Positions 1 to 47,168 of a stretch of DNA of 47,168 nucleotides are shown one piece after another; positions within the stretch are counted from its first letter, which is position 1; the number at the start of each line of letters is the position of its first letter. A model generated the notes under the pieces. That model did not search any database. It was not told the origin of the DNA and saw only the letters and a program-made list of their open reading frames with translations. The stretch is from assembly GCA_002721725.1 (NCBI GenBank), contig PBLK01000008.1:205618-252785 (forward strand), written 5' to 3'. Source of the DNA: Rhodobiaceae bacterium. GTDB taxonomy: Bacteria > Pseudomonadota > Alphaproteobacteria > RS24. Both the position numbers and the translations under genes were made by a program.

Positions 1-416
1 CGCCAAAGGGCCAATGGCCGCGCGCCAATATGGCTTTGCGTGGCAAAGACCGGCGCAACGAAGACGCGCCTGAAACCGGCCTGTTTGGCGGCCAAAAGCT
101 CGGCCATATTGTGCACGGCAGCGCTGTCACCGGGGCGACCTTTGCCGCCGCGCAGGGCGGCGCGACGCAGCATGAAAGACGGGCAATGAAAACCGGCACC
201 ATGTTTGCGTGCCAAGCGGCGGTCGCCGGCAATGGCAAAGGCGCGGCCCTGGCGGCGACAAAGCGCCGCCATTTCCGCCGCCAAGCAGGCGCGCGCATCA
301 TGTTGGTAATCGCGCAAAATAAGGCCGATATGCCGCGGCTGTGCGGTCAATGCGGTGCGCCAATCGGGCTGGCGTTGCGCGTCGCTGAGCATATAAATTA
401 TCGGCGCGTGCATCAT
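1..416 (-). CDS. Thiamine-phosphate synthase family protein (ThiE/TenI-like), 3' part missing
   Basis: The minus strand is open from an ATG at 416 (a second ATG lies at 413) to the window edge, giving 138 codons without a stop. The translation reads as a TIM-barrel of the ThiE/TenI family: an early strand 'GLILRDY', then 'AFAIAGDRRLARKHGAGFHC' where ThiE has its 'Ndr.dlA...AdGvHl' segment, then a His in 'AAVHNMAEL' and 'VFVAPVFATQSH' matching the family's 'GPvf.T.SH' phosphate-binding part. ThiE joins the hydroxymethylpyrimidine and thiazole halves of thiamine phosphate. TenI-like relatives instead act as thiazole tautomerases, and the sequence here is too divergent and incomplete to choose. 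It is divergent from yggS with an 86-bp gap that must hold both promoters. Confidence 0.7.
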   Translation of the reverse strand, partial: MMHAPIIYMLSDAQRQPDWRTALTAQPRHIGLILRDYQHDARACLAAEMAALCRRQGRAFAIAGDRRLARKHGAGFHCPSFMLRRAALRGGKGRPGDSAAVHNMAELLAAKQAGFRRVFVAPVFATQSHIGARPLALW

Positions 417-502
417 GAGTGAGCGCTTGCCTCCGATATTTTGCCTTGTGCGACCATTAATTTCAGCTTGGCTGTTTCGCCGCGCTCTGGCAAGACAGAG
501 TT

Positions 503-1183
503 ATGAGTCCTGTTCCGCCCGAAATAAATGTGCCGCCGCGCCTCGCGGAAACCCGACAGCGCATGGCCCAAGCCCTGCAAGAAAACGGTCGGCCTGCCAC
601 AGCGGCACAGCTTATTGCCATTTCCAAAACCAAATCGGCTACAGAGATTAGGCCGCTTTTACGGGCCGGCCATCGTCTGTTCGGTGAAAACCGCGTTCAA
701 GAGGCGAAAACCAAATGGCCCCCACTCAAGGCGCAATATGGCGATGTCGAGTTGCATCTGGTCGGCCCGCTGCAGACCAATAAGGTGAAAGAAGCGGTGG
801 CGCTGTTCGATGTCATCCAAACGCTGGATCGCGAAAAACTGGCGCGCAAGCTCGCCGAGCTGAAAGGTGAAAGCAGCTTTCCGCGCTTATTGATACAGGT
901 TAATACTGGAGACGAGCCGCAAAAATCCGGCGTCTCACCCTCTGAATTAGCCGCTTTTTATGAGTTGTGCAGGGATGAGCTGGCTTTACGCATTGACGGG
1001 CTTATGTGTCTGCCGCCGCAAGGTGAACCGGCCGGGGCGCATTTTGTCTTGCTCGGCAAATTGGCGGCGCAATTGGGGCTGGACACGCTGTCAATGGGCA
1101 TGTCGGGGGATTTTGAGACGGCGCTGGCTTTGGGCGCAACGCATATTCGAGTCGGCACCGCCCTTTTTGGCGCAAGAGATTGA
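503..1183 (+). CDS. yggS: YggS/PROSC family pyridoxal-phosphate homeostasis protein
   Basis: A 226-residue cytosolic PLP-binding protein of the alanine-racemase-like barrel fold. It carries the PLP lysine in 'LIAISKTKSATEI' (Lys42), the family signature 'LFGENRVQEAK', 'LHLVGPLQTNK', 'LLIQVNTGDEPQKSG', and the C-terminal 'LSMGMSGDFETALALGAT' and 'RVGTALFG' phosphate-binding motifs. Length is typical. The family has no known catalytic turnover; it buffers free PLP and influences amino-acid and keto-acid pools. The ATG at 503 was chosen because the protein then starts a short way before the first conserved helix and has a purine-rich stretch (agacagag) just upstream. It is divergent from the thiamine-synthase-like gene, so two cofactor-related genes share an intergenic region. 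Confidence 0.95.
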   Translation: MSPVPPEINVPPRLAETRQRMAQALQENGRPATAAQLIAISKTKSATEIRPLLRAGHRLFGENRVQEAKTKWPPLKAQYGDVELHLVGPLQTNKVKEAVALFDVIQTLDREKLARKLAELKGESSFPRLLIQVNTGDEPQKSGVSPSELAAFYELCRDELALRIDGLMCLPPQGEPAGAHFVLLGKLAAQLGLDTLSMGMSGDFETALALGATHIRVGTALFGARD

Positions 1184-1196
1184 TTTTTCTGGCCCT

Positions 1197-1718
1197 TTAA
1201 CTTTCGGCAATGGCAATATGTGTGGTCCGATTGGCGTGGTGCAGCAAAAACCGCATGGTCGCATGATTGACCGCAATGCAGCCTAAAGTGGGGCGGAAAT
1301 TGTTTTTCTCCAAATGCAGAAAAACCGCACTGCCCGCACCCTTTTCGGGTGGTGCATCATTCATGCCCAATTCGAAAAACACGTCATATAGCCGATCGTG
1401 ACGCCATAAGCGCTCGTGACGGGCCGCGCTGGGGCGCTCTATCGGGACATTATACAGGTTGCTACGCACATCATCGCACCAGCCGCTTTTCTGATGAATT
1501 TTGGCAATAGGGAGTGGGCTTTGCGGGCGCATAATGCGATCTGGCCGATACCAAATGCGGCGCAGCCGATAGCGCCCTATGGGCGTTTTGCCGTCGCCTT
1601 CTTTTTTGATCTTTGTGACCCCGCCCTTGCCCAGCGCGCATCGGCTGCGATGCGTCCCAAACCGCAGCAGACCATGATGCGGGGCAGAAGCACAGGGTCT
1701 GACACAAATATCTTTCAT
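1197..1718 (-). CDS. L,D-transpeptidase of the YkuD type (COG3786-like)
   Basis: With the ATG at 1718 the product is 173 residues. The catalytic block is clear: His135 in 'AVFLHLEKNNFRPTLGCIAV' with Cys147 in 'TLGCIAV', the YkuD pattern His-x(n)-GC. The N-terminal part 'KEGDGKTPIGRYRLRRIWYR' is also typical of this short subgroup. Such enzymes form or remodel 3-3 peptidoglycan crosslinks or attach proteins to the wall. No signal peptide is visible at this start; the longer frame up to 1952 would overlap the divergent regulator and does not add one, so how the enzyme reaches the periplasm is unclear. It is convergent with yggS (13-bp gap) and divergent from the response regulator. Confidence 0.85.
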   Translation of the reverse strand: MKDICVRPCASAPHHGLLRFGTHRSRCALGKGGVTKIKKEGDGKTPIGRYRLRRIWYRPDRIMRPQSPLPIAKIHQKSGWCDDVRSNLYNVPIERPSAARHERLWRHDRLYDVFFELGMNDAPPEKGAGSAVFLHLEKNNFRPTLGCIAVNHATMRFLLHHANRTTHIAIAES

Positions 1719-1812
1719 GACTCTAAATTCGGCCAAATTTCGGTCTGTCGCAAGGGCTTGTTTTGCGCGCGCATATTGGGCAAATTCAACGCAGCGACGA
1801 AGGGTGTGGGCA

Positions 1813-2499
1813 ATGGCGGTAAGGCAAAAAATATTGCTGGTGGGAGATGACGAGGCTTTGGTTGAGGTATTGGCCGAGCAATTTGCTCTGCATGAAGAGT
1901 TTGAGCTAAGCCGGGTCGAAACCGCCGCTGCGGCCCTTTCGGCCGGGGGCAAGGGCTATGATTTAATTTTGCTTGATTTGGGCCTGCCTGACCAAGAGGG
2001 CCGCGCAGCCTGTGAAATGATCCGCGAAAACAATATTGCCACTCCAATCATTATGCTGACCGGCGTGGCGAATGAGGCCGATGCGATTTCGGCGCTTGAT
2101 GCGGGGGCCAATGATTATGTCACCAAGCCTTTCCGCTTCGGGATTTTATTGGCCCGCATGCGCGCGCAATTGCGCAGCTACGAACAGGCGGAAACGGCGG
2201 AGCTACAAATAGGGGCTTATATTTTTCGCCCCAGTTTGAAAACATTGGAGCCGCAAGACGGCGCGGCGAAAATTCGCTTGACCGAAAAAGAAACTAATAT
2301 TTTGAAATTTTTACACCGCGCCGGGGGTGCCGCGGTGGCGCGGGACACACTGCTGCATGAAGTGTGGGGTTATAATGCGCAAGTTTCGACGCATACGCTG
2401 GAAACCCATATTTATCGGCTGCGCCGCAAGATTGAAGCCGACCCGTCAGAAGCCACTTTGCTGCTGACATTGGAGGGTGGCTATGCATTGGCGCAATAG
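1813..2499 (+). CDS. OmpR/PhoB-type response regulator, orphan
   Basis: A 228-residue two-domain regulator. The receiver domain (residues 6-118) has the acidic pair Asp12/Asp13 in 'LLVGDDEALVE', the phospho-acceptor Asp55 in 'LILLDLGLPD', Thr83 in 'IIMLTGVAN' and Lys105 in 'DYVTKPF'. A winged-helix DNA-binding domain follows (about 130-228), with 'LTEKETNILKFLHRAGG' and 'HTLETHIYRLRRKIE'. The frame is open further upstream, but the ATG at 1813 puts the receiver strand at residue 7 and leaves room for a promoter facing the L,D-transpeptidase. No histidine kinase lies in the window, so its partner is elsewhere. Its position opposite a cell-wall enzyme could mean it regulates that gene, which is inference only. 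Confidence 0.92.
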   Translation: MAVRQKILLVGDDEALVEVLAEQFALHEEFELSRVETAAAALSAGGKGYDLILLDLGLPDQEGRAACEMIRENNIATPIIMLTGVANEADAISALDAGANDYVTKPFRFGILLARMRAQLRSYEQAETAELQIGAYIFRPSLKTLEPQDGAAKIRLTEKETNILKFLHRAGGAAVARDTLLHEVWGYNAQVSTHTLETHIYRLRRKIEADPSEATLLLTLEGGYALAQ

Positions 2500-2516
2500 T
2501 TGGGCGCGATGAAACC

Positions 2517-3002
2517 TTAAGCCTGCAAAAATAGATTTTCCGAGCCGACGGCAACCGGATAGCCGATTACATAATCTTTATGCATGCGCGTGGCGCGCCC
2601 AGTCGAGATTTTCATGGCGGCAAAATCGCTGAGGCCTTGTGCCAGTTCGCGCCCGTCCCCGGCCAGCATTTGAAAGCGCCGCCGCAGCCGCAAGCGGCCA
2701 TCATTAACGGTCACCCAGGTGCCAACATGCACATGCTCGCCAGCCTGTGCCGCCGCCTTATAGTCAATTTCGTGACGGGTCACGACAAAGCCGCAATCGC
2801 GTTGGCGATAGGCGGCAAAATCAAACCCTAATTGCTTCGAATGGGCCCAGGCGGTGCGCGCCATCCAGCCAAGATAAACGACATTATTGACGTGATTGAA
2901 ATCATCAATATCGTCCTCTTGCACGGCGAGGGTAAGGGTGAATTGCGGCGGCAATAAAAACGCCTCCTGTGGGGCGGCGGGGTCACTCACAAGCTCATTC
3001 AT
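2517..3002 (-). CDS. Acyl-CoA thioesterase, 4-hydroxybenzoyl-CoA thioesterase (4HBT) type
   Basis: A 161-residue single hotdog domain. The active-site segment is 'DIDDFNHVNNVVYLGW' (about residues 31-46), which matches the Asp-x3-His-x-Asn pattern of the 4HBT/YbgC/FadM group, where the Asp acts as base or nucleophile on the acyl-CoA thioester. The region 'GFVVTRHEIDYKAAAQAGE' is the long central strand typical of the family. The substrate cannot be read from sequence. It is convergent with the response regulator (17-bp gap) and divergent from a second, unrelated-subfamily hotdog gene 82 bp away, so two thioesterases share one control region. Confidence 0.88.
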   Translation of the reverse strand: MNELVSDPAAPQEAFLLPPQFTLTLAVQEDDIDDFNHVNNVVYLGWMARTAWAHSKQLGFDFAAYRQRDCGFVVTRHEIDYKAAAQAGEHVHVGTWVTVNDGRLRLRRRFQMLAGDGRELAQGLSDFAAMKISTGRATRMHKDYVIGYPVAVGSENLFLQA

Positions 3003-3084
3003 AAGACGACATTAGCAGCCTGCATAGAGGCTTGCCAAGATGGGCGGCGCAGGCTTAGTCTCTGGGCAGTTTAGGGAGATATGC

Positions 3085-3579
3085 ATGAGTGCCACCGCGA
3101 TTAAAGTCGCTCGCCTTGGCACGGCGCGCGATGATTTTGATATTAATGTTGAAAATTGGCCGCCCAATGTCAAAGCGGCGCATGAAAAACCGTCGCCAAC
3201 CTCGGCTCATTTGGGACTTGAATTATTGGCCGTTGACAAAGCCGGCGGCACGGTTGAGATGGCTTTCAACGCGGGCGATAAATTATGCAATAAATGGGGC
3301 GGCATTCAGGGCGGCAATGTTGCCGCCATGCTGGACGATGCAATGGCTTTCGCCATCGGCCTAAATCTGGATTGGGGACAAATCAGCCCGACTTTGGAAT
3401 TGAAAGTATCGATGCTGGCACCGGCCCGCCCGGGGCGGCTTTACGCGGTTGGGCAAGTGGTGCGACGCGGGCGTTCCGTCGGTTTTGTTGAGGGCATGTT
3501 ATATGATGCGGAAGGGCAATTGTTGGCCACCGGCTCATCGACCGCCAATTTTGTTACGCTGAAAAAGCGCGACAGTTAA
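3085..3579 (+). CDS. PaaI-type hotdog thioesterase
   Basis: Starting at the ATG at 3085, which has a good ribosome binding site (agggag, 3073-3078), the product is 164 residues. The core 'NKWGGIQGGNVAAMLDDAMA' is the PaaI/YigI signature: a Gly-Gly turn and an Asp/Glu-rich catalytic helix. It is followed by 'SPTLELKVSMLAPARPGRL' and 'GRSVGFVEGMLYDAEGQLLA', the two long strands of the hotdog. Members hydrolyse aryl- or medium-chain acyl-CoA; the natural substrate here is unknown. The AhpD-like gene follows after 19 bp and DUF3422 after that, all on the same strand, so these probably form one transcript. Confidence 0.88.
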   Translation: MSATAIKVARLGTARDDFDINVENWPPNVKAAHEKPSPTSAHLGLELLAVDKAGGTVEMAFNAGDKLCNKWGGIQGGNVAAMLDDAMAFAIGLNLDWGQISPTLELKVSMLAPARPGRLYAVGQVVRRGRSVGFVEGMLYDAEGQLLATGSSTANFVTLKKRDS

Positions 3580-3598
3580 CCCGTCAGAGGAGGCCTGT

Positions 3599-4189
3599 AT
3601 GGCGCATTTGAAAAATGCTGAAACGGCGCAATTGGAAGTGGTGGCGGAAGAGCTGGCACTGGCCGCCGCAGTGATGGGGTTTGAGCCCAATAGTTTGAAA
3701 ATCATGGCACATCGGCCCGAGATTTTGCGCGGCTTTCTTGCGTTGAGCGCGGCGGTTTTGGGCCCCGACGCCAAGCTTCCGTCGGACTTGCGGCAAATGA
3801 TAGCCCATATTGCAAGCGCCGCAGCAGGCTGCCATTATTGCCAAGCGCATACCGCGCATGGCGCGCGTGAGCGCGGCGTAGCCGATGAAAAAATTGCTAA
3901 TCTTTGGTCTTTTGAGACCGATGAGCAATTTTCCGAGGCTGAGCGGGCCGCTCTGGCGTTGGCGCAGGCCGGTGCGCGCCAGCCTAATGGCGCGACGCAA
4001 GCCCATTTTGAAGCGCTGAAGGCGCACTATTCCGATGCTGAAATCTGCGAAATTGTCGCCGTGATAGCGACATTTGGCTTCCTTAATCGCTGGAATGATA
4101 CGCTGGCCACCGAATTGGAAGACAGCCCGTTGGCTTATGCCGAGAGCCATCTTTTGAGCAATGGATGGAAACCGGATCGGCATAAATAG
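3599..4189 (+). CDS. AhpD/carboxymuconolactone decarboxylase-like protein
   Basis: A 196-residue all-helical protein. The redox-type motif 'CHYCQAHTAHGAR' (Cys78, Cys81, His84, His87) after 'LRQMIAHIASAAAG' is the AhpD/CMD core: a CxxC with a downstream His, as in alkylhydroperoxidase-like peroxidases of COG2128. The C-terminal helix 'EICEIVAVIATFGFLNRWND' completes the fold. Such proteins reduce organic peroxides using a thiol relay, but many family members are functionally unassigned. A strong ribosome binding site (agaggagg, 3586-3593) sits ahead of the ATG. The thioesterase is 19 bp upstream and DUF3422 12 bp downstream. Confidence 0.88.
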   Translation: MAHLKNAETAQLEVVAEELALAAAVMGFEPNSLKIMAHRPEILRGFLALSAAVLGPDAKLPSDLRQMIAHIASAAAGCHYCQAHTAHGARERGVADEKIANLWSFETDEQFSEAERAALALAQAGARQPNGATQAHFEALKAHYSDAEICEIVAVIATFGFLNRWNDTLATELEDSPLAYAESHLLSNGWKPDRHK

Positions 4190-4201
4190 CGTATTGAAAG
4201 C

Positions 4202-5443
4202 ATGAGTGAAAACGACAACCGAAGCCAAATGCATAAATCGCAATGGCGGTTACGGCAGGTAACTGACGAGCTAAACGCGCGGCCTTTCCCGCGATTTGCC
4301 CTACCGACGGCGATTTTTCGCCTGTGCCTGTCTGGCGAAGGGGCGTTTGATGGGCTTCGCGATGCGCTGCATGACACGCTGAGTGATATTGATTGGCAAG
4401 GCGAGGCGCAAAGCCGCCTGATCCGCGCGCGCCGCGATGGCGTGCAGTTTAATATTGAACGGCACACGGAATTCGTTTCACTGACCATCATTGATGAAAA
4501 GGCTGAAAATGGTTCGGCGGCGCAGCACTTGCCTGCCGACTGGTTAGATAAAAACCGCGGTGAAGTTGTCGTAGCAGTGGATTGTCAATGCAGCGTGCGC
4601 GGCGCCGTGCGAGATGGCTGGACCTGCGCCAGCCGCCTCGAAAACGGCTTGGCTGATGGGGTTTTTGATTTTAAAGTGGCGGAAGATGGGCACACCAAGA
4701 TCGCCCTTGATTTCGCACCCGATTGCGATGTGCGCGATATTGGGCGCCTTGCTTTGCAGGTGGTCGAGATCGAGACCTATCGTTCATTTGCCGCTATTGG
4801 GCTTGACCGTGCCCGTTCGGCGCAAGCGCAATTATCCGATATCGCTGCGCGCGTGCCAACCAGCATTTCAGCCGCTGGCAGCGCAGATAGCGAGCGCTTT
4901 GATCTGCTTAGCCAATTGACCGGCGAGCTGGAAGAGGTGTGGCGCCGCACTTCATTTCGTTTTGCCGCTTGCACCGCCTATTGGGATTTGGTGACGGCTC
5001 GTTTGGCCTCATTGCAAGAGCAGGCCTTCGACAGCCGTATAACCATTGGCGGCTTTTTGGAGCGTCGCTTGCAACCGGCCATTGCCACCTATCAATCTAC
5101 CGAACGCCGCCGCCATGATTTGGCTGAGCAAATAACTGCTATGACGGGTCTTTTGCAAACCCGCATTGAGCTTGATATGCAGCAGCAAAACGCCGATTTG
5201 TTGGCCTCGCTAAACCATGCCGCCGAGCGGCAATTGCGCCTGCAACATACCGTTGAAGGAGTTTCGACCGTCGCGATTTCCTATTATCTAGTTAATTTAT
5301 TACGCGCGCCTGCCGATTGGGTTTTGGCACGCCAGCCAACGCTCGACCCTCTTGCACTCAATCTCGGCTTGGTTGCCATCACCGTGCCGCTTGTCTGGCT
5401 CAGCATCAGGCGTCTTTTAAGAGCCACGGTCGGCAATAAATGA
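4202..5443 (+). CDS. DUF3422 family membrane-anchored protein
   Basis: A 413-residue protein matching the DUF3422 family: the opening 'QVTDELNARPFPRFALPT' corresponds to the family's 'NElHARPf..l..P' start, and 'YRSFAAIGLDRARSAQAQL' and the tail layout also fit. The long middle is soluble, and residues 275-345 are helical with coiled-coil character. The C-terminal 60 residues hold two hydrophobic stretches ('AISYYLVNLLRAPADWVLA' and 'ALNLGLVAITVPLVWLSI') likely to anchor it in the inner membrane with most of the protein on the cytoplasmic side. The biochemical function of the family is not known to me. The gene follows the AhpD-like gene by 12 bp. Confidence 0.85.
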   Translation: MSENDNRSQMHKSQWRLRQVTDELNARPFPRFALPTAIFRLCLSGEGAFDGLRDALHDTLSDIDWQGEAQSRLIRARRDGVQFNIERHTEFVSLTIIDEKAENGSAAQHLPADWLDKNRGEVVVAVDCQCSVRGAVRDGWTCASRLENGLADGVFDFKVAEDGHTKIALDFAPDCDVRDIGRLALQVVEIETYRSFAAIGLDRARSAQAQLSDIAARVPTSISAAGSADSERFDLLSQLTGELEEVWRRTSFRFAACTAYWDLVTARLASLQEQAFDSRITIGGFLERRLQPAIATYQSTERRRHDLAEQITAMTGLLQTRIELDMQQQNADLLASLNHAAERQLRLQHTVEGVSTVAISYYLVNLLRAPADWVLARQPTLDPLALNLGLVAITVPLVWLSIRRLLRATVGNK

Positions 5444-5547
5444 ATCTATAAGGTGCGAGCGATAAGCCCCCTGTTTTTTATCCCATTCTACGGTAACATG
5501 TCTTGCTGCCAGACTCCTGGGCAGCGTTGTTCATGGGGAGCGATAAA

Positions 5548-6489
5548 ATGAGAATTGCGATTTTTATTCTAACGGCCTTGGCGTTTGTGCAGCCAAGTTT
5601 CGCGGATTCGTGCAAAACATCGAAATGGGGGTCGAAAGATGAAATTGGCGCTGCCAATCTGATCACTGACAGCAGCGTGCTAGCTTCCGCTAAACTTATT
5701 AAACAGGGCAAGCGCCACGGTTTGGGCATTGTTATTAAGCCTGATATGCCAGCTTTCCCGCCGCGCTTCACCAAGCTGCAAGTTGTTCAGCCTGGTCAGC
5801 ACTTTCGGGAAACACAAGAAGATTTGTATGGTTGGCCGATATCAGCCAATGACGACATGGTGCAAATGTGGCTTGGTACCGGCCCGCAAATCGACTCTTT
5901 AGGCCATCTGGGCGAACACGGCATGTTTTATAACTGCAATAAGGGCAAAGATTTCGCTGCCATGACCGGTATGACCAAATTGGGTGTTGAGAAAATTCCA
6001 CCCCTGGTGGGGCGCGGCGTATTGGTAGACATGGCCGCTTATTTGGGGGTTAAAACATTGGCGCCAGGGCAGGTCATTGAGGCTGCGCAAATCAAGGCAG
6101 CTGCGCGCCAGCAGAAGGTCACCTTCAAGAAAGGTGATATAATTTTGCTACACACAGGCTATACCGATGCCACGCTTGAGAGTAATCCCAAGCAATGGGG
6201 CTCCAGCATTCCAGGAATTTCCAATGCAGCGGCGGTGTTTCTCGCCTCGCTGGAGCCGGTGGCGGTCGGGGCTGACACTTGGGGTCTTGAGGCCGTGCCG
6301 CCGAAAAAAGGCGATAAAGTGTTCTACGGCCATGCCACTTTGTTAAAAGAAAACGGCATCTACATTCTCGAAACAATGAACACTGGCCGCCTCGCGGAAG
6401 AAAAAGTCAGAGAGTTTATGTTCGTGCTGGGGCAGGCTAAGTTGCAAGGCGCAGTGCAAATGATCATTAACCCAATTGCCCTGTGGTAA
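5548..6489 (+). CDS. Exported cyclase-family (kynurenine-formamidase-like) hydrolase
   Basis: The ATG at 5548 (ribosome binding site ggggag, 5535-5540) gives 313 residues with a signal peptide: a positive start, a hydrophobic core 'IAIFILTALAFVQPSF' and probable cleavage after 'SFA'. The mature part follows the PF04199 cyclase fold: 'GAANLITDSSVLASAKLI', the metal-site segment 'GTGPQIDSLGHLG' (Asp116, His120) in place of the usual HxGTHxDxxxH, then 'GVLVDMAAYLG', 'GDIILLHTGYTDA' and 'ADTWGLEAVP'. Relatives hydrolyse formylkynurenine or cyclic amides and esters using a metal ion. The early His of the canonical motif is not in place, as in the subgroup of larger cyclase-like proteins. Substrate unknown; periplasmic location is inferred from the signal peptide. 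Confidence 0.85.
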   Translation: MRIAIFILTALAFVQPSFADSCKTSKWGSKDEIGAANLITDSSVLASAKLIKQGKRHGLGIVIKPDMPAFPPRFTKLQVVQPGQHFRETQEDLYGWPISANDDMVQMWLGTGPQIDSLGHLGEHGMFYNCNKGKDFAAMTGMTKLGVEKIPPLVGRGVLVDMAAYLGVKTLAPGQVIEAAQIKAAARQQKVTFKKGDIILLHTGYTDATLESNPKQWGSSIPGISNAAAVFLASLEPVAVGADTWGLEAVPPKKGDKVFYGHATLLKENGIYILETMNTGRLAEEKVREFMFVLGQAKLQGAVQMIINPIALW

Positions 6490-6562
6490 GGTGGTGTTCC
6501 GCTCGAGCGCTAGGCACCGCAGCGCGAAATACGGGCATAAAACCCCAAGAATGGAAAGGTTC

Positions 6563-6637
6563 TGGAGCGGGCGATGAGATTCGAACTCACGACCCCAACC
6601 TTGGCAAGGTTGTGCTCTACCCCTGAGCTACGCCCGC
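6563..6637 (-). tRNA. tRNA-Gly (anticodon GCC)
   Basis: Read on the minus strand, the 75-nt gene starts GCGGGCG and ends CGCCCGC-T-CCA, so the seven-base acceptor stem pairs perfectly and the CCA end is encoded. The D arm (GCTCAGGGGTAGAGC), anticodon loop with GCC, and T arm (TTCGAATC core) are all in place. GCC reads GGC and GGT, the main glycine codons in these genes. The cyclase gene ends 73 bp downstream and the thioredoxin operon is divergent. Confidence 0.97.
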
Positions 6638-6655
6638 TTTGACAGAACGGGTTGC

Positions 6656-6684
6656 GTTATGCACCATCATTGGGGGTTTGACAA
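6656..6684 (-). promoter_or_regulatory. Sigma-70-type promoter for tRNA-Gly
   Basis: On the minus strand TTGTCA (6684-6679) is followed after exactly 17 bases by CATAAC (6661-6656). Transcription would start about 6649, about 12 bases before the mature tRNA 5' end. Identified by eye from spacing and position. Confidence 0.55.
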
Positions 6685-6692
6685 GTGGCCAT

Positions 6693-6721
6693 TTGACAAG
6701 CCTTCGAGAGGTGCAGATAGT
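6693..6721 (+). promoter_or_regulatory. Sigma-70-type promoter for the cnoX-Lon-like-Trm112 run
   Basis: A perfect -35 box TTGACA (6693-6698) is followed after 17 bases by GATAGT (6716-6721), four of six matches to the -10 consensus. TTTGACAAG occurs twice (6677-6685 and 6692-6700). The first copy supplies, on the other strand, the -35 box of the tRNA-Gly promoter, so the two promoters lie back to back. The leader to the ATG at 6813 would be about 85 bases. Confidence 0.5.
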
Positions 6722-6812
6722 GCGCCGCGATTTGATAAATTTATGCGTCTCAACGCGCGCCCCTTGGCAAATGGACAAAGACCCCCCATTTAAGGGTCAG
6801 GAGATAGAAATC

Positions 6813-7751
6813 ATGCCAACAGCTTTTGAACCGCCGCAGATTGACTCGGCCGCTGTAGTAGCGGAGTGCAACGATGTCGATGTGACTGCGGAAAACTTTA
6901 TGGCTGAGGTGATTGAGGCCTCCCACGCACAGCTTGTGTTGCTCGATTTATGGGCCCCCTGGTGCGGCCCTTGCAAGCAATTGACCCCGGTCCTGGAAAA
7001 GCTGGCAAGGCAATCCGATGGCGCTGTGCGACTCGCTAAAATGAATATTGATGATCATCCAGAGGTAGCTCAGCAATTGCAGGTGCAGTCCATTCCCGCC
7101 GTCTTTGCTTTTAAGGGCGGGCAACCGGTGGATGGGTTTATGGGCGCACTGCCTGAAAGCGAGGTCAAAAAATTCCTAGACAAGCATTTAGAAGAAGGCT
7201 TGGGTGTCTCTCCCGCAGAAGCGCTAATAGAAAGCGCTTCTGAGGCATTGGCTGCTGACCAACTTGACGATGCACTAGAATGCTATTCTGCCGCCCTGGC
7301 TCAAGAGGCTGATAATGTTCGGGCCATAGCAGGCTTGGCGCAATGTCACCTGGCAAAAGGCGATAGCGCGGCTGCCGCGGTCATTTTGGATGCGGCGCCG
7401 CCGCATGATAATGACCCTTCACTAGCCTCGGCGCGTGCCGCGTTGGCGTTGGCGCAAAAAATTGCTGAAAAAAACACTGATGATGGTTTAAGGGATGAGG
7501 GTACATTGAACGCTGCGATTGCGGCGGATGGAAACAATCATCAGGCGCGCTTTGATTTAGCGCTGGCCCATCATGGTGCTGGGCGTCGTGAGGCGGCGCT
7601 GGACGCCCTGTTGGAAATCGTCGCGCGCCATCGCGATTGGCAAGAAGAAGCGGCGCGAAAGCAATTGATCGAATTTTTCGATGCTTATGGCGCACAAGAT
7701 GAATTGGTAATAGCGGCGCGGAAGCGTTTGTCGTCACTTTTGTTTAGCTGA
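6813..7751 (+). CDS. cnoX: Thioredoxin-TPR co-chaperone (CnoX/YbbN family)
   Basis: A 312-residue cytosolic protein in two parts: a thioredoxin domain (about residues 22-125) and a C-terminal tetratricopeptide region (about 140-312, with helical pairs such as 'ASEALAADQLDDALECYSAA' and 'AGLAQCHLAKGDSAAA'). The active site is 'LWAPWCGPCKQL' with Cys51 and Cys54 intact, plus the cis-Pro loop 'VQSIPAVFAF'. E. coli CnoX has lost the first Cys, whereas a redox-active form has been described in Caulobacter, so this protein belongs with the active type. CnoX protects substrates from oxidation and hands them to folding chaperones. The ATG at 6813 was chosen over the open frame from 6639 because of the ribosome binding site caggag and conservation. 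Confidence 0.9.
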   Translation: MPTAFEPPQIDSAAVVAECNDVDVTAENFMAEVIEASHAQLVLLDLWAPWCGPCKQLTPVLEKLARQSDGAVRLAKMNIDDHPEVAQQLQVQSIPAVFAFKGGQPVDGFMGALPESEVKKFLDKHLEEGLGVSPAEALIESASEALAADQLDDALECYSAALAQEADNVRAIAGLAQCHLAKGDSAAAAVILDAAPPHDNDPSLASARAALALAQKIAEKNTDDGLRDEGTLNAAIAADGNNHQARFDLALAHHGAGRREAALDALLEIVARHRDWQEEAARKQLIEFFDAYGAQDELVIAARKRLSSLLFS

Positions 7752-7765
7752 TAGGCGATTATTAT

Positions 7766-8431
7766 ATGTCCTTTGCTCCTGAAACGATTAATGAGTTGCC
7801 GCAAATCGTGCCGGTGTTTCCGCTTGAGGGCGTTCTGCTCTTGCCGCGAGGGCACCTGCCCCTGAATATCTTCGAGCCTCGTTATTTGCAAATGTTTGAA
7901 GATGCATTGGCCAAGGGGCGCCTTCTAGGCGTGGTTCAACCCTATGGCGATGAGGACGGGGCCGAGGGTTTGCAAAAAGTCGGCTGCCTGGGTCGCGTAT
8001 CATCGTTCAGCGAAACTGATGACGGTCGCATGATCGTTTCCCTGACGGGTGTGGCTCGTTTTACCGTTGCAGAAGAACTGAATGTGTTAACTCCCTACCG
8101 ACAAATTCGCCCTGATTACCGGCCTTTCGAAAGCGATTTGATCGCGGATGTCGGAAGTATAGATGTTAACCGTAATGGCGTACTTGATGTGCTAAGGCGC
8201 TATCTTGATGCCAATGGCATGGAGGCCGATTGGTCCGCTATTGAAAGTTCGAATAATGAAGCTTTGGTCAATTCGCTGTGCATTATTAGCCCCTATGGGC
8301 CGCAGGAGAAACAGGCTATGCTCGAGGCTGTTACACTAGCTGAGCGGGCGGAAATTCTCATTGCACTGACCGAGATGGTGCTAGCGCAATTGGCGCAATC
8401 CGGCGGTGCCAATGATAATGCGGTGCAGTAA
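7766..8431 (+). CDS. Lon substrate-binding (LAN/PUA-like) domain protein, no protease domain
   Basis: A 221-residue protein consisting only of the N-terminal substrate-recognition domain of Lon (COG2802 type). Markers are '[20 protein letters not shown]' followed by '[15 protein letters not shown]', 'LGVVQPYG', '[20 protein letters not shown]' and 'LTGVARFTV'. There is no ATPase or serine-lysine protease part. The role of these stand-alone domains is not established. It starts 14 bp after cnoX and ends 8 bp before the Trm112-like gene, an arrangement common in alphaproteobacteria that suggests a shared protein-quality function (inference). Confidence 0.92.
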
Positions 8432-8439
8432 GGAGCCTC

Positions 8440-8625
8440 ATGGGCAACATAAAAAAACTCGATCCTGCGCTGCTGGAACTTTTGGTCTGTCCGGTTAGCC
8501 ACGGGCCATTATCTTATGATGAAAAAGCTGGTGAACTAATTTCCAAAGAGGCCGGCCTTGCGTTTCCGGTGCGCGACGGCATCCCAATTATGCTGGCCGA
8601 AGAGGCGCGCAAGCTATCCGAGTAG
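8440..8625 (+). CDS. Trm112-like small protein (UPF0434/YcaR)
   Basis: A 61-residue protein with the UPF0434 pattern: '[20 protein letters not shown]' then '[20 protein letters not shown]'. Eukaryotic Trm112 binds zinc and activates methyltransferases. The bacterial short form here keeps only one Cys of the zinc site, as many UPF0434 members do, so metal binding is doubtful. A good ribosome binding site (aaggagc) overlaps the end of the Lon-like gene. It is last in the three-gene run and convergent with the UbiH-type gene (2-bp gap). Confidence 0.92.
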
Positions 8626-8627
8626 GC

Positions 8628-9932
8628 TCAATCAAAAACGGATTTCCCAAAACCATGCCCGCGCATTAGTCTCGGCAAATCATCATTGCTAATCCCCCCG
8701 TTGGCCTGTGCCAGAAATCTCTTATAGAGGATATTTCCGGCTCTTTTTCTTGCTATTATTCCCGCGATAGCTAGTCCCAAGCGCGCCATAGGGCGGGTAA
8801 GTGTTTTGGCTTGGCCTGAAAATATTTCGGCCAGCATATGTGTGGTCGCGGCCATCACGCCGCCATCGGCGCGGCGCAGCATTCGATAGCTGTCGAGCGC
8901 GCCTGGTGCGTCGAAAGCCAAACCCAATCGGCGCGCCTCATAGAGCGCTTCGGCCAGCTGTGCTCCATCGCGCAAGGCTAAGTTAAAGCCCTGACCGGCC
9001 AGCGGGTGGATGATGTGCGCCGCCTCTCCGAGCAGGCATAATTTTTCATCGACATACGTTTCGGCCAATGCAAGCGTTAAGGGTTGCACGCCACGCGAGG
9101 TCATTGGCCGCAGCGCCCCGGCTTGTCCGCCGGTTGCTCTGGCCAGTTCGTAAACAAATAGCGCCGGTTCAATGGTGGCCAATGCGGTAGCGCGTTTATG
9201 CGGCAGGCTCCAAACCAAGGCGCGTTGATGCGCGTCCGGCAAGGGTAAAAGTGCAAGCGGACCGTCAGGGGTAAAAATCTGTATCGCTTGATTGCCGTGC
9301 GGCACTTCGCTTTCTAGCGCACATACCACCGCGCCAGCCTGATAATCATGCGTCAAAGGGCGGCGGCTTGAATCGCGCCGCCAGCTTCCGGGGCGGCGCT
9401 CGCAGTCAACCAATAGAGCAAGCTGCCGCGTTGTACCATCGCTAAAATGGGCCCGCCCGCTGCTTTTGTTGAAGGCGGTCAGTGGTGGAGTGGGGCTTAT
9501 TTGGTTTTTTGCCAGCGCATCATCACAGGCGCTTTTAACGGCGCGGGCCAAAATAGGGCGCGCAACAATATATGCCAAAACCGAAAGCGTTTTGGCATTG
9601 CTGTCTTTCGCTGGCGCGGGCGCAGTATTGCCGAAATTTAGCCCTAGTTTAGCTGCATAGGCCGCCTCGTTCCCAAATACCGCCATATCGCATATCGGCG
9701 AGCTAGGACCATCAAGCCTCTCCCAAATGCCCAAAGTTTCGAGCATGGTCTTGGCGGCCGGGCTCAAGGCCAAGACGCTTTGCCAATCCTCTGCTGCTGC
9801 GTCAGGGGCTTCCAATGGCGATTGGTCACCCAGCATGACTGGCAAGCGCGCTTGCGCCAATGCCAAGGCGGCGACCCGGGCGGCGGTGTTGCCGCCATGA
9901 ATCAAAATGCCGTTTTTTTTAGTTTCGTTCAT
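8628..9932 (-). CDS. UbiH/Coq6-family FAD-dependent hydroxylase (ubiquinone-type)
   Basis: The ATG at 9932 gives 434 residues. The second FAD motif is strong: 'LLGEAAHIIHPLAGQGFNLA' followed by 'LRDGAQLAEAL', the hallmark of the UbiH/UbiF/Coq6 class, which hydroxylates the ubiquinone ring. The usual N-terminal dinucleotide motif GxGxxG is degenerate here ('GILIHGGNTAARVAALAL'): the first Gly is His and the last is Ala. The middle is also poorly conserved. It is therefore either a divergent ubiquinone hydroxylase or a relative with altered cofactor binding. The frame continues upstream to 10109, but that part looks non-coding and no start there is better supported. AAAGGAG lies about 15 bases before the ATG. 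Confidence 0.8.
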   Translation of the reverse strand: MNETKKNGILIHGGNTAARVAALALAQARLPVMLGDQSPLEAPDAAAEDWQSVLALSPAAKTMLETLGIWERLDGPSSPICDMAVFGNEAAYAAKLGLNFGNTAPAPAKDSNAKTLSVLAYIVARPILARAVKSACDDALAKNQISPTPPLTAFNKSSGRAHFSDGTTRQLALLVDCERRPGSWRRDSSRRPLTHDYQAGAVVCALESEVPHGNQAIQIFTPDGPLALLPLPDAHQRALVWSLPHKRATALATIEPALFVYELARATGGQAGALRPMTSRGVQPLTLALAETYVDEKLCLLGEAAHIIHPLAGQGFNLALRDGAQLAEALYEARRLGLAFDAPGALDSYRMLRRADGGVMAATTHMLAEIFSGQAKTLTRPMARLGLAIAGIIARKRAGNILYKRFLAQANGGISNDDLPRLMRGHGFGKSVFD

Positions 9933-10120
9933 GCTGTGACTGCAGGACTCCTTTGCTCTTGCATTCCGTTCGCGTGCTCTTTCTTTGCCATACCGCGTCA
10001 CTTTCGGCCGCAGGCTTGACCCGCGCAACCTGCCGCAAAATGAGAGGCGCGTCCAGCCCCAAACGCGGCAGCGCCGATCCGCGGCCAAAGACGCACAATT
10101 ATTAATCAAGACATGGCGCT
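9933..10120. other. Intergenic region between the UbiH-type gene and amtB
   Basis: The roughly 300 bases from 9933 to 10233 hold no convincing gene. The half next to the UbiH-type start is GC-rich with no pattern I can interpret. The half next to amtB is AT-richer and carries the palindrome and the sigma-54 promoter listed separately. Confidence 0.5.
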
Positions 10121-10139
10121 CTGCTTAATATTTAAGCAG
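10121..10139. promoter_or_regulatory. Perfect palindrome upstream of the amtB promoter, possible activator site
   Basis: CTGCTTAA and TTAAGCAG form a perfect 8-bp inverted repeat with a 3-base centre. Its centre lies about 84 bases before the start expected from the sigma-54 promoter, a usual distance for an enhancer-binding protein. It does not match the classic NtrC site (TGCACC/GGTGCA). A run of six T follows, so a weak hairpin terminator is the alternative reading, although no plus-strand gene ends nearby. Confidence 0.4.
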
Positions 10140-10187
10140 TTTTTTAAGGTTGTGGGATGTACGAGAGAGTTGGCGGGCCTGGCAGTT

Positions 10188-10203
10188 TGGCACGAAACTT
10201 GCA
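10188..10203 (+). promoter_or_regulatory. Sigma-54 promoter of amtB
   Basis: TGGCACG-AAAC-TTGCA matches the RpoN consensus TGGCACG-N4-TTGCW without a mismatch, including the invariant GG and GC doublets at the proper 10-base offset. Transcription would start near 10214, leaving about 20 bases to the amtB ATG with its ribosome binding site (ctggggg, 10222-10228). Ammonium transporters are classic targets of sigma-54 and NtrC under nitrogen limitation. Confidence 0.88.
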
Positions 10204-10233
10204 TAAACCTAAGGATTTACTCTGGGGGTATCA

Positions 10234-11451
10234 ATGGAAAACAGTACAATAGGCGGGGACGTCTTTTTTATTCTTATGGGCGCCATTTTGGTGTTCGCCA
10301 TGCATGCTGGCTTTGCTTTTCTGGAAGTGGGCACGGTGCGCAAGAAAAACCAAGTCAATGCTATGGTAAAAATTCTTTCCGATTTCGGTATGTCGACGTT
10401 GGCCTATTTCTTTATCGGCTATTCGGTCGCCTATGGCGTCGACTTTTTGTCCTCTGCCGCCACTATTAGTGGCGATGGCAGCGACGAAGCTTATGGCCCG
10501 CAAGGCCTGTCGCTGATTAAATTCTTCTTTTTGCTGACCTTTGCGGCGGCCATTCCGGCGATTATCTCGGGTGGAATTGCCGAGCGGGCTAAATTCGGGA
10601 CGCAGCTTTTGGCTTCGGGAGTCATTGTAGCTTTGGTCTACCCGTTTTTTGAAGGCATGATTTGGAACGGTAATTACGGCTTCCAAGCTTGGCTCGAAGC
10701 CAGCTTCGGGGCCAGCTTCCATGACTTTGCGGGTTCCGTTGTGGTGCATGGGGTTGGCGGCTGGATTGCCTTCTCGGCGGTCATTCTTTTGGGCGCGCGG
10801 CTTGGCCGTTATGGCCCCAAAGGCAGCGCCTTTCCGCCCAGCTCTATCCCCTGGTTAGCGCTCGGTAGTTGGCTTTTGTGCATTGGCTGGTTCGGTTTTA
10901 ACGTGGTAAGCGCGCAATCGCTGGAGGGTGTGTCCGGTCTCGTGGCGGTCAACTCTCTCATGGCAATGGTTGGCGGCATTTTGGCGGCTTTATTTGTCGG
11001 CAAAAACGATCCGGGCTTTGTCCATAATGGCGCCTTGGCCGGACTGGTGGCTGTTTGCGCCGGCTCCGATGTAATGCACCCGGGCGGCTCATTGGTTACC
11101 GGCGCGATTGCAGGCGTGCTATTTGTTAAAATGTTTGTCTATTGCCAGGAAAAACTGCACATAGATGACGTATTGGGTGTCTGGCCGCTGCATGGTCTGG
11201 CCGGCGCTTGGGGCGGCATTGCTTGTGGCATTTTCGGCATGGAAGCGCTCGGCGGCCTTGGCGGCGTCAGTCTGATGTCACAAATTATTGGCACTTTTGT
11301 TGGCTGCGGTTTCGCGGCTATTGCCGGTGCCCTTGTCTATGGCGCGCTGAAGCAAACTTTGGGCATTCGTTTGAGTGAGGAAGAAGAGCAGCAAGGTGCT
11401 GACCTATCCATCCACAAAATCGCAGCAAATCCAGAAACAGGTATCGGCTAG
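10234..11451 (+). CDS. amtB: Ammonium transporter (Amt/MEP/Rh family)
   Basis: A 405-residue, multi-pass inner-membrane protein. It begins 'FFILMGAILVFAMHAGFAFL', directly at the first transport helix without a cleaved leader. The pore His pair is present: His172 in 'SVVVHGVGG' and His320 in 'VWPLHGLAGAWGG', along with the family motif 'DFAGSVVVHGVGGWIAF'. The cytoplasmic tail is short and acidic ('LSEEEEQQGAD'). Amt proteins carry ammonium into the cell and are usually gated by a PII protein encoded next door. No glnK lies beside this gene. Control by the sigma-54 promoter predicts induction at low nitrogen. A strong terminator follows. Confidence 0.96.
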   Translation: MENSTIGGDVFFILMGAILVFAMHAGFAFLEVGTVRKKNQVNAMVKILSDFGMSTLAYFFIGYSVAYGVDFLSSAATISGDGSDEAYGPQGLSLIKFFFLLTFAAAIPAIISGGIAERAKFGTQLLASGVIVALVYPFFEGMIWNGNYGFQAWLEASFGASFHDFAGSVVVHGVGGWIAFSAVILLGARLGRYGPKGSAFPPSSIPWLALGSWLLCIGWFGFNVVSAQSLEGVSGLVAVNSLMAMVGGILAALFVGKNDPGFVHNGALAGLVAVCAGSDVMHPGGSLVTGAIAGVLFVKMFVYCQEKLHIDDVLGVWPLHGLAGAWGGIACGIFGMEALGGLGGVSLMSQIIGTFVGCGFAAIAGALVYGALKQTLGIRLSEEEEQQGADLSIHKIAANPETGIG

Positions 11452-11476
11452 TCCTTCACAATCCGAACCTCGCGTC

Positions 11477-11507
11477 GCGCCGCTTTAGCCTTTGCTAAAA
11501 GCGGCGC
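11477..11507 (+). repeat. GC-rich hairpin after amtB
   Basis: GCGCCGCTTTAGC pairs with GCTAAAAGCGGCGC (one bulged base) around a CTTT loop, starting 25 bases after the amtB stop. There is no U-tract, so it may stabilise the mRNA 3' end or act as a processing site rather than terminate transcription. Confidence 0.5.
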
Positions 11508-11542
11508 GGCTGAGCTAGTCTGCTACAGGCTGATTCGTGAAC

Positions 11543-11580
11543 GACCCGAGCGGGCCCATCGGCTACGCTCGGGTCTTTCG
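11543..11580 (+). terminator. Intrinsic terminator of amtB
   Basis: GACCCGAGCG (11543-11552) and CGCTCGGGTC (11566-11575) form a perfect 10-bp stem with a 13-base loop, followed directly by TTTCGTTT. This separates the nitrogen-regulated amtB unit from dapC, whose ATG is only 19 bases downstream, so dapC must be driven from a promoter inside this region or by read-through. Confidence 0.8.
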
Positions 11581-11593
11581 TTTGGAGACCGAT

Positions 11594-12799
11594 ATGCAAA
11601 AAAGGGTTTTTGACACCCTGCCCGCTTCGCCCTTTGCGCGCCTGCGCGCCCTGTTGGATGGTGTAACGCCGCGCCTCGCGCCGACCTCTCTGGCCTTAGG
11701 CGAGCCGCAGCATGCGCCGCCCGCTCTGGCGTTGCAACCATTGAAAGAAAAGCTCAATGATTATGGTCGCTATCCGCCAATTGGCGGCACACCAGATTGG
11801 AAAGCGGCGGTGCGCTCTTGGCTTTTGCGCCGTTTTGAGGTGGAGGACGTGCTGGCCGAGGACGTGCAAATTTTACCGCTCAATGGCACGCGCGAAGGGC
11901 TGTTTCTGGCCGCGCAAATCGCGCCGCAAAAGGCGAATGGCCTTATGGCCATGCCTGATCCGTTTTATCAAATTTACGCCAGCGCCGCAGTGGCAGCGGG
12001 GGCGCAGCCGCATTATCTCGCGGCGACCCAAGAAAACGGTTTTGTGCCTGCGCTTGAAGATATAAGCGCGGATGTTTTGAACCGCTTGCGCGCGCTTTAT
12101 TTGTGCAATCCGGCCAATCCACAAGGGGCGGTGGCCGATAAGGCTTATCTCGAGAAGGCGCTTGAACTGGCGCAGCATTATGGCTTCATCTTGATGGTCG
12201 ATGAATGTTATGCCGAAATCTATGACCCTGACGGCGCGCCGCCGCCATCGATTTTACAAATCATGCAGGATAAAAACCTCGCCGATGCGCCGGTGCTGGC
12301 TTTCCACTCTTTGTCCAAGCGCTCCAATTTGCCGGGGCTGAGAAGCGGTTTTGTTGCCGGCGGTATAAGCGCCATGTGCGCGCTTTCTGATCTGCGCCAA
12401 ATTGCCGGACCGCAATGCCCGCTGCCGGCGCAAGCCGCCGCCGCTTTGGCGTGGGATGATGACGCGCATGTTGCCGACAACCGCCGCCTCTATGCCGAAA
12501 AATTTGACCTTGCCGAGACCGTATTTGCCGATGCCTATGATTTCCAGCGCCCGGCCGCCGGTTTTTTTCTTTGGCTCAATGTCGGCCATGGCGAAGCGGC
12601 AGCATTGCATTTATGGCGCGAACAGGGAGTGCGGGTCTTGCCCGGCGCGTATCTTGCTGCCGATGAACATGCGGCCCATGCCGCGCCCTATATTCGTATC
12701 GCCTTGGTCGCCAATATGACGGTCATGCAAGCGGCATTACAAAACCTCAAAACCGGCCTTGATGATTTTTCCAGCGCCCGCAAAGGACCAGCGGCATGA
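11594..12799 (+). CDS. dapC: PLP aminotransferase, probable succinyldiaminopimelate aminotransferase
   Basis: A 401-residue fold-type I aminotransferase. The PLP lysine is Lys242 in '[17 protein letters not shown]'. Other class markers are '[15 protein letters not shown]', the Asn in '[13 protein letters not shown]', '[12 protein letters not shown]' (Asp and Tyr for the cofactor) and the substrate Arg in 'PYIRIALV'. The subgroup with '[12 protein letters not shown]' is usually annotated DapC, which makes N-succinyl-LL-diaminopimelate for lysine and peptidoglycan; the exact substrate is inferred. The ATG at 11594 has ggag six bases upstream; the longer frame would run through the amtB terminator. 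Its stop overlaps the ftsK start (ATGA). Confidence 0.85.
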
Positions 12800-15144
12800 A
12801 GATGCAGGATATTATGCCGCGCTTACGCGCTTTGGGTGTCTATCTCTGGTTGCGCTTATCTGCCGCCATCAGCCTGCTCCTGGTGTTCGCTTTGGCGCTG
12901 GCCGTGCTCAGCTATGCGCCGCAAGACAGCAGCCTTAACAGCAGCGGTGGAGCGGAAGTCGGTAATTGGCTGGGCATGCCCGGGGCGATTGCTGCTGATA
13001 TGGTGCTTCAACTTTTCGGTCTTGCCGTTTGGTTTATGCTGTTGCCGCTCGGCGCGCGTGCCGCACGGCAATTGACCGGCAGTGTTTTGAGCCACCCCAA
13101 TTGGCGCTTTCTCGCCGCCATTATTGCACCGCTGCTTATGGCGCTGGCGCTCGCTTTGGGCGGACGCCAAGTTGACCCGCTGGCACCGATACCCGGCGGC
13201 GCACTGGGCGACTTGCTGGCCGATGGGGTTGAAACGGCATTGGCGGCCTTTTCATTGTTTATGTCACCCCAGGTTGAGTTGACCGCTGCTTATGGTTTGG
13301 GCGGCTTAGCAGTCTTGGCTGCCTTGTTCGGCAGCGGCTTGTTGCGCTTATCGGGGCAAGCGGCATGGCGCCTTTTGCGCGGAGCTCGGCATTTGCGACA
13401 AGGGCCGCGCGCCTATACGGCCGTGCGCGGCATGATCGCGGTGCTCCACCCGGGCGCGCTCAAAAACAGGCTGCTCTTGCGTACAACCCAACAGGGCGAT
13501 GCATCTGCCGCATTTGAGGTGGGCGATGATATTGATGTGGGCTTCATCGATAATGACGCATCAAGCGCCAGCCAAGTGCATGTGGCCGATAAAAGGCCGG
13601 CCCCGAAAACAGGTCGCCGCGCGGCGCGCGAAGCCCAAACCAAGCTCGCCTTTGACAAATCAACATATGAATTGCCGCCCTTGCGGCTTTTGACTGAGCA
13701 TAAAAAACCGCGCCAGACGAGCAATCTCAGCAAAGACGCGCTGGAGGCCAATGCACGCATGTTGGAAGCCGTCTTGGCCGATTTCGGCATTAAGGGTACA
13801 ATCGGGCAAGTGCGCCCGGGGCCGGTGGTGACACTTTATGAATTGGAGCCGGCGGCCGGTGTGCGCTCGTCGCGCGTGGTCGGTTTGGCCGATGATATTG
13901 CGCGCTCTATGAGCGCTGTCTCAGCGCGCGTTGCGCCGGTGCCGGGCTCCAATGTCATCGGCATTGAGCTGCCCAATCAGACGCGCGAATTGGTTTCTTT
14001 GCGCGAACTTTTATCATCCAGCGATTTTGAAAGCGGCAAGTCAAAATTGACAATGGCGCTGGGTAAAGATATCGGCGGCGCGCCGGTCATGTCCGACCTT
14101 GTCAAAATGCCCCATTTGCTGGTAGCCGGCACGACCGGTTCGGGAAAATCGGTCGGCATCAACACGATGATATTGTCTTTGCTCTATCGTCTGACCCCCG
14201 ACCAGTGCCGGCTTATTCTGGTTGACCCGAAAATGCTCGAATTATCGGTCTACGATGATATTCCGCATTTGCTCGCGCCGGTGGTTACTGAGCCGAAAAA
14301 AGCCGTGGTTGCGCTGAAATGGGTGGTGCAGGAAATGGAAAACCGCTACCGCAAAATGGCCAAAATCGGCGTGCGTAATATTGACGGCTTTAATGAGCGC
14401 ATGCGCGACGCTCAAAGCACCGGCGAAACCTTGTCGCGCCGCGTGCAAACCGGCTTTGACCCGGAAAGCGGCGAGGCGATTTACGAAGATGAGATAATCG
14501 AAACGGAAATTTTACCCTTTATTGTTGTGGTGATCGACGAAATGGCCGATTTGATGATGGTGGCGGGGAAAGAAATTGAAGCCGCCGTGCAGCGCTTGGC
14601 ACAAATGGCGCGCGCTGCCGGCGTGCACCTTATTACGGCGACGCAGCGCCCGTCGGTCGATGTCATTACCGGCACCATTAAGGCCAATTTCCCGAGCCGC
14701 ATTTCCTTTCAAGTGACGTCAAAAATTGATAGCCGCACGGTTTTGGGCGAGCAGGGGGCAGAGCAATTATTGGGCCAGGGTGACATGCTTTATATGGGCG
14801 GCGGCGGGCGCGTGCAACGTGTGCACGGGCCGTTTGTCTCCGATGAAGAAGTCGAAAAAGTCGTCAGCTTTTTAAAAAAACAAGGAGTGCCGGAATATAT
14901 TGAGCAAGTGACGCAAGAGCCTGAAGAAGCGCCCGATATGGAAGTCTCGAGCGGAGACGATCTTTATGACCAAGCGGTCGCCATTGTGACGCGCGACGGG
15001 CGCGCTTCGACCAGCTATGTGCAAAGGCGGCTTTCCATCGGCTATAATCGTGCCGCCCGCCTGATCGAACAAATGGAAGAACAGGGCGTCATCTCACCGC
15101 CCAATCATGCCGGCAAGCGCGAAATTTTGGCGGGGAAACATTAA
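12796..15144 (+). CDS. ftsK: FtsK/SpoIIIE DNA translocase
   Basis: A 782-residue protein. The N-terminal 200 residues hold four hydrophobic helices that anchor it at the division septum. A linker (about 210-310) leads to the motor domain, with Walker A 'GTTGSGKS' at residues 445-452 and Walker B '[12 protein letters not shown]' with Asp581/Glu582. The C-terminal winged-helix gamma domain ('[20 protein letters not shown]' then '[15 protein letters not shown]') reads KOPS sites and activates XerCD at dif. The linker is short compared with the E. coli protein, as is usual outside enterobacteria. It starts inside the dapC stop codon and shares one base with the lolA-like start, indicating translational coupling. 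Confidence 0.97.
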
Positions 15145-15785
15145 TGATTGCGCAAAGACAAAATTTCAAAGCCCTGGCTTTGGCGGTGCTTTTCAGCGCT
15201 TTATTGGCCTCCCCCTTGGCGGCCGCTCCGCTTGGCGCGCAAGAAGGCATTTGGCTGGCGCGCATCAATCAAACGCTGAAAGCCATGCCGCCGATGAGTG
15301 GGCGCTTTGAGCAAAAACTGCCCAATGGCGGCCATGCGGCGGGCAGCTATGCAATCGATTGGCCGAGCCGATTGCGCTTTGCTTATGATGGCGGCGGCGG
15401 CATTGTCACGGTGAAGGGCAAATTCGTTGCCGTGCAAGAACAACCGGGCGGTGAGCCAAATTGGTTTCCCGTCGCGCTGACACCCTTATCGGTTTTACGC
15501 CAAGCCATCGCGCAGGGCATTGCGCCCGCTATGGTGACGGATTTCACCCTGCGTGAGGATAATTATTCCATCACCTTACAAGACCCGAGTGGTGAATTGC
15601 CGGGCACGGCGCAATTGTTTTTCACCCGCACAGGCGGCGCGCGCGACGGCGACAGGCTTTATGCTTGGCGGCTGACCGATGTACAAAATCTCGTGACCAT
15701 GGTGCGCTTGTCGGAAATCATCACCCATGACAAATTGGCGGCCAGCCATTTCGAGATTATCGAAATTGAAGAGGATGATTATTAA
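15144..15785 (+). CDS. lolA: LolA-like outer-membrane lipoprotein carrier
   Basis: A 213-residue periplasmic protein with a signal peptide (hydrophobic 'ALALAVLFSALLASPLAA'). The mature domain shows the LolA layout: an N-terminal helix 'INQTLKAMPPMSGRFEQKLP', then 'GSYAIDWPSRLRFAYDG' and later strands. LolA takes lipoproteins from the LolCDE complex to the outer membrane. It follows ftsK with a one-base TAATG overlap, and the ftsK-lolA order is widespread in proteobacteria. The C-terminal tail is acidic. Confidence 0.88.
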   Translation: MIAQRQNFKALALAVLFSALLASPLAAAPLGAQEGIWLARINQTLKAMPPMSGRFEQKLPNGGHAAGSYAIDWPSRLRFAYDGGGGIVTVKGKFVAVQEQPGGEPNWFPVALTPLSVLRQAIAQGIAPAMVTDFTLREDNYSITLQDPSGELPGTAQLFFTRTGGARDGDRLYAWRLTDVQNLVTMVRLSEIITHDKLAASHFEIIEIEEDDY

Positions 15786-15788
15786 GTC

Positions 15789-16448
15789 ATGCGTGAGCCC
15801 CCCCCAAATGGCGATGAGTGGCAGGCCAGCGCCGAAAGCCTATTGGCGCTGGAGGCGGAAATTCCGCTTTTATCGGCCTTGCGCGAATTTACCGAACGCG
15901 CCGCGCGCGCGCGTTGGTTTGCCGAATTGGGTGAGCCGATTGACGGCGAGACGGCGCGTTTGGCGCGCCTTTATTTGGACGCTCTGGGCTTCCCCGATGC
16001 CGAACCGCTGCCGGTTTTGAGCTGGGATGATGCGCTCGATGCCGCCGAAAGCGGCGATTTGAACAGTGAGGGCTGGGAGGCTGAAGAACAATTACGCGCC
16101 GCCCTAACCGATCGCGTACTGGCCGGCGTGTCAGAAGACGGGCTTGGCGTGATGCTGGCGCATTTATCGGCCGCCTTGGCAGAGCCCTTGGCGGAAATGG
16201 CCGATGAAGCGCTGATGATGGCCGATGAGCCGCCCGACGCCATTCGCGATTTGGCTGTCGGGGCGGCACAGCAGGCGGCTTTTGGCGGTGCTTTGGCGCT
16301 GGCGGCGGCGGCCCTTGAAATGGCCGAAACGGATGACCGGCAAGCCGGCGAAGAAGCGCTGGAGCACCCGCTTTTGCTACGTTACAGGCTTTTCGAACTG
16401 GGCCGCTGGCCATTGGCCTTAAGCGGGCGCAGCCTCAATTTATTCTAA
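15789..16448 (+). CDS. Uncharacterised acidic alpha-helical protein
   Basis: I do not recognise this 219-residue protein. It is strongly acidic and Ala/Leu-rich, predicted almost entirely helical, with no signal peptide, no membrane helix and no Cys. Repeating helices such as 'LRAALTDRVLAGVSEDGLGV' and 'MADEALMMADEPPDAIRDLA' suggest a helical-bundle or repeat scaffold. A short conserved-looking end 'HPLLLRYRLFELGRWPLALS' is the most distinctive part. It starts 3 bp after the lolA-like gene and is followed by xth after 24 bp, so it is part of the dapC-ftsK-lolA transcript. Codon usage matches its neighbours, and the frame is uninterrupted over 660 bases, which argues that it is real. Confidence 0.75.
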   Translation: MREPPPNGDEWQASAESLLALEAEIPLLSALREFTERAARARWFAELGEPIDGETARLARLYLDALGFPDAEPLPVLSWDDALDAAESGDLNSEGWEAEEQLRAALTDRVLAGVSEDGLGVMLAHLSAALAEPLAEMADEALMMADEPPDAIRDLAVGAAQQAAFGGALALAAAALEMAETDDRQAGEEALEHPLLLRYRLFELGRWPLALSGRSLNLF

Positions 16449-16472
16449 ATTTATCGAGCGGGAGAAGCGGTG

Positions 16473-17285
16473 ATGCGGATTGTCTCATGGAACATTAATT
16501 CAGTGCGCTTGCGCGAAAATCTGGTGCTCAAGCTGATGAAAGAACTCGACCCGGACATTATCTGCCTGCAGGAAACCAAATGCCCGAATAATCAGTTTCC
16601 TGAAAAAGCCTTTGCCAAAGCGGGCTTCAGCCATATCGCCAAAAACGGCATTAAGGGCTATCACGGCGTTGCCACCTTGTCGAAACATGCGATTATTGAG
16701 AGTGACATTGTCGATTATTGCGGCAAGGGCGATGGCCGCCATATTGCCGTCACCGTAAAAAGCGGCAAAACAGCCAAGCCGGTCACCGTGCATAATTTCT
16801 ATGTGCCGGCCGGCGGCGATGAGCCCGACCCCGATATCAATGAGAAATTTGCCCATAAGCTGGCTTTTCTGGGTGAAATGCAGAACCGCTTTAAAAAACT
16901 GAAAAAGCTTGGAAAAGCGGCTGGTCAAGTGCTGTTGGGCGACCTTAATATCGCCCCCGGTGAGCATGATGTATGGTCGTCAAAACAGCTTAAAAATGTG
17001 GTCAGCCATACGGCAGTGGAAATTGCCGAATTGGCGAAAGTGCAGGCGGCGGCGCAATGGGATGATGTGGCGCGCCGCTTTGTGCCGCCTGAAGAGAAAC
17101 TTTATAGCTGGTGGAGCTATCGGGCGCGCGATTGGGCCGCCTCCGATCGCGGCCGTCGTCTCGACCATATTTGGGTGACGCCGGATTTATCGCCTGCCGT
17201 GTCGGATTATGGCGTGCTACGCGCGGCGCGCGGCTGGGAGCGCCCCTCCGACCATGCGCCGCTATGGATTGATTTAAAGACCTAA
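16473..17285 (+). CDS. xth: Exodeoxyribonuclease III (AP endonuclease)
   Basis: A 270-residue metal-dependent nuclease of the exonuclease III family that cuts at abasic sites and removes blocked 3' ends in base-excision repair. Active-site motifs are Asn7 in 'SWNINSVR', Glu34 in 'CLQETK', 'LLGDLNIAPGEHDVW', 'RRLDHIWVT' and the final 'PSDHAPLW' (Asp-His pair). A GTG lies one codon earlier at 16470, but the ATG at 16473 has ggagaag (16461-16467) at good distance and is preferred. It ends the run that began at dapC. Confidence 0.96.
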   Translation: MRIVSWNINSVRLRENLVLKLMKELDPDIICLQETKCPNNQFPEKAFAKAGFSHIAKNGIKGYHGVATLSKHAIIESDIVDYCGKGDGRHIAVTVKSGKTAKPVTVHNFYVPAGGDEPDPDINEKFAHKLAFLGEMQNRFKKLKKLGKAAGQVLLGDLNIAPGEHDVWSSKQLKNVVSHTAVEIAELAKVQAAAQWDDVARRFVPPEEKLYSWWSYRARDWAASDRGRRLDHIWVTPDLSPAVSDYGVLRAARGWERPSDHAPLWIDLKT

Positions 17286-17316
17286 TTCCCCCACACTGAG
17301 ATGAGGGAGGCGCATT

Positions 17317-18465
17317 ATGAATATGCATGCAGCAATGACCGGTGACATTAAGGCGGTGTGCGCGCAAGCTGCGGCTGAGAGCGAGGCGACGGAAACGGCG
17401 CGGCAATTATCGCCGGAGCTGGCGCGCGCTTTGGCGCGGGCGGGCTATTTCAACATGTTTGTGCCGAACGCTTTGGGCGGTCAGCAATTATCGCCGCCTG
17501 ACGCCATGGCCCGTTTTCATTATTTGGCACGTCATGATGCGGCGAGCGCTTGGGTTACCATGATCGGCGCAACGACGGCGCTTGGCGCGGCCTATCTTGA
17601 TAACGCCATTGGCGGCGAGATATTTGCCGCCAGCGAACGCATTACATGCGGCATATTTGCCCCCAATGGACGCGCGATGCGCGATGGCGATGATTACATT
17701 GTTTCCGGCCGTTGGGCCTGGGCGTCAGGCTCGGCCAATGCCGATTATATCGGTTTGGGCTGCATGACTTTCGAACATGAAGATGATGAACCATCGGGCA
17801 AAAATGTGCGTTTATTGATGGTGCCGCGCGATAAAATCATTTTTCACGACACATGGCACACAATGGGGCTGTGCGGCTCATCTTCCGGCGACGTCGAATT
17901 GCAAGAGGCGCGCATCCCGATGGCGCATAGCTATTCGCTGGCGACCGATACGCCTTGGGCCGAGGGCGCGCTTTACCAAATGCCGTATTTTGCACTTTTG
18001 GCGGCCGGCGTGGCGGCGGTCGCTTTGGGCAATGCGCGCGCCGCGCTGGATGAGGTAATCGAGCTGGTCACCGCCAAAACGGCGCAAGGCCATAGCCGCA
18101 GCTTGGCCGAACGCAGCGGCGTGCAGGCGGCTCTGGCGCAAGGCGAAGCGGAATGGCGCGCCGCCCAAGCCCTCTATGAAACGACATTGGCCGATTGTTG
18201 GCAAGCGGCGCAAGACAAAGTCATCGCGGCGGAAACAAAGGCCGATTTGCGCCTCGCCTCGACCCATGCGGTGCGCAGCTGCGCAGAGGTGGTGCGCCGT
18301 GTGCATGACATTGCCGGCGGCACATCGGTCTATAAAGCCAGTGCCATTCAGCGCCGCTTGCGCGATGCGCAGACCATGACGCAACATATGATTACCAATG
18401 CCACAACCTATGAAATGACCGGCCGCGTCTTGCTCGGCGGTTATCATCCGGGCATGCAGCTCTAG
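17317..18465 (+). CDS. Acyl-CoA dehydrogenase-fold flavin monooxygenase-like protein
   Basis: A 382-residue protein with the three-part acyl-CoA dehydrogenase fold: an N-terminal helical domain ('LARALARAGYFNMFVPNALG'), the middle beta domain ('GDDYIVSGRWAWASGSANAD', close to the HsaA/group D monooxygenase signature 'y.lsGrW.f.SG') and the C-terminal helical bundle ('VHDIAGGTSVYKASAIQRRL'). The 'SGRWAWASG' and 'GTSVYKASAIQR' features resemble two-component flavin hydroxylases and related oxidases more than true fatty acyl-CoA dehydrogenases, and no Glu of the YEGT type is present. Substrate unknown. Ribosome binding site gggagg precedes the ATG. It pairs with the true dehydrogenase 87 bp downstream. 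Confidence 0.8.
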   Translation: MNMHAAMTGDIKAVCAQAAAESEATETARQLSPELARALARAGYFNMFVPNALGGQQLSPPDAMARFHYLARHDAASAWVTMIGATTALGAAYLDNAIGGEIFAASERITCGIFAPNGRAMRDGDDYIVSGRWAWASGSANADYIGLGCMTFEHEDDEPSGKNVRLLMVPRDKIIFHDTWHTMGLCGSSSGDVELQEARIPMAHSYSLATDTPWAEGALYQMPYFALLAAGVAAVALGNARAALDEVIELVTAKTAQGHSRSLAERSGVQAALAQGEAEWRAAQALYETTLADCWQAAQDKVIAAETKADLRLASTHAVRSCAEVVRRVHDIAGGTSVYKASAIQRRLRDAQTMTQHMITNATTYEMTGRVLLGGYHPGMQL

Positions 18466-18552
18466 CCGAACCAGCCAGTTTGTCGCAAGCGCACCGCTTG
18501 CGCGCCGCATGCGAGCCGATTAACCTTAGGGTGAAACTTTTGGGAGGTTGCC

Positions 18553-19701
18553 ATGCTTGGTAATTACACATCACCTTGGATGACCGAGGATTTGACGATT
18601 TTCAAAGATGCGGCCAGCAAATTCATGCAAGCCGAATTTGTGCCGCTGGCCGATAAATGGCACGACCAGGGCATGGTCGATCGCGAAGCTTGGAACAAAG
18701 CCGGTGAGGCGGGCCTGCTTTTGACCTCAATACCGGAAGAATATGGCGGCGGTGGCGGCGACTATCGCCACGAGGCCATTATGACCGAAGAGCAGACCCG
18801 TCTGGGCATTGGCGGCTGGGGGCAATCCGTGCATTCGCTGATTTGTTCACATTATTTCCTTGCCTATGGCACGGAGGAGCAGAAGAAAAAATATCTGCCG
18901 AAAATGGCCAGCGGCGAAATGGTTTGCGCCATTGCCATGACCGAACCCGGCACCGGCTCTGATTTGCAATCGGTCAAAACCACAGCGCTCAAAGACGGCA
19001 ATGAATATGTCGTCAATGGCTCGAAAACCTTCATCACCAATGGCCAGCATTGTGACGTCGTTTTGGTGGTTGCCAAAACCGATCCCGGCCAAGGCGCCAA
19101 AGGCATTTCATTAATGGTGGTCGAGACCGAAACGGACGGTTTCGCGCGCGGGCGCAATCTTGACAAAATGGGGCAGCATGCTGCCGATACGTCAGAATTG
19201 TTTTTCGACGATGTGCGTGTGCCGGCCGATAGTGTTTTGGGCGGCGAAGAGGGGCAAGGCTTTTATCAGCTTATGCAGCAATTACCTGCCGAGCGTTTGG
19301 TCATTGCCAATGGTGCTGTGGCTGCGATGGAGCGTGCCATTCAATTGACGCTGGATTATACACGCGAGCGCGAAACCTTCGGCAATGCGATTTTCGATTA
19401 TCAAAACACCCAGTTCAAACTGGCCGAGTGCAAGGCCGATTGGATGGCGGCGCGCGCCATGGTCGACCAGTTGACGCAGCAACTCATGGACGGCACGCTT
19501 GATGCCAATACGGCGGCGGCGGCGAAATTTTGGTGCACCGAGCGCGAAAATCAGGTGATTGATACCTGCCTGCAATTTTTCGGCGGTTGGGGCTATATGG
19601 ATGAATATCCGATCAGCCGCATGTATACTGACAGCCGCGTGCAGCGTATTTATGGCGGCTCCAATGAAATCATGCGTATGTTGGTGGCGCGCGCGCTCTA
19701 G
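18553..19701 (+). CDS. Acyl-CoA dehydrogenase (long-chain/isovaleryl-type active site)
   Basis: A 382-residue FAD flavoprotein oxidising acyl-CoA to enoyl-CoA. Signatures are 'CAIAMTEPGTGSDLQSVKTT', 'YVVNGSKTFITNGQHCDV' and the C-terminal 'MDEYPISRMYTDSRVQRIYG' segment. The position that carries the catalytic Glu in medium-chain enzymes (YEGT) is Gly ('IYGGSNEIMRM'), as in long-chain and isovaleryl-CoA dehydrogenases. There the base comes from an earlier helix; the Glu in 'AAMERAIQL' is the candidate here. Ribosome binding site gggagg is six bases before the ATG. Chain-length preference cannot be read. Likely partner enzymes include the crotonase further along the window (inference). Confidence 0.93.
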   Translation: MLGNYTSPWMTEDLTIFKDAASKFMQAEFVPLADKWHDQGMVDREAWNKAGEAGLLLTSIPEEYGGGGGDYRHEAIMTEEQTRLGIGGWGQSVHSLICSHYFLAYGTEEQKKKYLPKMASGEMVCAIAMTEPGTGSDLQSVKTTALKDGNEYVVNGSKTFITNGQHCDVVLVVAKTDPGQGAKGISLMVVETETDGFARGRNLDKMGQHAADTSELFFDDVRVPADSVLGGEEGQGFYQLMQQLPAERLVIANGAVAAMERAIQLTLDYTRERETFGNAIFDYQNTQFKLAECKADWMAARAMVDQLTQQLMDGTLDANTAAAAKFWCTERENQVIDTCLQFFGGWGYMDEYPISRMYTDSRVQRIYGGSNEIMRMLVARAL

Positions 19702-19779
19702 CAAAACCCGCTTTTTTGCCGGTTTTCGCTGGCAGTGCTTTTGCTTTTCGGTAAGCTGAAAGAAATGGAGGCTCCGCTA

Positions 19780-20544
19780 ATGATTCTGCTGAAAAACCGC
19801 TTTTTATTGCCTGTCTTCGTGGGCCTATTGATTTTGTTGCCGACGGTTTCAATGGCGCAAACCGTTGAGGTGGCGGCTGATGCGGCTGCCGAAACAGCGC
19901 CCGGCTTTTGGGCGCTCTTGTTTTCCAAGGGCGGTGTGGTGACATGGGTTATTGCCCTTTTATCGGCCGTCGGCCTACCGATTGCTGCCATTAAGCTCTA
20001 TGAATTTTACCGGATGGATATTTTTCGCCCAAGCGCCCTCGAGGAGGCGCTTGGCGACATGCGGCGCGGCAAAACCGCCGGTTTGGGTGCGCGCTTGGAT
20101 GCGCTCGCCCATCCTGCAGCGCCACTTATTGCTTTTGCCTTGAGCCAAAGCAGCGCTGCGCGTTTGGCCCCGGCCGTGCTGCGCGAAGAATTGACGCGCC
20201 GCGCGCAATTTTTGGTGCGTCATCTGTCGCGCAATATTTGGGTGCTCGAATTGATTGCCGCCTCGGCCCCTTTGTTCGGCCTATTGGGCACGGTGCTCGG
20301 CATGATCATCGCTTTTCAAGGCGTTGGCCAGGGGGTTGGCGGGACTGATACGGCGTTATTGGCGGCGGGTATTTGGGAAGCCTTATTGACCACCGCTTTC
20401 GGGCTGGGCGTGGCCTTGCCGTTTTCAATTCTCGCCGCCGTTTTCAATAATGCGGTTGATGGTGTGCGCGATATGGTGGAAGACGCATTGACCGAGATTT
20501 TGGTGCGCGCCGACAGCCGAAGTGCCAAATCAAGCGAGGGCTAG
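19780..20544 (+). CDS. ExbB/TolQ/MotA-type proton channel subunit
   Basis: A 254-residue inner-membrane protein. It starts with a signal-like hydrophobic segment (residues 7-26, 'AQ' at 26-27), a short periplasmic stretch, then three channel helices at about 52-72, 157-181 and 203-223. The last two carry the family motifs 'ASAPLFGLLGTVLGMIIAF' and 'GIWEALLTTAFGLGVALPF', with the conserved Thr and Glu that line the pore. An extra N-terminal segment is common in ExbB proteins outside the enterobacterial TonB system. Two in-frame ATGs (19765, 19780) are possible; 19780 has tggag upstream. It is the first gene of a five-gene run; the next starts 3 bp later. Confidence 0.9.
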   Translation: MILLKNRFLLPVFVGLLILLPTVSMAQTVEVAADAAAETAPGFWALLFSKGGVVTWVIALLSAVGLPIAAIKLYEFYRMDIFRPSALEEALGDMRRGKTAGLGARLDALAHPAAPLIAFALSQSSAARLAPAVLREELTRRAQFLVRHLSRNIWVLELIAASAPLFGLLGTVLGMIIAFQGVGQGVGGTDTALLAAGIWEALLTTAFGLGVALPFSILAAVFNNAVDGVRDMVEDALTEILVRADSRSAKSSEG

Positions 20545-20547
20545 CCC

Positions 20548-20967
20548 GTGCGATTGGCCATCCGCCCACGCCGCGCTGCCTTTATGGGGCTGACCCCTCT
20601 TATAGATATGATTTTTTTGCTGCTGCTGTTTTTCCTGCTCGGCTCCGATTTCGTGACCTATGGACAAAGCCGTTTAGCCCCGCCGCGTGGCACTGGCGGG
20701 GAGAGCAGCGCTGCCCCGCCCGTGCTTATCACCCTGTCTGAAACTGGCGCGTTGAGCTGGAACGGCGCGCCTGCCAATGCGGCTTTTTTAAGCCGCGAAA
20801 CGACGCGCTTGGTGGCGCTCAATGAAGAGCAGACAATGGTTCTCATGCCTGCCGGCGCGGCTAATATTCAACAAGTCAGTGATATTATGGATGTGCTGCA
20901 CCATGCTGGTGCACGCTCCATCACGCTGGAGCGTGACGTGTTTGAAATTGATTTGGCAGATTTTTGA
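20548..20967 (+). CDS. ExbD/TolR-type protein with intact membrane Asp
   Basis: A 139-residue protein with one N-terminal membrane helix and a periplasmic domain. The helix starts 'LTPLIDMIFLLLLFFLLG' with Asp20, the residue that carries protons in ExbD and TolR. The C-terminal part ends with the family's 'VSDIMDVLHHAGARSITLE' helix-strand. It begins with GTG directly after the ExbB stop (3-bp gap). No ATG gives a complete membrane helix, which supports the GTG. Its stop is one base before the start of the second ExbD-like gene. Confidence 0.92.
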   Translation: MRLAIRPRRAAFMGLTPLIDMIFLLLLFFLLGSDFVTYGQSRLAPPRGTGGESSAAPPVLITLSETGALSWNGAPANAAFLSRETTRLVALNEEQTMVLMPAGAANIQQVSDIMDVLHHAGARSITLERDVFEIDLADF

Positions 20968-20968
20968 C

Positions 20969-21394
20969 ATGCAACTGAAAGAGACACGCCGCGAGATAAA
21001 ATCTATTGATTTGCTGCCACTTATCAATGTGGTGTTTCTGCTGATTTTATTCGTTTTGATTGCCGGTCGCCCCTCAACTAATCATCCGTCCAACCTCGAA
21101 GTGGCGCGCAGCACGATCGAAACCGCGCATCAAGGCGCGGCCTTGTCGGTTTGGCTGAAGCAGGATGACACTTTTTATCTGTCGGAAACGAAGCCGGTAA
21201 CGCTTGGTGAATTGACCATGCTAGTCACCGAGAAAGACCTGGCGGCGCAGGGCCTGCCTTTGGAGCTGATTGCTGACCGCCGCGCCCATGCTAGGCAATT
21301 ATTGGCTTTTCGCCGCGCAATGGCGCGCGCCGGTGTCGGTGAGATCCGCTTGAAAACTGAGGTCAGAGCGCCTTCGGCGACAAATACGCAGTGA
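20969..21394 (+). CDS. Second ExbD-like protein, with Asn in place of the membrane Asp
   Basis: A 141-residue ExbD/TolR homologue: short basic N-terminus, one membrane helix 'LLPLINVVFLLILFVLIAG' and a periplasmic domain ending 'LLAFRRAMARAGVGEIRLKT'. At residue 20, where the preceding ExbD has Asp, this one has Asn (codon AAT in 'CTTATCAATGTG'). Proton transport by ExbD and TolR depends on that carboxylate, so this copy probably cannot carry protons and may pair structurally with the intact copy. In a dimeric ExbD pair inside the ExbB pentamer this would make an asymmetric channel (inference). The ATG at 20969 follows the previous stop by one base. The open frame further upstream is within exbD and is not used. 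Confidence 0.9.
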   Translation: MQLKETRREIKSIDLLPLINVVFLLILFVLIAGRPSTNHPSNLEVARSTIETAHQGAALSVWLKQDDTFYLSETKPVTLGELTMLVTEKDLAAQGLPLELIADRRAHARQLLAFRRAMARAGVGEIRLKTEVRAPSATNTQ

Positions 21395-21420
21395 GGCATA
21401 GTGAGGCTTGGTGAGGCATA
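21391..21420 (+). repeat. Triple 10-bp tandem repeat at the ExbD2/vWA gene junction
   Basis: Three units lie end to end: GTGAGGCATA, GTGAGGCTTG, GTGAGGCATA. The first overlaps the TGA stop of the ExbD-like gene; the last ends two bases before the vWA ATG at 21423. Each unit contains a GTGAGG that resembles a ribosome binding site, with the third at proper distance. Confidence 0.85.
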
Positions 21421-21422
21421 GG

Positions 21423-22559
21423 ATGGACGATATATTGCAGAAAAGCGGCTGGTTTAGCCGGATGCGTGCGCGTCTGGTTGCGGTGCCGCGGCGCGTCTGG
21501 TTAAGCCTTTTGGCGGCCTCTTTAGCGGCGCATATTTTGGCCGTCGGCTTGGTGTTGGTTCTGCTGTTTGGCGGCGAACGGGGCGGTGGCGATGCCGAGG
21601 ACAGCCTTGTCATCTCATCGGGAGAAGCCGCCCCCGAAGATATTGATCTTAAGCTGCCGCAACATATGCCGGTTGAGGCACCGCGCTTGGCTAAGGACGA
21701 ACTCGATTTATCGGAACTTTTGGAAGTGCCGCTGGAGGCGGATTTTAATGATTTGATGATGGATAATGCGCAAATGGCGGCAATTGCCCCGGCCATGCCA
21801 TTGCCTAGCGCCGCCGTAACCCAGCGCGCCATGTCGGGCGGAGGTCTTATCTCCGGTGTGCCGCGAAGCTTTGCCGATTATATCCAGCATTTGCAAAAAA
21901 CCGGCATTGACGTGGTGTTTGCCATTGATGCCACCGGCTCGATGGTATGGGTGCATCGCACGGTGCGCCAGCGCATGGCACAATTGGCGGCCTATGTGCG
22001 CGGGCTCGTGCCTTTGGCGCGCTTCGGCATTATCGCCTATCGCGATTATAATGATATTGATTTTGTAACGCGCATTTCGCAACCCAGTTTCGATATAGAA
22101 AAAGCACGGCTTTTTATGAGCGGCATTGATGCTTTGGGTGGCGGTGACCACCCCGAAGCGGTGACGCAAGCTTTGCGCGATAGCGAGACCATTATTGGTT
22201 GGCGCAGCGGCGCCCAGCGCGTCGTCATTATTATCGGAGATGCGCCGCCGCATGCGCGCGAAACGAACGAGGCGGCAGAAATTGCCGAGCGCTTTAAATC
22301 TCGCGGCGGGCGCTTGTCTTTATTGGACAGTCGGGTTGAGGCCAATCGCGCGCTTTTGGGGCGCGGTAAGCCTACCGGTTCAGGGGTTGATTTGGTCAAA
22401 CAGGGGGTGATGCCGGTGTTTCGTAGGCTCGCCCGTTTGGGCGGCGGCACGGCGGCGACATTGGCAGCCGAGCGGGAATTGATGAAAACCCTCGCCCTAT
22501 TGATTTTTGACGACCGTTTTCACGATGAGCTGGCGCCGTTTTTGGCCAATTTGGAGTAG
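21423..22559 (+). CDS. Membrane-anchored vWA-domain protein with a TonB/TolA-like N-terminal helix
   Basis: A 378-residue protein. Residues 1-25 are short and basic (cytoplasmic), then comes one membrane helix (about 26-49, 'WLSLLAASLAAHILAVGLVL'). It contains Ser33-x3-His37, the spacing found in the membrane helix of TonB and TolA, where it contacts the ExbBD or TolQR channel. A proline- and acid-containing linker (50-155) leads to a periplasmic von Willebrand A domain (about 162-365) with the metal site 'DVVFAIDATGSM' (Asp169, Thr171, Ser173), 'GGGDHPEAV' (Asp242) and 'IIIGDAPPH' (Asp273). vWA domains bind protein ligands through a metal ion. No TonB-type C-terminal domain exists. It is the fourth gene of the run. 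Confidence 0.88.
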   Translation: MDDILQKSGWFSRMRARLVAVPRRVWLSLLAASLAAHILAVGLVLVLLFGGERGGGDAEDSLVISSGEAAPEDIDLKLPQHMPVEAPRLAKDELDLSELLEVPLEADFNDLMMDNAQMAAIAPAMPLPSAAVTQRAMSGGGLISGVPRSFADYIQHLQKTGIDVVFAIDATGSMVWVHRTVRQRMAQLAAYVRGLVPLARFGIIAYRDYNDIDFVTRISQPSFDIEKARLFMSGIDALGGGDHPEAVTQALRDSETIIGWRSGAQRVVIIIGDAPPHARETNEAAEIAERFKSRGGRLSLLDSRVEANRALLGRGKPTGSGVDLVKQGVMPVFRRLARLGGGTAATLAAERELMKTLALLIFDDRFHDELAPFLANLE

Positions 22560-22562
22560 CTG

Positions 22563-24854
22563 ATGGTGCGCTTGATGAGCCTTTTTGTTTTTCTGCTGAC
22601 GCCGCTGACGGCGGTGGCATGCGGAGCGCCGCCGTCGCTTTTGATGACCACGCCGCCGCAGCTCTTGCGCGGCTTAGAAAAAGATAAAGCAGCGTTTCTT
22701 GACGCTATGGACAATTATTCGATTGCGATGGAGGCGTGTTATGACGGCCCACAAGGGCCACTGGAATTGGCTCCACATATCAAAGCGGCAAATTTGTTGC
22801 ATGCCAATATCACCGCCATGCGCCGTTTGGCCGAAGATAAGGTGCGCGATAATGAGTTTGATTATGAGGCGCTGTTATCATCCCCGCTTTGGGGCGATAT
22901 TGAAGCCATGCGGGTGGCCGCCACCTATGCCACCGCATGGGGCGCTTTGGCGGCAGCAGTGCGCCATATTTCAGCCGAAGACAAAAAGCAAGCGCTCGAC
23001 CTAGCCGGTGAGGCGATGCAGCAATTGACCTTCGAATTCAAGCATCCGGTCTTGGTGCAGCGCGCCATGTATGGTTTGGCGACGTCCCAGATTGAAGGCG
23101 GCCGCCTAGCGGCAGCAGTCGCAACCTTGACGCGGCTAAGGCAATCTTTGGCGCGCGGCGGCGATGCTGATTTTAAAATATCGGTTGACGGTTTTTATGC
23201 CCGCATCACCGCCCCGGGCTACCAGCCGCCGGCGCCCCTATTTGAGACGGCGGAAACGCCGGCCAATGAAAGCGGCGCGCGCTTGGCCTTGACTGGCAAG
23301 GCCGGCGATGATGCGGTTAAACTGGCGCGTATTGCCTTGGCGGAGGCGCGTCCGGCCTCAGAGATAATCGGCATTTTGGAACCGGCTTTGCGCGGCACGC
23401 GTACCAGCGCGCGAGCCGCACTTGCCTTGATTGCCCGCGACCAGCTTTTATTGAAGGCGATGGATTATGCGCCTGGGCCATCTCTGCGGGTCATGCGCCG
23501 CGCTTTTGCAGACGGTCAATATGGTCAATTGGTTGCGAGCTGGCCCGATTTGAAACCCTATTATCCGCTTTTGCCCGACGGTTTGAAGCGGCAAGTGGAT
23601 TACCATATGGGAGTGGCGCGCCTCAATTTGGGCGAATTGGTTTTGGCGCTCGACCATTTGCGCGCGGCGCGCCGAGCGACACCGAGCGGCGCGGAGGCGT
23701 CGCGCCTCGATAAGCTGATCATTTTGGCGCGCCTGTCGGTCGATAAGCCGCCTAAGGCGCCGCTGATTGCGTTGGCCAAAAAAAACGTGCGCCCGCCGCA
23801 GAAAATAGAAAAACAAAGAGCCATTGATGACCCGCCGCCGACGCCGGAAGAGGCGCTTGATGACATGCTCGATTTGCGCGCCCGCATCGTGTTGGCCCGC
23901 CATGCGGCGGCGCAAGCCGATTGGGCGACGGCGGACGGTTATTTGACTGGCATCGGACCCCAGCAATCAGCCTATCAATTATTTCTCGGTATGCGGGTGC
24001 GGCTCTTGGCCGAGGCGGTGCGCGGGCGTTTAAAGAAAGGCGAAAGCGTCAAGGCGGTGCGCAGCATTGCGCGCGGTGGGCATATTCTTTATCGCCTTTG
24101 GCGCGACAGCGATTGCTTGCCCGGCTGCCCGAGGAGTAATCGCCTCGCAGTGCACCGCGCGGCTTTTGAAACCGCGCTGATGGCCCGACTTAATAGCACC
24201 GCTTTCGGCCTTGCTTGGGGTGGCTTTGTTGATGAGGGCGGCGACATCAAACCTTTTGTTGGCCAGGCCCTCCCCTATTTGATCGATCAAGCCGATGGTG
24301 AAAGGCTGATGGCGATGCTGGAAAACGATAACGAAGATTTGGCAGCCTTTACACTGGGTCAATGGAAAAGACATTTGAGTGCGCGCCTCAAAAAACCTGA
24401 TTTCGACGGGCGCTATCAATTTTTGAGCGCATTGGCCGACATGCAAGGTCGCCCGCATGCGGTTTTGCTGGAGGCATTGGTCGAACATGATTTAACGCGC
24501 GAGCGACCGGCAGAGGCGCTTATCCATGCTGAAACATTGGCCGTCAATTTCCCACGCCGACCGTCGGCTTGGTTTTGGCGCGCTGCCGCTTTGCAAGCCA
24601 ATCAGCGTGGGCTGGAAGCGGCGCGCACTTTATCCTCATTGGCGCAGCGCACCCCGTCCGATGATCCGGTCGGCATGGGTGCGCGGCTCGGCCTGGCAGC
24701 CCTGTTCGTCGATTTGCAGCGCGGTAACCAGGCCTGCGCCATGCGCGAGAAAATATTTTCACGCCCGCAAGCCGAATCACGCTGGCGCAATGCGGCGCAA
24801 GCTTTTCCGCCCTTAAAGGATTGGCAAAAAACCACAGACCGCTATTGTGGCTGA
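22563..24854 (+). CDS. Large exported helical-repeat (TPR-like) protein
   Basis: A 763-residue protein with an N-terminal signal ('LMSLFVFLLTPLTAVAC'), where Cys20 could be either the lipid-bearing Cys of a weak lipobox (AVAC) or the first mature residue. The rest is alpha-helical with repeated pairs such as 'HMGVARLNLGELVLALDHLR' and 'PSAWFWRAAALQANQRGLEA', read as TPR-like repeats though divergent. Several Cys pairs ('CLPGC', 'ACAMREK', the final 'RYCG') fit an oxidising compartment. I recognise no catalytic motif. It starts 3 bp after the vWA gene and ends the cluster, convergent with purH (10-bp gap). It probably works with the vWA protein in the periplasm (inference). Confidence 0.8.
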   Translation: MVRLMSLFVFLLTPLTAVACGAPPSLLMTTPPQLLRGLEKDKAAFLDAMDNYSIAMEACYDGPQGPLELAPHIKAANLLHANITAMRRLAEDKVRDNEFDYEALLSSPLWGDIEAMRVAATYATAWGALAAAVRHISAEDKKQALDLAGEAMQQLTFEFKHPVLVQRAMYGLATSQIEGGRLAAAVATLTRLRQSLARGGDADFKISVDGFYARITAPGYQPPAPLFETAETPANESGARLALTGKAGDDAVKLARIALAEARPASEIIGILEPALRGTRTSARAALALIARDQLLLKAMDYAPGPSLRVMRRAFADGQYGQLVASWPDLKPYYPLLPDGLKRQVDYHMGVARLNLGELVLALDHLRAARRATPSGAEASRLDKLIILARLSVDKPPKAPLIALAKKNVRPPQKIEKQRAIDDPPPTPEEALDDMLDLRARIVLARHAAAQADWATADGYLTGIGPQQSAYQLFLGMRVRLLAEAVRGRLKKGESVKAVRSIARGGHILYRLWRDSDCLPGCPRSNRLAVHRAAFETALMARLNSTAFGLAWGGFVDEGGDIKPFVGQALPYLIDQADGERLMAMLENDNEDLAAFTLGQWKRHLSARLKKPDFDGRYQFLSALADMQGRPHAVLLEALVEHDLTRERPAEALIHAETLAVNFPRRPSAWFWRAAALQANQRGLEAARTLSSLAQRTPSDDPVGMGARLGLAALFVDLQRGNQACAMREKIFSRPQAESRWRNAAQAFPPLKDWQKTTDRYCG

Positions 24855-24864
24855 TGGGTCGCGC

Positions 24865-26445
24865 CTAATGGCGAAAATGGCGCATGCCGGTGAACAGCAT
24901 GGCGAGCCCGGCCGCATCGGCGGCGGCGATCACTTCGTCGTCACGAATGGAACCGCCCGGCTGGATAATCGCCGATGCACCGGCTTCCGCCGCGCTCAAC
25001 AGGCCGTCGGCAAATGGGAAAAACGCATCTGAAGCGACCACTGAGCCTGTCGCCAATGGCGCTGATGCGCCGCAGGCTTCGGCTGCATCGGCACTTTTGC
25101 GCGCGGCAATGCGTGAGCTGTCGAGGCGGCTCATTTGTCCCGCTCCAATCCCGACCGTTGCTTGATCTTTAACATAGACAATGGCGTTGGATTTGACATG
25201 CTTGGCGACCCGCCACGCAAATAGTAAATCGGCCATTTCGGCGGAGCTGGGCCGTCTTTTGGTGACGCAGGTCACATCGCCGACATCAATATGACCATTA
25301 TCGCGATTTTGCACCAAATAGCCACCTGCTACATTACGCACGCAGAGGCCGTCATCATGCGGTGCTGGCAGGCCGTCGCTCAGCAATAGGCGCAGATTTT
25401 TTTTACCGGCAATAATCTCGCACGCCGTCTCATCGGCATCAGGCGCGATAATCACTTCGGTGAAAATATCGGTAATGGCGGTGGCGGTTGCGGCATCGAG
25501 TTTTTGATTCATGGCGATAATGCCGCCAAAAGCCGAAACCGGGTCGCAGCGCAACGCTTTGGCAAAAGCATCGGCCGCCGTTTCGCCAAGCGCGACCCCA
25601 CATGGATTTGCGTGTTTGATAATGGCGCAGGCAAAAGCCTCACGGTCGAGCTCACTGACCAGTTCAAAAGCCGCATCCGTGTCATTAATATTATTGAAAG
25701 ACAGCGCTTTTCCTTGGATTTGCCGCGCGGTCGCCACCCCTTTACGGGCCCTGTCACCGGCATAAAAACCGGCCTGTTGGTGCGGGTTTTCGCCATAGCG
25801 CAAAGCTTGGTTGAGCTTGCCGCCAAAAGCCCGATAGGACGGCATGTCAATATCTAGCTCAGCCGCCATCCAATTGGAAATGGCAGCATCGTAGGCGGCG
25901 GTGCGGGCATAGGCTTTTTGCGCCAAGCGACGGCGCAGGACTTGTGTCGTGCCGCCTTCTTCCAGCGCCGCCAGCACGGCATCATAATCATCGCCATCGA
26001 CCAGCACGGCGACATCTTCATGATTTTTCGCCGCTGCGCGGATCATTGCTGGTCCGCCAATATCGATGTTTTCGACGCAAGCGGCATAATCACCGCCGCC
26101 GGCAACGGTTGCCGCAAACGGGTAAAGATTGACGACCAGCAAATCAATCGGGGCAATGCCATGCGTCTGCATGGCCGCTTGATGGTCTTGATTATCGCGT
26201 ATCGCCAACAGCCCGCCATGGACCATCGGGTGCAATGTCTTGACGCGACCATCCATCATCTCGGGAAAGCCGGTCAAGTCGGACACGTCTTTGACCGATA
26301 GGCCGTTTTCCGCCAAAAGTGATGCCGTACCGCCGGTCGATATCAGCTCGACCCCGAGGGCCGATAATTTTTCGGCAAAGGCGACAATGCCGTCCTTATC
26401 GGAAACCGATATGAGGGCGCGGTGAACGGGTTTTACATCAGACAT
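24865..26445 (-). CDS. purH: Bifunctional AICAR transformylase/IMP cyclohydrolase
   Basis: A 526-residue enzyme catalysing the last two steps of IMP synthesis. The N-terminal cyclohydrolase half (residues 1-150, '[18 protein letters not shown]', '[16 protein letters not shown]', '[13 protein letters not shown]') is followed by the transformylase half with '[14 protein letters not shown]', '[13 protein letters not shown]' (catalytic Lys-His pair) and '[10 protein letters not shown]'. Length and all motifs are normal. Ribosome binding site AAAGGAA lies before the ATG at 26445. It lies downstream of the heparinase-like gene by 39 bp on the same strand, an order (rsmB-rpe-heparinase-purH) commonly seen in alphaproteobacteria. 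Confidence 0.98.
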
Positions 26446-26484
26446 TTGCTTTCCTTTGCTCTGTCAAAAAATTTCATCATTATG

Positions 26485-28212
26485 TTAGCGCCGCCGCCGC
26501 ACATTTTGGCGACCAGCATAGCGCAAGGCCCAGCGCATTAGCGTATCGCCATGCGCAAGGCGGCCCTGCGCCACCATTTGTTGGCAGCGTTGCGGAATGC
26601 CGCTTTGTCCCATATAGACGCTTTCTTCAATTCTCAGCGCCGCCGTGGCTTCGCTGGCCAATCGAAACTGCCACCCATGCCCGCCGGGCGTCAGCAGCAA
26701 AACTGCATCGCCGCCGCTTTGCAGGCTGGCTTTGACGTGCGGGTGAAGATGAAAACGCAAATGAAACGCCGCCCCCTCGAGCGGGCGGTGGTTCATATCT
26801 GCCAGAAGTAAATCTTCACCGCGAATATCCTCGCCCGCCGCATCTATGAAAAAACGTCGATTATGGCGCACTCCATGTGTTTCTAGAAAAATCGCGTGGC
26901 TGGTTTCCAGCCAAATGCCGCTTTTGTCCTCCACGCGTCGACCGGTCACTTGCCATGCTTCGCCCTTAACGCGCGGCCCCAGCCTTTTGGCAGCTAGTCC
27001 TTGGCGTAAAAACGGGTCGGTCACACCGGCATCAAAAGCCAATGTCGAATGCGCGGCCAGCCCGCGTGCGGCTAGCCGCCAATCGGCACCATGCACCAGA
27101 TTGGGCCCACAATTGACAATCAGCCGGTCGCCGCCATGACTCATTTCAAACGCTAAAGGGGCGGCATGAGCGGCAATAGAATGAGCTCCGCGCGGCGCAT
27201 CGCCGACATCGACCAGCACGCAACTGTCGCCCGCATCGAGGCGCTGGTATCCACTTTTCTGAGCGAAACTGATTGGTTTGGCGGCATTTTCAATGACCGC
27301 GTTAAGCGCCGCCGCATCGCCTTCCAGCCCGCCGTGAAAGACGCCGAGGCGGCCATCCTTATGGCGCAGCATGGCCAATAGGGTTTGCATATTTTGCCGT
27401 GCCGAAATAATCGCTGTGGGCAAGGCGACTTGCCGCGCCTGCAGCACCCCTTCCAGCGCCAAGAGATCGGCCAAAAGATCCGCCAAAAGTGCCGGATTGC
27501 GCGAGGCATGGCCGCCATCGGGGAGAATTTGGCGGCGCATTTCGCGGCCTAATAAATCTATGGCGCGGCGTAAAATTTGACCTTGTTGCGGCAGAGCGCA
27601 TGCCGCCAACGCTAGGCCCAAAGCGCATTGCAAACGCCCAATGCCGTCATCACCCTGTCCGGCCAATTTTTCAAGCCATCGTGTCTGGGCCGAAAAACTT
27701 GTATGAATGCTCGTCAAAGCCTGCCCGTCAAAGCCGCTTTTGACTTGCGATAGTGCTTGCGCCCAGCGCATGAGCCGTCGCCCGACCAAAGCCGGTCGCA
27801 TCGGCGCGCGCTGGTAATGATAGGGGCCGATGGCCCAATGTAATATGGCCTCACGCACCGCCTTATGGCCGCCGCCATCGGCCACGGCCAACACATCGGG
27901 CAACCAGTTAAAATCATGCAGGCTGTCGCGCCAAGTGGGGCTTGGCGGGGCCATGTCAAACGGCGAATGACCCAGGCCGCGTAACACGCCGCCGGGCAGG
28001 GAATAATCACCAGCTAGCCAGCTTTCGCCGCGCAGCGGATTGCCCGGGCGCAAATTGGCCGGATAATCAAACAAGGTCGGTTCATTGGTCCCGCGCCACA
28101 GGCCACGCCCCAAAGGTGAGCGGTAAAAGGCAAATGTCAGGTTTTGGTGCAGCCGAACAATGCTGGCGGAAAGTGTTTCAAAGCGCGAGGCGAGCCGCGC
28201 CGCCCGCGCCAT
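26485..28212 (-). CDS. Heparinase II/III-family protein
   Basis: A 575-residue protein. The N-terminal half is an alpha-toroid-like helical domain ('FDYPANLRPGNPLRGESWLA', 'WRDSLHDFNWLPDVLA', 'GRRLMRWAQAL'). The C-terminal half (about residues 330-550) is the heparinase II/III beta domain ('AAPLAFEMSHGGDRLIVNCG', 'LAAHSTLAFD', 'HNRRFFIDAAGEDIRGED'). Members of this chromosomally conserved group are annotated as polysaccharide lyases by fold, but the substrate is not known, and no signal peptide is seen. It overlaps the rpe stop by one base (TAATG), pointing to translational coupling in the rpe-heparinase-purH run. Confidence 0.88.
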   Translation of the reverse strand: MARAARLASRFETLSASIVRLHQNLTFAFYRSPLGRGLWRGTNEPTLFDYPANLRPGNPLRGESWLAGDYSLPGGVLRGLGHSPFDMAPPSPTWRDSLHDFNWLPDVLAVADGGGHKAVREAILHWAIGPYHYQRAPMRPALVGRRLMRWAQALSQVKSGFDGQALTSIHTSFSAQTRWLEKLAGQGDDGIGRLQCALGLALAACALPQQGQILRRAIDLLGREMRRQILPDGGHASRNPALLADLLADLLALEGVLQARQVALPTAIISARQNMQTLLAMLRHKDGRLGVFHGGLEGDAAALNAVIENAAKPISFAQKSGYQRLDAGDSCVLVDVGDAPRGAHSIAAHAAPLAFEMSHGGDRLIVNCGPNLVHGADWRLAARGLAAHSTLAFDAGVTDPFLRQGLAAKRLGPRVKGEAWQVTGRRVEDKSGIWLETSHAIFLETHGVRHNRRFFIDAAGEDIRGEDLLLADMNHRPLEGAAFHLRFHLHPHVKASLQSGGDAVLLLTPGGHGWQFRLASEATAALRIEESVYMGQSGIPQRCQQMVAQGRLAHGDTLMRWALRYAGRQNVRRRR

Positions 28213-28877
28213 TAAGCCCCCGCGCTGCGCAAGGCGGCAATATTATCGGCATATTTTTCGGGCCCGCCCTGAAAGGTTGCCGTGCCGGCCACCAGCATGG
28301 AAGCGCCGGCGGCAATCACTTTGGCTGCTGTCTCGCGATTGACGCCGCCATCAACCTCCAGCTCAATGTCGCGGCCTGATGCATCAATCATGGCGCGTAA
28401 TGTCTTGATTTTCTCTAGCTGGCTTTCAATGAAACTCTGGCCGCCAAAACCCGGATTGACCGACATGACAAGAATAAGGTCAATATTATCCATCAGATTG
28501 TCGAGCACCGATACTGGCGTGGCCGGATTAAGCGAAATGCCGACTCTGCAACCGGCGGCACGAATGGCTTGCGCCGTGCGATGAGGATGCGGTCCGGCTT
28601 CAGGGTGGAAAGTAATGATTTCGGCGCCAGCCTCGGCAAAGGCGGTGATGTAGGGGTCAACCGGCGCGATCATCAAATGCACGTCTAGAGGTTTGCTGGC
28701 ATGCGGGCGAATGGCTTTTACAACATCAGGGCCGATTGTAAGATTGGGAACAAAATGCCCGTCCATCACATCGACATGGACATAGTCGCAACCCGCTTCG
28801 CAAATCGCGGCCACTTCTTCGCCGAGCCGCGCAAAATCGGCAGAAAGAATGGAAGGAGATATTTTGATGTTGGTCAT
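28212..28877 (-). CDS. rpe: Ribulose-phosphate 3-epimerase
   Basis: A 221-residue TIM barrel interconverting ribulose 5-phosphate and xylulose 5-phosphate in the pentose phosphate and Calvin routes. Family motifs are 'SPSILSADFARLGEEV', 'YVHVDVMDGHFVPNLTIGP' (metal-binding His and Asp), 'PLDVHLMI', 'LILVMSVNPGFGGQSF' and 'LEVDGGVNRETA'. All expected metal ligands are present. It lies between rsmB (140 bp upstream) and the heparinase-like gene, which it overlaps by one base. Confidence 0.98.
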   Translation of the reverse strand: MTNIKISPSILSADFARLGEEVAAICEAGCDYVHVDVMDGHFVPNLTIGPDVVKAIRPHASKPLDVHLMIAPVDPYITAFAEAGAEIITFHPEAGPHPHRTAQAIRAAGCRVGISLNPATPVSVLDNLMDNIDLILVMSVNPGFGGQSFIESQLEKIKTLRAMIDASGRDIELEVDGGVNRETAAKVIAAGASMLVAGTATFQGGPEKYADNIAALRSAGA

Positions 28878-29017
28878 CTGTCTCTCGCCCGTCTCAAAAA
28901 GCCGCTTTCAGCGCGCCATCTGTCTTATTTTTCTGTAAAGGGTTTTGGTTCAAACGACAAGCTTATGCATGGCTTAAACGGCCAAAACGGCGCGCTTATT
29001 CAGAGGTTTTTTCCATT

Positions 29018-30316
29018 TCATCCTTCACCGCCTTTGCGCATTAGCGCCAGATAAAACCCGTCCATATTGTTATCGGGGGTGAAGCGTTTGGTCGGGGCCG
29101 CGGCATCAAGGGTGAAATCATCACGGGCCTCCAGAAAGCTGTCAATTTGCGCTTCGCCTTCCTGCGGCTGCAAAGAACACACACCATAGGCCAGGACCCC
29201 GCCCGGCTTGACCCAATCGGCGGCGCGCGCCAAAAGCTCGGCTTGCAGCTTCATCAGCTTGGCCATAGCGGCGGCACTGCGGTGGCGCAATAAATCGGGG
29301 TGGCGGCGCAGCGTACCGGTGGCGGTGCATGGCGCGTCCAACAGCACGGCGTCATATGCGGCGGGCGCGACCCATTCAAGCGCATCGGCGCTAACCCATT
29401 CGGCCGATAAATTTGTTCGCTTGAGATTATTAGCAAGACGCTGAAGCCGCGTTTTGGATATATCGAGCGCGGTTACTCTGTGACCGGCAGCCGCTAATTG
29501 CAGCGTTTTGCCGCCCGGCGCGGCGCATAAATCCAACACCTCAGCCGGACCGTCCAAAAGAGCGGTCAAAGCCAGCGCCATGTCACCGGCGGCAGCGTTT
29601 TGCACCCAGAAATCACCTTCGGTAAATCCAGCGAGTTTGGTTATATTTGTGCCTTCAGCAAGGCGGATATGGGTCGGGCTGACGCTTTGTCCCTCATATT
29701 GCGCGCCATGTTGCGCTAGCCAGTCTCTGGCGGCGCTGGTATTTTTGAAACATAAATCAAGCGGCGGTGGGTTCGCCAATGTTGCGGCGATGGCGGCGGT
29801 TTTCTCGGCCCCGTAAAATGCCTGCCAATTGGTGCGCAGCCAATCGGGAATATTGGCCAGCGGGTCGAGCGCCGGCACAGTGCCGATTTCTTGCGCGCGC
29901 GCAATATTGCGCAGCACAGCGTTAATCAATCCGCGATAGGGCTGTTCGCGCCGCCCTGTGGCGGCCACGGTTTCGTGCAAAGCGGCGTGGGCGGGTACAT
30001 TCATATAGAGAAGCTGTGCTGCTCCGATGAATAAAAGCGGCTTCGCCAGACTCTGTTTGGGCGGCATTTTTTTGATATAGGATTTCAAGAGATCTTCAAT
30101 CTCGCCATAGTGCCTGAGCGCCGCCTGCCCTATTGCATCGGCCAGATTGCGCTCGCTATCGTTTAAATCGCTCAGTTTGTCGCGCGCTTCATCAAGTGTT
30201 TTGCCGCGCATAATGGCCCCCAATAGGGCGGCCGCGGCGCGCCGCGTGTTGGTTTTGCCTCGCCCTTTATGGTGGTGTTTGCCGGTTTTGCGCGGCTCTT
30301 GTGCTTGCGAACTCAT
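29018..30316 (-). CDS. rsmB: 16S rRNA m5C methyltransferase RsmB/Fmu family
   Basis: The ATG at 30316 gives 432 residues. The N-terminal NusB-like RNA-binding domain (about 20-150, 'SERNLADAIGQAALRHYGEI', 'LYMNVPAHAALHETVAA', 'RGLINAVLRNIAR') is followed by the SAM domain with 'VLDLCAAPGGKTLQLA', 'LLDAPCTATGTLRRHPDL' and 'GVCSLQPQEGE', holding the two Cys used by m5C RNA methyltransferases. The basic, Lys/Gly-rich start ('KTGKHHHKGRGKTNTRRAAA') is common in alphaproteobacterial forms. A longer frame up to 30478 overlaps the divergent DUF1674 gene and is rejected. Confidence 0.95.
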   Translation of the reverse strand: MSSQAQEPRKTGKHHHKGRGKTNTRRAAAALLGAIMRGKTLDEARDKLSDLNDSERNLADAIGQAALRHYGEIEDLLKSYIKKMPPKQSLAKPLLFIGAAQLLYMNVPAHAALHETVAATGRREQPYRGLINAVLRNIARAQEIGTVPALDPLANIPDWLRTNWQAFYGAEKTAAIAATLANPPPLDLCFKNTSAARDWLAQHGAQYEGQSVSPTHIRLAEGTNITKLAGFTEGDFWVQNAAAGDMALALTALLDGPAEVLDLCAAPGGKTLQLAAAGHRVTALDISKTRLQRLANNLKRTNLSAEWVSADALEWVAPAAYDAVLLDAPCTATGTLRRHPDLLRHRSAAAMAKLMKLQAELLARAADWVKPGGVLAYGVCSLQPQEGEAQIDSFLEARDDFTLDAAAPTKRFTPDNNMDGFYLALMRKGGEG

Positions 30317-30368
30317 GTCGCGGTTACACCATCTTGGCAAGCCGCCCGCAAGCCCCCATCTTTTGGTT

Positions 30369-30557
30369 ATGGAAAAGTCCGATAAGACAGAGTCAGAAAA
30401 ACGCCAAGCGGCGCAACAAGCTGCTTTGAAAGAAGCCGAACAGCGCCGCGCCGCCTTGACCCCTGGCCCGCGCCCCAAAGAACAGGGCGGGCAAGAAGGC
30501 CCGGAGCCGACGCGCTATGGCGATTGGGAAAAAGCCGGCATTGTCTCTGATTTTTGA
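30369..30557 (+). CDS. DUF1674 protein, SDHAF4-like succinate dehydrogenase assembly factor
   Basis: A 62-residue protein: a charged N-terminal helix followed by 'GGQEGPEPTRYGDWEKAG', the near-invariant tail of DUF1674/SDHAF4 proteins, and a terminal 'SDF'. In mitochondria SDHAF4 binds the flavinylated SdhA subunit and helps its assembly; a bacterial role is inferred by homology. The ATG at 30369 was picked because everything upstream in the long open frame is antisense to rsmB. It is divergent from rsmB with a 52-bp gap, a conserved alphaproteobacterial arrangement. Confidence 0.9.
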   Translation: MEKSDKTESEKRQAAQQAALKEAEQRRAALTPGPRPKEQGGQEGPEPTRYGDWEKAGIVSDF

Positions 30558-30698
30558 CTTACTGTTTACGATTTTAGCTCTCAACGACGCCCCGCCCGTG
30601 CCTTGCGCCTCCGTCTGGATGAAAGACCGCTTTGGGTCTTGAGCTTTAGGGTGAGGTTCGCCTAGAATTTCTTTGGGCATCACTTGGGGGAGGATGTC

Positions 30699-31835
30699 AT
30701 GGTCGAAATTTCAGGTCAGTGCGAAGCGCGCTTCAACGCGGTTAAGGACCGGATGGCCCAATCAATTGCCGCGGGCGATGACATTGGTGCGTCATTTGCC
30801 GTTTCGCTTGACGGCGAGATGGTGGTCGATCTTTGGGGTGGCACTCTGGATGCGGAAGGCACGCAAGCTTGGCAGCAAGACACCATCGTCAATGTTTATT
30901 CAACCACCAAGCCTATGTCTTTTCTATGCGTGCTGGTTTTGGCAAGCCGCGGGCTTCTGGATTTTGATGAAAATGTCGCGCATTACTGGCCCGAATTTGC
31001 CGAAAACGGCAAAGAAGAGGTTAAAGTCTGGCATGTGATGGATCATGCCGCCGGCCTGTCGGGCATGGATGTCATGGTCACGCCAGAAGAAATGTATGAT
31101 TGGGATAAGGTGACCGGTCTGTTGGCGGCACAAGCGCCGTGGTGGGAGCCGGGCAGCGCGGTCGGCTATCATGCCATTACGCAAGGCTATTTAATCGGTG
31201 AAATTACCCGCCGCATTAGCGGCAAAACATTGGGACAGTTTTTCCGCGATGAGATTGCCACGCCGCTTGGCGCCGATTTCCATATCGGCGTGCCAGATAG
31301 TGAATTTTCGCGCATCGGCAATCTGACACCTTTTGGCGATGGTGAAGCCGAAGCGATTGCTGACAGCGCGTCGATCGCCGCGCGCACATTTCGTAGCCCT
31401 TTCTCACCTGCCCGATACAGTTGGACTGATGATTTCCGCCGCGCCGAATTACCCGCTTTGAACGGGCATGGCAATGCCCGTTCAGTGGTGCGCACCCACA
31501 CACCTTTGGCCTGTGGCGGTAGCGCTTTCGGGGTTGATTTAGTTTCTCCTCAAATGGCCAAAGCGGTCATGACACCGCGCATTTCGGGCCATGATATGGT
31601 GCTGCAAATCCCTGTCCAATTCGGGCTAGGCTACGGCATTGTGTCTGATGATGTGCCGTTGGCACCGAATAAAAACACCTGTTTTTGGGGCGGCTGGGGC
31701 GGCTCGCTGTTAGTGGTTGACCAAGATGCGCGCCTGTGCGCGTCATTCGTTATGAATAAAATGGGCCAAGGCACGACCGGCGATATGCGCGCCATCAGCC
31801 TGTTGCGCACCGTGTTTGCCGTGCTCGCCGATTAG
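30699..31835 (+). CDS. Serine hydrolase of the class C beta-lactamase/EstB type
   Basis: A 378-residue protein with the serine beta-lactamase-like fold. The nucleophile motif SxxK is 'YSTTKP' (Ser68, Lys71), the Tyr motif is 'VGYHAITQGYLIGEI' (YxN becomes Tyr-His-Ala, a known esterase variant), and the third motif near the end is 'CFWGGWGGSLLVVD' rather than KTG. The pattern fits esterases such as EstB or LACTB-like hydrolases rather than an antibiotic-degrading enzyme. There is no signal peptide, which also argues against a resistance role. Start chosen at the ATG 30699 with gggggagg (30686-30693). Confidence 0.88.
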   Translation: MVEISGQCEARFNAVKDRMAQSIAAGDDIGASFAVSLDGEMVVDLWGGTLDAEGTQAWQQDTIVNVYSTTKPMSFLCVLVLASRGLLDFDENVAHYWPEFAENGKEEVKVWHVMDHAAGLSGMDVMVTPEEMYDWDKVTGLLAAQAPWWEPGSAVGYHAITQGYLIGEITRRISGKTLGQFFRDEIATPLGADFHIGVPDSEFSRIGNLTPFGDGEAEAIADSASIAARTFRSPFSPARYSWTDDFRRAELPALNGHGNARSVVRTHTPLACGGSAFGVDLVSPQMAKAVMTPRISGHDMVLQIPVQFGLGYGIVSDDVPLAPNKNTCFWGGWGGSLLVVDQDARLCASFVMNKMGQGTTGDMRAISLLRTVFAVLAD

Positions 31836-32059
31836 CGCGTCAATTTTCAATTCAACCACAGGGTGCTGGCGGGGCATCAGTAATCGCGTTAACTTATTTT
31901 AGCCTACATTTTTATGGAACCGGAGAATAGGCCGTAGTTCGGGTCTCAGCCCATTGCAAAACCCGCGAGGGAAATAGGCAGGACATCTCTGGACTCAAAG
32001 AATGTGGCCCGACCCGACACGCATGTAGGGTTGAGGCCGAAAGCTGAGGGGGTTTGAAA
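31836..32059 (+). other. Intergenic region, possibly a structured leader of the nuclease gene
   Basis: These 224 bases are non-coding in my reading. A possible promoter (TTAACT around 31890) would give a long leader. Within it CGGGTC and GACCCG, flanked by GGCC on both outer sides, can nest into a long-range stem ending about 20 bases before the nuclease ATG. I cannot match it to a known riboswitch or RNA family. Confidence 0.25.
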
Positions 32060-32491
32060 ATGCGCGTTTTGAGTGTGATTTGTGTTTTAAGTTTGTTGCC
32101 GCTGATAAGCGTCGCGCAGGCCAAACAGGTTCTGCCCGGCCCGTTTCCCTTTGAGCTTGTCGAGGTGATTGACGGCGATACATTTCGCGCCCGTGTCGAT
32201 ATTTGGCTCGGCCAAAGCGTTACGGTGAGAGTGCGGCTGAAGGGTGTTGATACGCCTGAGATGGAAGGCAAATGCGCGGCGGAGAAAAAACTGGCGCGGC
32301 AAGCGAAAGCCTTTGCCGAAAACTGGTTCAAAAAAAACCAAGCGCAATTGGTCAATGTCCATTATGGCACATATGCGGGGCGCGTGCTGGCCACGGCGCA
32401 AATCAAAAACGGCGAAAGCCTGTCGGCCGCACTTTTGGCTGAAAATCTCGCCAAGCCTTATCGCGGGCGGCGCGCCCAATGGTGCGACTGA
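32060..32491 (+). CDS. Secreted thermonuclease-family (SNase) protein
   Basis: The ATG at 32060 (ribosome binding site gaggggg, 32046-32052) gives 143 residues with a signal peptide ending near 'ISVAQA'. The staphylococcal-nuclease fold follows: 'ELVEVIDGDTFRARV' (metal-binding Asp), 'VTVRVRLKGVDTPEMEGKC' (catalytic Arg) and 'YGTYAGRVLATAQI' (second Arg). Expected product: a periplasmic or secreted nuclease, although many such small proteins have no proven activity. The two Cys ('GKC' and the final 'QWCD') may form a disulfide. Its stop codon abuts the acs stop from the other strand with no base between. Confidence 0.88.
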   Translation: MRVLSVICVLSLLPLISVAQAKQVLPGPFPFELVEVIDGDTFRARVDIWLGQSVTVRVRLKGVDTPEMEGKCAAEKKLARQAKAFAENWFKKNQAQLVNVHYGTYAGRVLATAQIKNGESLSAALLAENLAKPYRGRRAQWCD

Positions 32492-34438
32492 TTAACTGGC
32501 GCGGTTCTGCCTGTTGTCGATAAGGTCATCGACTACGGCCGGGTCGGCCAATGTCGAGGTATCGCCCATATTGGAAAAATCGTCTTCGGCAATTTTTCTG
32601 AGAATGCGGCGCATGATTTTGCCCGAGCGTGTTTTCGGGAGCCCGGGAGCAAATTGAATAAGGTCGGGCGATGCGATCGGGCCAATCTCTTTTCTAACCC
32701 AGTTGATCAGCTCGGCTTTCAAAGCCTCATCACCCGTGAGGCCGGCATTCAAGGTGACATAGCAATAAATGCCCTGCCCTTTAATATCGTGTGGATAGCC
32801 GACCACAGCCGCTTCGGCCACTTGCGCGTGCGCTACCAAAGCGCTTTCGACCTCTGCTGTGCCGAGGCGGTGGCCGGAGATATTCAGCACATCATCGACG
32901 CGGCCGGTAATCCAATAATAGCCGTCTTCGTCGCGGCGACAGCCATCGCCGGTGAAATAAGTGCCAGGATATTGAGAGAAATAAGTTTCGATAAAGCGCT
33001 TATGATCGCCATAGACGGTGCGCATTTGCCCGGGCCAGCTATCGGTAAGGCATAAATTGCCCGAAGCCGCCCCCGTTAGTTCCTTGCCATCTGCATCGAC
33101 CAGCATCGGTTTGACGCCAAAGAAAGGCCGTGTTGCGGAGCCGGGCTTCAGCTTGGTGGCGCCTGGCAAGGGGGTGATGAGAATGCCTCCAGTTTCGGTT
33201 TGCCACCATGTGTCGACAATTGGGCTCTTGCCTTCGCCGACGACATTATAATACCACAGCCAAGCTTCGGGATTAATCGGTTCACCGACCGACCCGAGCA
33301 GGCGTAAGCTGTCGCGCTTGGTCGCTTTAACTGGCCCGTCGCCTTCACGCATCAGCGCGCGCAAAGCGGTCGGTGCAGTGTAAAAAATATTGACTTGGTG
33401 ATTGTCGCACCCCCGCCAAAAGCGCGAATTGTCAGGGTAATTCGGCACGCCTTCAAACATTAAGGTGGTCGCGCCATTGGCCAGCGGCCCATAGACAATA
33501 TAAGAGTGTCCGGTCACCCAGCCGACATCCGCGGTGCACCAATAAATATCGCCGTCTTTATAATCAAACACGTACTGATGCGTCATGGAGGCATAGACCA
33601 TATAGCCGCCGGTCGTGTGCAGCACGCCTTTCGGCTTGCCGGTCGAGCCGGAGGTATAGAGAATGAAAAGCGGGTCTTCGGCACTCATTTCTTCAGCCGG
33701 ACAATCATTGTCGGCTTTTTCTTTTTCTTGGTGATACCAGACATCGCGCCCGTCTTGCATGGCCACGCCAGCGCCGGTGCGCTCAACAACAATTACGCTG
33801 GTGACATCGGGGCATTGGGCCAGCGCTGCATCGGTATTGGCTTTCAATGGAATCTTTTTGCCGCCGCGCACCCCTTCATCGGCGGTAATGACGCAGCTGC
33901 TGTCGCAATCGAGAATGCGCCCCGCCAAAGCGTCGGGCGAGAAGCCGCCAAACACCACGGAGTGCACCGCGCCAATGCGCGCGCAAGCCAGCATGGCATA
34001 AGTGGCCTCGGGTATCATCGGCATATAAATGGTGACGCGGTCGCCTTTGGCGACGCCCTGCGCCTTCAGCACATTGGCAAATTTGCAAACGTCTTCATGC
34101 AATTGACGATAGGTGATTTTGGCGTCTTGGTCGGGTTCATCACCCTCCCAAATAATCGCCACTTGGTCGCCGCGCGCCTCGACATGACGGTCAACGCAAT
34201 TGACGCAGGCGTTTAATGTGCCGTCCTCATACCATTTAATGGAGACATCGTCGTTGCCGTAATGGGTGTTTTTGATTTTTGTGTAGGGTTTTATCCAATC
34301 AATGCGGCGGCCGTGCTCGGCCCAAAAGCCTTCCGCATCGCCAATACTGCGTGCATACATGTCTTGATATTGCGCGTCATCCACCAGCGCCTTATCGGCG
34401 ACCGCCTGCGGCACTTCAAAAACCTGCTCGTCTGACAT
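32492..34438 (-). CDS. acs: Acetyl-CoA synthetase
   Basis: A 648-residue AMP-forming acetate-CoA ligase. Motifs are '[18 protein letters not shown]' (ATP-binding P-loop), '[19 protein letters not shown]', '[20 protein letters not shown]' and the C-terminal '[14 protein letters not shown]', where Lys607 is the site that protein acetyltransferases modify in other bacteria. The length is that of the standard enzyme. The ATG at 34438 has gagggag just upstream; the longer frame to 34495 adds no conserved sequence. It lies 72 bp after the Rieske gene and may be the last gene of the gpsA run. It allows growth on acetate or recycling of acetate. Confidence 0.98.
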
Positions 34439-34510
34439 GACAAACTCCCTCATTTTTACAGCTGGAGAGTAGAATAGGAGTGGCGCGTCTTGCAAGCCCG
34501 CGTCAGACCC

Positions 34511-34888
34511 TCACTCGGTTTCGGGCGACAGATAAATACGGCCGTCGCGCAGCTTAAGCGTGATGGCTTGCAGGCTTTGGCCCTTGCAGGGCCCGGTGAA
34601 ACACGCGCCGTCAAAGCTAAAGCGCGCGCCATGTGCCGAGCAAATCAGCGCCGTGCCATCGGCGCTTAAAAAACGATCGGGAAAAGTTTCCAACGGCAGC
34701 CCCATATGCGGGCATTGATTAACAAACCCCGTGAGCGCGTCGCCGCGCCGCCATATGATGACCTCAAGTTTTTCGTCATCATCGCCACCGTAAAGGGTAA
34801 AGCCGCGAGCTGCATTGTGCGGCATTTCGGCCAGCCTACAAATTTCCTGGGCCGCATCGGGCCGCCAAGCGGGCGCGGTTTTAGGCAT
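34511..34888 (-). CDS. Rieske [2Fe-2S] ferredoxin-like protein
   Basis: A 125-residue soluble protein with one Rieske domain. Cluster ligands are in 'VNQCPHMGLPLE' (Cys-x-His) and 'LICSAHGARFSFDG' (Cys-x2-His). The first loop is CPHMG and the second CSAHG; the Pro-rich loop 'GPCKGQSLQAITLKL' follows. Small stand-alone Rieske proteins carry electrons for dioxygenases or have unassigned roles; no oxygenase lies near. Its ATG lies inside the end of the EVE gene (8-bp overlap), so the two are co-translated. Confidence 0.9.
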   Translation of the reverse strand: MPKTAPAWRPDAAQEICRLAEMPHNAARGFTLYGGDDDEKLEVIIWRRGDALTGFVNQCPHMGLPLETFPDRFLSADGTALICSAHGARFSFDGACFTGPCKGQSLQAITLKLRDGRIYLSPETE

Positions 34889-35321
34889 AAGGGTTCTCGG
34901 CGTTTGGATTGAGCCCGGCCATTTTGCAAACATATTTCCATTCCTTGGCCGTCACTGGTTGCACGGAAAGCCTTGAATTATTGACCAGGACCATATTTTC
35001 CAATTTGGGGTCGTCTTTAATTTCAGCCAAGGTGACGTGATGAGCGGCGGTCTCAACGGCAACGATATCGACCATGCCGAAGCGGCCTTTTGGGTCCGTG
35101 TGGTCGGGATAATGCTCTTTAATCACTTCGACTGAGCCCATAATGCGCTTTTCATTGACGGAATGATAAAAGAACCCCTTATCGCCAAGCTTCATCGCCT
35201 TCATATGTTTATTGGCTAAGAAATTGCGCACCCCATCCCAATGTTCGCCCTTGCCCTTGCGGTCGAGCTGGTCTTGCCAGCCCCAAGTATTGGGTTCAGA
35301 TTTGAAAAGCCAATAAGCCAT
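34881..35321 (-). CDS. EVE-domain protein
   Basis: A 146-residue single EVE (PUA-like) domain, starting 'YWLFKSEPNTWGWQDQL' and holding 'GEHWDGVRNFLANKHMKAMK', 'GDKGFFYHSVNEKRIMGSVE' and the end 'PVTAKEWKYVCKMAG'. The aromatic pocket typical of EVE domains reads modified bases in nucleic acids; some family members act in defence or RNA metabolism, but this chromosomal form is a widespread housekeeping gene. It lies between YciI (11-bp gap) and the Rieske gene (overlapping). Confidence 0.92.
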   Translation of the reverse strand: MAYWLFKSEPNTWGWQDQLDRKGKGEHWDGVRNFLANKHMKAMKLGDKGFFYHSVNEKRIMGSVEVIKEHYPDHTDPKGRFGMVDIVAVETAAHHVTLAEIKDDPKLENMVLVNNSRLSVQPVTAKEWKYVCKMAGLNPNAENPYA

Positions 35322-35332
35322 TGCACGCTTCC

Positions 35333-35626
35333 TTACGAATTGGGGTCGGAAAGACCACCGATTAAATGATTCCAGCGGCGAATTTCTACCGCTTCAAATA
35401 GGCCGGCTTTGTTATAAGGGTCATTATCGGCAAAAGCTTGGGCCTCTTGGCGCGTTGCGACGTCGAGTACCAATAAAGTGCCGATCATGGTGTCGCCATC
35501 ATCGCTGATAAACGGGCCGGCAGTTTTCACCCCGTCTTGCCCCAGCACATAGGCAACGTGCTCATTGCGGTTTTCCAGCCGCAAAGCTTCGCTATCGGGT
35601 TTGTCAAAGGCCATAATCACATACAT
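35333..35626 (-). CDS. YciI-family protein
   Basis: A 97-residue ferredoxin-fold protein of the YciI/YCII family with the conserved 'NRNEHVAYVL' His and the Asp-containing 'FADNDPYNKAGLFEAVEIRR' segment that forms the putative active site. The biochemical function of this family is not settled. It follows gpsA by 11 bp and precedes the EVE gene by 11 bp. The gpsA-YciI-EVE order recurs in alphaproteobacteria next to tsaD. Confidence 0.93.
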   Translation of the reverse strand: MYVIMAFDKPDSEALRLENRNEHVAYVLGQDGVKTAGPFISDDGDTMIGTLLVLDVATRQEAQAFADNDPYNKAGLFEAVEIRRWNHLIGGLSDPNS

Positions 35627-35637
35627 TTTTTTACTCC

Positions 35638-36642
35638 TTAATTCTCGCGGGTAATCGGTCGCGCCAACAATTCGGCAATCGCATCATCAACGCCTACCGT
35701 GCCGCTGACAATGGCATTGACGGCGCGGCAAATCGGCATGTCGAGCTTAAGTTTATCGGCTAATTGGACGACCGCGGCGGCGCTCATCGCCCCTTCCGAG
35801 ATAGAATTACGCTCGCCCAAGACGCTGTCCGCATCCGCTCCCTGTCCTAGCTCGTGGCCTAGGGAAAAATTGCGCGACTGGGTGCTTGAGCAAGTCAAAA
35901 TCAAATCGCCGAGGCCCGACAAGCCGCTCAGCGTTTCGACTTGTGCCCCCAATGCGGCCCCCAAGCGGCTCATTTCGGCAAAGCCGCGGGCCGTTACGGC
36001 AGCACGCGCGCTTTCACCCAGCCCTTTGCCAGCCACAATGCCGCAGGCAATGGCTAGCACGTTTTTAATCGCTCCGCCAATTTCAGCCCCTATAATATCA
36101 TCGCTCAAATAGGGGCGAAAATGCGCCGTGCCGATTTGGCGGGCCAAATAATCGCCAAGCGCATCATCCGGGACCGCCAAAGTGACGGCGGTCGGAAGGC
36201 CTCGCGCCACATCAGCAGCAAAACTGGGACCGGACAAGACCGCGATTTGCGGCCGCGGCCAAGTTTCGGCTGCGAGATCCGACATCAACTTGAGGCTGTC
36301 GCGCTCAATGCCTTTGGCGCATAAAACCAGCACCGCATTTTTATTGTGCTGCGCCAGCTGAGCCAGAACCGGGCGGGCAAATTGCGCCGGTACTACCATG
36401 AGGATAATATCGGCCTTTGCCAAATCGGCGAGATTATTGGTCGCGCGAATGGCGGCAGGCAGCGGTATTTCCGGAAGAAACTGATGGTTTTCATGGCTTT
36501 GATTAATGTCGCTGACGGTCTCAACCTCATTGGCCCAAAGGGTGACAGACGCATGCTGGTGCGCCAATACGCAAGCCAGTGCTGTGCCCCAAGCACCGCC
36601 GCCAAGCACCGCCACTTGCGGTTGGTGTTTTAAATCCGCCAT
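35638..36642 (-). CDS. gpsA: NAD(P)-dependent glycerol-3-phosphate dehydrogenase
   Basis: A 334-residue enzyme making sn-glycerol 3-phosphate for phospholipids from dihydroxyacetone phosphate. The N-terminal Rossmann motif is 'VAVLGGGAWGTALACVLA'; other landmarks are 'VLCAKGIERDSLKLMSDL', 'VLSGPSFAADVARGLPTAVT' and the active-site 'GAEIGGAIKNVLAIACGI' with Lys, then 'LSGLGDLILTC'. In many relatives tsaD is directly upstream; here a divergent TetR gene and a short transcription unit lie between them. It heads the minus-strand run gpsA-YciI-EVE-Rieske-acs. Confidence 0.97.
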   Translation of the reverse strand: MADLKHQPQVAVLGGGAWGTALACVLAHQHASVTLWANEVETVSDINQSHENHQFLPEIPLPAAIRATNNLADLAKADIILMVVPAQFARPVLAQLAQHNKNAVLVLCAKGIERDSLKLMSDLAAETWPRPQIAVLSGPSFAADVARGLPTAVTLAVPDDALGDYLARQIGTAHFRPYLSDDIIGAEIGGAIKNVLAIACGIVAGKGLGESARAAVTARGFAEMSRLGAALGAQVETLSGLSGLGDLILTCSSTQSRNFSLGHELGQGADADSVLGERNSISEGAMSAAAVVQLADKLKLDMPICRAVNAIVSGTVGVDDAIAELLARPITREN

Positions 36643-36761
36643 GCCATACTCCCCCTTTCACGCATAACCGTCCCCTCCATAACTTGCAAGCTTTTAGCGT
36701 TAAGGCGCATGCGGTGATAGGGCACCTTATCCAAGGCTGTGGAAAGCTTTTCTAAAAATAG

Positions 36762-36783
36762 TGAATAATTTATTGATTGTTCA
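36762..36783. promoter_or_regulatory. Candidate TetR operator before the tetR gene
   Basis: A 22-bp imperfect palindrome: outer half-sites TGAATAAT and ATTGTTCA, 16 of 22 positions self-complementary. It ends 25 bases before the regulator's ATG. The same half-sites at the same spacing occur at 37627, so I read it as an autoregulatory site. It also lies between tetR and gpsA and could affect both. Confidence 0.55.
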
Positions 36784-36808
36784 ATTTTTCCAAGTTAAAT
36801 TAAGGGTT

Positions 36809-37465
36809 ATGTCGGAATCAGACCTCAAACGCGAAAAGATAATTGACGCGGCGCGCGAGCGTTTCAGCCATTATGGCTATCCCAAAACCACCATTGCCGA
36901 ACTGGCCGATGATTGCGCCATGTCGCCGGGCAATATTTATCGCTTTTTTAAGGGTAAGATTGATATTGCCGTCGAGATTGCACGGCGCGAGGCATTGTCT
37001 GCGGTGGAGGTGATTGAGGCGGTGCTTGAATGTCCGGTGCGCTCATCACGCCAGCGCCTTGAAGAGGTGGTGTTTGCCGATCTGCGCTATACGTTTCATT
37101 TGTTGGAAAACCGCCCAAAAACACTTGAATTGGCGCAAATTGTTGTCTCCGACCGGCCGCAATTTCAAATTGAAAGCCTGCGCCGCGAGCGCCGTGTGTT
37201 TCAGCGTATTTTGCACGAAGGTCAAGCTTCGGGAGAGTTTTACATTGATAATGTGGCGGCAACGACCATTGCGCTGCATGCGGCAACTACCAAATATCGC
37301 TATGCACAACTGTTTACCAACCAGACATTGTCCGAATTGGAGCGCGAATTGGCACATGTAATGACGGTGATTATGCGCGGGTTGATGTCGGCGCAAGATG
37401 CCAAGCCGATCGCCGAGACAATTATTCCGCCGGAAGATACAAATGCGATGGACAGCGCCTCCTGA
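36809..37465 (+). CDS. TetR/AcrR-family transcriptional regulator
   Basis: A 218-residue regulator. The N-terminal TetR DNA-binding domain (residues 7-55) shows 'IIDAARERFSHYGYPKTTIA' and the helix-turn-helix 'ELADDCAMSPGNIYRFFKGK'. The ligand-binding C-terminal domain (about 60-200) has no recognisable ligand motif, although the 'YRFFKGK' recognition helix is close to lipid- or xenobiotic-responsive members. A short-spaced taaggg precedes the ATG. The frame opens from a GTG at 36761, but that start would lie within the palindrome. Candidate targets are its own gene and the short transcript after it, both preceded by similar palindromes. Confidence 0.92.
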   Translation: MSESDLKREKIIDAARERFSHYGYPKTTIAELADDCAMSPGNIYRFFKGKIDIAVEIARREALSAVEVIEAVLECPVRSSRQRLEEVVFADLRYTFHLLENRPKTLELAQIVVSDRPQFQIESLRRERRVFQRILHEGQASGEFYIDNVAATTIALHAATTKYRYAQLFTNQTLSELERELAHVMTVIMRGLMSAQDAKPIAETIIPPEDTNAMDSAS

Positions 37466-37626
37466 TATGTGAGGCGCTATTTTTTATCCGATTGGCGCGA
37501 AAAAATGCCAAACAACGGCAAAAAATTGCATAAAATCATGGATTTTTTAGTGCAAAAGTCAGCGCTTTTCTAAAAAACACAATATAATCAGTATGATGAG
37601 CAGATATTAGACTTTTACGAAAATAT

Positions 37627-37648
37627 TGAATAAATTTCGATTTATTCA
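37627..37648. promoter_or_regulatory. Perfect palindromic TetR operator candidate
   Basis: TGAATAAAT and ATTTATTCA form a perfect 9-bp inverted repeat around TTCG, 22 bp in total. It matches the site at 36762 in 15 of 22 positions with both outer half-sites aligned. It directly abuts the -35 element of the promoter that follows, a position from which a bound repressor would block RNA polymerase. Confidence 0.65.
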
Positions 37649-37679
37649 TTGTTTTTTATTATCACTCATGCTATATAAT
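37649..37679 (+). promoter_or_regulatory. Promoter of the small-protein transcript
   Basis: TTGTTT (37649-37654) and a perfect -10 box TATAAT (37674-37679), spacing 19 bases (slightly long). The region is very AT-rich compared with the rest of the window. Transcription would start near 37685, at the base of the leader hairpin. Confidence 0.55.
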
Positions 37680-37681
37680 AA

Positions 37682-37724
37682 GTATAGCGGGCAAGGAGGC
37701 ATTGTCCTTTTTGCATCGCTATAC
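37682..37724 (+). promoter_or_regulatory. Leader hairpin enclosing an AAGGAGG
   Basis: GTATAGCG (37682-37689) pairs with CGCTATAC (37717-37724), and inside it GCAAGGA can pair with TCCTTTTTGC with two bulged bases. The stem-loop contains AAGGAGG (37693-37699), a perfect ribosome binding site. A TTG at 37702 after it opens a nine-codon frame ending at a TAA (37729-37731). This could be a leader peptide or a regulatory fold; both are inference. Confidence 0.5.
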
Positions 37725-37757
37725 AAGATAAACCCGAAACGCAGTGAGAGCAGATCC

Positions 37758-37880
37758 ATGTTGAAACAAATTTTCTCCCTGACCACCAATTTGAGCGCGC
37801 CGGCTGTCGCAACAGTCCTTCTCGCTCTTTATGGTGTGGCTCTGGTCACCCATACGGTCGCTGGAATTACAATCGTCTAA
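37758..37880 (+). CDS. Small hydrophobic 40-residue membrane protein
   Basis: The ATG at 37758 opens a 40-residue frame: a short basic start ('MLKQIFSLTTNLS') and one membrane helix ('APAVATVLLALYGVALVTHT') ending 'VAGITIV'. A weak ribosome site (gtgagag) lies upstream. I know no family for it. Its frame extends upstream to 37626, but that part lies in the promoter and hairpin and is not likely translated. It sits between a TetR-type operator/promoter and a C-rich structured 3' region, so it may serve as the short ORF of a regulatory RNA transcript. The protein is plausible, not certain. Confidence 0.55.
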   Translation: MLKQIFSLTTNLSAPAVATVLLALYGVALVTHTVAGITIV

Positions 37881-37998
37881 GGGACCCTCCCCCCGAAAGA
37901 CGATACGGCAACTATAACCCTCCCATTATGGTTGCACATGGCCTCCCTCCAGGCCAAAAAGGGCTCCGATGGTCCTCCCCCATCGGAGCCATTTTTAT
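37872..37998 (+). ncRNA. Candidate 3' small RNA with repeated anti-Shine-Dalgarno loops
   Basis: Four consecutive stem-loop candidates cover the end of the small gene and its 3' region, and each exposes a C-rich, CCTCC-like loop. They are ATCGTCT/AGACGAT (7 bp, loop with CCCTCCCCCC), AACC/GGTT (weak, loop with CTCCC), TGGCCT/AGGCCA (6 bp, loop CCCTCC) and the terminator stem (loop TCCTCCC). CCTCC pairs with ribosome binding sites. Alphaproteobacterial CcsR/cuckoo RNAs have this loop type and also lie after a short ORF, although theirs is DUF1127 and this one is not. No expression evidence is available. Confidence 0.5.
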
Positions 37999-38000
37999 TT
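37962..38000 (+). terminator. Strong terminator, probably bidirectional
   Basis: GGCTCCGATGG (37962-37972) and CCATCGGAGCC (37980-37990) make a perfect 11-bp stem with loop TCCTCCC, followed by ATTTTTATTT. On the minus strand the same stem is followed by CTTTTTGG, so it can also end tsaD transcripts coming from the right; the tsaD stop lies inside its T-rich arm. Confidence 0.9.
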
Positions 38001-39074
38001 ATCGAGAGGCCAACGCGCGCGCGCAATTGTAGCCATAGGTCGGGTTTTAACCAGGCCGGCGGCGAAACGTTCCGCACCGGCGCGCGCAATCATAGCAGCA
38101 TTATCGGTGCACAGGGCTGGCGGCGGCACGAAGAGGGTGAAATTTTCAACCTCAGCCGCTTTTTTTAAACGTTCGCGCAAATAAAGATTGGCGGCAACCC
38201 CACCCGCCACAACTAGGCTGAGCGTGTCGCCGGGGCGGCCATTGACTTGGCGGAAGCGGCGCATGGCATGGCCGGTTTGGGCGACTAGACAATCGCCGAC
38301 AGCAGCCTCAAACGAAGCGGCCAAATTGGCCACTTTGGTGTCATCAAGAGGGGCAGCCTTTTCCGCCGCTTGCCGCAGCGCTGTTTTCAAACCGGAAAAA
38401 GAAAAATCGCATGAGGGGTTTTTGTCGCTGACCAGCGGGCGGGGTAAATCATAGGCTCGTCGATCTCCGTGGCGTGCCCGCCTCTCAATTTCTGGCCCGC
38501 CAGGATAATCAAGCGACATCATTTTGGCGGCCTTGTCATAGGCCTCGCCGACCGCATCGTCCAAAGTCTGGCCTAACAGCGAATAATCATCGAGCCCGTT
38601 AACGCTTAGCAATTGGCAATGGCCACCTGAAACCAGCAATAGCAGATAAGGAAATTCAACCTGCTCAGTGAGGCGTGCCGAAAGTGCATGGCCCTCCAAA
38701 TGATTGACCCCGATAAAAGGTTTTTGAGCCGCCAGAGCCAATGCCTTGCCGGTGGTCAGGCCGATCAGCAACCCGCCAATCAGCCCCGGTCCAGCGGTTG
38801 CAGCTATCGCATCCATATCATCCGGTGTGCAGTCAGCCTCCTTAAAAGCCATGGCGATGAGCCGGTCTAGATGGCTTAAATGGGCGCGGGCTGCCAATTC
38901 AGGCACGACACCGCCATAGGGCGCATGGGTTTCTATCTGGCTTAATATCTGATTAGACAATACCCGTCCGGTACCGTCGACCCGGCCTTCACGGAGTTGC
39001 ATTTCGACAATGGCGGCGGCGGTTTCGTCGCAGCTGGTCTCTAGCCCCAGCACATATATCGTGTTTTGCGCCAT
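37995..39074 (-). CDS. tsaD: tRNA threonylcarbamoyladenosine synthase subunit TsaD
   Basis: A 359-residue ASKHA-fold protein (Kae1/Gcp/YgjD family) that, with TsaB and TsaE, transfers threonylcarbamoyl to A37 of tRNAs reading ANN codons. Markers are 'VLGLETSCDETAAAIVE', 'HAPYGGVVPELAARAH', 'ATAGPGLIGGLLIGL', the metal site 'VNHLEGHALSA' and 'LLVSGGHCQLL'. The ATG at 39074 has AAGGAAA just upstream; a frame 61 codons longer has no conservation and runs into hemC. It is divergent from hemC (71-bp gap). Confidence 0.98.
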   Translation of the reverse strand: MAQNTIYVLGLETSCDETAAAIVEMQLREGRVDGTGRVLSNQILSQIETHAPYGGVVPELAARAHLSHLDRLIAMAFKEADCTPDDMDAIAATAGPGLIGGLLIGLTTGKALALAAQKPFIGVNHLEGHALSARLTEQVEFPYLLLLVSGGHCQLLSVNGLDDYSLLGQTLDDAVGEAYDKAAKMMSLDYPGGPEIERRARHGDRRAYDLPRPLVSDKNPSCDFSFSGLKTALRQAAEKAAPLDDTKVANLAASFEAAVGDCLVAQTGHAMRRFRQVNGRPGDTLSLVVAGGVAANLYLRERLKKAAEVENFTLFVPPPALCTDNAAMIARAGAERFAAGLVKTRPMATIARARWPLDK

Positions 39075-39145
39075 CGCTTTCCTTGCCAAGAGTGCCAGCA
39101 CATATATAAATAAGTGGCAAACGGGCGCAAGGACAAGGCCGCATA

Positions 39146-40078
39146 ATGAGTAAAAAAAAGCCTGTGACAATAGGAACGCGCGCATCACCTTTGGCCGTGC
39201 GCCAAAGCACGATGGTGGCAGAGGCCTTGTCTGCCGCCAATCAGCTAGAGGCGACATCTATCGCGCTGACCAAAATCACTACGAAGGGCGACCAAGCGCT
39301 CGATGAGAAATTGTCCGATTTGGGCGGCAAAGGCTTGTTCACGGAAGAATTGGAAAGCGGTTTGCGCGAGGGTGCGTTGGATTTGGCAGTACATTCTTTG
39401 AAAGATTTACCAACGCAAAATGCCGATGGATTGACTTTGGGCGCTATTTTGCCCCGCGCCAATGCCGCTGACATGCTTGTTGTGCGTCACGGATTATCGC
39501 CCACGGGGCTAGCTGATTTGCCGCAGGGTGCGCATGTCGGCACTTCCTCTTTGCGCAGGCAAGCACAGATCTTGCGGGTCCGGCCCGATCTTAAAATATC
39601 CCTTTTGCGCGGTAACATCGGCACTCGGGTGGAAAGGCTCAATGCTGCTGACATGCACGCCACCCTATTGGCAGCAGCCGGTTTGCAGCGTTTGGACATG
39701 GTGCCTGCGGGGGCCGTTGAATTGGACAGCGAGATTGTCTTGCCAGCAGCCGGACAAGGCGCTTTGGCCGTCCAATGCCGTGCCGACGATGAAGCCACAT
39801 TAGCGCTTTTGGCGCCGCTAAATTGCGCGGTAACACAAGCGTGTGTAACCGCCGAGCGCTCTTTTCTAAATGCTTTGGACGGTTCGTGCCGCACCCCGAT
39901 CGCCGCTTTGGCAACCATTACAGATGACACCCTGTATTTGCATGGGCGTTTATTGGCCGATGATGGAAGTGACATGGCAGAAACCCGCGTGACATGTGCC
40001 CCCGATGAGGCGAAAGCGGCTGGGCGGGCGGCGGGCCAAGAATTGCGGCGCTCGGCACCGCATTTGGTCACACGCTAA
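39146..40078 (+). CDS. hemC: Porphobilinogen deaminase (hydroxymethylbilane synthase)
   Basis: A 310-residue enzyme polymerising four porphobilinogens for haem synthesis. It carries 'TIGTRASPLAVRQS', 'ITTKGDQALDEKLSDLGGKG', 'DLAVHSLKDLPT', 'LLRGNIGTRVERL' and the cofactor Cys248 in 'LDGSCRTPIAA', where the dipyrromethane primer attaches. aagga (39129-39133) is a little far from the ATG. The stop shares one base with the hemD start (TAATG), so the two are translationally coupled. Confidence 0.98.
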   Translation: MSKKKPVTIGTRASPLAVRQSTMVAEALSAANQLEATSIALTKITTKGDQALDEKLSDLGGKGLFTEELESGLREGALDLAVHSLKDLPTQNADGLTLGAILPRANAADMLVVRHGLSPTGLADLPQGAHVGTSSLRRQAQILRVRPDLKISLLRGNIGTRVERLNAADMHATLLAAAGLQRLDMVPAGAVELDSEIVLPAAGQGALAVQCRADDEATLALLAPLNCAVTQACVTAERSFLNALDGSCRTPIAALATITDDTLYLHGRLLADDGSDMAETRVTCAPDEAKAAGRAAGQELRRSAPHLVTR

Positions 40079-40815
40079 TGCGCCTCTTGGTAACCCGCCC
40101 ATTGGTGGATGCCATGCCCCTGGCCGAACAATTGGCCGGGCAGGGGCATGATGTATTGGTATCGCCATTAATCAACATTGAACTAGACACACAAGCTCTC
40201 GTGCCGCCGGCCGCTGCCCATGGGGGGCTGGCTTTTACCAGTGCCAACGGAGTGCGCGCTTTCATGGCGCAATCGGATGCTCAGCGCGTGGCTCCTGATG
40301 AGATGGCGGCCTGGCAACAATCGCCCGTCTTCGCTGTTGGCCCGCAAACCGCAGCGGCTGCCCAAGCGGCTGGTTTTACCGCCATCCATCAAGCAGCCGG
40401 TGAGCTGGCCGCTTTGGCACATTTGATTGACGCGCATTATGATGCAGCTTTGCCAGTTTTGCATATTGCCGGCCGTCATCGCTCTGGCGATTTGGCAGCT
40501 TTGCTGGATGAAAAAGCCGTGCCCGCGCAACGCGCGGTGCTTTACCGCGCTGAAGCGGCCGAGACCTTTAGCGATGCAGCGCGTGCTGCATTGAGCGATG
40601 CCGAAGAGCCGGTTGATGGCGTGTTGCTGTATTCGCAACGATCCGCCACGATATTTTTGGCGCTTTATAACGCGCTTCCCCCGCACTCAGCTCTGCGCCC
40701 GACAGCCTACTGTCTGGCGGAGACGATTGCCGACACCGTCAGGGAGGCGGGTTTTATGGCTCATGCACCGATGACAGCTGATAGTGCAGCCTTGCTCGAT
40801 CTATTGGCTGTCTGA
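40078..40815 (+). CDS. hemD: Uroporphyrinogen-III synthase
   Basis: A 245-residue two-lobed protein. Sequence conservation in this family is low; identification rests on 'LLVTRPLVDAMPLAEQLAGQ' at the start, 'LAFTSANGVRAFM', 'VFAVGPQTAAAAQAAGF', 'LLYSQRSATIF' and position directly behind hemC with a one-base overlap. It closes the linear hydroxymethylbilane with inversion of ring D. The mitofilin-like gene follows after 35 bp. Confidence 0.93.
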   Translation: MRLLVTRPLVDAMPLAEQLAGQGHDVLVSPLINIELDTQALVPPAAAHGGLAFTSANGVRAFMAQSDAQRVAPDEMAAWQQSPVFAVGPQTAAAAQAAGFTAIHQAAGELAALAHLIDAHYDAALPVLHIAGRHRSGDLAALLDEKAVPAQRAVLYRAEAAETFSDAARAALSDAEEPVDGVLLYSQRSATIFLALYNALPPHSALRPTAYCLAETIADTVREAGFMAHAPMTADSAALLDLLAV

Positions 40816-40850
40816 TTGCCAAATTTCCCGAATAGCCGCATAATTTTCTT

Positions 40851-42107
40851 ATGTCGGCGAAAACCAAAGAGCAGGCGGAAATCATACCACCCGATACGGA
40901 TGAGAATGCCACGGCGCGCGCGGGCGCACATTTGCGTATGCCGCCGTTGATCGATAATGCGCGAGGCTGGCGCGCTTTGCTGGCGCGCTTTGTAAAGGTT
41001 CCTATATCCAGTTTTTTTTCTGCCGCTTTTGAAGGCGGGAAAACCCTTGTCGTTGGGTTCATGTATAGATTGACGCTGCTTGTTTTGGTTGGCACCGCAC
41101 TGACCGTTACTGGATACGGCATATGGCAGGCGCGCAACATGAGCGTGCCGCACTTTGACGGCTTTTGGCATTCGGAAAATAATACCATTGAAAATGCTCA
41201 CTCAGCAGGCGGACAGACAAACCATGTCGGCGCGGATGATGATATGATTGGTGAGCTCGCAGAACCTTCTATGGGGCAAGGCACAGAGTTTTTGCCTAGC
41301 GGCGGCTTGAAGACATTGAATGAGCACCTTGAAACACCCGATACCGCCCCAAAAAATGCAAATCCAAATTCCACTTTAGACATTGACCAAACTAGCGGGC
41401 AAAATATTGAGGTTAGCGTTCCAAAAAATAATGCGGCACTGTCTCGCCTGCAGGCAAAATATGATGACTTACAGGAAAAATATGCAGCTCTTTTGGTCGT
41501 GCGCGATGCCGAAGAGCAAGCGCAGGCAGCACAAGCTGCGACAAATGCCGCGCAAAATGATTTATTGGCGCGCGCCGCTCTAGGCGATTTGCTGCTGCGC
41601 TTGGATAGTGGGGCGGCTTACGATGATTTGCTGGAGGCTGGAGACTTGGCACGAGTGCTGCGCCGCTCGGAATGGAACCTCCTGGCGCTTTATGCCGATA
41701 GCGGCATTCCAACTCGACCGGCTTTACTGACCCGGTTTGAGTTATGGATCGAGAACACGGGCTCGCCCAATGCAATCGGCCCGAGCGTTCTTGATGGCGG
41801 GTTTTATGGCACCATTCTGGATTGGTTGCGCGCTCACGCCGCTGGTCTGGTGACTGTACGCGTCGCACCGCTCGCCACGGCCGAGGGTGACATTGCGATG
41901 ATTGCCAATGCGCTCGAGCGGGGCCGACACGATGAGGCAGCATGGCGCATGGGCGCTTTATTGCGTCGCATAGAAAGTGACCGCAGCGTTAACCATCCGG
42001 ATGTGGCGAGTTTGCAATTGCTCTATGATGATACGCGCGCGTCGGCTGAACTATGGCCAGTGCTGGCCGCGTTACGCAATGATTATATGGCTGGAGCGCG
42101 GCCATGA
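40851..42107 (+). CDS. Mitofilin/Mic60-family inner-membrane protein
   Basis: A 418-residue protein: cytoplasmic N-terminus, one membrane helix (about 72-91, 'YRLTLLVLVGTALTVTGYGI'), an acidic linker, a short coiled coil (about 200-235, 'LSRLQAKYDDLQEKYAALLV') and a C-terminal mitofilin signature domain (from 'LGDLLLRLDSGAAYDDLLEA' on). Alphaproteobacterial mitofilins are the ancestors of mitochondrial Mic60, which shapes cristae; in bacteria they act at the envelope. Position behind hemD and before hemY is the usual alphaproteobacterial one. Its stop overlaps the hemY start by four bases. Confidence 0.9.
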   Translation: MSAKTKEQAEIIPPDTDENATARAGAHLRMPPLIDNARGWRALLARFVKVPISSFFSAAFEGGKTLVVGFMYRLTLLVLVGTALTVTGYGIWQARNMSVPHFDGFWHSENNTIENAHSAGGQTNHVGADDDMIGELAEPSMGQGTEFLPSGGLKTLNEHLETPDTAPKNANPNSTLDIDQTSGQNIEVSVPKNNAALSRLQAKYDDLQEKYAALLVVRDAEEQAQAAQAATNAAQNDLLARAALGDLLLRLDSGAAYDDLLEAGDLARVLRRSEWNLLALYADSGIPTRPALLTRFELWIENTGSPNAIGPSVLDGGFYGTILDWLRAHAAGLVTVRVAPLATAEGDIAMIANALERGRHDEAAWRMGALLRRIESDRSVNHPDVASLQLLYDDTRASAELWPVLAALRNDYMAGARP

Positions 42108-43435
42108 TGAGGTTTTTGCTAGCACTCGCCCTGGTGCTTTTATTCACCAGTCTAGTGGCCTTTATCGCCAACATGCCAGGCAGCGTTTCCATTGCATTGC
42201 CGGGCCATATGATCGATATGCAATTGACGGTTTTATTGGGCGCGGTTTTGGCATTGGTGTTGGGCGCGCTTGTCGCAGTGTCGGCCGGCCATTGGCTTTG
42301 GAATATGCCTAACCAGCTCCGCCGCGCAAGGCTTGAGAAGAATCGCCAAGATGGGGATGCAGCTCTAGCGGGTGGTTTAATGGCCCTGGCGCGCGGTGAT
42401 GCGGCGGCAGCCGATGAGGCGACCCGTCTCGCGCGCAAGAAAATGCCGCAACAGGCACTTCCGCTTTTAATGGCAGCACAAGCCGCCCTATTAGACGGAC
42501 GCCGCGATGATGCGGCGGCGAACTATCATGCCATGCTGGAAGGCACCACGCTCACTAACGACCGGCGTCAACAAGTATCTCTAGGACTGGAAGGGCTCTA
42601 TTATCTGGCGCGCGCTGAACAAGATGTCGAGGCAGCCGGCACTTATGCTTTGCAGGTTCTGGAAGTAGACAGCAAAGCTTTGTGGGCGCTTGACGGGCTG
42701 ATGACATTGGCAGTGCAAATCGGCGATTGGCCCGCAGCAGAAAAATGGCTACGCCGCTGGGGACGCGCCGGCAGATCGCGGGGTGAAATTAAGCAGCGGC
42801 GAGCCATTTTGGCCCTCGCCGAAGCGCAAAGCCTATTGGCCAAAGACGATCCGGCGGCGCAATTGGCAGCGGTAAAAAAGGCCGAGCAGGCGGCTATGCT
42901 CGACGTTAAACTTTTGCCGGCGACTGCACTGGCGGCGCGGCTTTTGACGCGTGGCGGACATTTGCGAAAAGCACGCAAAATACTGAAACAGGCATGGCAA
43001 AAAAACCCGCATGCCGTGCTCGCCGACGCATGGCTTGATTGTTATAGCGACCAGCCGGCTGCAGGACGCATGCGAGCGGTCGGGCGGTTTATCGGTAAAC
43101 AGAGAGGACATAAAGAGGCGGCCATACTGCGTGCCCGCATTGCATTGGCGGCACGCCGCTTTCGCCAAGCGGCCAATTTACTGGCCCCGTTTGTTGATGA
43201 AGACACCCCGTCGCGCCGCATTTGCCTGCTTATGGCCGATATTGAAGACGGGCTGGAGCGCGATATTGAAGCGCATGGCTGGCGGGAAAAAGCCCGGCGT
43301 GCCTCGGTCGAAGCGGGCTGGATGGGAGGCGGCATGCGGCTTGACGAATGGCAGGCTATCTGTCCAGTAACCGGCCGGCTGGGCGGTGTTGCTTGGCAGG
43401 CACCCAACGGGGATTTGAAAGAACTCTCTGTCTGA
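42104..43435 (+). CDS. hemY: HemY-domain membrane protein with TPR region
   Basis: A 443-residue protein. Two N-terminal membrane helices (about 3-24 and 40-62) carry the HemY_N pattern, with 'SIALPGHMIDMQLTVLLGAV' between and within them. Helical repeats follow ('ALDGLMTLAVQIGDWPAAEK', 'RARIALAARRFRQAANLLAP'). The C-terminal Cys-Pro segment 'EWQAICPVTGRLGGVAWQAP' is typical of the alphaproteobacterial proteins and resembles a metal site. Despite the name it is not the protoporphyrinogen oxidase; its role in haem metabolism is unproven. It overlaps the mitofilin gene (ATGA). Confidence 0.9.
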   Translation: MMRFLLALALVLLFTSLVAFIANMPGSVSIALPGHMIDMQLTVLLGAVLALVLGALVAVSAGHWLWNMPNQLRRARLEKNRQDGDAALAGGLMALARGDAAAADEATRLARKKMPQQALPLLMAAQAALLDGRRDDAAANYHAMLEGTTLTNDRRQQVSLGLEGLYYLARAEQDVEAAGTYALQVLEVDSKALWALDGLMTLAVQIGDWPAAEKWLRRWGRAGRSRGEIKQRRAILALAEAQSLLAKDDPAAQLAAVKKAEQAAMLDVKLLPATALAARLLTRGGHLRKARKILKQAWQKNPHAVLADAWLDCYSDQPAAGRMRAVGRFIGKQRGHKEAAILRARIALAARRFRQAANLLAPFVDEDTPSRRICLLMADIEDGLERDIEAHGWREKARRASVEAGWMGGGMRLDEWQAICPVTGRLGGVAWQAPNGDLKELSV

Positions 43436-43443
43436 CGGGGATT

Positions 43444-43461
43444 TCTGTCTCTGAAGACAGA
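43444..43461 (+). terminator. Short hairpin after hemY, weak terminator candidate
   Basis: TCTGTCT and AGACAGA form a 7-bp stem with a CTGA loop, nine bases after the hemY stop. The following bases are CAAAAACAT, not a T-run, so it may only protect the mRNA end. Confidence 0.3.
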
Positions 43462-43622
43462 CAAAAACATATCCGAACTTCCAAAAAATATTTTGCATCA
43501 GTCAAATTTCAGACCTTAAAACTTGGCGTTTGGCAAAGATTGTCGCAAACTGTCAGTAAATGAGACCTTCAACGGCGTGCCCCAAATGGAAGGTCCGAAC
43601 AACACCTCTGAAAGGAAAAGAG

Positions 43623-44411
43623 ATGAGCTTTGAGACGATTGCATACGAAAAAAGAAATAATTCTGCTTTGATTACTCTAAATCGGCCTGAAAGATTAAAT
43701 GCCTGGACACCTTTTATGGCCGAGGAACTTGCACAAGCTATAACACAAGCAAATGAAGATAACTCCGTTGGCGCGATAGTTATGACCGGCGCTGGGAAGG
43801 GGTTTTGTGCTGGGGCCGACATAGAAGAGACATTTCAAACTAGAATTGACGGTAAAGACCCCGGTAACGACACCCAATCTGGCAGCGGGGGAATGCCAAA
43901 GAATGTTGACTGGGTAAAGCTAATTAGAGAATCAAAGCCAATGATTGCAGCTGTGAATGGCGCAGCCGTTGGTATTGGTATTACTATGATCTTACCCTTT
44001 GATATTATTATTGCGTCGGAAAAGGCAAAGTTCGGAATGTTTTTTATCCAGATGGGTTTAGTTCCTGAACTCGCTAGCAGCCATTTTCTTGTTCAAAGAA
44101 TGGGGTTTGGTAAGGCGAGCGAAATGTGTCTGTCGGGAAGACTAATCGGAGCTAGGGAGGCAATGGCCTCCAATTTGGTCGACTTCTTAACAGCAGAAGA
44201 TGAACTTTTGCCGGAAGCATTGAGCAGGGCCGATGTTATTGGCGCTAATCCGAAACCCCAACTGAAAATGGTCAAAGAACTTTTAAGCCTCAACGGCAGT
44301 GAGGTTGATCTTGAAAAAGCCCAAGAGCGCGAAAGTGAGTTACTTAGGGAGTGTTGGAAGACTGATGAACATAAGAGGGCTGTAAGAGAGTTTCTTGCAA
44401 AATCTTCTTAA
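43623..44411 (+). CDS. Enoyl-CoA hydratase/isomerase (crotonase) with atypical codon use
   Basis: A 262-residue crotonase. The oxyanion-hole segments are 'GKGFCAGADIEETF' and 'AAVNGAAVGIGITMILPFD', and Glu149 in 'MGLVPELASS' is at the place of the second catalytic Glu of hydratases. Base composition differs from its neighbours: nearly all Arg codons are AGA or AGG, where the flanking genes use CGC, and the gene is visibly AT-richer. This suggests transfer from a lower-GC source or relaxed codon selection. The ATG at 43623 has aaagga upstream (gaaaggaaaagag). The exact acyl-CoA substrate is unknown. Confidence 0.92.
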   Translation: MSFETIAYEKRNNSALITLNRPERLNAWTPFMAEELAQAITQANEDNSVGAIVMTGAGKGFCAGADIEETFQTRIDGKDPGNDTQSGSGGMPKNVDWVKLIRESKPMIAAVNGAAVGIGITMILPFDIIIASEKAKFGMFFIQMGLVPELASSHFLVQRMGFGKASEMCLSGRLIGAREAMASNLVDFLTAEDELLPEALSRADVIGANPKPQLKMVKELLSLNGSEVDLEKAQERESELLRECWKTDEHKRAVREFLAKSS

Positions 44412-44508
44412 ACCGTCCCATCGAACCGGGCCCTACCTGTTATATTTTGTCTCGGTTATTGCCGGAATGCTAGCACCCAGTAAACTTCTATTTGCGTCTT
44501 TGGGAAAG

Positions 44509-44584
44509 TGGTGCCGCTTGGGTGATTTGAACACCCGACCCCATCATTACGAATGATGTGCTCTACCAACTGAGCTAAAGCGGC
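44509..44584 (-). tRNA. tRNA-Thr (anticodon CGU)
   Basis: On the minus strand a 76-nt gene starting GCCGCTT and ending AAGCGGC-A-CCA, with a perfect seven-base acceptor stem and encoded CCA. The anticodon loop is TTCGTAA, anticodon CGT on a CATCA/TGATG stem, reading ACG. The T arm GGGTG-TTCAAAT-CACCC is intact. No duplicate of its 3' end was seen within the window, so no integrated element boundary is evident. Confidence 0.97.
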
Positions 44585-44862
44585 TCTTTTTTTGGAACTT
44601 TATCGATCTATCCGCTTTACAAAAATCAACGATATTTGTCCAGCTATTGTCTGGTTGAGAGAGGTAAGAGGCCGAGGATTAGCAGTGTTGCATTTATGCA
44701 CCACAGAATTTAATCGATAAAATTTGGCTTCTTTTAGTGAATTTATTGTTGACGCAGGCAAAAATTGTTTTGCATGCTTTTAGGGTTGTGAAGCTTTTTG
44801 GGAGGCGCGTATGGGAGTACGCGCGGAAAGTTTCCAAATAGAGATCGTTTGAGGAGGGCTCT
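44585..44862. other. AT-rich upstream region of the DUF1302 gene
   Basis: No gene is seen in these 278 bases. They hold GCAAAA-4-TTTTGC (44758-44773), a possible operator; a TTGACG (44749-44754) that might be a -35 box without a convincing -10; and a GCGCGTA/TACGCGC hairpin (44805-44824) in the leader of the following gene. Confidence 0.4.
44805..44824 (+). repeat. Leader hairpin before the DUF1302 gene
   Basis: GCGCGTA and TACGCGC form a perfect 7-bp stem with a six-base loop (TGGGAG), 26 bases before the ribosome binding site gaggaggg (44851-44858). It may stabilise the mRNA; a regulatory role is only a guess. Confidence 0.4.
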
Positions 44863-47168
44863 ATGTTGAAAAGTAAGTCGCGTCTACTCGGGTTGAGTGC
44901 GCTTGTGGGTGCGGGGCTAATAGCCGCCGGCCCAGTCTCCGCGGCCAATGTAAAGTTGGGCAGCTGGGACGTACAAATTGATAATACCGCGTCAGTCGGC
45001 ATGTCATGGTTAATGAAAGATGTCAGAGAACAGTATTTACCTATTGTAAATGGTGGCCCCGCTGACGGTTCTGTTTATGGCGCTGCTAACGCTGCCACCG
45101 CTGCTGCTGCGGCTGCTGGGGATGACACCGCTTTGGTTGGCGCTGCTGTTGCCGCAGGGTGCGATGAAGGTTATGGCGGGCTTTGCCAGGAAATTCTGGC
45201 CGTTCCAAATTTCGACGGATCAATTAACTCCGACGATGGCCGGCTAAACTTCGATAAGGGTGATGCATACTCCGCCCCAATTCGACTGACCACTGAAATC
45301 GAAGCTTCGCGTGGGCCTATTCGCGCATTTGCTCGTATTAATGCCTGGCACGATGCGATAATGATGGACGAGGACTTCAACCGAGGCGGCAATCTCGACG
45401 ACGATGGCGAGAGAAACGCAGGTCAAAACATTGAGCTTCTCGACGCGTTTGTGAGCTATGATGGCGATGTCGGAAGCATGCCTTACACTCTTCGCTTGGG
45501 TAAGCAAGTGATTAACTGGGGTGAAGCTACCTTTATCCCTGGTGGCAACTCAGCATTTAACCCGATTGACGTGGCCGCTCTTCGTCGTCCAGGCGCTGAA
45601 ATCAAAGAGGCTCTGCTTCCTGTTGAAGCTCTCTATGGTTCAATCGCTGTCACTCAGGACCTCTCACTCGAAGCCTATGTTGGCGGATGGGAACACTACC
45701 GCTTGGAAGCGGGTGGTACGCCAATGGGCGTTAGCGATAGCTTCACCGACGGCGTGTCAGGCGGCAACCCTAAAGACGTTTACTATATCGGTGGTGGTTT
45801 TAAGTCAGGCGATCAGTTCGCCTGTGAGGGCGCTGCCCCGCTAGCTGCTTTGGGTGGCGGTGACCCCACAAGCCCATACTCCGCAAGCGCGGCCATTATT
45901 GGGGCTGTCCTTGCTACCGGCGGCGTTAACTGCGCCACAGGTAAAGACGCAATTACCAGCTGGGACGAAGGCCAAGCCGAAGTCCAGCGGGCTGCGTCGG
46001 GTGACACAAATATCGTCACTGGCTTAGATGATAGAAATGGCGATGAACAAATCGGTCTTGCCGTTCGCTATTATTCAGAGGCTTTAAATTCAACTGAATT
46101 TGCGCTTTATTACCAGAAAGGCGATAGCCGTCTTCCCTATATTAGCTATCAGACACCTGGCGAGATTGGCATCAAGGCATCCTCAGTTTCCAGCAAGGCC
46201 TCAACTGTAGGACGTGGCGCTGGTGTAGCTGGTTGTGCTGCCATGGCGCAAGCCACTCTGCCGACCGGAACGGCCACGCTGTATAATCCAGCTTATGCTG
46301 CTGTGAGTGTCGTTGACACCCATGATTTCTTGGGCGATGCCACGATCCAAGCGGTTGCTGACGGCGCAGCCGCCGGCTTGGCAGCTCAGGGTGCTGCTGC
46401 CGCTGCGGCAGTCGCGGGTGGTGCTGACCCTGCAACCGAGCCGTTCATCCTGTTTAATAACTACGCGAGAACGGCTACTGCGGGTGACACCATTGCCTAT
46501 ATGCAGGAAACCAACTGTCTTTTGAATATTGCTCAGTTGAACGCGGGTATGTCGCTTGGCTCGGCTTTTGATGGCTTGGGTCAATTGCATACCGGTGCGA
46601 CAAGCTTTGCGCCTATTCCTAACATCCAGTTGTTTGCTGAATTCCCTGAAGTTGAAACATATGGTTTCAGTTTCAACACAACGGCGTTCGGCTGGGGTGT
46701 GCAAGGTGACTTTGCATGGCGTCCTGAAATGCCACTGCAATTCGACACCGACTCGTTGACTATTGCGGCTCTCTTTAACAACTGCGCTTTTACAACTGTT
46801 GTTGCTTTGGAGGCTATCTACCAATCGGGGTCGACATATGCGACAGAGCATGCCGGAGACGTTGGTTGTTCTAATACTGACAAATACATGCGGGGTTACA
46901 CAACGGATCACGATGTGTTGACCTGGGACATCGGAACGACCGCCACATTTACGCGATCAAACCCGGTGGTTTCAGCTCTGAGATCCGACCTCGGTATTTT
47001 CCTGACGGAATTCCAAGGCCTAGTCATTGACGACATCGAAGACGAGCGTGGCAACACCGGCGGCATTGGCGCCCTTGGTGCGGCCCAGGGCATTACGCCT
47101 CTCTCTAATACATGTGTTGGCGGATCGGATCTCCCATTGAACGGCATTTTGTCGATCGATGACCGGAC
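44863..47168 (+). CDS. DUF1302-family outer-membrane protein, 3' end beyond the window
   Basis: The open frame runs from the ATG at 44863 to the window end (768 codons) without a stop. A signal peptide ('LLGLSALVGAGLIAAGPVSA') precedes 'ANVKLGSWDVQIDNTASVGM', then 'LRLGKQVINWGEATFIPGGN' followed by 'SAFNPIDVAALRRPG', hallmarks of DUF1302 proteins, which resemble porins and often accompany DUF1329 and genes for hydrophobic substrate use. Many alternating strands and acidic loops fit a beta-barrel. Two Ala-rich insertions (about residues 74-99 and 497-526) and several Cys pairs set it apart from a plain barrel. Ribosome binding site gaggaggg is excellent. It may import a hydrophobic substrate (inference). 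Confidence 0.85.
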   Translation, partial: MLKSKSRLLGLSALVGAGLIAAGPVSAANVKLGSWDVQIDNTASVGMSWLMKDVREQYLPIVNGGPADGSVYGAANAATAAAAAAGDDTALVGAAVAAGCDEGYGGLCQEILAVPNFDGSINSDDGRLNFDKGDAYSAPIRLTTEIEASRGPIRAFARINAWHDAIMMDEDFNRGGNLDDDGERNAGQNIELLDAFVSYDGDVGSMPYTLRLGKQVINWGEATFIPGGNSAFNPIDVAALRRPGAEIKEALLPVEALYGSIAVTQDLSLEAYVGGWEHYRLEAGGTPMGVSDSFTDGVSGGNPKDVYYIGGGFKSGDQFACEGAAPLAALGGGDPTSPYSASAAIIGAVLATGGVNCATGKDAITSWDEGQAEVQRAASGDTNIVTGLDDRNGDEQIGLAVRYYSEALNSTEFALYYQKGDSRLPYISYQTPGEIGIKASSVSSKASTVGRGAGVAGCAAMAQATLPTGTATLYNPAYAAVSVVDTHDFLGDATIQAVADGAAAGLAAQGAAAAAAVAGGADPATEPFILFNNYARTATAGDTIAYMQETNCLLNIAQLNAGMSLGSAFDGLGQLHTGATSFAPIPNIQLFAEFPEVETYGFSFNTTAFGWGVQGDFAWRPEMPLQFDTDSLTIAALFNNCAFTTVVALEAIYQSGSTYATEHAGDVGCSNTDKYMRGYTTDHDVLTWDIGTTATFTRSNPVVSALRSDLGIFLTEFQGLVIDDIEDERGNTGGIGALGAAQGITPLSNTCVGGSDLPLNGILSIDDR

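Follow-up and report, generated by a model that had tools for sequence, protein, structure and literature searches.

Five genes lie on the forward strand of the window (the whole 47,168-nucleotide stretch of DNA that was analysed), separated, in order, by gaps of 3, 1, 28 and 3 bp. They encode an ExbB-type channel subunit, two ExbD proteins, a vWA-domain protein and a TPR-like repeat protein:

19780-20544, + strand: ExbB (Pfam MotA_ExbB, 2.6e-25)
20548-20967, + strand: ExbD1, GTG start (Pfam ExbD, 1.2e-17)
20605-20607, + strand: codon for Asp20 of ExbD1, Asp in 19/19 orthologues
20969-21394, + strand: ExbD2 (Pfam ExbD, 1.3e-9)
21026-21028, + strand: codon for Asn20 of ExbD2, at the proton-carrying Asp position, Asn in 19/19 orthologues
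21423-22559, + strand: vWA protein, ATG start (an alternative TTG at 21408 is possible)
21519-21533, + strand: Ser33-x3-His37 in the vWA membrane helix; it matches the TonB/TolA SHLS motif in its first half
21600-21620, + strand: DSLVISS, a candidate motor-box-like segment in the vWA linker, placed by eye
21927-21941, + strand: DATGS (residues 169-173), metal-site motif of the vWA domain, kept in all orthologues
22563-24854, + strand: TPR-like helical-repeat protein with a signal peptide and one weak TPR match (Pfam)

An acyl-CoA dehydrogenase gene ends 78 bp before ExbB, and a convergent purH ends 10 bp past the repeat-protein gene (both named from their translations). The original prediction of five packed genes on one strand, with gaps of 1-28 bp, was borne out by the coordinates, with ExbB and the ExbDs identified by Pfam and the vWA protein by its fold.

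The host genome (1.7 Mb) belongs to a marine alphaproteobacterial family, and genomes close to it carry the labels PS1 clade or Rhodobiaceae. The vWA protein turned up in 20 genomes out of 28 in the order, all from one family and from three of six genera. None of the six genus g5 genomes had it, and the four of these that were examined at purH have other genes there. We observed that the order ExbB-ExbD-ExbD-vWA-TPR was kept in all fetched family relatives except one, which was truncated by the start of its contig. A search for this order had been proposed, and it showed that the arrangement is not unique to the source genome but common to three genera. Because the order persists down to 42-62% protein identity among family relatives, the cluster is not a product of chance. 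These data confirm that it is a real, conserved operon.

ExbB (254 aa) has a signal-like N-terminal segment and three membrane helices. Its channel Thr (GTVLGM, LLTTAFG) and Glu (IWEALLTT) residues are conserved, as in the TolQ of the same genome; in TM1, the Ser is kept and the Trp is replaced by Leu. In ExbD1 (139 aa), the only membrane helix bears the proton-carrying Asp20 (LTPLID). ExbD2 (141 aa) also has a single membrane helix, in which the segment IDLLPLINVVFLLILFVL is invariant around the Asn. The features of the 5:2 motor family were found in ExbB (Thr/Glu) and ExbD1 (Asp), and ExbD2 has Asn instead. The membrane segment of ExbD2 around this Asn was more conserved than the periplasmic domain, as expected of a helix inside the ExbB pore. 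The literature searched contained no description of an Asn-type ExbD. There is precedent for tandem exbD genes that differ in role: in Xanthomonas, exbD2 is dispensable for the main function and has a distinct role (PMC3551730). The Asn at the proton-carrying position of ExbD2 is a newly noticed oddity that departs from the described ExbBD/TolQR motors. Relative to a published vWA family (PMC12204202), compared here by its description, the locus may be one more member, the Asp/Asn pair possibly included.

AF2 models (single chains throughout) divided the vWA protein (378 aa) into a membrane helix (residues 23-49), a disordered linker (52-146, pLDDT < 50) and a vWA domain (150-377), in agreement with the single N-terminal membrane helix predicted for it. 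The Pfam vWA match was weak and below the cut-offs (VWA_4, 8e-5). The modelled C-terminal domain matched solved vWA domains (probability 1.00, E down to 9e-10), BatB among them. We found no TonB_C match in the protein, which has the vWA fold instead. The metal-site residues Asp242 and Asp273 are kept in all orthologues and in G053, a genome of another family in which Ser173 of the metal-site motif is replaced by Thr.

The Ser-x3-His motif was present in 20 of 20 vWA orthologues, and the neighbouring helix residues vary. In published structures, the Ser and His of SHLS are the hub of contacts to TM1 of ExbB/TolQ (PMC12905483). Compared with the full motif, the vWA helix has the right Ser/His spacing, carries Val or Leu at the Leu position and does not keep the last Ser. 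Because residues 3 and 4 of SHLS are not kept and the ExbB TM1 Trp, which belongs to that contact network, is Leu, the vWA-ExbB interface must differ in detail. TolA of the source genome has SLALH at the matching position, with Ser-x3-His present, and the TonB of its Ton system is without the motif. DSLVISS lies at a distance from the His like that in TolA/TonB, in a low-confidence region of the model with no predicted strand. A profile of the vWA N-terminus, run against 3360 frames from outside the family, ranked the membrane piece of G053 first (E = 0.8) and the TonB of L171 third (E = 3.2). Direct homology of the vWA N-terminus to TonB is no more than suggested at this level.

The repeat protein (763 aa) has a signal peptide at about residues 1-19 and models as an all-helical solenoid (mean pLDDT 83), consistent with the exported 763-residue helical-repeat protein that had been described. 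Six Cys (20, 59, 518, 522, 725 and 762) are conserved across the family and there are few others, which fits an exported, oxidised protein of disulfide type. A fold search returned generic helical repeats and no informative match. Across 385 genomes sampled from the class, the vWA (E < 1e-50) and repeat-protein profiles matched the identical five; the fifth, G053, was included in the repeat-protein profile used for this count. A profile built without G053 still found the G053 protein (2.8e-11). In G053, the vWA-TPR pair lies on a 7.6-kb contig without adjacent motor genes, and its membrane piece and vWA domain are split by a stop into two reading frames. The separate membrane piece also has a His, with the same W-x10-H spacing. 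Among the distant vWA matches in class and phylum, the vWA-TPR pair occurred only in G053, and no ExbB neighbours were seen in the regions read. The co-occurrence check that had been proposed thus found the vWA and repeat proteins together, and the five-gene set was never split within the family. This co-occurrence is the basis on which we infer that the vWA protein may pass force to the repeat protein.

We also assessed the other motors of the source genome. Contig C4 carries a complete ybgC-tolQ-tolR-tolA-tolB-pal-cpoB operon, and contig C2 a DUF3450-ExbB-ExbB-ExbD-TonB-TPR cluster. Plug domains of TonB-dependent receptors gave five matches in the genome, none of them on the operon's own contig. 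The claim that TonB, TolA, Pal and TolB are missing held at the locus, where tolB and pal were not found within the five-gene cluster, but did not hold genome-wide. Because complete Tol-Pal and Ton systems are also present, the five-gene operon is the third envelope motor of its genome. Replacement of Tol-Pal or Ton by the operon was ruled out, as a full set of genes for each lies elsewhere, and replacement of flagella was ruled out, as genus g6 carries the operon together with FlhA. A Zorya-like defence role found no support, with no PADLOC match for any of the five proteins and ZorA2 reaching only E = 0.36 (NCBIfam). A phage origin was rejected, with no PHROGs match for the vWA or TPR protein and no relatives in viral contigs. 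Plasmid relatives were limited to vWA-domain matches at 30-34% identity.

We searched the ExbD2 profile against 379 genomes of the phylum. Among the best matches, ExbB-ExbD(Asp)-ExbD(Asn) is followed by TonB in L171, L183, L176 and L197, and L173 has Asp in both ExbDs. In L194, the same motor genes are followed by an ApbE/DUF2271 gene instead of TonB. The transducers after the tandem motors matched Pfam TonB_C in three cases (6.7e-16 to 4e-17), and the TonB of L171 was assigned by eye. These tandem TonB operons, which are alphaproteobacterial, share the motor order, the Asp/Asn pair and the transducer slot with the locus studied here, and are nearest to it in the ExbB and ExbD trees. They differ in that their transducer ends in TonB_C, whereas here it ends in a vWA domain, and in that no TPR gene was identified in the short flanks read.

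In the ExbB tree, the vWA-type and tandem TonB-type ExbBs grouped together (90/92), apart from TolQ and from ExbBs with a single ExbD. In the ExbD tree, ExbD1s clustered with ExbD1s (93/94; the L194 ExbD1 fell outside) and ExbD2s with ExbD2s (82/70); both trees have long branches and some modest supports. Because the trees pair ExbB, ExbD1 and ExbD2 each with their tandem counterparts, the ExbD duplication can be read, short of proof, as older than the split between TonB-coupled and vWA-coupled motors, and the Asn of ExbD2 is probably older as well. The proposal that the vWA protein takes the place of TonB/TolA gained support from sequence and comparison, through the invariant Ser-x3-His, the disordered linker and the genuine TonB that fills the corresponding slot in the sister operons.

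These data are consistent with a mechanism in which the operon would encode an envelope motor of the ExbBD/TolQR (5:2) class, powered by the proton motive force and the third in its genome. ExbB would form a pentameric channel. The axle would be built from ExbD1 (Asp) and ExbD2 (Asn), in the simplest case a heterodimer bearing a single proton-carrying Asp. The vWA protein would use its Ser-x3-His helix to dock on ExbB from the side, as TonB/TolA do, its disordered linker would span the periplasm, and its metal-site vWA domain would act as the grip. The periplasmic repeat protein would bind the vWA domain as a partner or adaptor, linking it to the cell wall or outer membrane and receiving the transmitted force. 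We consider this mechanism, taken as a whole, reasonably probable. Counting against it are the SHLS motif that is only half kept, the Leu in place of Trp in ExbB TM1, the G053 pair without an adjacent motor and with its membrane piece in a separate frame, and the long branches and modest supports in the trees.

A variant of the axle, compatible with the main view, would have an ExbD1 homodimer (Asp/Asp) turning in the channel, with ExbD2 as a non-conducting partner that binds peptidoglycan, has a regulatory role or tethers the vWA protein. The distinct role of the dispensable tandem exbD2 in Xanthomonas favours this variant, but the ExbD2 membrane segment outdoes the periplasmic domain in conservation, and we regard it as rather doubtful. 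Extending the heterodimer, we tentatively suggest, as somewhat less likely than not, that an alphaproteobacterial lineage of 5:2 motors may depend on an axle in which ExbD1(Asp) is always paired with ExbD2(Asn), with TonB (several lineages) or vWA (PS1 clade) as transducer; with one proton site, at most every second 36-degree step would be proton-driven. Current rotary models have a dimer with two conserved aspartates and 36 degrees of rotation per proton (PMC12215075). The strict Asp/Asn pairing speaks directly to the coupling of proton flow to axle rotation; a one-aspartate motor occurring in nature would place limits on these models and, if the one-site motor is true, would provide a natural test of them. 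Of all the features of the locus, the natural pairing of an Asp-type with an Asn-type ExbD most deserves specialist attention.

The vWA and TPR proteins could instead be a separate, Bat-like periplasmic adhesion or chaperone pair that happens to be encoded in one operon with a proton channel, and the vWA helix a mere anchor. Bat-type aerotolerance loci are known to pair vWA with TPR proteins, BatB is among the vWA fold matches, and G053 keeps the pair without a motor alongside. A mere anchor is hard to reconcile with a Ser-x3-His that is invariant within a variable helix and with the His and W-x10-H spacing retained in the G053 membrane piece. Within the family, moreover, ExbB-ExbD-ExbD is never parted from vWA-TPR, and the vWA gene occupies the TonB slot of the sister operons. 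A separate pair is, on this evidence, unlikely.

The kinship of the motor to TonB-coupled motors and the receptor plug matches in the genome would also suit a third Ton system, in which the vWA domain, in place of a TonB C-terminal domain, would act to open one or a few outer-membrane transporters and the TPR protein would serve as adaptor. The presence of another Ton system that has its own genuine TonB, the lack of plug matches on the operon's contig and the absence of the operon from genus g5 make this quite unlikely. We consider it highly improbable that the operon drives surface motility or adhesin movement, as AglRQS-Glt does in Myxococcus. The parts lists are alike, with one TolQ-like subunit (AglR), two TolR-like subunits (AglQ and AglS), a transducer (the TonB-like GltG) and TPR proteins (PMC3169522, PMC9389320), and genera g1 and g3 are without the flagellar FlhA. 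However, AglQ and AglS both retain Asp (PMC9389320), the Myxococcus system has a TonB-like transducer and many more parts, no Glt-type outer-membrane part was seen beside the operon, and genus g6 has the operon and FlhA together.

A vWA-coupled envelope motor remains our preferred reading. Its central idea is not new, as the arrangement was independently proposed in print in 2025: vWA proteins with a TolA/TonB-like topology were described in PVC bacteria and also in Proteobacteria, with AF3 docking models (PMC12204202; Mol Biol Evol 2025, msaf138). The Tichowtungia-type vWA transducers adjoin tolQ-like, two different tolR-like and TPR genes (PMC12204202). That family and this locus share a helix with a putative docking His, a disordered linker (about 100 residues in the published family, 95 here) and a C-terminal vWA domain, as well as the tolQ-like, two tolR-like and TPR neighbours; of the SHLS motif, the locus keeps Ser and His but not the full sequence. 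The TPR gene is upstream in the PVC clusters and is the last gene here, the families being compared by description (PMC12204202). If the vWA protein is the force transducer, ExbBD-type motors would power envelope work beyond nutrient import and outer-membrane constriction, and the locus would be a compact five-gene version of a vWA-driven motor.

The E. coli-type ExbBD-TonB and TolQR-TolA systems resemble the locus in belonging to the 5:2 motor family and in their essential channel residues and Ser-x3-His docking motif. In contrast to them, the locus has two unlike ExbDs, one without the Asp, a vWA domain in place of the TonB/TolA C-terminal domain, and no Pal, TolB or receptor gene. The TPH-vWA proteins that have TolQ only (PMC12204202) are similar in that a membrane-anchored vWA protein is encoded beside a proton-channel gene; they have an Asp in the vWA helix and no ExbD, whereas the locus here has two ExbDs and Ser and His in the helix.

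We observed tandem ExbD pairs with Asn in the second copy, at the position of the proton-carrying Asp, in the following operons (coordinates local to each locus):

L171:1000-1863, ExbB-ExbD(Asp)-ExbD(Asn)-TonB operon, other alphaproteobacterium
L183:1022-1896, ExbB-ExbD(Asp)-ExbD(Asn)-TonB operon, other alphaproteobacterium
L176:1064-1860, ExbB-ExbD(Asp)-ExbD(Asn)-TonB operon, other alphaproteobacterium
L197:1067-1860, ExbB-ExbD(Asp)-ExbD(Asn)-TonB operon, other alphaproteobacterium

These are natural Ton motors in which the second ExbD is missing the proton-carrying Asp. An Asp/Asn tandem ExbD motor was also present at L194:360-3327, followed by an ApbE-DUF2271 protein in place of TonB.

The distant alphaproteobacterium G053 carries a vWA-TPR pair (L048:2831-6895), with the vWA domain and the membrane piece in separate reading frames and no adjoining motor genes. 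The vWA protein of another genome, G138 (L049:5846-6847), has an Asp within its membrane helix (LSISALDLFASALGVFILMAILLF), similar to the TPH-vWA class (PMC12204202). However, that class has a tolQ-like neighbor, whereas no tolQ-like gene was found beside the G138 protein on its contig.

Within the window, a 219-residue open frame following a LolA-like gene (15789-16448) had no Pfam match. Elsewhere in the same genome (contig C22, L100:4780-6493), a short ExbB-like protein is followed by a protein with a membrane-helix Asp (FTDILFNGLLGFAFMF) and, third in the row, an additional membrane protein; the second and third proteins had no Pfam match. This locus looks like another uncharacterized small proton motor. 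A similar arrangement, an ExbB-like protein followed by an Asp-helix protein, was observed in G053 (L160:5957-7263).

Follow-up and report, generated by a model that had tools for sequence, protein, structure and literature searches.

The window, a stretch of 47,168 nucleotides from a Rhodobiaceae bacterium (contig PBLK01000008.1), contains a run of five genes on the + strand: exbB, exbD1, exbD2, a gene for a vWA protein and a gene for a TPR protein (Table 1). The open frame of exbB begins at position 19735, and a Shine-Dalgarno-like GGAGG lies upstream of the ATG at 19780. The exbD2 gene starts one base past the exbD1 stop, and the matches of both encoded proteins exceed the Pfam ExbD cut-off of 25.4 bits. 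The 1.7-Mb genome has two further ExbD-type genes, one in a Tol locus and one in a Ton locus that adjoins the only TonB C-domain of the genome. Both of these genes encode the proton-carrying Asp, indicating that the Asp/Asn pair described below belongs to a third, separate motor.

Table 1. Genes of the motor operon in the window.
Product	Position	Strand	Basis
ExbB/TolQ-type pentamer subunit, N-terminal signal-like segment	19780..20544	+	PF01618, 88.9 bits
ExbD1, axle subunit with proton-carrying Asp20 (GAT, 20605-20607)	20548..20967	+	PF02472, 64.6 bits
ExbD2, axle subunit; Asn20 (AAT, 21026-21028) replaces Asp, Leu16 replaces the family Thr	20969..21394	+	PF02472, 38.6 bits
TonB-like force transducer with putative vWA domain	21423..22559	+	Weak vWA profile matches, conserved neighbourhood
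TPR protein with signal peptide; conserved alongside the motor	22563..24854	+	Weak TPR_6 match

The two ExbD proteins begin MRLAIRPRRAAFMGLTPLID20MIF (ExbD1) and MQLKETRREIKSIDLLPLIN20VVF (ExbD2). A profile built from relatives of ExbD2 aligned its Asn20 with Asp25 of the E. coli and S. marcescens ExbD proteins (solved chains 7ajq and 6tyi). ExbD2 accordingly lacks the proton-carrying TM Asp that is otherwise a feature of ExbD/TolR (PF02472), and the codons and this alignment confirm the original prediction that the second ExbD bears Asn where the first bears Asp. The solved Ton, Tol and Mot motors have exactly two axle helices, with one Asp each, in a five-subunit pore. In E. coli, ExbD D25N is inactive (PMC11658791), while MotB D22N serves as a mimic of protonation (PMC9389320). 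An AlphaFold2 model of ExbD2 (mean pLDDT 82) consists of a TM helix and a periplasmic domain with the ExbD fold (Foldseek TM 0.82 to 8vgc). When ExbD1 and ExbD2 were joined through the ExbD1 stop, AlphaFold2 returned two good ExbD domains connected by low-confidence linkers (pTM 0.60), and as a prediction this joined model is uninformative on pairing.

The Asn is not peculiar to the window. ExbD2 matches were found in 20 of the 28 genomes of the window's order, and all 20 distinct orthologues in the order, at identities down to ~58%, carry Asn; Asp was found in none of them. These Asn-bearing orthologues rule out a local mutation or a sequencing error as its source. A wider survey, in which the class and the phylum were searched and 60 regions fetched, yielded 78 adjacent pairs from outside the order. 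Of these, 73 were Asp/Asn, 3 Asp/Asp and 1 Asp/Ser, and in 1 the first gene was truncated. One of the Asp/Asp pairs (L098) is from another tandem family and was left out of the within-family count, which therefore stands at 73 Asp/Asn of 76, with 2 Asp/Asp (L081 and L086) and 1 Asp/Ser (L109). Neither the Asn/Asp nor the Asn/Asn order was found among the surveyed adjacent pairs. In the wide homologue sample, the first copy has Asp in 79 of 79 and the second has Asn in 76 of 79. The exceptions, with Ser in L109 (genome G656) and Asp in L081 (G538) and L086 (G136), offer natural comparisons. The L098 pair (G613) is a TolR-type ExbD tandem with Asp in both copies and ExbB-like sequences close by. 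Since the pairs were collected with an ExbD2 profile, other tandem exbD families are under-represented, and our claim covers the ExbD1-ExbD2 family only, not tandem ExbDs in general. That family occurs in roughly 55-60 of 386 alphaproteobacterial genomes and in a few genomes of other classes (G571, G430 and G442). An annotated, TonB-bearing example lies on the Leisingera sp. S132 plasmid NZ_CP083557.1, where WP_260018949.1 has Asp and WP_260018950.1 has Asn.

We next consider what has kept the Asn in place. Outside the window's clade its codons are split evenly between AAT and AAC (35:35), and an Asp codon is one transition away from an Asn codon. Its persistence under these circumstances indicates that the residue is under selection and that shared ancestry alone is insufficient to account for it. 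Parsimony gave 3 changes for the trait column among 79 ExbD2 sequences, compared to a column median of 29, while the Asp column of ExbD1 showed 0 changes compared to a median of 27. A short tree with many weak forks, built from 174 ExbD rows with the trait column left out, placed the first and second copies in two separate groups, L098 excepted. This pattern points to one old duplication after which Asn was fixed in the second copy, with two apparent reversions to Asp (L081 and L086) and one change to Ser. A second polar residue shows the same division: the Thr 4 residues before the Asp column is kept in 71 of 79 ExbD1 and in 14 of 14 other ExbD/TolR sequences, whereas 78 of 79 ExbD2 sequences have Leu, Val or Ile there. 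Both polar residues have thus been lost from the second helix. That helix is nevertheless the most conserved part of ExbD2, with a mean of 8.4 changes per column vs 31.2 elsewhere, as expected from sequence for a helix that sits inside the ExbB pore.

Decaying gene copies typically lose catalytic residues, and ExbD2 might on that ground be viewed as a decaying duplicate, or its Asn as a local accident of mutation or sequencing. We give this explanation almost no weight: the orthologues already refute it, the Asn is fixed across order and class, synonymous codons are saturated, and both frame and fold are intact. Instead, judging from the alignments, the Asp/Asn pattern is an ancient family trait, a point absent from the original prediction, and the pairing, kept in dozens of bacterial lineages, seems to reflect a motor that is half-disarmed by design and not a chance mutation. 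Conservation likewise lends strong support to the earlier view that the proton-carrying Asp has given way to Asn and that the replacement matters.

The two genes travel together. Adjacency was scored by eye from two profile-match tables covering the same 386 alphaproteobacterial genomes, and all 62 genuine ExbD1-type genes found with the ExbD1 profile adjoin an ExbD2 match. One candidate for an ExbD1 without ExbD2 (G053) was rejected as a TolR-type single gene. In 34 of 74 operons the exbD1 stop and the exbD2 start overlap by 4 bases, an arrangement that favours 1:1 synthesis of the two proteins. An apparent natural ExbD1-ExbD2 fusion in L060, a 294-aa open frame, was discarded as a frameshift, since its ExbD1 end does not share the reading frame.

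The orthologous loci encode ExbB proteins with 65-89% identity. Both proton-path threonines of ExbB (E. coli T148 and T181) are kept in essentially every operon, and ExbB of the window retains the Thr of LLGT as well as the Glu and Thr of WEALLTT. The Glu that lies between these threonines, close to the second one (E. coli E176), is present in the window, but many other Asp/Asn operons (L053, L065 and L081 among them) have Val, Leu, Ala or Gln instead.

Obligate adjacency, coupled translation, the pore-type conservation of the ExbD2 helix and the intact ExbB threonines together make a heterodimer of ExbD1 and ExbD2 the most economical reading. An alternative is that the working axle is an ExbD1 homodimer and that ExbD2 is accessory or regulatory, either idling or dosing the motor in the pore or, in the periplasm, mainly binding peptidoglycan or the transducer. 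In the solved Ton and Tol motors, homodimers bearing only Asp are the norm, ExbD1 retains every expected residue, and the Asp/Asp pairs of two lineages (L081 and L086), which on their sequences imply that some lineages can do without a neutral second site, count for this alternative and against a mixed axle. We nonetheless consider it rather unlikely, since the 62/62 pairing and the translational overlap look like those of a stoichiometric part, and since it is the TM helix of ExbD2, not its periplasmic domain, that is most conserved. The two axles differ in a simple respect: by sequence, one built from ExbD1 and ExbD2 would have no two equivalent carboxylates, whereas an ExbD1 homodimer would have both. 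A further alternative is that ExbD2 homodimers occupy ExbB pentamers of their own, which would be proton-tight and play a static, structural part. The same ExbB could accept either ExbD, and Asn together with the lost Thr would leave an inert pore; yet a single ExbB gene serves both ExbDs and no Asn/Asn or Asn-only locus occurs among the surveyed pairs, and we regard this arrangement as improbable.

The protein encoded by the fourth gene consists of a cytoplasmic tail, a single TM helix containing S33-x3-H37, a linker and a putative vWA domain with a DATGS motif, a type of transducer that the original prediction did not recognise. Its vWA profile matches (VWA_4, 8e-5; TIGR03788, 9e-8 over the vWA stretch) are both below cut-off, and a Pfam search of the protein did not find the TonB C-domain (PF03544). 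Gene content and order (exbB-exbD1-exbD2-vWA-TPR) are conserved in the window's clade: the vWA gene is present in 16 of 17 orthologous loci, the 17th contig stopping soon after exbD2, and the TPR gene lies downstream in the same 16. Across the family, the fourth gene of the operon encodes a TonB-type transducer, in most cases with SxxxH in its hydrophobic helix, and 5 of 7 tested non-PS1 operons have a TonB C-domain in this position. In L056, L065, L068, L069 and L071 the corresponding protein couples a TonB-like helix to a C-terminal domain in which cysteines are conserved, possibly a further transducer type; the two tested (L056 and L069) gave no Pfam match above cut-off.

Several known systems resemble the operon in part. 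The Ton ExbB-ExbD complexes of E. coli and S. marcescens (6tyi, 7ajq and 9ddo) share with it the Pfam families, the pore threonines, the ExbD TM helix and periplasmic fold, and the SxxxH helix. They have one ExbD gene and a homodimer with two Asp25 residues, whereas in the window there is a second gene, whose product has Asn and lacks the preceding Thr. A 2025 report on motors with vWA force transducers in Proteobacteria and in the PVC group (PMC12204202) describes an SHLS motif whose S and H are found in the TM helix of the window's transducer (S33-x3-H37). It also reports a TPR gene beside such motors, and the window's vWA gene likewise adjoins a tolQ-like gene, two tolR-like genes and a TPR gene; the operon fits among these motors. 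The section of that report on vWA motors makes no mention of Asn in the second tolR-like protein. The tonB1-exbB1-exbD1-exbD2 cluster of Sphingobium SYK-6 (PMC8599685) also combines exbB and tonB with an adjacent pair of exbD genes, but unlike the window pair both of its ExbD proteins keep Asp25. Myxococcus AglR-AglQ-AglS combines one TolQ-like with two TolR-like proteins, and whether these form hetero- or homodimers is unsettled there; both TolR-like proteins are stated to have Asp, in contrast to the window pair (PMC9389320). The literature searched, which covered neither preprints nor many subscription papers, contained no description of an Asn-bearing ExbD, of ExbD heterodimers or of mixed D/N stators. 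Thus, the kind of motor and the vWA operon type are already known, and what is new, within that literature, is a conserved second ExbD free of the carboxylate.

Taken together, these findings suggest that the operon probably encodes a 5:2-type proton motor, ExbB5-ExbD1-ExbD2, with a heteromeric axle, a single proton carrier and a TonB-type transducer. The original prediction had raised the possibility of a heterodimer with one dead proton path. Conservation upholds the substitution and its importance, while we infer the heterodimer itself, as the most economical reading, together with its stoichiometry, stepping, five-proton cycle and direction of force. Five ExbB subunits would form the pore around an axle of one ExbD1 and one ExbD2, with ExbD1 Asp20 supplying the sole proton-carrying carboxylate. 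ExbD2 would contribute a matching helix and a periplasmic domain, and its permanently neutral Asn would act as a natural mimic of protonation. Protons would pass only as ExbD1 Asp20 meets each ExbB in turn, so that one proton would pass per 72 degrees and a full turn would use five, not ten at 36-degree intervals. An asymmetric axle would also present two non-equivalent periplasmic domains, one able to dock the transducer. In the window the transducer would be the vWA protein with its SxxxH TM helix, with the TPR protein as its periplasmic partner, and in most other genomes it would be TonB.

The ten-fold symmetry of 5:2 motors is said to be almost certainly universal, and whether the axle swaps protons via a doubly neutral or a doubly charged state is undecided between published models (PMC9389320). 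A fixed, natural Asp/Asn pair removes the doubly charged state. On our reading of PMC9389320, a one-carboxylate axle should stall in a turnstile scheme in which the doubly neutral state is locked, which counts against a mixed axle; it could turn in a scheme where rotation requires both sites to be neutral, at 72 degrees per proton. More tentatively, we propose that the operon encodes a natural 5:1:1 rotary motor that uses five protons per turn, has a built-in neutral site, breaks the ten-fold symmetry and works via the neutral-neutral state. If so, it would discriminate between the turnstile and both-protonated models in the literature. A working mixed axle would select among motor models and halve the protons used per turn. 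Since Asp/Asn operons are common in Alphaproteobacteria, mostly with an ordinary TonB, the question is testable in culturable, non-pathogenic bacteria such as Leisingera.

Follow-up and report, generated by a model that had tools for sequence, protein, structure and literature searches.

The window, that is, the whole 47,168-nucleotide stretch of DNA analysed from a marine Rhodobiaceae bacterium, carries a unit of five genes in the order exbB-exbD1-exbD2-vWA-TPR, predicted to specify an inner-membrane machine. TonB and Tol-Pal systems are encoded separately in the genome, which makes the vWA unit an extra system. The features concerned are as follows.

19780..20544, + strand: ExbB/TolQ-like subunit of the proton channel, 254 aa, of the long type that has an N-terminal extension (PF01618, 2.6e-25)
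20548..20967, + strand: ExbD1, TolR/ExbD-like, proton-binding Asp kept, PLIDMIF (PF02472, 1.2e-17)
20969..21394, + strand: ExbD2, TolR/ExbD-like, Asn20 at the essential Asp position, PLINVVF (PF02472, 1.3e-9)
21423..22559, + strand: predicted vWA-tipped TonB/TolA-like transducer, 378 aa (ORF, Pfam, Foldseek, alignment)
21498..21569, + strand: lone membrane helix of the transducer, residues 26-49 (sequence; AF2 helix 23-49, local pLDDT 71-87)
21519..21533, + strand: predicted Ser33-x3-His37 motor-contact motif (invariant in 49/49 orthologues)
21633..21659, + strand: candidate D-box-like strand, residues 71-79, P-EDIDLKL-P (by-eye pattern compared with PMC10907165)
21870..22547, + strand: vWA domain, residues 150-375, MIDAS D169-x-T171-x-S173, D242, D273 (Pfam, Foldseek, alignment)
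22563..24854, + strand: TPR-type protein of 763 aa, exported and all-helical, encoded by a conserved partner gene (AF2 all-helical, pLDDT 82; TPR_6, 6e-4)
44863..47168, + strand: DUF1302 outer-membrane protein, extending past the window end; tentative associate (the same gene kinds flank the motor directly in gammaproteobacteria)

The transducer reading frame runs from an ATG at 21423 to a stop ending at 22559, with a possible alternative TTG start at 21408. Its only membrane helix, W26 to F49, reads WLSLLAASLAAHILAVGLVLVLLF and holds Ser33 (codon TCT, 21519-21521) and His37 (codon CAT, 21531-21533) at i, i+4 spacing; frame, helix and residues are exactly as given in the preliminary description of this DNA. 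Residues 1-25 include six Lys/Arg against two Asp/Glu, and with this basic segment before the helix and an acidic linker after it, the positive-inside rule predicts an N-in topology. The layout proposed earlier, with a short N-in start, one helix, a Pro/acid linker and a C-terminal domain, holds except in its proline, since linker residues 52-140 comprise 18 Asp/Glu, 8 Pro and 5 Lys/Arg and are acidic rather than proline-rich. All orthologues retain a linker about 100 residues long. Within it, residues 71-79 alternate between hydrophobic and polar with Pro on both flanks, as judged by eye and without statistics, and D75, L76 and L78 are invariant within the PS1 family. Pro-flanked alternating strands after the helix were picked out by eye in this and other homologues (IDLKL-P in the window; MTVEVEKQP, VVIEIPP and IVVEVP in gammaproteobacteria; PIPVEMKYAP in the remote genome G053), and by eye only they resemble the D-box of TonB and TolA, the strand bound by ExbD (PMC10907165).

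Pfam and NCBIfam matched the transducer to vWA only, with neither a TonB_C nor a TolA C-terminal domain found by these two resources, and the Pfam match on the C-terminal part was below cut-off (VWA_4, 8e-5). Foldseek searches with the transducer model, whose mean pLDDT is only 54, matched the vWA domains of BatB, integrin I and CMG2 (the anthrax receptor), BatB being the best bacterial match. The MIDAS positions D169, T171, S/T173, D242 (47/49) and D273 are conserved among orthologues. Fold match and residues together bear out the earlier claim of a C-terminal vWA domain of the metal-binding type, in which the metal itself would be expected at the MIDAS site.

The alignment comprised 49 orthologues, 20 alpha- and 29 gammaproteobacterial, with identity down to about 30%. 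Ser33 and His37 are present in all of them and are the sole invariant residues within positions 1-99, while the whole protein has 41 invariant positions. Among residues 22-51 no other position is invariant, Trp26 being kept in 48/49, and within the PS1 family most helix positions near the pair vary while these two are constant. The Ser33 codon varies freely in the family (TCT/TCC/TCA/TCG) under a constant residue; His37 is encoded by CAT at 21 of 23 loci. The homologue alignment suggested in the preliminary description thus gave the opposite of free variation among orthologues beside ExbBD. As a chance background, 746 kb of the window genome was reduced to 684 crude ORFs, 111 of them with a single N-terminal hydrophobic helix; S-x3-H occurred in three of the 111, namely TolA, the vWA transducer and one signal peptide. 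TolA, in the tol-pal cluster, carries SLALH, i.e. the same S-L-A-x-H as the transducer. The canonical TonB of PS1 genomes (L125; other tonB loci L104-L127) has a membrane helix without His, e.g. AVVTTIALFLTMKVLVTG, in contrast to the helices of the vWA transducer and of TolA from that genome, which bear one, and adjoins two ExbB-type genes, apparently as a TtpC-type system.

In E. coli, TonB Ser16/His20 contact ExbB Ser34 and Trp38 with Pro190 behind, and TolA Ser18/His22 make the same contacts on TolQ (PMC12215075). ExbB of the present unit keeps the pore threonines equivalent to E. coli Thr148/Thr181 in 41/41 orthologues, and the equivalent of Ser34 (Ser62 in the window) in 37/37 aligned orthologues, where the register of helix 1 was set by hand from the K-x-x-E/Q-F segment and the alignments to solved structures span helices 2 and 3 only. 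The position of Trp38 is occupied by Leu, Val or Phe, and that of Pro190 by Pro in all alphaproteobacteria and 12/22 gammaproteobacteria and by Ile in 10/22 gammaproteobacteria. The predicted transducer-ExbB contact is related, not identical, to the E. coli TonB-ExbB contact. The coupling to a neighbouring motor claimed in the preliminary description is nevertheless strongly supported at the level of sequence, by the invariance of Ser33/His37 and by the rarity of S-x3-H among lone N-terminal helices in the part of the genome covered.

The vWA gene was found in 20 of 28 PS1-family genomes. Genus g5 of this family (six genomes) has neither the vWA gene nor the corresponding exbB, its ExbB relatives being only TolQ, TonB-cluster and flagellar MotA members; 261-aa ExbB-like genes of g5, considered as a diverged copy of the motor, were rejected as flagellar MotA beside MotB. 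Profile searches of gammaproteobacteria (a label that for G628 and its class was assigned from gene content) returned true homologues at E 1e-69 to 1e-76, and in one gammaproteobacterial order the transducer occurs in 27/36 genomes. The five-gene order is common to the PS1-clade alphaproteobacteria, where contigs allow, and to most gammaproteobacterial loci. In profile searches of alphaproteobacteria full orthologues were confined to the PS1 family and G053. Signal-peptide vWA proteins and YfbK-like proteins (E about 1e-20 to 1e-28) were set aside, their match being confined to the vWA core, and a plasmid search with the transducer returned generic vWA proteins only.

The remote alphaproteobacterial homologue of G053 has Ala-x3-His in its helix and no motor genes beside it, and of the ExbB-like genes inspected in that genome none had the appearance of a motor dedicated to the vWA gene. 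In this single case, loss of Ser accompanies loss of the neighbouring motor, and because His is kept where Ser is replaced by Ala, His appears the more constrained of the two, as in TonB. One in-frame TAA parts the helix half of the G053 gene (L053, 2831-4009) from the vWA half, which could be a split gene or an assembly error. Three gammaproteobacterial genomes (G968, G1087 and G1088) have transducer and TPR genes with no adjacent exbBD and no Asn-type ExbD genome-wide, and they keep S-x3-H, so the need for a dedicated motor is not universal.

The TPR gene is the next gene after vWA in every locus whose contig extends that far. Invariance of Cys20, Cys59, Cys518, Cys522 and Cys725 in its product suggests periplasmic disulfides; Cys20 lies at the end of the signal peptide, where the lipobox is ambiguous. 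Comparison of the TPR model with the PDB gave only long helical repeats with TM below 0.3 and no informative match. Upstream of the unit, two acyl-CoA dehydrogenase genes (17317-19701) immediately precede exbB.

At the site corresponding to E. coli ExbD Asp25 the two ExbD proteins differ, with Asp in ExbD1 (42/42) and Asn in ExbD2 (42/42) in both classes. An alignment of 11 ExbD2 proteins places Asn20 among seven invariant columns, although gammaproteobacterial members are only 18-26% identical to that of the window. In the window genome, TolR and the ExbD of the TonB cluster have Asp, and among all ExbD/TolR proteins in six genomes searched every member outside the vWA system has it. As judged from these alignments, the ExbD2 Asn is a selected feature and not decay, because it is invariant in both classes while other ExbD/TolR proteins carry Asp, and in the genomes checked it is exclusive to the vWA system. 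In E. coli the D25N substitution inactivates ExbD (PMC11658791), so the Asp/Asn pair is a natural version of an inactivating substitution. In a search of open-licence literature, no description of an ExbD partner bearing Asn came up. The simplest reading is that of an ExbD1:ExbD2 heterodimer with one protonatable subunit, and homodimers of each are possible. Pore threonines and the ExbD1 Asp are shared with the ExbBD/TolQR 5:2 motors, from which the unit departs in that its two ExbD proteins differ from each other, ExbD2 carrying Asn in place of the essential Asp.

With TonB and TolA the transducer shares the N-in single helix, Ser-x3-His, a linker with a Pro-flanked strand and a dedicated ExbBD/TolQR-type motor, but it ends in a vWA domain instead of a TonB_C or TolA C-terminal domain. 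Where the full SHLS motif has Leu at His+7 and Ser at His+11, the window protein has Val44 and Leu48, and orthologues have V/I/L/M at 44 and L or I at 48. The preliminary description had considered a transducer ending in a vWA domain unusual. This can no longer be said, as Williams-Jones et al. in 2025 predicted vWA force transducers of unknown function with a Ser/His helix, a linker with a motor box and a vWA domain, encoded beside tolQ-like, two tolR-like and TPR genes, and modelled their His on the motor (PMC12204202). The window protein shares the Ser/His helix, the linker of about 100 residues and the C-terminal vWA domain, and its unit shares the tolQ-like, two unlike tolR-like and TPR neighbours; the published transducers differ in centring on the PVC group and in having TPR upstream, whereas in the window it is downstream. 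By architecture and gene context, direct Tichowtungia homology aside, the window transducer is probably a member of that family. The main text of PMC12204202 makes no mention of alphaproteobacterial PS1 members, an Asn/Asp ExbD split, DUF1302 or Ame, and the parts that appear new here are the Asp/Asn pair and the Ame-like setting. To the published prediction the present data add a quantitative test, with contact residues kept in 49/49 proteins and one five-gene order in two bacterial classes.

In 17 gammaproteobacterial loci the order is MMPL - YCF48-type - DUF1302 - [exbB exbD1 exbD2 vWA TPR] - AMP-ligase - CobW - DUF1329, with DUF1302 found in 12, DUF1329 in 12 and MMPL in 9, several of the loci being truncated at contig ends. 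The YCF48-type proteins are presumably of the same kind as the COG4447 protein of AmeABCD. As far as the available part of its description goes, AmeABCD is an apolar monoterpene tolerance system of a DUF1302, a DUF1329 and a COG4447 protein with an HAE3 RND pump (PMC6394551), the same four protein kinds that the gammaproteobacterial motor loci carry (DUF1302, DUF1329, YCF48-type and MMPL). Within that same part of the source the published cassette, unlike the loci here, has no ExbBD or vWA protein. In L200-L203 and L234-L247 the unit lies inside such an AmeABCD-like cassette, and genes for an AMP-ligase, a CobW GTPase and DUF1329 follow it downstream. In the window genome DUF1302 is about 20 kb from the motor, as it is at similar distance in two related genomes, and past the window end (L253, contig C7:250001-270000) it is followed by two DUF1329-type genes and one YCF48-type gene; an enoyl-CoA hydratase gene (43560-44411) stands just before it. 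Three PS1 genomes (G004, G024 and G016) have the motor unit with no DUF1302 match, so an Ame-like client is not universal. The Ame link is strong in gammaproteobacteria and only suggestive in PS1. Such a neighbourhood offers the first functional hint and the first candidate client for vWA transducers.

Patterns detected are consistent with a dedicated Ton/Tol-type machine driven by proton-motive force and bearing a vWA-tipped arm, a reading to which we give a probability of about 0.75. Five ExbB subunits would surround an ExbD1 (Asp):ExbD2 (Asn) heterodimer, which would presumably rotate, and the transducer helix would dock outside the ExbB ring through Ser33/His37 in the manner of TonB Ser16/His20 and TolA Ser18/His22. 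The periplasmic ExbD dimer would grip the short strand just past the helix, and the linker may then relay motion, and so force, across the periplasm to the vWA domain, where a divalent metal at the MIDAS site would mediate client binding. Of the candidates for a periplasmic partner of the transducer, the exported TPR protein is the most likely. In gammaproteobacteria the client is likely the AmeABCD-like cassette (DUF1302 outer-membrane, DUF1329 LolA-like and YCF48-type proteins and the MMPL pump), and there the machine may power the passage of apolar compounds through the outer membrane, both the outer-membrane target and the direction of transport being putative. This reading is favoured because Ser33/His37 are invariant, the gene order is common to two classes, and vWA and exbB are both absent in g5; because ExbB keeps its pore threonines and the Ser34 contact and TolA of the genome shares S-L-A-x-H; and because the E. 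coli structures (PMC12215075), the independent prediction of the family (PMC12204202) and the Ame-like flanks in gammaproteobacteria agree with it. To be weighed against it are an SHLS motif only half present, the replaced Trp38, Ile for Pro190 in part of the gammaproteobacteria, the three genomes with a transducer and no adjacent exbBD, and the three with the unit and no DUF1302.

An alternative explanation could be that the transducer docks through Ser33/His37 with no transfer of force, acting in a metal-dependent way as regulator, anchor or assembly chaperone for ExbB-ExbD or for the TPR protein, in the style of BatA/BatB or YfbK-type proteins. Bat operons pair vWA and TPR genes and are accompanied by a MoxR-type AAA ATPase gene. 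That pairing and the top bacterial Foldseek match to BatB agree with such a role, as does the fact that no outer-membrane target was found in the PS1 clade, but a MoxR-type AAA ATPase gene was not seen among annotated neighbours, the Ser/His pair and Pro-flanked strand are hallmarks of transducers, and the long linker is kept in all orthologues, which together make this explanation unlikely. It is quite improbable that the pair is kept for some other cause, for instance dimerisation of the helix or the sensing of local pH, with a convergent resemblance to the motif. Its retention in the three gammaproteobacterial genomes with no exbBD beside the gene speaks for this, and co-conservation of the ExbB Ser34 equivalent, a spacing identical to that in the genome's own TolA, and the near-universal ExbBD neighbourhood speak against it.

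The vWA helix could also itself be the motor axle inside an ExbB pentamer, like MotB or ExbD, as in the second (TPH-vWA) family of PMC12204202, in which the vWA helix carries Asp and an exbD gene is absent. The window unit resembles that family in having a membrane-tethered vWA protein beside a tolQ/exbB-like gene, and the class does contain vWA genes that lie next to a MotA/ExbB gene and whose helix bears an Asp. However, the transducer helix 26-49 has no Asp or Glu and the unit has two separate exbD genes, and we regard this possibility as very remote. The examples from other alphaproteobacteria (L054; L055, 3363-6553, where two such vWA proteins follow a MotA/ExbB-like gene) fit the second family and are of a design separate from that of the window transducer.

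Returning to the proton-driven machine with a vWA-tipped arm, a more specific version of it is that the 5:2 motor has an obligate, chemically asymmetric axle, with ExbD1 supplying the sole protonatable Asp and ExbD2 a selected Asn, and that it drives the arm to load or open a route for apolar compounds through the outer membrane. We put this forward tentatively, at somewhat less than even odds. If the axle is asymmetric in this way, the motor would have half the usual number of proton-binding events per turn and a built-in polarity. The Asp/Asn pair makes directly testable the long-standing question of whether a 5:2 motor requires proton carriage by both of its axle subunits. Tandem exbD genes also occur in other systems (G1087:C243, G1088:C62 and G1088:C24; L277, L278, L282, L283, L285 and L286), where both members have Asp, and these pairs are candidates for unrelated heterodimeric motors.
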